Made by a program: the position numbers and the translations under genes. A stretch of 33,635 nt of DNA, taken from Spirochaetia bacterium. GTDB taxonomy: Bacteria > Spirochaetota > Spirochaetia > DAHUYW01. The DNA lies in the NCBI GenBank assembly GCA_030041455.1, contig JASHNV010000074.1, positions 1-33,635 on the forward strand, given 5' to 3'. This document shows positions 1 to 33,635 of this stretch, in pieces; the first letter of the stretch is position 1; every line of letters starts with the position of its first letter. A model generated the notes under the pieces. It searched no databases. It was not told the DNA's origin and was given only the letters and a program-made list of their open reading frames with translations.

Positions 1-126
1 GGAAAGGTGCCCGTCGAGGCCGCGCTCCTTCGAATCGAGGCGGACGCCTACGTCTTCCGGGGTCCCGACGGCGGGGAGCACCGCTACCCCCGGGAGTCGG
101 AGCTCGCGGGACCTGCGCGCCGGTGA
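1..126 (+). CDS. 3' end of an unidentified protein gene (partial)
   Basis: Frame 1 is open from the window edge to a TGA at 124-126 and gives 41 residues, including the stretch LRIEADAYVFRGPDGGEHRY. The mixed hydrophobic/charged pattern and the high-GC codon use fit a real C-terminus. The fragment is too short to recognise a family, and the start lies outside the window. It converges with the TetR gene at 403-1020, and the stem-loop cluster at 156-294 lies between them. It could be a chance open frame; GC-rich DNA has many. Confidence 0.4.
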   Translation, partial: GKVPVEAALLRIEADAYVFRGPDGGEHRYPRESELAGPARR

Positions 127-155
127 CGGCCTCAGGGATTCCGGGCGGTGCATCC

Positions 156-294
156 CGGCGAGCGGGGGAGCTCGCCGATCGTCTGCCCTCTCGCGCCGGG
201 ACAGACGATCCTCGCGGCGCCTGGCCCGCGAGCATGCCGGCCGCCTGACAGGCGACCAATGGGGGAAGACCTCCGCGAGCGCGCAAGCCGGAGG
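156..294. repeat. Cluster of four stem-loops between convergent genes
   Basis: Four inverted repeats follow one another: CGGCGAGC/GCTCGCCG (156-163 with 170-177), GATCGTCTG/CAGACGATC (177-185 with 202-210), CGCCTG/CAGGCG (242-247 with 249-254) and CCTCCG/CGGAGG (270-275 with 289-294). None is followed by a T-run. The position between a plus-strand gene end and the minus-strand TetR gene end suggests transcription termination in both directions or mRNA 3'-end protection. No coding gene is evident in 127-402. Confidence 0.55.
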
Positions 295-402
295 GGTATC
301 ACGGGCGGGAGCTTTCCATTGCGCGATGTCATGTTCCCGGGTTCCGCCTACCCTGACTGCGCGACTCGGAAGCGCCGGTTTCGCGCCCCTGTGGGCTCCC
401 GA

Positions 403-1020
403 TTACGGCTCGCCGAACGCCGCGAACGCGGGTCGGAGAATCCCGGGCTCGATTCCCAACGCCCCGGCACAGGCTTCGACGAACGCATCCAGGCGTCGGC
501 GGGTCCGTTCGTTTGCCTGCTCCGGGTCGAACACATAGGCGCCGGCGGCCACAAGAATCTCGGACAGCTCGAGCGGATGGGTCGCCCGCCACAGCCCTTG
601 CCGAGCTCCCTCCTCGAAGAGCCGGGCGAAGGCCGGCGGGAGGACCGCGAAGAGCGCCCTGGTCGTACGCTTGTGGATGTCGATGAAGCTCATCCGGTGG
701 AGCTGCGCGAAGGTCCGGCCGCTCAGGCGAGAGAGCTCGATGTTCACCAATCGCAGCCGCTCGAGGACGCCCTGGGTCGAATCGGCCAGGATCCCGGCCA
801 CCGTCTCCTCGATGGAATCGGCGTACCGGGCCACGATCGCGTCGACAATTCCGGTCTTGGAGTCGAAGTGGTAGTAGAGCGTTCCCTTCGCCACCCCGGC
901 GGCCAGGGCAATGGCGTCCATCGACGTCGATTCGTACCCGACGTCGACGAATTGGGCGAGCGCCGCGTCGAGGATCCTCGACCGGGTGTCGCCGCTCCCG
1001 CTCCGTGCTTCCCGGACCAT
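403..1020 (-). CDS. TetR/AcrR family transcriptional regulator
   Basis: This 205-residue protein is the usual TetR length. The N-terminal helix-turn-helix spans about residues 14-58 and includes MDAIALAAGVAKGTLYYHF, a very typical TetR recognition-helix block. The C-terminal two thirds are the helical ligand-binding and dimerisation domain, whose ligand cannot be read from sequence. The ATG is preceded by AGGAGGAGG at good spacing. A perfect palindrome lies 32 bases upstream (1052-1064), suggesting autorepression. The divergent cyclase gene starts at 1115, so both genes may share this control region. Confidence 0.93.
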   Translation of the reverse strand: MVREARSGSGDTRSRILDAALAQFVDVGYESTSMDAIALAAGVAKGTLYYHFDSKTGIVDAIVARYADSIEETVAGILADSTQGVLERLRLVNIELSRLSGRTFAQLHRMSFIDIHKRTTRALFAVLPPAFARLFEEGARQGLWRATHPLELSEILVAAGAYVFDPEQANERTRRRLDAFVEACAGALGIEPGILRPAFAAFGEP

Positions 1021-1051
1021 GAGCGCCTCCTCCTCGTGCGAACTTGACTGA

Positions 1052-1064
1052 ACTGACCGTCAGT
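1052..1064. promoter_or_regulatory. Palindromic operator ACTGAC-C-GTCAGT
   Basis: This perfect 6+1+6 palindrome lies between the divergent TetR gene (start 1020) and cyclase gene (start 1115). ACTGAC/GTCAGT half-sites are common in operators of TetR/AcrR repressors, so the neighbouring TetR is the likely binder. The match to the family style is from general knowledge; binding is inferred. Confidence 0.7.
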
Positions 1065-1114
1065 GCAATAATAGCCGCAGGCCAGGGAACAGTCAAGTGC
1101 ATGGGGAGGAGGGT

Positions 1115-2278
1115 ATGCTGGAGGACATCGTCGCGCGGGTCTCTACGATTCATTCGCCGGACGACCCGGAGTTCGCGCGCTGGCTATCGGAAGTGGCGGA
1201 CATCGGCGGGTTCGACCAGGGCGTGCAGAGGCGCGCGTACCTCGCCGCGCTCGAGCGGTTCCCGGACGCCGCAGGGCTCATCGCGTCGTACGGGTGGTTT
1301 CTCAGCGCGCAGGGCGAGTACGCGAGGGTGCTTGACGTCGTGGAGGCCGCGGGAAGGCGCGGAGTCCGCGACCCGGAGCTCATGATCATGCGCGCGATCA
1401 CGCTCATGAGAGCGTCGCGGTACGAGGCGGCGCTCGAAGCGTTCGTGCAGCTGTTTTGCGCGATTCCGCAAGCCGCGATCGAGGAGAGCATGCTCATGTA
1501 CTTTCTGTTCCTCCTCTCGCGGCGGACCTCCTACGATCACGATCGCGTCATCTCGGAGATCGCCCGGCTCGGCGCCCTCCATCCGTCGCTGAACCAGTCC
1601 GGCCTTACCGAGCGGCTGCGGACGCTCCATGAGACGCAGATACGGAGAATCTATTCGGGCGAGAAACGCGCCACCGGCTTCGTGCTCTTCGCCGACCTCG
1701 TCTCGTCGACCCAGTACAAGGCGCAGTTTCCCGATCGCTGGCAAGCCCGCACGATTCACTTCCTCATGTACACCCGCCTTACGTTCAAGTACATGGGGTT
1801 CGACTTCCTGAAGTTCATCGGAGACGAGGTGATGATGTTCCGGCCGTTCGGGAGCCCGGAAGAGGCGACGCGGATCGCGAAGGAGTTCTACGACTTCGTC
1901 TTCAGTCGGGATTCGTGGTATCCGGTGGAGGCGAACCGCTTCAATCCGGCATACGACATCGACCTGGGCGAGACCGGCTCGCCGCACGAGCTGAAGGTCA
2001 AGCTGTACATCGGCGAGGTGCGAGACGCCCTCGTGTTTTCGCCGAACGGCGACGAGCTCTACGATTTGATCGGCGAGGACGTGGATCGCGCGGCCCGTCT
2101 GAAGGAGATGGGAACGGACAATGTCGCGATCGTCGACGAGGGGTTCCGAGGCTATCTCGCCGCCAACCGGGGCCACTACGAGACCGCGTTCGACGAGCTC
2201 CGATGGACGGCCCGCTTCAAGGGATTCTCGAAGCGAATCCCCTTCTACGGCCGCACCATCCCGGACGCCTCGAGGTGA
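1115..2278 (+). CDS. Class III adenylate/guanylate cyclase-domain protein with N-terminal helical repeats
   Basis: The protein has 387 residues from the ATG at 1115. I prefer this start because GGGGAGGA (1103-1110) lies just upstream; a GTG at 1097 would add six residues. The C-terminal half is a class III nucleotidyl cyclase domain. LFADLVSST (about 191-199) carries the first metal-binding Asp, KFIGDEVMMF (about 233-242) the second, and LIGEDVDRAARLKEMG the later substrate/transition-state region. The N-terminal half (about 1-180) is helical and resembles TPR-like repeats; it has no signal peptide or membrane segment, so a cytosolic cyclic-nucleotide (probably cAMP) synthase is likely. Whether the purine-selecting residues favour ATP or GTP cannot be judged here. 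Confidence 0.82.
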   Translation: MLEDIVARVSTIHSPDDPEFARWLSEVADIGGFDQGVQRRAYLAALERFPDAAGLIASYGWFLSAQGEYARVLDVVEAAGRRGVRDPELMIMRAITLMRASRYEAALEAFVQLFCAIPQAAIEESMLMYFLFLLSRRTSYDHDRVISEIARLGALHPSLNQSGLTERLRTLHETQIRRIYSGEKRATGFVLFADLVSSTQYKAQFPDRWQARTIHFLMYTRLTFKYMGFDFLKFIGDEVMMFRPFGSPEEATRIAKEFYDFVFSRDSWYPVEANRFNPAYDIDLGETGSPHELKVKLYIGEVRDALVFSPNGDELYDLIGEDVDRAARLKEMGTDNVAIVDEGFRGYLAANRGHYETAFDELRWTARFKGFSKRIPFYGRTIPDASR

Positions 2279-2323
2279 CGGCGATCGATGGAAGGCGCTC
2301 CCTCAGGGACCCGGCCGCCGCGC

Positions 2324-2791
2324 CTATCCGTCGTGGCGCTTTTCGATGGAGCGCGCGTGGCGATTCACGTTCTCCGTAAAGCGCGTGAGGAAACTCGCGA
2401 TTGCCGCGAGGTCCTTTTCCGAAAAGCTGTCGAGCAGCTCGCTTTGCGCTCGCTGAACGCCCTGGACCATCGGCGCGACCGCCTCCCGCGATCGCTGGTC
2501 GATCTCGACGATGACCCCCCTCCTGTCGCGAGGATTGGGCTTGCGGGCAATGAGCTCGGCCTTCTCCAGCCGATCGAGCATCGCCGTGGTCGAACCGGTG
2601 GTAAGACCGGTGTAGCGGGCAAGCTCGGTAGGGGTTGAAGAGCCCTTGATGAACAGGAAATTGACACAGCCGATGTCGGTGATGTTCAATCCTAGCCTGT
2701 GGCCTATCGCGTTGCGGAACAGAACGGAGGCGATTCCGTACTCCTGGGCGGCGAGAATCACGTGTCGTTTGAGGTCGCTCTTCGAATCCAT
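2324..2791 (-). CDS. MarR family winged-helix transcriptional regulator
   Basis: The protein has 155 residues from the ATG at 2791, preceded by AGAGGA. A longer open frame upstream lacks a ribosome-binding site and would run through the operator-like region. The winged helix-turn-helix includes TPTELARYTGLTTGSTTAML and the wing NPRDRRGVIVEI, the classic MarR D-x-R pattern. Terminal helices would form the dimer interface. It is divergent from the DUF1801 gene (start 2880), and the palindrome at 2824-2834 lies between them. MarR proteins usually repress themselves and a neighbour and respond to small aromatic ligands or oxidants; the ligand here is unknown. Confidence 0.92.
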   Translation of the reverse strand: MDSKSDLKRHVILAAQEYGIASVLFRNAIGHRLGLNITDIGCVNFLFIKGSSTPTELARYTGLTTGSTTAMLDRLEKAELIARKPNPRDRRGVIVEIDQRSREAVAPMVQGVQRAQSELLDSFSEKDLAAIASFLTRFTENVNRHARSIEKRHDG

Positions 2792-2823
2792 AGGGGAATC
2801 CTCTTGACTTTTCACTCGATTAT

Positions 2824-2834
2824 CAAGTAACTTG
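2824..2834. promoter_or_regulatory. Palindrome CAAGT-A-ACTTG, likely MarR operator
   Basis: This perfect 5+1+5 palindrome lies in the 88-base region between the divergent MarR and DUF1801 genes. A TGATAAT-like -10 element for the MarR gene (minus strand, about 2819-2825) abuts it, and a TTGACT -35 for the plus strand lies at 2804-2809. The position fits an operator that blocks both promoters. It is inferred from symmetry and placement. Confidence 0.55.
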
Positions 2835-2879
2835 TTTATGCGAGGATGAGACACCATCCACAATAGCGAGGAACCTTTC

Positions 2880-3248
2880 ATGAAGACAAGTGACAAGAAA
2901 GCCGCGGGGAAGACCGACGGAGAGGTCTCGGTGCTCCTGACCATTTCCGAGATGCCGCAACCCGATCGAGCGATTGCCGAGCGGCTTCACGCCATCATCA
3001 AAGAGAACGCGCCCGGCCTGTCCGCACGAACGTGGTATGGGCTTCCCGCGTACGCCGACGCGGACGGTAAGGTCGTCTGCTTCTTCCGCGGCACCCGGAA
3101 GTTCAAAGAGCGATACATGACGCTCGGATTCAACGACGCGGCGAATCTCGACGAGGGAGCGATGTGGCCGGTTTCCTTTGCGCTCAAAGAGATGAACGAG
3201 AGCATCGAGACACGGATAGCCGCCCTCGTGAGGAAGGCGGTGCGCTGA
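2880..3248 (+). CDS. DUF1801 / YdhG-like domain protein
   Basis: The 122-residue protein has the YdhG/YjbR-like layout. An acidic/basic N-terminus is followed by [20 protein letters not shown], the typical [19 protein letters not shown] core, and [20 protein letters not shown]. These small cytosolic proteins share a fold with frataxin-like iron chaperones, but the biochemical role is mostly unknown. The ATG follows GAGGAA. The gene is divergent from the MarR gene and probably under its control. A stem-loop at 3268-3293 follows the stop. Confidence 0.82.
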
Positions 3249-3267
3249 GAACCGGTCATGAACCGTA

Positions 3268-3293
3268 CGCGGGACCTGCAGGGCAGGCCCGCG
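3268..3293 (+). terminator. Stem-loop after the DUF1801 gene
   Basis: CGCGGG-A-CCTGC pairs with GCAGG-CCCGCG around a 3-base loop, with one bulged A; the sequence CCGTTTG follows. It starts 20 bases after the stop codon. The stem is strong but the T-run is poor, so it is a weak intrinsic terminator or a 3'-end stabiliser. The remaining stretch to 3530 holds no gene I can support. Confidence 0.5.
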
Positions 3294-3530
3294 CCGTTTG
3301 ATCCGGAATGCTTTTCGCGGGCCATGCAGGCCCGGGTCGTCTCCCATGGTTCACGAACGGCCGGCCGTCGCACGGGCGGTCTCGGCATGCCCGACCCGGA
3401 TCGACGCCTCCGAGGCGCGGCGGGCACTATGGCCCCGGGCGCCTCGTGTGGGCCGCGTCGAATGGCTCGATGTTCCGTGTCCTTCGCCGCAGGGAGATGC
3501 TTCGCCTTTGCGCCGATCGGTCGACCGACC

Positions 3531-4772
3531 CTACCCGAGCGCCGCCCGCTTGCGGCGAAGAAGAGCGCGCTCGGCCGGCGACGTTTGATGTCCAAGAGCG
3601 CTGTCGAGAAACGCGCGCGCTTCGTCGATGTGTCCGAGCGAAGCATGCAGCTCGGCGTACACCGCGAGCGCGTACGGGTAGTGCGCGAGCAACTCTCGTT
3701 CAGGGATCGCATCGAGCTCGTCGATCCCGGCACTCGCCCCGCGGCACATGGCGACCGCGAATGCGCGGTTGACTTCGACGACGGGAGAAGGAGATATCTC
3801 GCGAAGCGTGTCGTACAGCGTGAGAATTTCGGTCCAGTCCGTCGTCGCATAGCTCGTCGCCGTCGCGTGGCAGGAGGCGATACCGGCCTCGACGTGGAAA
3901 CGCGACAACTCCGGGCCTCGCGCCGATCTGCCGAGGAAGGCGAACCCTTCGGCGAGGAGCGACTCGTCCCACAGAGACCGATCCTGCTCGTGGAGCATAA
4001 GGAGACTCCCGTCGCTCGCGCGGCGGGCCGGGGTCCGGCTCGCGTGGAGACACATCAGGGCGCGTAAGGATTCCGCCTGAGGCGAAGTCCACCGTTCGTC
4101 GTCGGTCAGCAAACGGACGAGTCGAAGCGATTCGTTGCAGAGGGCGTCGTCGATGCCGGCCTCGCTGTCGGTAGCCGCGTAACCCTCCGTGAAGAGCTGG
4201 TACAGTACCTCAAGCATCGGTGGCAGGCGCGCCGATACGTCACGATGCTCGGGAAGCTCGACCTGAACGCCTTTCTCGCGAAGCGAACGTTTCGCCCTGA
4301 CGACGCGTTGAGCGACCGTACGCTCGTCGGAAAGAAAGGCCCGGGCGATCTGGGCGTTGCCGAATCCGAAAACGACACGGAGAGTGAGCGCGACCTGAGC
4401 GGCGCGCGGAAGCACCGGGTGGCAACAGAAGAAAACGAGGCGTAGCTCGTCGTCGACGTCAAACTCAGGCTGGTCGATCGCGATGCCGTCCTCGGGAAGG
4501 GCCGTGATCTTTCGGTCGCGTCGCAACGTATCGATGACGATGTTGTGGGCGACGCGCACCAACCACCCTTCAAGCTGCCTGCTCTCCGCCTCGCCCTTCC
4601 ACCGTTCGAGCGAGCGAGCCCCCGCCTCCTGGACGGCGTCTTCGACGAGATCGAAGCGATCCGCCCCGAACCGCCGAACGAGCGCCGCAATGAGGCGGCT
4701 GCGCGCCGCCTTGAAGACCCGTTGGAGGGCGAGGCGTCGAGCGTCAGAGGCCTCCACGCGGCAATTCCTCAT
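3531..4772 (-). CDS. ECF-type RNA polymerase sigma factor, ECF42 group (with C-terminal DUF6596/TPR-like region)
   Basis: The protein has up to 413 residues. Region sigma2 (about 20-85) includes FDLVEDAVQEA and GWLVRVAHNIVIDTLRRDRK. Region sigma4 (about 125-170) includes GFGNAQIARAFLSDERTVAQ. The C-terminal 240 residues contain MLEVLYQLFTEGYAA, the DUF6596 signature of ECF42 sigma factors, followed by TPR-like helices. ECF42 factors have no classic anti-sigma; the extension is thought to control activity. The gene overlaps the upstream YCII gene by 29 bases if ATG 4772 is used. A GTG at 4757 has a better ribosome-binding site (GAGG, 9 bases upstream) and may be the true start. It is autoregulated if the promoter at 5130-5157 is real. 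A 12-base palindrome (3517-3528) follows the stop. Confidence 0.93.
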   Translation of the reverse strand: MRNCRVEASDARRLALQRVFKAARSRLIAALVRRFGADRFDLVEDAVQEAGARSLERWKGEAESRQLEGWLVRVAHNIVIDTLRRDRKITALPEDGIAIDQPEFDVDDELRLVFFCCHPVLPRAAQVALTLRVVFGFGNAQIARAFLSDERTVAQRVVRAKRSLREKGVQVELPEHRDVSARLPPMLEVLYQLFTEGYAATDSEAGIDDALCNESLRLVRLLTDDERWTSPQAESLRALMCLHASRTPARRASDGSLLMLHEQDRSLWDESLLAEGFAFLGRSARGPELSRFHVEAGIASCHATATSYATTDWTEILTLYDTLREISPSPVVEVNRAFAVAMCRGASAGIDELDAIPERELLAHYPYALAVYAELHASLGHIDEARAFLDSALGHQTSPAERALLRRKRAALG

Positions 4773-5109
4773 CCACGACGCGCACCTCGATATAGCCGTT
4801 CTGCGCGACGAGAGCCGGGCAGGAGCGCGCGAGATCGACGGCCTCTTCCAAGGAGTCGGCCTCGACGAGGCAGACTCCGCCGACCGCCTCCTTCGTTTCC
4901 ATGAATGGACCCTCCACGACCTGCCCGGCGCGCACCGTCAGCCGAGCGCCGGTCTGATCCTTGAGCTTATGCGAGGCTACGTAGTTGCCTTTTTCGCGTA
5001 ACGACTCTATCCAGCGTAAGAACTGTTCACGCACCTGCGGCGCGAAGGTCGGGTTGCTGGTGCGTTTGTCGAGGTCGGCGCCGCCGAAGAACAACACATA
5101 TTTGGCCAT
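4744..5109 (-). CDS. YCII-related (DGPF) domain protein
   Basis: This 121-residue protein starts MAKYVLFFGGADLDK at ATG 5109, with AAGGAGA just upstream. It has the characteristic block VVEGPFMETKEAVGG (the DGPF motif, with E replacing D) and a dimeric alpha-beta barrel layout like YciI. The enzymatic role is not established. One or several DGPF proteins are the standard genomic partners of ECF42 sigma factors, and here the gene overlaps the sigma gene in one operon. The 5' untranslated region would be only about 10-15 bases if the promoter at 5130-5157 is used. Confidence 0.92.
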   Translation of the reverse strand: MAKYVLFFGGADLDKRTSNPTFAPQVREQFLRWIESLREKGNYVASHKLKDQTGARLTVRAGQVVEGPFMETKEAVGGVCLVEADSLEEAVDLARSCPALVAQNGYIEVRVVDEELPRGGL

Positions 5110-5129
5110 ACCACTTCTCCTTACGACAA

Positions 5130-5157
5130 GAACGTTCAAGGGGTCGGAAAATCGACA
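5130..5157 (-). promoter_or_regulatory. ECF42-type promoter for the YCII-sigma operon
   Basis: Minus-strand TGTCGA (5157-5152), 17 bases, then CGTTC (5134-5130). From memory of published ECF42 work, the -35 motif is TGTCGA and the -10 motif is CGT/CGA-like. The -10 ends 20 bases upstream of the YCII start codon. The same element occurs in mirror image at 5200-5227. Confidence 0.72.
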
Positions 5158-5208
5158 TGCTGCGACGACGGGAGCCGCGCCGCTCCTCTCCCGACCACAT
5201 GTCGATTT
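5149..5208. repeat. 11-base inverted repeat AAATCGACATG / CATGTCGATTT
   Basis: The arms at 5149-5159 and 5198-5208 are perfect and separated by 38 bases. They are explained by two outward-facing ECF42-type -35 elements extended by identical flanks (CATGTCGATTT on each strand). The centre contains a small GGAGC/GCTCC stem. It could also act as a cruciform or regulator site. Confidence 0.75.
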
Positions 5209-5227
5209 GAGAGCCGTCCATCCGTTC
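5200..5227 (+). promoter_or_regulatory. ECF42-type promoter facing the LUD/MFS genes
   Basis: Plus-strand TGTCGA (5200-5205), 17 bases, then CGTTC (5223-5227): the same spacing and -10 as the minus-strand copy. The LUD gene starts 108 bases further on. The leader also contains an inverted repeat ACACGC/GCGTGT (5251-5271). If it works, the sigma factor controls the LUD gene and perhaps the MFS gene. Confidence 0.65.
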
Positions 5228-5334
5228 TCGTGACGTAGCGAAGATGTCAAACACGCACGGTACGCGCGTGTCGACGAATACCAAGGCTCGCCAAGGCGCC
5301 GGCGCAGAGCCGGGCCGGGCCGCGAGGAGGACGT

Positions 5335-5961
5335 ATGGATTTCGATATCATGGCGCCGGACGCCGCCATAGAGTCAACGGTGGAGGCCGTCAGGAGGCGG
5401 AACATTCGCGTGGTCGTTCTCGGCTCGAAAGCGCAAGCGCTTTCGCGGCTGAAGGAGATGATTCCGGGCGGGGCGTCCGTTTCGACCGGATATTCGCGTA
5501 CGTTGAAGGAGATCGGATTCGAAGATCTCCTCAAGTCGGGAGATCACCCATGGCGCAACTTCAAGGCCGAAATTGCGGCGGAAACCGACCGCTCCCGGCA
5601 GATGGCGGTCCGAAGACAGTCGATGCTGGCGGACTACTACGTCGGAAGCGTGAGCGCGATCGCGGCCTCGGGAGAGCTCGTGTTCGGCAGCCAGAGCGGA
5701 AGCCAGCTCGCTCCGTACGCCTACAGCGCTTCGAACGCGATTTGGGTCGCCGGCGCGCAGAAGATCACGCCCGATCTCGAGGGCGCCGTCGAACGTGTCA
5801 GACGCTACCTGGTTCCCGTGCTCGACAACGACATGAAAGAGCGGACGGCTGGAAAGATGGGAGTCTTCATCGGCAAGCTTCTGATCTTCGAGCGGGAGGA
5901 CGCGGGCAACGTGGATCGTACCGTGACCTTGCTGCTCGTGCGCGAGAAGGTGGGCTTATGA
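5335..5961 (+). CDS. LUD domain protein (DUF162, LutC-like)
   Basis: The 208-residue protein starts at an ATG preceded by GAGGAGG. It has the LUD-fold layout: an N-terminal helix with AIESTVEAVRRRNIRVVVLG, the GASVSTGYSRTLKEIGF block, then YYVGSVSAIAASGELVFGSQ and a C-terminal RTVTLLLVREKVGL. Family members include LutC and LutB parts of lactate utilisation, but many stand alone with unknown roles. No lutA or lutB partner and no iron-sulfur cysteines are seen, so a lactate role is not supported. It probably belongs to the ECF42 regulon through the promoter at 5200-5227. The MFS gene follows 236 bases later on the same strand. Confidence 0.82.
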   Translation: MDFDIMAPDAAIESTVEAVRRRNIRVVVLGSKAQALSRLKEMIPGGASVSTGYSRTLKEIGFEDLLKSGDHPWRNFKAEIAAETDRSRQMAVRRQSMLADYYVGSVSAIAASGELVFGSQSGSQLAPYAYSASNAIWVAGAQKITPDLEGAVERVRRYLVPVLDNDMKERTAGKMGVFIGKLLIFEREDAGNVDRTVTLLLVREKVGL

Positions 5962-6197
5962 AGACCTACGGCCCGCTTGGGGAGGTACACACTGCGGAGC
6001 GCAAGGGCTGTCGAAGTCCCTAGGAGCCGAGGTCGACCTCGGCCTGCATGAGAGGAGAGATGGATCTCAGGCGGGTGAAAACGCGAAAAGAGCGCTTCGA
6101 TCCGCCTCAGTCTACCTGCAATGCGCCCGTGCGAGAGCGCAGAGCGCGACGTGCGCGGCGACATGCCGCGGCACGCGTCGCGAGGAGGATGTTTCAT

Positions 6198-7757
6198 ATG
6201 AACACGGATGTCATAACGGCCGCTCATCGTTCAGAGCGCGGCCTAGTGCTCGCGGGATTGCTGCTTGCGATCGGACTTTCAGCGATGGACGGATCCATCG
6301 TGGCGACGGCAGTTCCTTCCGTTGTCGCCGCTCTCGGCGGCGTCACCCAATTCCCCTGGCTCTTTTCCGCCTATCTTCTCGCGTCGACCGTCACCATACC
6401 TTTGTACGGGAAGCTCGCGGATCAATTTGGGCGCAAGCGGCTGCTCATGGCCGGCAGCGCGATTTTTATCCTCGGTTCCGCCGCGAGCGGGTTGGCCTGG
6501 AACATGCCCTCGCTCATCCTCTTCCGCGCGATACAGGGCATCGGCGCAGGCGCCTTGCTCCCTCTCGCCCAAACCATCGCCGGCGACCTCTATACCGTCG
6601 AGGAGCGCGGACGCATCCAGGGTGTCCTCGCGAGCGTGTGGGGAATCTCGGCCGTGCTCGGACCCCTCGCCGGAGGACTATTCACGGAATTCCTCACGTG
6701 GCGCTGGATCTTTTTCGTGAACGTGCCCCTCGGGATCGCGGCGATCGCGGTCATCGCGGCGTTCTTCCATGAGCGCCCGGCTCGCCGTGTCGTTCGTACC
6801 GATTACGCCGGCGCCGCGCTTCTCGTCACAGGTCTCGGCGCGGTCATGCTCGTGCTGCTCGAAGCCGGGAGCGCATGGGGATGGAGTGACGCGCGTACCG
6901 TAGGCATCGGAGCGTGCGGGGTGCTGGTCATAGGAGCGTTTGTCCTGCGCGAACGCCGCGCCGATAATCCGATCTTTCCGCTGTGGATCCTCGGAAACCG
7001 GACACTTGCGTGCGCGACGCTCGCGATGCTCGTGGTCGGCCTCATGGTCCTCGGCGTGAGCGCATACCTGCCGACGTTCGCCCAATCGGTGTTCGCCGCA
7101 ACGCCGATCGTGGCTGGAGGTATTTTCGGCCTTATGTCCATAGCCTGGGCCTCGTCGGCCGCCCTTTCCGGGCGTCTCTACATGAAGATCGGCTTTCGCA
7201 ACACGGCTCTCGTCGGTTCGCTTTTTGCGACGTGCGGGGCGCTGATTTTCGCGCTGATTGGACCCTCGAGCAGCATCATGCTCCTTCCCGTCGGCTGCGC
7301 CGTCATGGGTTTCGGTTGCGGGCTCATTTCCTCGCCGATGATCGTCGGAGCGCAATCCATCGTGGATTGGGGGCGCCGCGGCGTGGTAACGGGAGCGGTA
7401 GCCTTCGGTCAAAGTCTCGGCGGCACCGTCAGCGCGGCGCTCATGGGAAGCGTCTTCAATACCTCGCTCGTTCGCTGGATTACGAGCGCGCCCGTATCGC
7501 TTCGCCCGTTGCTGCCGACGCCCGATCACGCGGTTGAGGCGCTTCGCAATTCCGCGACCCACGTCGCGAGCTACGTTCGCCAAGGGCTCTACCTCGCGGT
7601 GCATCGCGTCGACCTCGGCATCTTTGCCGCCGCGGCCGTCGGCCTTGGAATCGTTTTTCTTACCCCGCGCAAGTTTGAGCACATTCCGACGGCTTCCCGT
7701 GCCGAAGCGCCTCTTGATCGAGCCGAAGGCGCGCGAGAGGCGAGCTCCGCGGTTTGA
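6198..7757 (+). CDS. MFS exporter, DHA2 (EmrB/QacA) type, 14 TM
   Basis: The protein has 519 residues from ATG 6198, nine bases after GAGGAGG (6182-6188); an ATG at 6189 is too close to that site. TM1 carries Asp31 (SAMDGSIVATAVP). Motif A is GKLADQFGRKRLL (71-83), a second block is RAIQGIGAGALLPLA, and antiporter motif C is GISAVLGPLAGG (about 149-160). The length fits 14-TM drug:proton antiporters such as EmrB and QacA. It probably exports toxic organic compounds across the inner membrane; the substrate is unknown. It lies downstream of the ECF42-linked LUD gene on the same strand and may be co-transcribed or use its own promoter in 5962-6197. Confidence 0.92.
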   Translation: MNTDVITAAHRSERGLVLAGLLLAIGLSAMDGSIVATAVPSVVAALGGVTQFPWLFSAYLLASTVTIPLYGKLADQFGRKRLLMAGSAIFILGSAASGLAWNMPSLILFRAIQGIGAGALLPLAQTIAGDLYTVEERGRIQGVLASVWGISAVLGPLAGGLFTEFLTWRWIFFVNVPLGIAAIAVIAAFFHERPARRVVRTDYAGAALLVTGLGAVMLVLLEAGSAWGWSDARTVGIGACGVLVIGAFVLRERRADNPIFPLWILGNRTLACATLAMLVVGLMVLGVSAYLPTFAQSVFAATPIVAGGIFGLMSIAWASSAALSGRLYMKIGFRNTALVGSLFATCGALIFALIGPSSSIMLLPVGCAVMGFGCGLISSPMIVGAQSIVDWGRRGVVTGAVAFGQSLGGTVSAALMGSVFNTSLVRWITSAPVSLRPLLPTPDHAVEALRNSATHVASYVRQGLYLAVHRVDLGIFAAAAVGLGIVFLTPRKFEHIPTASRAEAPLDRAEGAREASSAV

Positions 7758-7779
7758 CCGCGTGGCCTGACGCCGTCGC

Positions 7780-7827
7780 GTCGTCCTCCCCCTCTTTCAG
7801 GTCGCTCTGTGTGCTGGGGAGGACGAC
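7780..7827. terminator. 12-base inverted repeat after the MFS gene
   Basis: GTCGTCCTCCCC (7780-7791) pairs perfectly with GGGGAGGACGAC (7816-7827) around a 24-base loop, 23 bases after the MFS stop. There is no T-run. It probably ends MFS transcription or protects the 3' end. The stretch 7828-8095 holds no gene I can support. Confidence 0.55.
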
Positions 7828-8095
7828 CTTCGCTTTGATCCGTGCCGCGCGGAGGGCTTGATCCTCGAGGCGTCTCCACCCGCGGACTCGGAAACCATCC
7901 ACGAACGCCGACGGCGTCGAGGGACATTGCGCGCATCATGGCCTCCGCGATGGAGACCCGATAGCCTGGTCGTTCGGCTCCACGCCGGCGCCGGCGTGGC
8001 GGCACCACCGGGTCGGCATCGACTCGTAGGGAACGCGACGGCGCGCCGGATCGGTTGAGATAGGCTCGTCGACGATATCCCGCGAACCCCCGCGG

Positions 8096-8134
8096 GGAAT
8101 GAGCGCGCCGGCCCGAGCTTGGCGCGGTCATTCC
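8096..8134 (-). terminator. Terminator-like hairpin of the thiamin operon
   Basis: GGAATGAGCGCGCC (8096-8109) and GGCGCGGTCATTCC (8121-8134) pair at 13 of 14 positions around an 11-base loop, directly next to the thiD stop codon (8135-8137). A second GC palindrome, CCCCGCGGGG, follows on the minus strand. The stem is strong and lacks a T-run. Confidence 0.6.
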
Positions 8135-8947
8135 TCAGGGAGGCGACGAGTCGGGAAGGAGAAGCGCTAGGTGGCTCATCGGACCGTGCCCGTGGCCGAG
8201 CGCCATCTTCGCCGACCGCTCGATGACCAGGGTCACGTAGTCCTTCGCCGCCCGGACCGCGTCGGCGACGGCGAGGCCGCGCGCGAGCTCGGCGGCGATC
8301 GCCGAGGCGAAGGTACAGCCGGTGCCGTGGTCGTTCCTCGTCTCGACGCGCCTCGCCGAGAGCTCGACGAAGCGCTCGCCGTCGTAGAGGAGATCGACGC
8401 TCTCGAGCGGATCCCGGAGGTGGCCGCCCTTCACGACGACGTTCCGGGGGCCCATCGCGCGGATCCTGCGCGCCGCCTCCCGCATCCCCTCGATGCCGCC
8501 GATCGCGAATCCGCAGAGCCTCTCGGCCTCGGGGAGGTTGGGGGTTACGACCGTCGCGAGGGGAAGCAGCATCGAGACGAGCGCCTCCCGCGCGTCGTCG
8601 CGAAGGAGCGAGTCGCCGCTCTTCGCCGCCATGACGGGATCCACGACGAGAGGCGAGAGGCGGTGCTTCCGGATCTCGGCCGCGACCGCTTCGATGATGG
8701 AGGCGGTGGGGATCATGCCGGTTTTCACCGCGTCGACCCCGAAGTCCCCCACCACCGATTCGATCTGAAGCGCCACGAACTCGGGAGGCACCTCGAAGAC
8801 CCCCTGAACGCCGAGGGAGTTCTGGGCCGTGAGGGCGGTTATCGCGCTCATGCCGAAGACGCCGCGGGCCGCGAAGGTCTTCAGGTCCGCCTGGATCCCG
8901 GCGCCGCCGCCTGAGTCCGATCCGGCGATCGTCAATGCTCTCTTCAT
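8135..8947 (-). CDS. thiD: Hydroxymethylpyrimidine/phosphomethylpyrimidine kinase
   Basis: The 270-residue ribokinase-fold enzyme phosphorylates HMP to HMP-P and then HMP-PP in thiamin synthesis and salvage. It has the N-terminal [17 protein letters not shown], then [26 protein letters not shown] and, near residue 210, [17 protein letters not shown] with the anion-hole GTGC. The length matches standalone ThiD, with no ThiE fusion. The ATG follows GGAGGA. It is the last gene of the riboswitch-controlled operon, 12 bases after thiL. Confidence 0.97.
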
Positions 8948-8959
8948 GCCGTCCTCCGC

Positions 8960-9979
8960 CTATCGCTTCGCGTGAAAATGGTCCCAGCCGCCGCCGTCGA
9001 TCGGGACCGCCCGGCCTCCGGGGAGAACGAGCTCGGCGGGCCGCCCTCCCTCGACGATCTCGCCGATCGTCGAGACGGGCGTGCCGGTCTCGCGCCAAAC
9101 GAGCTCGGCGAGCTCGCCGGCTCGCTCGGCCGGGGCCGTGAAGATGAGCTCGTAGTCCTCCCCGCCGCGGAGGGCGAAGCGCCACTCGTCGCCCGAGGCC
9201 GCGCGGGAAAGCGCGCGGTTCTCCTCCGCGACCGGAAGGGCCTCGGAGAACAGGCGCGCGCCGCAGGCGCTCCGCTCGCAGATGTGGCCGAGATCGGCGG
9301 CGAGCCCGTCGCTCACGTCCGCCATCGCGGTCGCAAGCCGCGACCTCCCGATGAGCGCGCCTTCGCGGACCCGCGGCGTCGGCGCGTCGCGCCTCGCGCG
9401 GGCGACGCGCGCGTAGGCCTCGCTCGTCGAAAGCGCCCCGTCGAGGAGAAGCGCGACCCCCGCGGAGGCGTCGCCGAGGGAGCCCGTGACTAGGACCCGG
9501 TCGCCGGGGCGGGCGCCCGAGCGAAGGACGACCTCCTCCCGGGAGGCTTCCCCGAGGAGGAAAAGGTCGATGAAGAGCCCCGCGCTCGTCCGCGACATGT
9601 TGCCGCCCACGACGCACACGCCGAAGGTATCGGCCTGTGCGCGCAGGCCCGCGTAGAGCCCGTCGACCCACTCCACGTCGAGCTCCTCGGGAAGGCCGAG
9701 GGAGACGAGCGCGAAGCGCGGCGTCCCGCCGGAGGCGGCGACGTCGCTCAGGTTGATCGCAAGCGCCTTCGCTCCGAGATCCCGCGGGGAGATCGCGCCG
9801 CGCACGAAGTGCGAGCCTTCCACCTGGACGTCGCAGGTCGCGAGCCAGACGCGCCCGCCGTCCCCCGCGATGACCGCGACATCGTCGCCGATGCCGACGA
9901 TCACGTCGCCCGAGGGCGCGGGAAGCAGTCTCCTCACCCGGTCGATGAGACCGAACTCGCCGAGCTCGCCGATCTTCAT
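8960..9979 (-). CDS. thiL: Thiamin-monophosphate kinase
   Basis: The 339-residue cytosolic enzyme makes thiamin diphosphate from thiamin monophosphate with ATP, the final step of the pathway. It shows the N-terminal [23 protein letters not shown] (29-37, metal-binding aspartates), [26 protein letters not shown], a central [16 protein letters not shown] and C-terminal [12 protein letters not shown], all hallmarks of ThiL in the PurM/AIR-synthase superfamily. Length and motif order are normal. It lies between thiM (45 bases upstream) and thiD (12 bases downstream). Confidence 0.97.
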
Positions 9980-10024
9980 GCCGGGATCCCCGTCCGCTTT
10001 CCCGCGCCGGGAAGGGTAGGCCGG

Positions 10025-10849
10025 CTACGCAGCAAGGTCCACCACCCTGACTCCCCGCTCAACCCCCGCGGGAGTGAGGCGGGCGAGGGCGTCGAGAAGC
10101 TCGGCGCGGAAGCTCCCGGGACCCCGGGAGCGGCGGGCGGCTTCCTCGGCCGCGAGCCCGTAGCAGGCGAGCGCCGAGGCGGCGGCGCGCAGGAAGTCGC
10201 CCTCGACGGCGGCGAAGACCGCGATCGCGGAGGTCGCCATGCAGCCGGTGCCCGTGATGGTCTTGAGCATCTCGTGACCGTTGTCCACGCCGAGCGCGCG
10301 CCTGCCGTCTGAGACGACGTCGCGCTTGCCGGTGATGACCACGACGCTCGAGCGCTTCGCCGCGAGCGCGCTGGCGACCGCGACGGGGTCGGAGACGTCT
10401 TCGATCGAGTCGACGCCCCGAACGACGCCGCCCGCGCCGGCGAGGGAGCCGATCTCGCCCGAGTTGCCGCGGACGATCGCGACCTTAAGCTCGCGCAGGA
10501 GCCGCTCGGCGGTCTCGCTTCGAAAGCGCGTCGCGCCCGCGCCGACCGGGTCGTAGACGACGGGAATCCCGCGCCCGTTCGCGGCCTTCCCCGCGACGAG
10601 CATCGACTCCACCCATTCGGGTTGGAGCGTTCCTGCGTTGAGCACGAGCGCGCCCGCGGCCCGGACCATCTCCTCGACCTCCTCCCTCGCGTGCGCCATG
10701 ACCGGAAGGGCGCCGAGGGCAAGCGTCGCGTTCGCCGTGTCGTTCATCACGACGAAGTTCGTGATGTGGTGAATGAGCGGCCGCTTCGAGCGGACTCTCT
10801 CGAGGAGCTCCGCCGCGAAGGCCGCGGCGTTCTTGTCGTACGGTTTCAT
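10025..10849 (-). CDS. thiM: Hydroxyethylthiazole kinase
   Basis: The 274-residue ribokinase-like enzyme phosphorylates 4-methyl-5-(2-hydroxyethyl)thiazole in thiazole salvage. It has PLIHHITNFVVMNDTANATL near the N-terminus (substrate loop), VVYDPVGAGATRFR, and ITGTGCMATSAIAVF with the catalytic-region Cys. The start codon overlaps the cytX stop in an ATGA arrangement, so translation is coupled. A GGGGAAG site precedes the ATG. Together with ThiD it points to salvage of both thiamin halves. Confidence 0.97.
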   Translation of the reverse strand: MKPYDKNAAAFAAELLERVRSKRPLIHHITNFVVMNDTANATLALGALPVMAHAREEVEEMVRAAGALVLNAGTLQPEWVESMLVAGKAANGRGIPVVYDPVGAGATRFRSETAERLLRELKVAIVRGNSGEIGSLAGAGGVVRGVDSIEDVSDPVAVASALAAKRSSVVVITGKRDVVSDGRRALGVDNGHEMLKTITGTGCMATSAIAVFAAVEGDFLRAAASALACYGLAAEEAARRSRGPGSFRAELLDALARLTPAGVERGVRVVDLAA

Positions 10850-12258
10850 CGAGCTTCCCCGCTTTCGGCCGCGTCGCGGACCGAACCCCGGAAAAGACTC
10901 CCGAGGACCCCGTAGCAGACGAACGACACGATAAAGCCGGGAAGCGATCCGCCGAACGTCGTGAGAGACGCGGGGAAGAGCTTCGGCCACTGCGGGATGA
11001 ACGACGAGAGGGTGGTCGGATTCGTGACGTTGTAGACGACGATTCCGACGACCCACACGGCGATGCCGACCACGTTCACGCCGCCGCTCCTCCAATACTC
11101 GCCGCCCCGGCGGTAGAGCTCCTCGATGTGGTAGTTCCGCCGCCTCACGACGAAGTAGTCGGCGGCGAGGATGCCGAAGAGCGGTATGAAGAACGAGCCG
11201 ATCAGGAAGAGGAAGCTCTGGTACTGCGTGATATCGAGCACGATCGCGACGAGGAGGCACGCGGCTCCGAGGCCGACGATCAGCCAGCGCTGGCGAACCT
11301 TCGGGAAGACGTTCTGCAGCGACACGGAAGAGGAGTAGAGGTCCGCCCAGGCGTTGTGGGTCTCGTCGGCGAGGAGAATCAGGAGCGCCACCCAGCCCGC
11401 GGTGAGCGCGATCGCGGCGGCGAAATCCCTCGGCTCCTGCTTGACGTTCGCGCCGAGGAGCGCCATCGCCCCGATCGCGAGGAACCACGCGTTCGTGATG
11501 AAGAAGCTCGCGACCGTGCCCCAGAAAGCCGAAACGGTCCGCCGGGCGAAGCGGTTGTAGTCCGCCACAAGCGGCATCCAGGAGATCGGCAGGGCGATCA
11601 CGAGATCGACGGCGATCCAGAAGGGGAGGGATCCGTCGCTCGGCTTCGCGAGGAGCGTCCGTAGACCGTACGATGAGAGCAGATGATAGGTCAGCCACAC
11701 GCCGGTTGCGAGCGCGATCCACACCGCGAACCGCTTGAGCCATCGGCGAACGACGCCCAACGGGCCTCCGAGGCCCATGAGGATCACGATGCAGGCGAAG
11801 AGGATCGTCCACAGCGGATAGCTCGAGAACCCGAAGAGCTTGCCGCTGATGGCGTTCGCGGCGACGCCCATGACCACGAACTCGAAGATCGTCCAGCCGA
11901 GGAGCTGAAGCACGTTGAGCGCGGTGGGAATATACGATCCCCTCGTGCCGAGGACCGGGCGGAGGAGCACCATCGTCGGCACGCCCGTGTCGCTTCCGAT
12001 CGCGCCCACCGACGCGAGGAGGAGACAGCCGAGCGCGCTCCCGATGAGGATCGCGAGAAAAGCGCTCCCCAAGCCGAGCCCCGGGACGAGAAAGGTTCCG
12101 GTGAGCATGACGAGGAGCCCGATTCCGAGATCGCCCCACAAAATCGCATAGTCGTGAAACCGGAGGACTCGATGCTCCCGTGCTACCGGCTCGATCCCCC
12201 ACTCGGGCGGCGCCTGCACCCGCGGCGTAAAGCGCTTCAATCGCTCAGAAAGCGTCAT
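10846..12258 (-). CDS. cytX: NCS1-family hydroxymethylpyrimidine permease CytX
   Basis: This 470-residue polytopic inner-membrane protein has about 12 predicted hydrophobic segments. The NCS1 start block EWGIEPVAREHRVLRFHDYA is followed by WGDLGIGLLVMLTGTFLVPG; ISWMPLVADYNRFAR is typical of the NCS1/CodB/CytX family. Members under TPP riboswitches are called CytX and are thought to import HMP; substrate identity rests on this context. The start (ATG 12258) follows GGAGGTCGG. It is the first gene of the operon, directly behind the riboswitch and terminator. Confidence 0.93.
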   Translation of the reverse strand: MTLSERLKRFTPRVQAPPEWGIEPVAREHRVLRFHDYAILWGDLGIGLLVMLTGTFLVPGLGLGSAFLAILIGSALGCLLLASVGAIGSDTGVPTMVLLRPVLGTRGSYIPTALNVLQLLGWTIFEFVVMGVAANAISGKLFGFSSYPLWTILFACIVILMGLGGPLGVVRRWLKRFAVWIALATGVWLTYHLLSSYGLRTLLAKPSDGSLPFWIAVDLVIALPISWMPLVADYNRFARRTVSAFWGTVASFFITNAWFLAIGAMALLGANVKQEPRDFAAAIALTAGWVALLILLADETHNAWADLYSSSVSLQNVFPKVRQRWLIVGLGAACLLVAIVLDITQYQSFLFLIGSFFIPLFGILAADYFVVRRRNYHIEELYRRGGEYWRSGGVNVVGIAVWVVGIVVYNVTNPTTLSSFIPQWPKLFPASLTTFGGSLPGFIVSFVCYGVLGSLFRGSVRDAAESGEAR

Positions 12259-12290
12259 TCCGACCTCCTTCAGGCGGGGAGGGCGGAGAT

Positions 12291-12318
12291 AAAAAACCGC
12301 CCTCCTTTCAGGGGCGGC
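12291..12318 (-). terminator. Intrinsic terminator in the thiamin leader (riboswitch expression platform)
   Basis: On the minus strand CCGCCC-CT-GAAA-GG-AGGGCGG forms a stem (12297-12302 with 12312-12317) followed by six T (12296-12291). It lies between the TPP aptamer and the cytX ribosome-binding site, so TPP binding most likely stops transcription before cytX. Confidence 0.85.
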
Positions 12319-12333
12319 TTCCTCGGACACCAC

Positions 12334-12430
12334 GTACCGTCCCTTCGCTGGCATTATCCAGATCAGGTTCAACGGGTCGGCGACCAACAGTCGCCCTCTC
12401 AGCCCGGTCAATCCCGAGCTCCCCGGCGGC
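12334..12430 (-). ncRNA. TPP (THI-box) riboswitch
   Basis: The minus strand contains the two invariant blocks of the TPP aptamer: GGGCTGAGAG (CTGAGA at 12402-12397) and GAACCTGATCTGGATAATGC with the following CAGCGAAGGGA (12370-12340). The helix GCTCGG/CCGGGC and a variable P3 arm GGCGACTGTTGGTCGCC are visible. The terminator at 12291-12318 completes an off-switch. It controls cytX-thiM-thiL-thiD. The outer limits are approximate. Confidence 0.97.
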
Positions 12431-12450
12431 GCGTTATGCGCCGTTCGAAT

Positions 12451-12479
12451 ATTCTACCTCTCTGGTCGCGAGAAGTCAA
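12451..12479 (-). promoter_or_regulatory. Sigma70-type promoter of the thiamin operon
   Basis: On the minus strand TTGACT (12479-12474), 17 bases, TAGAAT (12456-12451). Transcription would start near 12444, just ahead of the aptamer. Confidence 0.82.
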
Positions 12480-12783
12480 TCTCGTTCGGCGATTCTGATG
12501 TGAAAGCGCGCGGGTGTAGATGTGCAGGTCGTTCGGCCCTCGTAGATCGCCTTTCGCGCCCTGGACGCGTGAGGACGTTGGGTGCTCTGGAGCTCCGGAG
12601 TTCGCGTTGCCGGAGCTCCGCCGCAGGCTTACCGCCGCCCGCTCACCGGCGGAGCGGAACGGACAGCTGCAGGAGATGAGTCGCCGCGCATGGATGCCGC
12701 GGGTACTCAAGGCTACCGGGAGCGCGGGAGACACGCGGGCAGGCCGGCCGCGTTTCGGCGGATCGCGGGACGTCGCGCGGCTC
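12480..12783. other. Intergenic region with a 10-base inverted repeat
   Basis: No gene is supported. It holds GGAGCTCCGG (12589-12598) and CCGGAGCTCC (12610-12619), a perfect stem with an 11-base loop. The stem is downstream of the chemoreceptor gene on the minus strand and may end its transcript; there is no T-run. Confidence 0.5.
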
Positions 12784-14667
12784 TTATGCCGTCTTGAACC
12801 GTGTGAGCTCGCTGTTGAGGGACTCGCCGAGCTCGCCGAGGCGGCCTGCGATCAGCAGCACGGTTTGTACCGCCGCGGTGATCTCGCGGATGCCGCCTGC
12901 GATCTCGCTCATTCCGCTTCGTACCTCCGATGAGATGCGCTGAACGCTTTCCATTGAGGCCCGGATATCGGTCGAGCTTTCGCTGATCGAGGCTGAGCCG
13001 CCCTTCACGCCGTTGGACATATCCTGGAGAGCGACCATCGCCGTCAGGATCTGGTCGCCGCCCGAGCGAAGCTCGCTCATGCTCGAGAAGATCTCCATGA
13101 GCGAGTGCGACAGCTCCCCGACCTCCCGATCGATCTCCGCGAAGGCGCTAGTCATTTCGCCGCCCGAGCTAGTTGCCTCCTGGATGCGCTCGGTCATCAG
13201 GCGCAGGATCGCGCTGATCTCCTGGCTGTTCTGGGCGGAGGCTTCCGCGAGCTTGCGGATCTCGTCGGCCACCACCGAAAATCCCCGGCCTGCCTCCCCC
13301 GCGTGTGCCGCCTCGATCGCCGCGTTCATCGCGAGCAAGTTGGTCTGCGAGGAGATGCTCTCGATGATGCCCGTGATGTCCTTGATCGAGCCGACGCTCT
13401 CGTTGATCTGGGTTACCACCTCGAAGGTGGCCGCCATCTTCATTCCGCCGGTGGTCACCGTCGTCACGAGCCGATCGGCGGCCGCGCGCCGCTGTTCGGC
13501 GATACGGGTCACGTTGTCGATGCTCGCGATCATCTGCGTCACCGACGCGGTCGACTGCTCCACCATCGCGAGCTGCTCCTGAATCTGGTCGTTCAGGCCG
13601 CGGATGCTTTCCGAGATGCTCTGCACCGCCCCGCCCGACGACAGCAGGTTCTCGTCGAGCGTCGAGATCTGGCGGTTGATGCTCTCGGCATTCGCGTTGA
13701 TCTCGTGCGCCGAGCTTGAGGCTTCCTCGGTGGTCGCGATGAGGCTTTCCTTCATGCGGACGTTCTCCGAGGAAAATTTCTGCACGCTGTTGATCGAGCT
13801 CTTCAGCGACTGGATGAACTGCTGCACATCGTCGGAGAGCTTGCCGATCTCGTCTCCGCTTGAAACCGCGAAGCGCCCGGTGAGGTCGCCTTCGCGGATG
13901 ATCGAGATGCTTCGTTCGATGGTCTTCACGGAGCGTACGATACCGTTCGCGAGCCTGAGCGCAAATCCCACGGTGGCGACGGCCAGCAGCAGAGCAATTA
14001 CCAGCGCAATTACGTTGGTTCGCGCTTCGATCAGCGAGACCGCCTTGTCGATCGAGGCATACTGGGCGTCGATAACCTGGATTGACTGATCGAGGCCGAT
14101 CGAGAGGATCGATAGCTGGTTCAGCCATTGATCGACCGGGACCATGACCGTCATATACATGCTCGCAAGGCCGTTGACCCCTTGATCCCCTCCCGGCTCC
14201 CCGGCCAGGGCGGCGCGATAGAACAGGTCGAACATCGTGGGCGGGGCGCCGCCCTGGGTCGAGGGAGGCAGCTCGCGCTTCGCGTTCTGGACCATCGCGA
14301 TGTTGTCGTTGAAGTCGACCATGTTCTGCTGGAGGACCGTCTTCAGCGCGCCGATGGCGGAGAGGGACTTCGCCACGGAGGGGCTAACGCGCGGCAGGAC
14401 GCGCAGTTCACTGACCCGCTTGAAAGCGGAGGTGTCCGCTTCGACGTCCTTCGCGAAGCGCTTCAACTCGGTATCGAAGGGCCCGGTCGCGAGGCGGTTG
14501 GCGTCTACCTCCTCGGCGGCGAGCGCGTTTCGCAGGTCGGTGAGCGTTCGCTCTTCCGCCTGAATGGATGCCGCCGGAGCGCTGAGCGAGAAATAGGCGA
14601 CGACCGACAGAATGAACGCCGACAGGAGAATGACGATAAGCAGAATGAGCTTCGGTCGAATCTTCAT
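12784..14667 (-). CDS. Methyl-accepting chemotaxis protein (transmembrane)
   Basis: The 627-residue chemoreceptor starts at ATG 14667, with GAGGTGGGG upstream. TM1 is about 6-28 and TM2 about 218-238, with a roughly 190-residue helical periplasmic sensor between them. A HAMP domain follows (about 238-295, with [20 protein letters not shown]). A long coiled-coil signalling domain has the conserved tip [20 protein letters not shown] and [17 protein letters not shown] (about 439-475), which binds CheA and CheW. There is no C-terminal NWETF-type tether. The ligand is unknown. No che genes are nearby, so it is an orphan receptor for a distant chemotaxis cluster. The style resembles spirochaete MCPs. 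Confidence 0.95.
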
Positions 14668-14810
14668 ACGCCCCACCTCGGTTCGCGAGACTGGGCGGAA
14701 CAATCTCGCCGCGACCGTACCGGCGCGGCCGCCGTAACGGTGATCCCGCGATTTGCTATCCGGCCCCTGAGTTCTTGCACGCGCACCATCCGAGCTCTCG
14801 TTTTCGTCAT
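14664..14810 (-). CDS. Possible small ORF translationally coupled to the chemoreceptor gene
   Basis: This 48-codon frame starts at ATG 14810 with a good GGAGGC six bases upstream. Its TGA overlaps the chemoreceptor ATG (ATGA). The product is Arg-rich and matches nothing I know. It could be a leader peptide that helps translation of the chemoreceptor gene, or chance. The coupling and the ribosome-binding site are what is seen; function is not. Confidence 0.3.
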
Positions 14811-15083
14811 GCTATTGCCTCCATCCTCCCGTCAAGTTTCCAAAACGGGTGCCGCGCTTCCGCAGGCCCACCAGAATCCGCGAATTTGACCCGCGGCGCC
14901 CTCCCGCGGGATCAAGGCCGAGATCCACCCACCCTCAAGACTTCTTCATCCATGTCGACGATCCCGGTCGGCTTCGGAGCTTGGGTTCTTCGCGTTGCGG
15001 GTCTCCCATGAAACACTCCAGCCAGTGAGCCGTGCTACCGCGACGTATCGGTGATCCGCATTTCGCGCGAAGCACTATGGCTT
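14811..15083. other. Intergenic region, weak hairpins only
   Basis: A 7-base stem CCCGCGG/CCGCGGG (14890-14896 with 14904-14910) and a TTCGCGCGAA palindrome just after the lacI-type stop are visible. There is no T-run terminator for the sugar operon and no gene I can support. Confidence 0.4.
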
Positions 15084-16160
15084 TTATATTTCCCGGTAAT
15101 ACGCCCAGCTCTCGTGGCCAACCACGTCGATCGGCACGTACTGCTCCTTCGGAAGCTCAAAATCGTCGGCAAAGTGGCGCCAGAACAAGCGCATGGCTTC
15201 CCGTACCTGAAGGGCGGGGTGCTGGGCAATGAGGAAGTCAATACTGCCGGATTGGAGCGACTCAAGGCTTGATGCGGTAAGGTCGTGCCCGATAATCAGA
15301 GGTCTTTTCCTGCGCTGCGAAAGCACCTGGGCGACAGCTCCAACTGCGGCGTTCGAAACGTAGATGCCGTCGATCGCCGGAAGAGAATTGCCGATTTGGC
15401 GCAGTAAGGATTCAATGCTGCGATCACCCAGATCGATATCGAGTTGGAAAATCCCGGGCGCCGAGCCGGCGGCAAAGAAACTCGTGAACCCCTCGACTCG
15501 CTGCCCAATGTGGTAATCGCTCGGTTTCACGGCAACGCAGGCAATGCGGGACGGGTCGGGTACACCGAACGATAGGAGTCGGGCTCCAATGCGACCCGCG
15601 GAAAAGGCATCCTGTCCGACGAAGCAGAGGGCCTGTGCCTCGGGCAACGGCGTATCAAAAAGCACGAGGGGAAGCTCGTTCTTCAGTTTGGATAGCGCCT
15701 CGAGGGCCGCCTCCGGGATTACCGGGGCCAGCAGGATCCCATCGACGCCGCTCGACGCCGCTTCACGAATTGCCCGCCCGAGATCCGAGCTTTTCGTTCT
15801 GTCGAACGAAAAGGATCTGCTGCGCAAGCCAAAACCGCCGAAATCTTCGGCTGCGCGTTGCAGGCCCCTATCGGCTTCTTTCCAGAATCCACCATCCTGA
15901 TCGCTGCGCGGAAACACGGCCGCAATCGTCCAGGTCTTGGACGTTGAAAGCCTGCGCGCGCCGAGATTTGGCGTGTATCGTGTCTCGCGAACGATTCTCT
16001 GGACTCGTTCCCAGGTTTCGGTGGAAACCCTTCCCCTGTTGTGGAGTACTCTGTCGACGGTTCCCATGGAAACACCCGCAAGTCTTGCGATGTCTTTGAT
16101 GGTAATTGCCTCAAGGATCCCGGATGAGGCGTCACGGGAACTCTGACGCTCTTCAGCCAT
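15084..16160 (-). CDS. LacI-family transcriptional regulator of the sugar ABC operon
   Basis: The 358-residue protein has an N-terminal LacI helix-turn-helix, ITIKDIARLAGVSMGTVDRV (about 19-38), with the hinge LGARRLSTSKTWTIAAVFPR. A periplasmic-binding-like sugar domain follows (about 65-350), with SSGVDGILLAPVIPEAALEAL and IDGIYVSNAAVGAVAQVL. It resembles CcpA/RbsR-style regulators that bind a sugar. It is the last gene of the ytfQ-ytfR-ytfT-yjfF run, 139 bases after the permease, so it is probably co-transcribed and self-limiting. The tandem palindromes at 21401-21443 are its likely operators. The coding DNA contains a long internal stem-loop (15781-15818). Confidence 0.92.
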   Translation of the reverse strand: MAEERQSSRDASSGILEAITIKDIARLAGVSMGTVDRVLHNRGRVSTETWERVQRIVRETRYTPNLGARRLSTSKTWTIAAVFPRSDQDGGFWKEADRGLQRAAEDFGGFGLRSRSFSFDRTKSSDLGRAIREAASSGVDGILLAPVIPEAALEALSKLKNELPLVLFDTPLPEAQALCFVGQDAFSAGRIGARLLSFGVPDPSRIACVAVKPSDYHIGQRVEGFTSFFAAGSAPGIFQLDIDLGDRSIESLLRQIGNSLPAIDGIYVSNAAVGAVAQVLSQRRKRPLIIGHDLTASSLESLQSGSIDFLIAQHPALQVREAMRLFWRHFADDFELPKEQYVPIDVVGHESWAYYREI

Positions 16161-16299
16161 TTTCGTGTTTCCGATTGCCGACAGAAACCGGGTAACGGAA
16201 GGAACGGGGCGTGCGGATTCGGCTTCGTATTCGGCTCATAAGTCCACTCGATTTCCCGGCCTTGAAGGCGGGAGCGAACGTCCGTGATTCCACAGGGCG

Positions 16300-17376
16300 C
16301 TATCTATCTCTTCTGGCCGGCACGAGCCATCCGGGCAGCGCAAGCTTGAAACTGCTCGTTCCGCGCAATCGCAAGACGGCGTTCTGCAACACGATGAAGA
16401 CGCACAGCAACATTCCGCTTGCTATCGCCTGAAAGTCTGAGTTGACGCCGTCCGCACGTATCAGTTCGTTGATCGTAAGAAGCGTCAACGCGCCGAAAGG
16501 CGAGCCGATCAGATTCCCCACGCCGCCGATGAGCATCGTGCCGCCTATTATGGATCCGGCAATCGCTTTGATTTCAAATCCATACGCGTTTCCGACATTG
16601 CCGGCTCCCGTTGTCATTATGAATACGAAGCCCGCGATGCCGGAAAGCAGTCCGCTCAGCACGTATGAGTAGAATTTCGTTCTCTGTACGTTGATGCCGA
16701 GCATCAGCGCGCTCTGATTATTGCCGCCGACGGCGTAGAGATTACGCCCGAAACGCGACCAGTTCATAAGGATGACAAGCACGACTACAAGCACCAACAC
16801 AACAACCGTACCGGGTTTGATCTCGAGCGGAATGAAACGTCCAAGTCGGTTAAGGGTGCCAAGCGATGGGATCACGATTTGGAAATCCATGAGGCGCACA
16901 AAACTCGGCATGGTCACATTGATCGGATCCTTGTGGATAATTGTCAGGAGTCCACTGGCCAAAAACATTCCTGCAAGCGTTATGATGAATGGTTGAATTT
17001 TCAGGTACGCAATGAGAAGTCCCTGCAGAAGGCCAAAGGCGATACCTATACCCAGCGCCAGAAGCATCGCGCCGCCGACGCTCCCCGACCTCGACTGCAG
17101 GAATACCGCGCAGCACATGGTTACGAGGGCCGTCACCTGACCCACGGAAATGTCGATGCCGCCCCCGACCATAACAATACTCAAACCAAGGGTTACGATG
17201 ATAAGGGGAGCGTTCAGGTTGAACAGGTCGAAGAAGGTCTGAGACTGCAAGAAATCGCGCGGGAAAGAAAGAATGCCAAACCCGTACATCAGCACGAATA
17301 TAACCGCTGCAATAGCAAAAAGGAGATTCGAGTCCGATACTCTTTCTCTTCGCTTTATCGTATTCGTTGATTCCAT
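16300..17376 (-). CDS. yjfF: Sugar ABC transporter permease, YjfF type
   Basis: The 358-residue inner-membrane permease (BPD_transp_2 family) starts at ATG 17376, one base after the ytfT stop. It has about 8-10 hydrophobic segments, the conserved LSIVMVGGGIDISVGQVTAL near residue 65, and the ATPase-contact region GSIIGGTMLIGGVGNLIGSP. In the E. coli galactofuranose system YtfT and YjfF form the heterodimeric channel; this gene and ytfT keep that order. The symbol is by homology and operon order, and the sugar transported here is not proven. An extended N-terminal frame upstream lacks support. Confidence 0.88.
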   Translation of the reverse strand: MESTNTIKRRERVSDSNLLFAIAAVIFVLMYGFGILSFPRDFLQSQTFFDLFNLNAPLIIVTLGLSIVMVGGGIDISVGQVTALVTMCCAVFLQSRSGSVGGAMLLALGIGIAFGLLQGLLIAYLKIQPFIITLAGMFLASGLLTIIHKDPINVTMPSFVRLMDFQIVIPSLGTLNRLGRFIPLEIKPGTVVVLVLVVVLVILMNWSRFGRNLYAVGGNNQSALMLGINVQRTKFYSYVLSGLLSGIAGFVFIMTTGAGNVGNAYGFEIKAIAGSIIGGTMLIGGVGNLIGSPFGALTLLTINELIRADGVNSDFQAIASGMLLCVFIVLQNAVLRLRGTSSFKLALPGWLVPARRDR

Positions 17377-17377
17377 G

Positions 17378-18484
17378 CTACACTTCTTTCTTCGCGGAAA
17401 TGTCCGACTTAGGATCCACCGCAGCGTCTTCTCCGATTGCGGTCGGTATCTGGACTGCGCCCCCAAGCCTATCTCGCACCCATTTTGTGCCATTCCCGGC
17501 AAGTTCCCTGACCGCAGGCGATGCTATTACCATGAGTATAATGATGAACACCGCCTTAAAGGCTTTAATCGCGTCGGGGTCTACATCGAGCCTCAGCAAG
17601 GTCCGATTCAACACTTCTATGGTATACGCGCCGATGATAGAACCGGTTATGCTAAACTTACCTCCGTACAGCGAGCTTCCGCCGATTGCCACGGCGAGAA
17701 TCGCGTCCATCTCAATATCCTTGAGCAGATTGACGCTGTCGTGGCGACCGGCCTTGGTAACGGCGATAAAACCCGCAACGGCTGTGCAGACGCCCATAAT
17801 CATGAAGGCCAAGAACTTGATCCTCACCGGATTTATACCGTTGAGACGCGCAGCTCTTTGGTTAATTCCCACGGACTGAGAATAGAGCTTGAGGTTCGTG
17901 GTTCTCAATAGTACCGCAAACAAGACGACAAAGACGGCTGTCAGGATTATCGGCGTTTGTATGGGAACTCCCGGTATTTCGCTGCCGATTTCATACGTGA
18001 GATTGTTCGCCAGTATGGGAGATAGCTTGCCATCGATCAGAAATGCTATGGATCTCCCCGCAGTATACACGATGAGCGTCGCGACTATCGGCTGAACGTT
18101 GAGTGCCGCGACTAGGGCCCCGTTGAAGGTTCCGATGAGAATCCCGACCACGCAACTCGCCAGAAATGCCGCCAGTATCGTTATCCAGGTAATTTTACCG
18201 GCGCTCAAAAGTACCCAGACAAATACGGCGGAAGTTATTGTGGCCGCCACGCCGACACTGAGGTCCTGGCTGCCAGCAGAAGACGTAACCAGAGTCATTC
18301 CGATCGCCAGAATTACCAACTCCGAAGCGCCGAACAGAATGTTCGGGATATTCCCGTACAACGCTCCGTTGATAATCGAAATGCTGAAGTAACTCGAGCC
18401 CTTGATCAGATTGACAAGGATCAGAATCGCCAGGACCGATAGGGGGAGGAATAGCTGAGATCCGTAGGATTTCATTCTGGCCAT
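17378..18484 (-). CDS. ytfT: Sugar ABC transporter permease, YtfT type
   Basis: The 368-residue inner-membrane permease (BPD_transp_2) has about 9-10 hydrophobic segments. Motif LVILAIGMTLVTSSAGSQDL corresponds to the G-x-D-L-S-V-G region, followed by SVGVAATITSAVFVWVLLSAG. The C-terminal coupling region is DAILAVAIGGSSLYGGKFS. The ATG follows GAGGCGAGC and lies 11 bases after ytfR. It is the partner of the YjfF-type permease. Confidence 0.9.
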   Translation of the reverse strand: MARMKSYGSQLFLPLSVLAILILVNLIKGSSYFSISIINGALYGNIPNILFGASELVILAIGMTLVTSSAGSQDLSVGVAATITSAVFVWVLLSAGKITWITILAAFLASCVVGILIGTFNGALVAALNVQPIVATLIVYTAGRSIAFLIDGKLSPILANNLTYEIGSEIPGVPIQTPIILTAVFVVLFAVLLRTTNLKLYSQSVGINQRAARLNGINPVRIKFLAFMIMGVCTAVAGFIAVTKAGRHDSVNLLKDIEMDAILAVAIGGSSLYGGKFSITGSIIGAYTIEVLNRTLLRLDVDPDAIKAFKAVFIIILMVIASPAVRELAGNGTKWVRDRLGGAVQIPTAIGEDAAVDPKSDISAKKEV

Positions 18485-18495
18485 GTTTGCTCGCC

Positions 18496-19989
18496 TCAGC
18501 CCGCAATTACGTGCATGATATCGGTTTCTGTTAAGTTCTCACCGGTGAGCTCTCCCACGATTGCTCGGTCTTTCATGACGATCAAACGAGAGCACGTGCG
18601 AAGCATTTCCTCAATTTCCGAAGAGATGAATGTCACGCTGACTCCATCTTCGGCGAATTTCAGCACGAGCCTCTGAATCTCCACCTTGGTCCCGACGTCA
18701 ATTCCCCGCGTGGGCTCATCGAGAATCAGGTACTGGAGGTGCGTAAGCAGCCACCGGGCGAGAATGACCTTCTGCTGGTTGCCGCCGGAAAGCGACGTGA
18801 TGGGCGTGCTGGTAGACGGGGCCTTGATTTTCAAATATTCTATGTACTCCTCGGCGAATGCCTCCGCCTGTTTCCGCGATAAAGGCTTGAAAAACCCTTT
18901 CAGAACCTGCAATGCCAGAACGATATTATCACGAACGGAGAGGTCGGCAATAATGCCATCCCCCTTGCGATCCTCAGGAAGATAGCCGATTCCCAGCTTC
19001 ATTGCGTGTATTGGCTCGGAGATTTTTACTTTCTTCCCGTTCATTTTGATTTCGCCGCCGGTCACCTTGTCCGCGGCGAAAATTGCCCGGACACTCTCGC
19101 TGCGCCCGGAGCCGAGCAGCCCGGTGAACCCGTTTATCTCGCCTTTTCGTATCGTGAAGTCAAAGGGTCTTACCCCGGCGGCGCTCGAAAGCCCCGTCGC
19201 CTCGAGCACGGGCTCACCGCCGTCGCGCGCGGATGGCTCACGTCTCTTCATCTGTGAAACATCTTCCAGCGCTTTGCCCATCATTTTGGAGACGAGCTCG
19301 AACTGGGACAGCGACGATGCATCGTATTCGCCGATGAGCTCCCCATTGCGCAGCACCGTGATCCTGTCGCTGATCTCATACACCTGGTCGAGAAAGTGGG
19401 TTACAAAAACGATCCCCACGCCTCGAGATTTCAGTTCGCGCATGAGCGAGAAGAGCTTCCGGACCTCGTCTTCGTCCAGCGAGGAGGTCGGCTCGTCCAG
19501 GATGAGAATTTTGCAGTCCATGTCCATCGCGCGAGCGATCGCAATCATCTGCTGGACGGCAAGCGAACAGCTTGAAAGCTGCTGGGTCGGCCTCGCCGGA
19601 ATGCCGAATGAGCCCAGAAGTTGTGTCGTCTTTTCTTTCATCCGTTTCCAATTGACAAATGCGTACCGGCCCCGCCCGATAAACATATTCTCCGCGACGG
19701 TCAGATTGGGACAGAGCGTTATTTCCTGGTAGACGGTGCCGACTCCGAAATCTTGAGCCTCCTCCGGCGACCTGAAATGGATGGGCTTCCCCTCTACCAT
19801 CATGTGACCGGCATCTTTTTCGTAAACTCCGGTCATTACCTTGATCAACGTGGACTTTCCCGCTCCGTTTTCGCCCATAAGGCCGTGGACCTCGCCCTTT
19901 CTGAGCGTAAAGCTCACGTTGTGCAGAGCCCTGACCCCTGGAAACGATTTGCATATGCCCTGCATTTCGAGCACGTTCTCCGTTTGCAA
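18496..19989 (-). CDS. ytfR: Sugar ABC transporter ATP-binding protein, YtfR type (two ATPase domains)
   Basis: The 497-residue protein has two tandem ABC domains. The first has Walker A GENGAGKSTLIK, a degenerate signature (LSSCSLAVQQMIAIARA) and Walker B ILILDEPTSSLDE. The second has a non-canonical Walker A (GLLGSGRSESVRAIF), signature LSGGNQQKVILARWL and Walker B YLILDEPTRGIDVG. This asymmetry is normal for the sugar (Rbs/Mgl/Ytf) class. The start is TTG 19989 with GGGAGAG upstream; an ATG at codon 9 is the alternative. It energises the YtfT/YjfF pair at the inner face of the membrane. Confidence 0.94.
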   Translation of the reverse strand: MQTENVLEMQGICKSFPGVRALHNVSFTLRKGEVHGLMGENGAGKSTLIKVMTGVYEKDAGHMMVEGKPIHFRSPEEAQDFGVGTVYQEITLCPNLTVAENMFIGRGRYAFVNWKRMKEKTTQLLGSFGIPARPTQQLSSCSLAVQQMIAIARAMDMDCKILILDEPTSSLDEDEVRKLFSLMRELKSRGVGIVFVTHFLDQVYEISDRITVLRNGELIGEYDASSLSQFELVSKMMGKALEDVSQMKRREPSARDGGEPVLEATGLSSAAGVRPFDFTIRKGEINGFTGLLGSGRSESVRAIFAADKVTGGEIKMNGKKVKISEPIHAMKLGIGYLPEDRKGDGIIADLSVRDNIVLALQVLKGFFKPLSRKQAEAFAEEYIEYLKIKAPSTSTPITSLSGGNQQKVILARWLLTHLQYLILDEPTRGIDVGTKVEIQRLVLKFAEDGVSVTFISSEIEEMLRTCSRLIVMKDRAIVGELTGENLTETDIMHVIAG

Positions 19990-20024
19990 TTGATTCTCTC
20001 CCGACCCGTCGTGTACAAGTCAAT

Positions 20025-20065
20025 CGCGGTGCGGCGTACCGGACTCATCCGGACACCGCACCGCG
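20025..20065 (-). terminator. Intercistronic stem-loop between ytfQ and ytfR
   Basis: CGCGGTGCGG (20025-20034) pairs with CCGCACCGCG (20056-20065), enclosing an inner stem CCGGA/TCCGG. There is no T-run. The position right after the binding-protein gene fits partial termination or 3'-end protection, giving more binding protein than ATPase and permease. Confidence 0.75.
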
Positions 20066-20099
20066 CGCGTGACTCGCGGAATCTCAGATCAGAAAGACC

Positions 20100-21194
20100 T
20101 TACTTTGTGATCACGCCCTTGCCGGGATCGGCATTGATTCCCTGATCTTGAATCATAGCGTCGGTGACGTTCGAGGTATCAGCATAGATTTCTTTCTGAT
20201 AGATAATTCCGGACGGGAACGCCGCACCGGATTGATGGGCCTTGATCCAGCTCGAAATCTCGGCCGCCTGGCGGGGTCTGCACTGGTTCGTGAAGTTCCA
20301 GTAGCCGGCCTGCACGTTGCGCAGCCCGAAGCGGTTGAAGTCGCAGCCCATGATGATGACCTTGCCGCCCTTCCCGTGGCTAATACCCGCCGCGTCGAGC
20401 GCCTGAACGGCACCTTGCGCCAAACCGTCGTTTTCCGCATAGATGACGTTAAAATCCTTGCCCGCGGTTATTGCGGCTTCAACCACCTTGCGGGCTTCCG
20501 CAGGGCTCCAACTGTCTCCCCCGGTTCCGTCGGCCACGATGTTGATTTTGTTGTCAGCGGCGGCTTTGAGGAACGGGGCGCTGCGACCCACCTCGGCCGC
20601 GGAGCCCAACTGACCGCGAATGAGAATCACGTTGTATACGGGCAGATTCTGACTCAACAACCAATTCAGCGCCCTATCTCCCTCGGCGCGCATATCCGAA
20701 ACGACAGCCGCCTGAAAGTTCGAGGGGTCCGTTTGGATGAGACGGTCGAAGAGGAATACCGTTACCCCGGCGGCTTTCGCGGACTGCAGCACGTTGTCCC
20801 AACCGGTTGCGTTTGCCGCCGAGATCAACAGATAGTTCACGCCATCTCGGATGTAGCCCTCCGCTGCCGCGATCTGCTCGCTGTTGTCGCCGGTGTTGGT
20901 CTGCTTTGCGTCATAGCCGTTTGCCTGTGAGAAGACATTGTTCATGTCGTCAACGTTGGCCTGCCGGTAGCCGGATTCCGCGGGCGGCAGATTCACAATG
21001 CCTACCTTGATCAACGAGCTTGGGGTCGAGCTTGTGGCCGCAGCTTTTTCGCTGGAACCTCCCGCGCTCGCAATGCCGGCCATCGCCAGCAAAAGTGCTG
21101 CAACCAGATAGACTGTCTTCGGCAACCGAATCCAGCCGGTTCCCCTGCTTCGCGTAGAGGATTCTACACGATCGGACATCGATCGAAACGTCAT
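20100..21194 (-). CDS. ytfQ: Sugar ABC transporter substrate-binding protein, YtfQ type
   Basis: The protein has 364 residues from ATG 21194, directly behind GGAGGCGGGAG. An N-terminal signal with a hydrophobic core (LPKTVYLVAALLLAMAGIAS, about 24-43) is followed by ASA-GGS, a likely signal-peptidase I site. The mature part is a Peripla_BP_4 domain: KVGIVNLPPAESGYRQANVD, AEGYIRDGVNYLLISAANATG, FDRLIQTDPSNFQ, IYAENDGLAQGAVQAL and VIIMGCDFNRFG. It captures the sugar in the periplasm and delivers it to YtfT/YjfF. The symbol is by family; the E. coli homologue binds galactofuranose. It is the first gene of the operon, with a 250-base leader. Confidence 0.9.
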   Translation of the reverse strand: MTFRSMSDRVESSTRSRGTGWIRLPKTVYLVAALLLAMAGIASAGGSSEKAAATSSTPSSLIKVGIVNLPPAESGYRQANVDDMNNVFSQANGYDAKQTNTGDNSEQIAAAEGYIRDGVNYLLISAANATGWDNVLQSAKAAGVTVFLFDRLIQTDPSNFQAAVVSDMRAEGDRALNWLLSQNLPVYNVILIRGQLGSAAEVGRSAPFLKAAADNKINIVADGTGGDSWSPAEARKVVEAAITAGKDFNVIYAENDGLAQGAVQALDAAGISHGKGGKVIIMGCDFNRFGLRNVQAGYWNFTNQCRPRQAAEISSWIKAHQSGAAFPSGIIYQKEIYADTSNVTDAMIQDQGINADPGKGVITK

Positions 21195-21262
21195 CTCCCG
21201 CCTCCATTGATTCGAAACTCCTGGACCTTTTGGGAGCGGCAACGCCGCCCATTCACTGAACC

Positions 21263-21295
21263 GTTTCGGTGTTTTTGGAATGCCAACACCGAAAC
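21263..21295 (-). repeat. Stem-loop in the ytfQ leader
   Basis: GTTTCGGTGTT (21263-21273) pairs perfectly with AACACCGAAAC (21285-21295), with an 11-base loop. It lies about 70 bases upstream of the ytfQ start codon, inside the transcribed leader. It may be a third regulator site or an mRNA structure; nothing decides between them. Confidence 0.6.
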
Positions 21296-21399
21296 CGGAA
21301 TCCCAACAAGCGCTTCGCTCTTCCTTGCCTGACCGCGACCCCCGAAGATTCACGTTGCCCATCGGGTTCTGGTGCGCAGACGATATGCTGCCTATGCAA

Positions 21400-21444
21400 T
21401 TGCGTGTACGTGCACGCAGTTGAGTTGCGTGCACGTACACGCAA
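21400..21444. promoter_or_regulatory. Tandem operator: two 18-base palindromes TGCGTGYACGTRCACGCA
   Basis: The sites at 21401-21418 and 21426-21443 are each palindromic at 16 of 18 positions and are mirror images of each other, so together they form a perfect 19-base inverted repeat with a 7-base centre. Centre-to-centre distance is 25 bases. The central ACGT with a CG dyad is typical of LacI-family operators. They lie just downstream of the predicted start of transcription, suited to blocking RNA polymerase. The LacI-type regulator of this operon is the likely binder. Confidence 0.82.
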
Positions 21445-21450
21445 CAAAGC

Positions 21451-21479
21451 ATTGTCGCTCCCATTTCCGGTTTTGTCAA
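21451..21479 (-). promoter_or_regulatory. Sigma70-type promoter of the sugar operon
   Basis: On the minus strand TTGACA (21479-21474), 17 bases, GACAAT (21456-21451). The -35 is perfect and the -10 matches 4 of 6. Transcription would start about 21445, directly at the tandem operators. Confidence 0.8.
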
Positions 21480-21541
21480 TCTTTTTTTGAAGGTCCCATG
21501 AGTTCCCCACCGGCAGCCGACGATGTAGGGGAGTTTTGTCG

Positions 21542-21559
21542 CGTACGTTCCAACGTACG
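21542..21559. promoter_or_regulatory. Palindrome CGTACGTT-CC-AACGTACG
   Basis: Two perfect 8-base arms flank a 2-base centre, about 65 bases upstream of the sugar-operon -35. It could be an upstream regulator site (activator or looping partner), or 3' structure of the metallo-beta-lactamase transcript, although the terminator at 21601-21622 should end that transcript first. Confidence 0.5.
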
Positions 21560-21600
21560 AGCATCTTCTTCGCTCTTTGACTTCTCTACTATGCGGCCGG

Positions 21601-21622
21601 AAAAAGGTGACACGACGTCACC
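21601..21622 (-). terminator. Intrinsic terminator of the TetR-MBL operon
   Basis: On the minus strand GGTGAC (21622-21617), a 5-base loop and GTCACC (21611-21606) are followed by five T (21605-21601). It lies 43 bases after the MBL stop. Confidence 0.75.
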
Positions 21623-21664
21623 ATTATTTTGGAGGTGTTGGTGGAAGGGCCGTTGTGGGAGAAG

Positions 21665-22384
21665 TCAATCGCCGGTCGGCGCGGTTCGGGCCTCGGATGA
21701 CGGAGCCTTGCGCGCCCGTCTCGAGGCGCGGTAGCCGGCGACGTACGCGTCGAGCTGGGCGAGCGGATTCTCGACCGGGCCGCCGTGACAGATTTCGAGG
21801 CGCCCCGGTTTGATCTCGCGCAGAACCTCGGCGCTCCGGACGGCTTCGTCCATGTCGCCGGTGAACATCGGCATCGGCACGCGGAGCCTGCCGCTCCTCG
21901 AGGTGAAGAGGTCGCCCGCGAGCAACAGGTCGTCGCTCCGGTGATAGTACACGACGTGGCCCGGCGAGTGGCCCGGAGTATGGTAGGGAACGAGATCGGC
22001 GATCGGAGGCAGCGGTCCCTGCGGGCTCACCGCGAGCGGCGAGGCGATTCCGGGAGCAAGCATCGTCTGCGGCCTGGCGCGGCGCGGGTAGGCGAGCCGT
22101 CCTTCCATGTAGGGAATTTCGGTCGGATGGACGAATACCGGCACGCTCTGTGCCCCAAGAATCTTAGGGACTCCCCCCACGTGATCGAGATGTCCGTGGG
22201 TAAGGAGAATCCGCGCGAGGCGACCGAGGCGGCCGACGAAGCGAAGGATGTCCTTCGCCATGGGCGAGACGCCGGTGTCGACAAGGGTGAGTCCTGCCTC
22301 ACCGACGACCACCCAGACGTTGATCGGAATAACGAACCAGATTCCGAGCCGGTAGACGTGCTCGGAAATACGCGCGATCCTCAT
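21665..22384 (-). CDS. Metallo-beta-lactamase fold hydrolase
   Basis: The 239-residue cytosolic protein has a full metal site: THGHLDHVGG (about 62-71), HTPGHSPGHVVYYH (third ligand), AGDLFTSRSG (bridging Asp) and CHGGPVENPL (last His). This matches glyoxalase II-like MBL hydrolases, which cleave thioesters, lactones or similar; the substrate cannot be assigned. It lacks a signal peptide, so antibiotic resistance is not implied. The ATG follows GGGGAGGAG, 33 bases after the TetR stop, so the two genes form an operon. Confidence 0.92.
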   Translation of the reverse strand: MRIARISEHVYRLGIWFVIPINVWVVVGEAGLTLVDTGVSPMAKDILRFVGRLGRLARILLTHGHLDHVGGVPKILGAQSVPVFVHPTEIPYMEGRLAYPRRARPQTMLAPGIASPLAVSPQGPLPPIADLVPYHTPGHSPGHVVYYHRSDDLLLAGDLFTSRSGRLRVPMPMFTGDMDEAVRSAEVLREIKPGRLEICHGGPVENPLAQLDAYVAGYRASRRARKAPSSEARTAPTGD

Positions 22385-22417
22385 GCAACTCCTCCCCGCG
22401 CCCGAAAGGGGCGCGCT

Positions 22418-23119
22418 TCAACGGTTCACGAAGTTCCGCAGCCCGGCGACGCCGACGTCGAACGCCGCATCAAACGTCGGCGAGAGCCTCTCGAGGAGGA
22501 CCTCGGTGGTCTCCTCCGATTGGTCGTACGTCGAGACGATGCCGAGCAGCATGTAGAAATAGATGCGGGAGCATTGGAGCGCCCGCCGGTCTTTCTCCTG
22601 AAGTCCGAGCGTTTCCCGAACGAGTCCGGCGAGGAGCTCGAACAGCCGGATGCGCGCCTCGTTCAGGGTTCCCGCCTCCTGGCGGACATCCACGCGGGCG
22701 GCATTGCTCGCGAAGTAGACCCGATACATCGTGCGCCTCGCTAGGCAGAAGGCGACGAACTCCCGGCTGACGAGACGGAGCTTCCTCCCCGCGGAGGCCC
22801 TGCGATCGAGGATCAGCGCGAACCTTTCTCGGAGCTCCTCGAGCGGCGGCCCGGCGACCGCGCGGAGGAGCTCGTCCTTGCTCGCGAAGTAGAGGAAAAT
22901 CGCCGCATGGGAGCAGGCGGCCTCGCGCGCGATGCGGCGCATGGTAACCGTCCGGTAGTCGCCTGAGACGAAGAGCCGCGCCGCGGCGGCGAGTATCGCC
23001 TCGCGGGTCTCGACCCCTCGAAGGACGTTTCGCGCGGCGGCGGATCTCCCGCCTGAGGAGGCCCGCGGCTCGGACCTTCGCGGCGGAGATTGCGCGCGTT
23101 CCCGTTTTTTCCTAACCAT
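22418..23119 (-). CDS. TetR family regulator, probably leaderless
   Basis: The 233-residue protein has a basic, disordered first 37 residues. The TetR helix-turn-helix follows, including REAILAAAARLFVSGDY and MRRIAREAACSHAAIFLYFA. The rest is a helical effector domain with a TetR_C_13-like look. The only in-frame start is ATG 23119: an in-frame TAA lies two codons upstream and no ribosome-binding site exists. Predicted transcription starts at 23120-23122, so the mRNA would carry no leader. The operator covers the start codon, implying tight self-repression. It forms an operon with the MBL gene. Confidence 0.92.
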   Translation of the reverse strand: MVRKKRERAQSPPRRSEPRASSGGRSAAARNVLRGVETREAILAAAARLFVSGDYRTVTMRRIAREAACSHAAIFLYFASKDELLRAVAGPPLEELRERFALILDRRASAGRKLRLVSREFVAFCLARRTMYRVYFASNAARVDVRQEAGTLNEARIRLFELLAGLVRETLGLQEKDRRALQCSRIYFYMLLGIVSTYDQSEETTEVLLERLSPTFDAAFDVGVAGLRNFVNR

Positions 23120-23145
23120 TGGTTATAAGATTACCAATGGTTAGG
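23111..23145. promoter_or_regulatory. TetR operator: 13-base inverted repeat over promoter and start codon
   Basis: CCTAACCATTGGT (23111-23123) and ACCAATGGTTAGG (23133-23145) are perfect mirror copies with 9 bases between. Each arm is itself a near palindrome (TAACCA-T-TGGTTA and its copy), so two repressor dimers could bind. The repeat covers the promoter spacer, the -10 and the ATG. Confidence 0.9.
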
Positions 23146-23156
23146 AGACCTGTCAA
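23128..23156 (-). promoter_or_regulatory. Promoter of the TetR-MBL operon
   Basis: On the minus strand TTGACA (23156-23151), 17 bases, TAATCT (23133-23128). The expected start of transcription lies 1-3 bases before the ATG at 23119. Confidence 0.75.
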
Positions 23157-23159
23157 CCC

Positions 23160-23643
23160 CCGAACCGGACCGTTTCTTCCTTCGCACCGGTCGGCCGAAT
23201 CGGTGTCCGGATGTATCCGACGCGAACGCGCGGAGATGGTCGGGATGCGCAATCTTCGATGCTCCGTGCCTTCTAGAGACCTTCGAGTGAGGGATCCGGC
23301 ATCGAGAGCGCGATATCGCCACGGCGTCCCAAAATCGCCGAGGTGTCAAGCCTCGCCGGGCGGTTGGAAACATGACGGGGGCGATCAGCCAAGGGGAAGC
23401 GTACCACCATGACGGAGACGCGATGAACGGACGGCGGGCGGAGATGATCGCGCCGCGCGTACCGCTCCCCGTGCGCTCATCCGTGGTCTCGCGGGGTTTT
23501 TCTCCTAAGTCGGTCGCCCGTCTCCCGAGAGCTCTCGTTCGCTCGAGCGAGGGGTCCCACAGTATCCCGAGCGCGGGCGGAAGGGCGGCCTGTCTCATCC
23601 TCCCGCCGAGATCGTCCTATCCGCCACGGAGCGCTCGAGCGCG
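23160..23643. other. Intergenic region, no supported gene
   Basis: This 480-base stretch lies between the TetR promoter and the end of the liv operon. The open frames on both strands are Arg/Pro/Ser-rich GC artefacts without ribosome-binding sites. I see no RNA gene or repeat in it. Confidence 0.5.
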
Positions 23644-23666
23644 GACCCCGGATGATGACCGGGGTC
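23644..23666 (-). terminator. Hairpin at the end of the liv operon
   Basis: GACCCCGG (23644-23651) pairs with CCGGGGTC (23659-23666) around a 7-base loop, overlapping the livF stop codon. There is no T-run. Confidence 0.6.
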
Positions 23667-24378
23667 AGACGACGAGGCCTCCCATGTAAGCTTCCTGGAG
23701 GCCTTTGTCGTTCGCGAGATCGGCGCTCTTGGCCTCCAGCTTGATCTCTCCCACCTGAAGAACGTAGGCGCGGTTCGAGAAGGCAAGGGCCTGGACCGCG
23801 TTCTGCTCGACGAGGAGGACGCTCGTCCCGCTCCTCGACAGCCCCGGCAGGACCGAGAGAATCCGCTTCGTGGCGATCGGCGACAGGCCGAGCGACGGCT
23901 CGTCGAGGAGCAGGAGCTCGGGCTCGCAGATGAGCGCGCGCATGAGCGCCACCATCTGCTGCTCGCCGCCGCTCAAGGTCCCGGCTAGCTGATTGAGTCT
24001 TCCGCCGACTTCGGGAAAGAACGCGAGCACGCGTTCGAGGTTCCGCGCGACCGCCTTTCTCGATCGCAGGGTGTACGCCCCCATGAGGAGGTTCTCCTTG
24101 AGCGTCATGTCGGCGAAGAGCTGTCGTCCCTCGCGGCAGTGGCTTATGCCGAGGGCGATCGCCTTGTGGGGCGCGAGGCTCGAAAGCTCGGTGCCGTTCC
24201 AGAGAATCCGCCCTTTTCGGGGCCGCACGAGACCCGAGATCGCCTTGAGCGTCGTGGTCTTCCCGGCGCCGTTTGCGCCGATGAGCGCGACGATTTCCCC
24301 TTCTTCCACCCGGAAGGAGATGCCCCGAAGCGCGAGCGCTCCGGCGTAGGCGACCTCGATTCCCTGGACTTGGAGCAT
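23665..24378 (-). CDS. livF: Branched-chain amino acid-type ABC transporter ATPase LivF
   Basis: This 237-residue ATPase is of normal LivF length. It has Walker A GANGAGKTTTLKAISG, the LivF block GISHCREGRQLFADMTLKENL, signature LSGGEQQMVALMRAL, Walker B LLLLDEPSLGLSP and switch His in VLLVEQNAVQAL (Gln replaces the usual switch His, as is common in LivF: VEQN). It pairs with the LivG half of the upstream fusion protein. It starts 7 bases after the livM-livG stop. Confidence 0.96.
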   Translation of the reverse strand: MLQVQGIEVAYAGALALRGISFRVEEGEIVALIGANGAGKTTTLKAISGLVRPRKGRILWNGTELSSLAPHKAIALGISHCREGRQLFADMTLKENLLMGAYTLRSRKAVARNLERVLAFFPEVGGRLNQLAGTLSGGEQQMVALMRALICEPELLLLDEPSLGLSPIATKRILSVLPGLSRSGTSVLLVEQNAVQALAFSNRAYVLQVGEIKLEAKSADLANDKGLQEAYMGGLVV

Positions 24379-24385
24379 GCCGACC

Positions 24386-26179
24386 CTATCCTCCGAGATA
24401 GCTCTGAACCACGGCCGGATCCCTGAGGACCGCCTCTACGCTCCCGGCCGCCACCTGCGTTCCGCGGTCGAGCGCCACGACGCGGTCGGAAACCTTTCCG
24501 ACGAGCGACATGTCGTGGTCGATGAGGAGAAGCGTGACGCCGAGCGAGCGCACGCGAAGGAGCAGCTCGCCGAGGTCGTCGGTCTCCTTCGCGCTCATGC
24601 CGGCCGCGGGCTCGTCGAGGAGAATGATCAGGGGCTCGAGCGCGAGGCACCGCGCGATCTCGCAGCGGCGCTCGTCTCCGTAGGAGAGCTGGGTGGGGAG
24701 AGAGTTCGCGACGGGGAGAAGATCGAGCGCGCGGAGGATCTCGATCGCCCGCTCGCGGCGAGCGCGCTCCCGGCGCCTTTGGGCGGAGAGCCCGAGCGCG
24801 ACCGAGAGGGCGCCCGCCGTGAAGCTCACGTGCGCCCCCTGCATGACGTTCTCAAGCACGTTCAGGGTCGCGAGGAGCCTCGGCGTCTGGAACGTCCGCG
24901 CGATGCCGAGGCGCGCCCGCGCCTCCACCTTGAGGCGCGACAGGCTGCGGCCCTGAAACTCGATCTTCCCCGCGTCCGGTCGAACGAAGCCCGAGATGAG
25001 GTTGAGGAGCGTCGTCTTTCCCGCCCCGTTCGGCCCGATCACGGAGACGATCTCGGAGCTCCCCACCGAGAGCGACACCTCGCTCAGCGCCTGTACGCCG
25101 CCGAACCGCACGCTCAGGCGCTCGACGCTCAAGAGGGCGGGGTAGGCCTGCCGCTCCCTCGACGCCGCCGCTTCCGCGTCGAGGAGAACGGCGGGGCTCG
25201 AGGAGAGCGCCGCGCTTTCGTACCTGGCGTGGGCTGACGCCGGCCACAATCCCTTCGGCCGCAGGAGGATGACGGCGAGCAGCGCCACGCTGAACACGAC
25301 GCTGCTGTAGGTCTGCGCCACGCCCTGCAGGCACTCCGAGATGGCGACGAACAGGAAGCCTCCGGCGATCGCCCCCGGTACGCTTCCCATTCCTCCGATG
25401 ATGACCGCGGAGAGGACGTAGAACGACTGCGAGAACTGAAACGACGTCGGCGACACGATCGTCTGCTTTGCCGCGAAGATCACGCCGACGAGGCCCGCCC
25501 ACACCGCCCCGCCCATGTAGGCGAGCAGCTTGTAGCGCACCACCTCGACGCCGCTCGCCCTCGCCGCGAGGTCGTCCTGCCGGATGGCGAGCCAGGCGCG
25601 CCCGACGTGGGAGCCCCGGAGCCTCGACACCACGATCACCGCGACGAGGAGGACCGCGAGCAGGAGCCAGTAGAACTGGCCGGGCTCGTTGAGGGTCAGG
25701 CCGAACAGGCGCGGCACCGGCATCTGGTAGAGGCCGTTGGGCCCTCCGGTCAGCCCGTTCAGGTTGTTCGCGGTGAGGAAGATGATCTCTCCGAAGCCCA
25801 GCGTCATGATCGCGAGGTAGTCGCTTTTCAGGCGCAGGGTGGGGATGCCGATCACGACGCTCGAGACGGTCACAAGCGCCGCGGCGATCGGAATCGACTC
25901 CCACATGGTCATCCCGAGCTTCGTGCCGAGGACGCCGAAGGTGTAGCCGCCGATCGCGAAAAACGCGATGTAGCCGAGATCCAGGAGGCCGGAGTACCCT
26001 ACGACGAGGTTGAGGCCCACAGTCAGCACGGCCCAGATCATCATGTCGTCGGCGATGTCGAGCACGTAGCTGCTCGGAACGAGGAAGGGCAGGAGGACCG
26101 CGGCGAGGAGAGCCGCGCCTCCGTACCACCGCGGGTCGCGAAAGCGCCTCGCGACGGCTATCGGTCCGATCGAGCGCAT
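24386..26179 (-). CDS. livM-livG: Fused LivM permease - LivG ATPase
   Basis: The 597-residue protein starts at ATG 26179, five bases after the livH stop. Residues about 1-325 form the LivM permease: NLVVGYSGLLDLGYIAFFAI, RLKSDYLAIMTLGFGEIIFL and the coupling stretch GGMGSVPGAIAGGFLFVAIS. After a linker of about 30 residues, about 355-597 form LivG: Walker A GPNGAGKTTLLNLISG, the LivG block LGIARTFQTPRLLATLNVLE, a variant signature LSYGDERRCEIARCLALEP, Walker B IILLDEPAAGM and switch LLLIDHDMSLV. Both halves look complete, so this is a true fusion and not a sequencing error. Such fusions are known but are the minority form. Confidence 0.93.
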   Translation of the reverse strand: MRSIGPIAVARRFRDPRWYGGAALLAAVLLPFLVPSSYVLDIADDMMIWAVLTVGLNLVVGYSGLLDLGYIAFFAIGGYTFGVLGTKLGMTMWESIPIAAALVTVSSVVIGIPTLRLKSDYLAIMTLGFGEIIFLTANNLNGLTGGPNGLYQMPVPRLFGLTLNEPGQFYWLLLAVLLVAVIVVSRLRGSHVGRAWLAIRQDDLAARASGVEVVRYKLLAYMGGAVWAGLVGVIFAAKQTIVSPTSFQFSQSFYVLSAVIIGGMGSVPGAIAGGFLFVAISECLQGVAQTYSSVVFSVALLAVILLRPKGLWPASAHARYESAALSSSPAVLLDAEAAASRERQAYPALLSVERLSVRFGGVQALSEVSLSVGSSEIVSVIGPNGAGKTTLLNLISGFVRPDAGKIEFQGRSLSRLKVEARARLGIARTFQTPRLLATLNVLENVMQGAHVSFTAGALSVALGLSAQRRRERARRERAIEILRALDLLPVANSLPTQLSYGDERRCEIARCLALEPLIILLDEPAAGMSAKETDDLGELLLRVRSLGVTLLLIDHDMSLVGKVSDRVVALDRGTQVAAGSVEAVLRDPAVVQSYLGG

Positions 26180-26184
26180 CGCCT

Positions 26185-27078
26185 TCAGGCCCTGTCCGAC
26201 GCCCTCGTCCGGAGGAGTCCGGTCGGGCGAAACGCCAGGACGAGAATGAGAATGCCGAAGGCGACGACCGCCGTCCATTGGCTCGGGAGCAGGAACGTCG
26301 ACATGCTCTCGATGATACCGAGCGTGAATCCGCCGACGACCGCCCCCCAGACGCTCCCCATGCCGCCGAGCACCGCCGCGGTGAAGCCTTTCAAGCCGAC
26401 GATCTCTCCCATCGTGAAGCTCGCGACGCCGTACGTGCTGCTCACGAGCACGCCGGAAACGCCCGCGAGCGCCCCTGCAATGCCGAACACGACGAAGGTC
26501 GTGGAGGTGACGTTGACCCCGAGAACGACCGCGCTGTCGACGTTGCTTGCCGTCGCGCGAATCGCGCGGCCGAACTTCGTGAAGCGGATGAAGTTGTAGA
26601 GGAGGAAGGTGAGCGCGACGCCTCCCACGAGCATGGCGGCCTGCAGCGAGCTGTAATGGCCCCCGAGCGCCTCATGGACTCGATTGTCCACGGGCACCTT
26701 GACCACCATGGGGAGCGGGCTCACCACGACCTCGATGAGCGCCTCGATGAGAATGAGGACCGCAAGCGAGGAGACGAGCATCGAGATCGTCGGCGCCCGC
26801 CGGATCGGCCACCACGCGAACGCGGCGACCAGGACGCCGACGAGCCCGGTCAGGAGACCGCAGACGGCGACGGAGAGCGAGAAGGCGACCCAGCCGTGTC
26901 CCGGCAGCCACGAGGCGAAGAGAGGCGTGAGGTAGAGCGCGAGATAGGCTCCGAGGGTATAGAGGCTGACCTGCGCGAAGTTAATGAGGCGAATGAGGCC
27001 GTACACGATCGAGAAGCCGAGCGCGAGCAGCGTGTACGAAGCGCCGACCACGATCCCGTTGAGAAGCTCTTGCAGCAT
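26185..27078 (-). CDS. livH: Branched-chain amino acid-type ABC permease LivH
   Basis: The 297-residue inner-membrane permease starts at ATG 27078, with GGAGGAGA upstream. It begins MLQELLNGIVVGASYTLLA, followed by IVYGLIRLINFAQVSLYTLG (LivH hallmark), RFTKFGRAIRATASN and the coupling block GLKGFTAAVLGGMGSVWGA. About eight hydrophobic segments are visible. It partners the LivM half of the fusion. The stem-loop at 27104-27133 lies between it and livK. Confidence 0.95.
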   Translation of the reverse strand: MLQELLNGIVVGASYTLLALGFSIVYGLIRLINFAQVSLYTLGAYLALYLTPLFASWLPGHGWVAFSLSVAVCGLLTGLVGVLVAAFAWWPIRRAPTISMLVSSLAVLILIEALIEVVVSPLPMVVKVPVDNRVHEALGGHYSSLQAAMLVGGVALTFLLYNFIRFTKFGRAIRATASNVDSAVVLGVNVTSTTFVVFGIAGALAGVSGVLVSSTYGVASFTMGEIVGLKGFTAAVLGGMGSVWGAVVGGFTLGIIESMSTFLLPSQWTAVVAFGILILVLAFRPTGLLRTRASDRA

Positions 27079-27103
27079 AGGGCGTCTCCTCCCGTCGGAG
27101 AGG

Positions 27104-27133
27104 GTCCGGGAGGGCCCGGAGCCCTCCCCGGAC
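27104..27133 (-). terminator. Intercistronic stem-loop between livK and livH
   Basis: GTCCGGGAGGGC (27104-27115) pairs with GCCCTCCCCGGAC (27121-27133), with one bulge and a 5-base loop. There is no T-run. It probably raises livK mRNA over the permease genes. Confidence 0.7.
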
Positions 27134-27157
27134 ACAAGGTTCAATCGCGCGCCGAGG

Positions 27158-28327
27158 CTACAGGATCTCCTTGAACTCCTCGAGCGTCTTGTACGAGTTG
27201 TCCGGCATGACCTCGACCACGGTATAGTCTACCTGAGCGCGGTCGCCGTCGGCAAGGAACGAAACATCCCCCGTCGCGCCCTGGAATTTCACGTCGTGCA
27301 TCACCTTGATGAGATCGGCGGGCGCGATCGAGTTCGCAAGTTGTGCCGCGTAGCTCACCGCGATGACGGCGTCGAAGGTATTGGCGTCTATGCCGTCGGC
27401 CTTGATGCCGTACTTGCTCTGCAGATTGTCCGTCAGGTACTTCGAAAGCGGAGTGTCGGACTCCTGGGAGAGCGGCACGTTGGTGAGGTAGGTGCCGACC
27501 CCGGCCGGGCCCGCGATCCCGAGATACTTGTCGCCGTACACGGCGCTATCGGTGATGAAGATCGACTTGATGCCCATCTGCCGCGCCTGCTTCACGAGCA
27601 GGCCCGCCGGCTGATAGAAGCCCGAGAACTCGAAGAGGTCGGGTTTCAGCGAGGCTATCTTCGACAGGATCGCCGAGTAGTCGTTCGCGGTCGGATCGAC
27701 GCCCTCGTGGTCGAGCACCGTGCCGCCGTCTTTCTTGAACTCGTCGACGAACGCCTGGGCGAAGGCCTCCCCGAAGGCCTCCTGGTCGTCGATCGCGACG
27801 ACGGACTTCACCTTCAGCTTCTGGATGGCGAATTGCGCCTGGATGACCCCCTCAAGCGCGTCGTCCCCGGTCACCCGCACGAAGTTCGTTAGGTGGAGCG
27901 ATGCGAGCTGCGGCGTGCTCGGGTTATCGCCGAACAGCGGCACGTTGGCCTGCTCGAGGATGCGGATGGCGGGCACGGTAACGTCGCTATTGAAGAAGCC
28001 CACCACCGCGTTCACGTGCTGGCTCACGAAGCTCTGAGCGCCGGCGACGCCGGTGGCCGGATCGGCCTTCGTGTCCCATTTGACGATCTTGACCGGATGG
28101 CCAAGAATTCCGCCGTGCGCGTTGAGATAGTCGACCGCGAGCTGGTCGGAGTCCATCGACGCGACGCCGTAGCTCGCGTTGCTGCCGGTGAGGGGAAGGC
28201 CGATCCCGAGAACAAAGTCGTTTCCCGATCCGCTCGAGCAGCCCGCCAAACCGATTCCGGCGAGCAGGACCGCGAGAAGCGCGCCGAGCGAGAGCGCGAA
28301 GGCACGCCGATCTTTCGTATTTTTCAT
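27158..28327 (-). CDS. livK: Liv-type ABC transporter substrate-binding lipoprotein
   Basis: The 389-residue protein starts at ATG 28327 after GGAGGAAACC. Its lipoprotein signal has the lipobox LAGC with Cys30 as the lipid anchor. The mature part is a Peripla_BP_6 domain: IGLPLTGSNASYGVASMDSD, QSFVSQHVNAVVGFFNSDVT, KSVVAIDDQEAFGEAFAQAF, IASLKPDLFEFSGFYQPAGL and NTFDAVIAVSYAAQLAN. Members bind branched-chain amino acids but also amides, urea or aromatic acids; the ligand is not decided. The divergent UroD-like gene hints at a non-standard ligand. It is the first gene of livK-livH-livMG-livF. Confidence 0.9.
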   Translation of the reverse strand: MKNTKDRRAFALSLGALLAVLLAGIGLAGCSSGSGNDFVLGIGLPLTGSNASYGVASMDSDQLAVDYLNAHGGILGHPVKIVKWDTKADPATGVAGAQSFVSQHVNAVVGFFNSDVTVPAIRILEQANVPLFGDNPSTPQLASLHLTNFVRVTGDDALEGVIQAQFAIQKLKVKSVVAIDDQEAFGEAFAQAFVDEFKKDGGTVLDHEGVDPTANDYSAILSKIASLKPDLFEFSGFYQPAGLLVKQARQMGIKSIFITDSAVYGDKYLGIAGPAGVGTYLTNVPLSQESDTPLSKYLTDNLQSKYGIKADGIDANTFDAVIAVSYAAQLANSIAPADLIKVMHDVKFQGATGDVSFLADGDRAQVDYTVVEVMPDNSYKTLEEFKEIL

Positions 28328-28370
28328 GGTTTCCTCCGTTATGAAGCTCATGTGCCGGCGCCGCCGCAAA

Positions 28371-28406
28371 CCGGCAGACGCCCGGGGTCTGGGCATCGGG
28401 CGCCGG
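28371..28406 (-). repeat. Two-part stem-loop in the livK leader
   Basis: CCGGC (28371-28375) with GCCGG (28402-28406) and GCCCG (28380-28384) with CGGGC (28397-28401), with a 4-base bulge on one side. It lies about 45 bases upstream of the livK start inside the transcribed leader. Confidence 0.5.
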
Positions 28407-28494
28407 AGAATAATCGGGACTTTGCACTCTTTGTTGATCTTTGTCAATAAACACTTCAGAGGTTCTTCCCATCGAACCCCAAATAAGTGAAAAA

Positions 28495-28522
28495 GATGTA
28501 GAATATTTCGACGACATGTCAA
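28495..28522 (-). promoter_or_regulatory. Promoter of the liv operon
   Basis: On the minus strand TTGACA (28522-28517), 16 bases, TACATC (28500-28495). The stretch 28420-28545 is markedly AT-rich against its surroundings, as expected for a promoter region. Confidence 0.65.
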
Positions 28523-28529
28523 ACTTTTG

Positions 28530-28559
28530 TTGACAAATTGTCGAGACCAAGCTCATACT
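28530..28559 (+). promoter_or_regulatory. Divergent promoter towards the YheO-type regulator gene
   Basis: On the plus strand TTGACA (28530-28535), 18 bases, CATACT (28554-28559). Its -35 is the mirror copy of the liv-operon -35 (TGTCAA at 28517-28522, 7 bases away), so one regulator bound here could control both directions. Confidence 0.5.
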
Positions 28560-28760
28560 GGGATTCGATTCGAGGCCTGCACGGACACGATACGACTCTA
28601 GGCAAGCGCGAGCGGTTCGTCGTCCCGGGACGACGGTCGGAGCTTCTCGGGCCTCAGGACCGCGCCCTACCGGATCGCCAGCAGCCGGGTCATGCCGTCG
28701 GCCGTGCGGTCCGAGTCGCGAGACGGGCTTGAGCCACCAGCCTCGATGCGGGGAGACACG

Positions 28761-29498
28761 ATGGGTAGGAAGTCGAACGGACAGCCGAGACCGAGAGCGG
28801 GCGCCGCCCTCCTCAATCCGGAAAGGGCGCGCCTTGAGGAGGGCGAAGGGCAGGTCAAGCTCACCCCAGGCGACCGCGAGGTCCTCAAGGCGCTCGAACC
28901 GGTGGCCGACGCCGTCGCGGCGCTGTTCGGGGTCAATTGCGAGGTGCTCATCCACTCCCTCGAAGACCTCAGCCACTCGGTGGTGAAGATCGCAAACGGC
29001 CACGTGACGGCGCGCGGCGTCGGCGCTCCGATGACGGATCTCGGCATGAAGGCGCTCAGGCGCGCCGCGGCGTCGCAATCCGACGTCGTCGAGAGCTACT
29101 ACAGCCGCACCAACGACGGGAAGACGCTGAAATCGGTCACGGCGCTCGTGCGAAACGGACGCCGGCCGATCGGGATGTTCTGCGTGAACCTGAACCTCTC
29201 GGCCTCGCTCTTGGAGTTTCTGAGCCAGTTTTCTCCTCCGCCTCAGGGCGACATCCAGGAATCGCCGGAGCACTTCCTTCCGAGCTCGGAGGAGCTCGTC
29301 CACTCCTCCTTCGAGAAGGCGATCGCGGCGGCCAACAACCAACGCGGCCTGTCGGCCCTCGCGCGGAGCAGGCTCGTCGTCAAGGCGCTGCACGACCAGG
29401 GCGTCTTCGACATCAAAGGCGCGGTCGGCGTCGTCGCGGGGGAGCTTGGAGTCTCGCGCTACACGGTCTATAACTACATTCGCGACGCCAAGGGCTGA
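28761..29498 (+). CDS. YheO/DauR-type PAS-like helix-turn-helix regulator
   Basis: The protein has 245 residues from ATG 28761, with GGGGAGA upstream; earlier in-frame starts lack one. The YheO-like PAS domain (about 35-150) includes VLIHSLEDLSHSVVKIANGH and GVGAPMTDLGMKAL. The C-terminal HTH_22 domain (about 185-245) includes SRLVVKALHDQGVFDIKGAV and GELGVSRYTVYNYI. DauR-type proteins control amino-acid catabolism genes, for example D-arginine use. Divergence from the liv operon and a same-strand UroD-like gene suggest it controls both. The ligand is unknown. Confidence 0.9.
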   Translation: MGRKSNGQPRPRAGAALLNPERARLEEGEGQVKLTPGDREVLKALEPVADAVAALFGVNCEVLIHSLEDLSHSVVKIANGHVTARGVGAPMTDLGMKALRRAAASQSDVVESYYSRTNDGKTLKSVTALVRNGRRPIGMFCVNLNLSASLLEFLSQFSPPPQGDIQESPEHFLPSSEELVHSSFEKAIAAANNQRGLSALARSRLVVKALHDQGVFDIKGAVGVVAGELGVSRYTVYNYIRDAKG

Positions 29499-29571
29499 CG
29501 TGAGCCGGTCCGAGCGGCGGAGCGCCTTTGGCGAGAATCGAGGCCTGCCGCGACACGGAGGAGTGATACAC

Positions 29572-30522
29572 ATGGCGAACACGATGACGAAAATCGAGCG
29601 CGTTGATCGAAGCTTGGCGGGGAAGGAGGTCGACCGGCCTCCGCTCTCCTTCTGGTACCACTTCGGCGTCCAGCACGCTCCCGGGGAGCGGATCGCGCAG
29701 GTGTCGCTCGAGTTCCTGAGGCACTACGACCTCGACTGGCTGAAGCTCATGAACGACTACTTCTATCCGATGCCTCGCGGCACGCTCGGAATCGCGACCG
29801 GAGCCGATCTCAAGAAGATCGTTCCCTTCGATCCGCGCGACTCGCAGTGGGGCGAGCAGCTGAAGGCGGTCGAGATCGTCGCGCGGGAGCTGAGGGGAAA
29901 GGTCTACTTCGTCGACACGGTCTTCGAGCCCTGGCAGGTTCTCAAGCGAAACCTCGTCGGGGAACGCCTCGACGAGCTCGCCGACCGGGAGCCGCAGGCG
30001 GTGCTCGACGCGCTCGACGTGATATCCGACAACGTCGTCGCCTACTGCCGGGAGTCGCTGCGCCTCGGCGCGAGCGGGATCTACCTCTCCACGTTCGCGA
30101 GCGCGAACCAGCTTCCCCTCGATCGCTACGTGAAGCTCGCGAAGCCCTTCGTCCTGAAGGTCTTCAACGCGATCAAGGGCGACGGAATCATGAACGTCGC
30201 CCACCTCCACGGATTCGGAGTCTTCGTGGAGGACGCGCTGGATTTCCCCGTGCCGATCCTTTCCTACGAGGATCGGCACGCCTCGAATCCTTCCATCCCC
30301 GAGATGCGGAAGAGGTTCCCTGGCGCGATCATGGGCGGGCTGGACAAGGACCGCATCGCCGACGTGACTCCCGCGGAGGCGATCCGAAGCGCGGCGGAAG
30401 GGGTGCGCCTCGGGGGAACGTCGAGATTTCTCCTCGCGCCCGGCTGCAGCTACCCGACCTGGCTCGACCCGGGCACCGCCAAGGCGCTCGCCGAAGCGGT
30501 GCAGCGCGGAGCCGCCCGGTAA
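29572..30522 (+). CDS. Uroporphyrinogen decarboxylase-like (URO-D/MtaA superfamily) protein
   Basis: The protein has 316 residues from ATG 29572, with GGAG upstream; a longer frame would overlap the regulator. It follows the URO-D fold: N-terminal GKEVDRPPLSFWYHFGVQ, NAIKGDGIMNVAHLHGFGVF (about 200-218), IMGGLDKDRIADVTPAEAI and FLLAPGCSYPTWLDPGTAKA. The HemE active-site RQAGRY is absent, so it is not heme-pathway HemE. MtaA/MtbA-type corrinoid methyltransferases use H-x-C and a distant Cys for zinc; here the matching positions read His211-Leu-His213 and Cys292. A methyltransferase or methyl-compound role is possible. No corrinoid protein gene is in view. Confidence 0.8.
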   Translation: MANTMTKIERVDRSLAGKEVDRPPLSFWYHFGVQHAPGERIAQVSLEFLRHYDLDWLKLMNDYFYPMPRGTLGIATGADLKKIVPFDPRDSQWGEQLKAVEIVARELRGKVYFVDTVFEPWQVLKRNLVGERLDELADREPQAVLDALDVISDNVVAYCRESLRLGASGIYLSTFASANQLPLDRYVKLAKPFVLKVFNAIKGDGIMNVAHLHGFGVFVEDALDFPVPILSYEDRHASNPSIPEMRKRFPGAIMGGLDKDRIADVTPAEAIRSAAEGVRLGGTSRFLLAPGCSYPTWLDPGTAKALAEAVQRGAAR

Positions 30523-30790
30523 TGCGACTCGCCCCGTCCGTGCGGAATCTGGAGAGCGGCGAAGGAGTCCCCGAACGCCCGGGAAGGTGGGAGGCGACCG
30601 TCTTGGGATCGACCGGGCGGTTCCTTGGTACGGCCCTGATGCCGTCCGGAAAGGTATTCCCGAGACCAACAGGCAGCGATGGCGGGTGCAGAAGACGGCT
30701 GACCTCTTCGCCAAGCTTCCCGCGCGCGCACGGGCGGGGGAGGTCGATGATCCATGACATCCGAGGTTGCCGCACATAGTCCCGACAGAT

Positions 30791-31069
30791 CTATCGTAAT
30801 TCAATCGTGAGACGACGTCCGACGATGGCCGCCGCTCGTTGTAGGATAGACAAGGTGATGTCATTCTTTGGATCGAGCAAGCGGTCAACCTGGGTTCGGC
30901 TCGTCTTGAGCAAAGCGGCCATTTTGTTCTTGGAAATCTTTTTCTCTCGCATGGCTTCAGCGAGCTGCCACGCGATGACTTCTTTGACCGCCTCGGCCTG
31001 TGCTTCCTCAAAGATGCCCTCATCCTTGAGAAAATCGTCAATGCTGGAACCCAAATGTTTCCTGCTCAT
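30791..31069 (-). CDS. XRE-family helix-turn-helix protein, antitoxin-like
   Basis: The protein has 92 residues from ATG 31069; AAGGA lies upstream, inside the stem at 31075-31109. The N-terminal arm has GSSIDDFLKDEGIFEEAQAE, and the helix-turn-helix is KISKNKMAALLKTSRTQVDR followed by LLDPKNDITLSILQRAAAIV. This matches antitoxins of the HigA/Fis-like XRE group. No complete toxin gene is beside it, so it is an orphan or a leftover of a toxin-antitoxin pair. Base use is less GC-rich than in the liv region, a sign of transfer. Confidence 0.85.
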   Translation of the reverse strand: MSRKHLGSSIDDFLKDEGIFEEAQAEAVKEVIAWQLAEAMREKKISKNKMAALLKTSRTQVDRLLDPKNDITLSILQRAAAIVGRRLTIELR

Positions 31070-31074
31070 CGCCC

Positions 31075-31109
31075 GAGGTCCTTGGCGCGACGACACCGGC
31101 AAGGACCTC
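31075..31109 (-). promoter_or_regulatory. Stem-loop covering the XRE gene ribosome-binding site
   Basis: GAGGTCCTTG (31075-31084) pairs perfectly with CAAGGACCTC (31100-31109), with a 15-base loop. Outer TCGCCC/GGGCGA arms add pairing. On the minus strand the AAGGA ribosome-binding site lies in the stem and the ATG follows 5 bases after it. It may hide the site from ribosomes or be a DNA operator for the XRE protein. Confidence 0.6.
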
Positions 31110-31229
31110 ATCATCGCGGGCGACTACCTAGCCCAGGGTTTCCCTCATCGTTCTCCTCACCGCCCCTTACCTCATCCGTTCGTGTCTATCGAACTCAGTA
31201 TACTCCACCACAGCTCACCCCATTAGCAT

Positions 31230-32147
31230 TCACGACCTGACTCCGAGCGAGAAGTGAACGTCCGTCATGGTCTCCGCAACTTCCCACAGACGGGCACGGA
31301 TAGCTTGATCTCTTGCTAGCGGAGGCAATCCCACGTCGCGGGGCGAAGCTATCCGCTGAATGATGGCTGACGGTGCAATCAGACTCGTCTCCGCGGGATG
31401 ATCCATCGCTGCCGCGTAGAGGACATTCTCGGCAACGCGATCTATTGGATAGCCGATAACGGCACTCAGAAACCTTCCAACCGCGCCGACCGCACCCGTC
31501 GCGTACCGTTGGAGATTTGTATTTGCCGTACCGGGATCGACGGATACACTCGTGATTCCGACCTTCGCCGCCGAAGCCCGCCGCTGGAACTCGGACGCGA
31601 ACATGATGTCGGCGAGCTTGCTGCGCGAATACGCGCCCATCGGCGAATAGGGAAGCTGCGTTGCCTGAAGGTCACTCGGATCGAGGCGCGCCATTTTCAG
31701 GCGCCCCACCAGTGCGCTCACGGTCACGACCCGGGCATTGCCGACACGCAGTGCGGGCAGAAGTCTCCCTGCCAGTGCGAAGTGACCCAGGAAGTTCGTG
31801 CCCATGTGCAGCTCGAAGCCGTCGGCGGTGAGGGTGCGCGTGGGGACGGCCATTACGCCAGCTACGTTCATCATCAAATGGACAGGACGATCGCCCCAGC
31901 GAGCAGCAAATTTGGCAATCGACGCAAGCGAAGCCAGATCCATCTGTTCGAACGAGTAGTAGCCACCCACTGAACGCAACTGCGTGATTGCCTGTGCACC
32001 CTTCGCTGCATCACGGCCGAGGATGGTGACGTGCGCCCCCTTTTTTCCAAGTGCTTGGGCAACCTGAAAACCTATGCCACTCGCGCCGCCAGTCACTAGC
32101 GCATCGCGTCCATCCTGCATAGGCAGGTCACTGATCTTCCAACCCAT
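31230..32147 (-). CDS. Short-chain dehydrogenase/reductase (SDR)
   Basis: The 305-residue protein is of the retinol-dehydrogenase-like extended-classical SDR type. It has a Rossmann NAD(P) motif TGGASGIG (19-26), LGRD as cofactor-selecting strand (Arg suggests NADP), NVAG in place of NNAG, and the catalytic YSRSK. Substrate-side motifs are not diagnostic. It is divergent from the TetR gene at 32262, the classic arrangement for a repressor and its target oxidoreductase. The ATG follows CGAGGG. Codon use is less GC-biased than in the liv and thi operons. Confidence 0.92.
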   Translation of the reverse strand: MGWKISDLPMQDGRDALVTGGASGIGFQVAQALGKKGAHVTILGRDAAKGAQAITQLRSVGGYYSFEQMDLASLASIAKFAARWGDRPVHLMMNVAGVMAVPTRTLTADGFELHMGTNFLGHFALAGRLLPALRVGNARVVTVSALVGRLKMARLDPSDLQATQLPYSPMGAYSRSKLADIMFASEFQRRASAAKVGITSVSVDPGTANTNLQRYATGAVGAVGRFLSAVIGYPIDRVAENVLYAAAMDHPAETSLIAPSAIIQRIASPRDVGLPPLARDQAIRARLWEVAETMTDVHFSLGVRS

Positions 32148-32217
32148 GAGAACCCTCGTTTCGGATAACTACGGCCGTGTCGCAGTTCGGGCAAGACCAC
32201 TTGCGTCTCCCAGAGGA

Positions 32218-32260
32218 GTGCATAATAATGCACTAAGTGCAAATTTGCAAGTGGTGCAAA
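32218..32260. promoter_or_regulatory. Overlapping TGCA palindromes: TetR operator region and SDR promoter
   Basis: TGCA occurs at 32219, 32229, 32238, 32246 and 32255, about every 9 bases. The resulting palindromes are GTGCAT-AATA-ATGCAC (32218-32233, 14 of 16 positions), TGCACT-A-AGTGCA (32229-32241), TGCAAATTTGCA (32238-32249) and TTTGCA-5-TGCAAA (32244-32260). Within them is a minus-strand promoter for the SDR gene: TTGCAA (32250-32245), 17 bases, TATTAT (32227-32222). Confidence 0.75.
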
Positions 32261-32261
32261 A

Positions 32262-32969
32262 TTGAATAAAGAAGCTCCATCGGGCGTGATAGAAGGTAGG
32301 CGAGAGCGCAAGCGGCGCGAGACATACGACCGGATCGCTAAAGCCGCCATCAAGCTCTTCCTGAAGCTCGGCTATGAAGAAACGACCATGGACGCCATTG
32401 CCGAGGCCGCAGATGTGTCACGCCGGAGCCTGTTCCACTACTTCTCGTCGAAGGAAGATGTCCTTTTCGCCAATCAGGAAAAGTTCCTCTCCGCTGTTGT
32501 GGAAGAAATACGCAGGCAGCCAAAGGAATGGTCATGGCCGGCGTTGATCGAAAGCGCAATGGTGCGTGCCATTGCCGACGCCTCAAGCCCCGAGAACATT
32601 GCCATCGACGAATTCGTCCGACACACACCTGCACTCCAATCGCGATATCAGCTCAAGTACGTGTATCTGGAGCAGGCCATTGCCAGTGCGCTTGTGGAAA
32701 GAGGCAATAGCGATGAGGCAAGTCGCAGGCGGGCGGAATTGCTCGCCGCCATCGTTGTTGCGGGCCTTCGCATTTCAACCAAGGCTTCAAGTGGCGAGGG
32801 CATCATAGGATATAAAGGCACCAAACAAAGCGTGCCTGAGCAGTTTCAGCGCTTTTGGCAATCCCTGCACGAGTTTGGTGAGGAAGGCCTCTCGCATCAC
32901 ATCCGTCGGGATCACCTATCCAGGCGAGTACATAGTTCACTCAATAAAATGGGAGGGAAGCCGAAATGA
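32262..32969 (+). CDS. TetR family transcriptional regulator of the SDR gene
   Basis: The protein has 235 residues from TTG 32262. A GTG at 32286 is an alternative, and neither has a strong ribosome-binding site. The helix-turn-helix is TYDRIAKAAIKLFLKLGYEE followed by MDAIAEAADVSRRSLFHYFS. The C-terminal domain is helical. It is divergent from the SDR gene, with stacked TGCA palindromes between, so it most likely represses both. Its GC content is visibly lower than the window average, suggesting transfer, probably from a proteobacterium. The stop overlaps the next start (ATGA). Confidence 0.92.
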   Translation: MNKEAPSGVIEGRRERKRRETYDRIAKAAIKLFLKLGYEETTMDAIAEAADVSRRSLFHYFSSKEDVLFANQEKFLSAVVEEIRRQPKEWSWPALIESAMVRAIADASSPENIAIDEFVRHTPALQSRYQLKYVYLEQAIASALVERGNSDEASRRRAELLAAIVVAGLRISTKASSGEGIIGYKGTKQSVPEQFQRFWQSLHEFGEEGLSHHIRRDHLSRRVHSSLNKMGGKPK

Positions 32970-33082
32970 TGGAACTTATTCAGCGGTACTACTCCGCCGA
33001 GCGACATACGGCGCCGGCAGCGATAGGAACAGGCATCGTGCTGATATTGCGCTTTTCTGCTCTGTTGGCACGATGCCGCTAG
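32966..33082 (+). pseudogene. Truncated membrane protein fragment
   Basis: A 38-residue frame starts MMELIQRYYSAERHTAP with ATGA overlap to the TetR stop and GGGAGG upstream. A hydrophobic segment AIGTGIVLILRFSALLA begins where a membrane helix would, then a TAG ends it. The coupling shows that a membrane protein gene used to follow the TetR gene and was cut off. The frame runs straight on into LysR-like sequence after the TAG, marking a recombination junction near 33050-33083. Confidence 0.6.
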
Positions 33083-33256
33083 GACGAGCCGAACATCGAA
33101 ATCCGTCTGTCCGAAGTTCTCTTGTCGCGGCAGATCAAGGGACTACTCGACGACACCTATGACCTGGGGTTCGCACGCGCCGATGAGGTCGGCGACGGCA
33201 TCATCGCGGAGCCGGCCTGGAGTGATCCGCTGATGGTGGCGGTGCCCGACCGCCAT
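33083..33256 (+). pseudogene. LysR-family substrate-binding domain fragment
   Basis: The translation contains NIEIRLSEVLLSRQIKGLLD, DTYDLGFARADEVGDGIIAE and SDPLMVAVPDRH. This is the effector-domain core of LysR regulators (E-L-x-x-x-Q-x-x-G-L, YDLGF, E-P-x-W-x-D-P-L-x-V-A-V-P). The helix-turn-helix and the C-terminus are missing. After DRH the frame continues into unrelated sequence, the antisense of an integrase start. Confidence 0.85.
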
Positions 33257-33257
33257 C

Positions 33258-33320
33258 GACGGCCTGCGCCTTGGGTTGCGCCCTTTCCACGGCGGTCTTG
33301 GTGAGCTTGATCTTAGCCAT
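33258..33320 (-). pseudogene. 5' fragment of a phage-type tyrosine integrase gene
   Basis: From ATG 33320 the minus strand reads MAKIKLTKTAVERAQPKAQA, the start typical of proteobacterial phage-type site-specific integrases (DUF4102-like N-terminus). AAGGAG lies upstream. After about 21 codons it runs into the LysR fragment, so the catalytic domain is absent. It marks the edge of a degraded mobile element. Confidence 0.75.
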
Positions 33321-33635
33321 GCTGACTCCTTCTTGGGTAGCCCCGGAGTCCAAGTGCCAGCCAAGAGCCGTCAGAGGGGAAATCGGAGCAGGTTACGGAA
33401 AGCACCGGCATACGGTGAATCGACGTAAGCCCTTGATAAACCTGCTGCATCGGGCTGCATCGCACTCCATCCAATTTCGGTGCTGGAGTCAGGGCGAAAC
33501 AAAAAAACACGGGGCGGCATGAGAGGATATGTACCATAGCAGGGAGGCGGCGGCGGGGATTCGCTCCGCTTGTGTACGAGCTCGGTGTCCGCCTGCGTGT
33601 GATTCCCGGCCGAGGACGATCACGAGCCCGCTCAT
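33321..33635. other. Region upstream of the integrase fragment, no supported gene
   Basis: It contains an inverted repeat GCAGGTT/AACCTGC (33388-33394 with 33439-33445) and a tandem 10-base repeat GCTGCATCGG/GCTGCATCGC (33444-33453, 33454-33463), possibly integrase-related sites. No tRNA is visible. Open frames at the very end cannot be judged because the window stops. Confidence 0.45.

Follow-up and report, generated by a model that had tools for sequence, protein, structure and literature searches.

Two outward-facing ECF42-type promoters predicted between a YCII-sigma factor operon and a LUD-domain gene in a Spirochaetia bacterium

ECF42 sigma factors are widespread, and the signals and targets of these regulators are poorly known. 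The presence of two near-identical promoter-like motifs pointing away from each other in a single intergenic region, one towards a YCII gene and an ECF42 sigma factor gene and one towards a LUD-domain gene, raises the question as to whether such a sigma factor controls both its own operon and a second, divergent target. In order to address this we analysed a stretch of 33,635 nucleotides from a Spirochaetia bacterium (hereafter the window) together with ECF42 and LUD loci of other genomes.

The ECF42 locus and its paired motif

The sigma factor gene (3531..4772, minus strand) encodes a protein of 413 aa in which the only sigma domains matched in Pfam are region 2 (Sigma70_r2, 3.7e-07) and region 4 (Sigma70_r4_2, 1e-07), with no sigma-70 region 3, and in which DUF6596 (7e-30) covers residues 182-283; no TPR model scored above cut-off in the C-terminal extension of about 200 residues. 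It lies downstream of a gene for a YCII-domain protein of 121 aa (4744..5109, minus strand; Pfam PF03795, 5e-13), the end of which is overlapped by the sigma gene start by 29 bases and the translation of which carries EGPF where DGPF is usual. Region 2, region 4, DUF6596 and an upstream YCII gene together are the ECF42 architecture, as described for these sigma domains and their YCII neighbour in PMC8999054. An earlier note on this DNA had placed the locus in ECF42, and the assignment is borne out by the domain architecture, by the YCII neighbour and by the equally spaced promoters of RpoE10, an ECF42 sigma factor of Sinorhizobium meliloti that activates two operons and whose listed promoters read TGTCGG-N17-CGTC, the spacer being counted here from the sequences given (PMC6180224).

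The window has two copies of the motif TGTCGA-N17-CGTTC and no more, one on each strand and both outward-facing, with the TGTCGA of each copy lying within CATGTCGATTT (5159..5149 on the minus strand and 5198..5208 on the plus strand). The minus-strand copy, TGTCGATTTTCCGACCCCTTGAACGTTC (5157..5130), is the predicted promoter of the YCII-sigma operon and consists of a -35 TGTCGA at 5157-5152, a 17-base spacer and a -10 CGTTC at 5134-5130, the end of which is exactly 20 bases from the YCII ATG (5109) with AAGGAG in between. The plus-strand copy, TGTCGATTTGAGAGCCGTCCATCCGTTC (5200..5227), is the predicted promoter facing the LUD gene, with its -35 at 5200-5205, a spacer of the same 17 bases, its -10 CGTTC at 5223-5227 and a leader of 107 bases before the LUD ATG (5335). 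An exact motif search therefore upholds the earlier description of one outward-facing copy per strand with equal spacing, as does the distance to ATG 5109 for the claim of a motif 20 bases from the operon start.

Relaxing the spacer to 15-19 bases returned only the same two matches in the window, where dinucleotide shuffles of its whole length gave a mean of 0.20. In 20,000 shuffles of the same kind, restricted to the 225-base intergenic region, the exact motif was produced 8 times counting either strand but not once on both, and a relaxed form 7 times on both. The two window promoters have in common the -35, the TTT that follows it, the spacer length and the -10, whereas their spacer sequences differ, and for this reason we rejected the idea that one promoter arose from the other by recent inverted duplication; identical elements around different spacers favour two sites read by one sigma factor.

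A search of the complete genome (3.39 Mb) gives four occurrences of the N17 form, namely the window pair and a 28-base sequence that two contigs share. The looser TGTCGA-N17/18-CGWC has 126 matches in the same GC-rich genome, and in 10 of the 13 genome stretches with such matches that we read the match lies within likely coding sequence. As the looser motif is this frequent and so often coding, the weight of the argument rests on position and on the full motif rather than on TGTCGA alone, and a genome-wide search for regulon members by motif alone was dropped as uninformative against this background.

The YCII-facing promoter and its relatives

We read 16 ECF42 loci, comprising three from the window's genome (the window itself and two more), one from G001, a genome of the same genus, ten from further genomes in the phylum, and one each from Polyangiaceae and an alphaproteobacterium. 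In the 2.5 kb upstream of the sigma gene, TGTCGA-N17/18-CGWY is present on the sigma strand at 10 of these (0.34 expected from shuffles) and on the opposite strand at 2 (0.44 expected). At an eleventh locus, on contig C184 of the window's genome, the motif falls just beyond the 2.5 kb limit, with TGTCGA-N17-CGAC lying 40 bases ahead of the MFS start in a gene run of the order MFS-YCII-hydrolase-sigma. This run occupies 6477-10601 of the stretch read (L054, G000:C184:18000-36000) and includes another YCII-like stretch (8139-8459); farther downstream come one more YCII gene, standing alone, and a DHA2 MFS gene. The first genes of motif-bearing operons include YCII, RibD_C (in G001) and MFS (on C184), and at one further locus (L102) a probable glyoxalase-like gene judged from its first codons only. 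The window -10 is CGTT, whereas most other loci have CGTC or CGAC. At four loci of the sampled phylum (L102, L103, L105 and L106) a run of about 7-8 T, resembling an UP element, lies about 5-15 bases before TGTCGA; the window promoters are without it.

The closest ortholog that we found is in a Polyangiaceae genome (L021/L108), with a YCII protein 63% and a sigma factor 66% identical to those of the window. Its promoter, TGTCGATCTGGCAGGCCTTCGGGCGTTC, has the exact motif, also 20 bases before the YCII ATG, and since motif and geometry are kept where the surrounding sequence has diverged both appear to be under selection. At 4940-4982 of L021 there is also a tight opposed pair, ATCGACA-N6-TGTCGAT. 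The opposed copy, TGTCGATTTT, is separated from the first by 8 bases; it lacks a proper -10, and the gene it points towards encodes a PAS histidine kinase. We regard the YCII-facing promoter of the window as very likely to be real, and autoregulation of the YCII-sigma operon, which the earlier note had proposed, is at the level of sequence the best-supported part of our reading and well supported, given the ECF42 architecture, the RpoE10 promoter spacing and the ortholog's motif at the same distance from the start codon. Such autoregulation is not universal among ECF42 sigma factors, as overexpression of RpoE10 left the expression of its own YCII gene and operon without an increase (PMC6180224).

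Another ECF42 sigma factor could also be the one that acts, in part or for the most part, at both promoters, as the genome encodes three ECF42-like sigmas (the others on contigs C123 and C184) and the paralogs' own upstream motifs share TGTCGA. We consider this very unlikely, as the paralogs are about 40% identical and their upstream -10 elements differ (CGTC at N18 and CGAC at N17), whereas the exact CGTTC form accompanies the window sigma and its Polyangiaceae ortholog. The neighbouring sigma factor remains the one that would read both sites.

The LUD-facing promoter and the reach of its transcript

The gene on the other side (5335..5961, plus strand) encodes a stand-alone LUD-domain protein of 208 aa (Pfam PF02589, 1.2e-24; 87.5 bits against a gathering threshold of 22.6) preceded by an AGGAGG ribosome site, with no match in NCBIfam. 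A tree places the protein among stand-alone LUD proteins from haloarchaea, from Streptomyces plasmids and from a small number of genomes in its class. The identical promoter elements, the different spacer sequence and the position argue that the LUD-facing promoter is likely to be real, and LUD transcription would then start just downstream of 5200-5227.

An alternative is that only the YCII-facing copy works and that the opposed TGTCGA forms an inverted repeat, AAATCGACATG-N38-CATGTCGATTT, bound by a dimeric regulator, or that the plus-strand copy is a leftover. This would fit with the MarR-family gene close to the locus (2324-2791) and with the Polyangiaceae ortholog, where there is also an opposed copy, without a proper -10 on its outward side and facing a gene other than LUD. 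An operator, however, would not need the -10 CGTTC that the window's plus-strand copy retains at the same spacing, the opposed TGTCGA cores are 42 bases apart in the window versus 8 in the ortholog, and in the 90 bases upstream of each of the nine other ECF42 promoters inspected there is no opposed TCGACA. We therefore judge this alternative unlikely and retain the reading of two probable promoters.

The sigma-LUD gene order itself was not found again in 393 genomes of the window's own phylum, 284 of the Polyangiaceae phylum, 151 of the phylum of an Armatimonadetes locus or in plasmids, although the Polyangiaceae-phylum and Armatimonadetes-phylum searches carry little weight because they gave zero LUD hits at all; the ortholog-bearing Polyangiaceae genome likewise gave no LUD hit. 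In G001 orthologs of the neighbouring genes at 8135-12411, including thi genes, are kept, but this genome has no close relative of the window sigma, the best match being 41% identical, nor any LUD hit. LUD loci of related genomes contained no ECF42 motif (L057-L086) and no sigma gene near LUD (L058-L086).

Behind the LUD gene, on the same strand, is a gene for an MFS exporter of 519 aa (6198..7757; Pfam MFS_1, 5.5e-53), the place of which in the LUD transcript is uncertain. The earlier label of DHA2 exporter holds as to the MFS family, but TIGR00711, the model for DHA2 efflux MFS proteins, scored 206.6 bits, below its curated cut-off of 230.2, and we therefore call the protein DHA2-like (EmrB-like) only. 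A gap of 236 bases (5962..6197) separates the two genes, with no gene between them, and we found in it neither a T-run terminator nor a sigma-70-type promoter, which speaks for read-through. The gap does hold an off-spaced TGTCGA-N19-CGAC (6009-6037) overlapped by an 18-base perfect palindrome, GCCGAGGTCGACCTCGGC (6026-6043), and the 9 kb read for a 55% identical MFS paralog on contig C22 contain no ECF42 motif. The chances are about even that the MFS gene has its own promoter in the gap, outside the LUD transcript, a situation compatible with both divergent promoters being real, and they fall somewhat short of even that it shares the transcript with LUD. Of the earlier proposal that the second promoter faces a LUD gene and an exporter, the LUD-facing site stands on its elements and position, whereas a single LUD/MFS unit is made uncertain by the gap.

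A proposed switch and its relation to known systems

Taken together these data make it reasonably probable that the locus is a self-amplifying ECF42 switch, in which the sigma factor drives its own operon and LUD and possibly the MFS exporter. Weighing against this reading are the CGTT form of the -10, the 107-base LUD leader, the 236-base gap before the MFS gene, the RpoE10 overexpression result and the finding of the sigma-LUD pair in no second genome. Judging from the literature the sigma factor would probably be restrained by the DUF6596/TPR-type extension at its C-terminus, the YCII protein being a candidate partner, and once active would direct RNA polymerase to the two back-to-back promoters, one serving the YCII-sigma operon and the other LUD and, by read-through, possibly the DHA2-like exporter. 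The sequence evidence is strong for the autoregulatory promoter and good but unreplicated for the divergent one. The earlier interpretation is thus retained in part, for ECF42, autoregulation and the LUD-facing site, with a single LUD/MFS unit as a possibility, but not for targets limited to DGPF genes, a view of known ECF42 targets that is too narrow given that RpoE10 activates glyoxalase-like genes (PMC6180224) and that the C184 operon behind the motif is MFS-headed.

This is a normal ECF42 locus of ordinary regulatory logic, and its unreported part is the LUD target, as we found no report of a LUD gene as an ECF42 target in the literature. A marked second target, LUD and perhaps an exporter, would provide a concrete regulon and a hint of ECF42 function, and the comparison of loci shows both that position is a workable guide to ECF42 promoters in GC-rich genomes and that the motif recurs ahead of operons whose first gene is MFS, RibD-like or probably glyoxalase-like.

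The two Streptomyces plasmids that carry a relative of the LUD gene each have a gene for a SigJ-type (ECF41) sigma factor close to it, one of these sigma genes being apparently incomplete. In L110 (NZ_CP109366.1 55445-66044, at 3859-5603) the sigma gene is directly divergent from LUD, and in L109 (NZ_CP115301.1 211227-221826, at 4974-7756) it is near LUD. These loci resemble the window in having a sigma gene near a related LUD gene but differ in ECF group, in their SnoaL-type extension and in that we saw no clear shared promoter motif. The two plasmid cases are suggestive of a wider link between LUD and ECF sigma factors; that sigma factors bearing a regulatory C-terminal extension (ECF41/ECF42) repeatedly have stand-alone LUD proteins as targets or partners, the LUD protein then acting in the stress response itself and not in lactate metabolism, is a tentative and rather doubtful extension of it.

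Known ECF42 systems include the Sven_0747 group of Streptomyces venezuelae and ECF-10 of Pseudomonas putida, reviewed in PMC8999054. The window locus resembles ECF42 systems in its long C-terminal extension, the YCII gene beside the sigma gene, promoters of the form TGTCG(A/G)-N17-CGT(C/T) and a small regulon. The RpoE10 regulon comprises hypothetical and glyoxalase-like genes and not LUD (PMC6180224), and what sets the window apart from the known systems is a divergent LUD gene as target, followed by a DHA2-like MFS gene, and a -10 of CGTTC.
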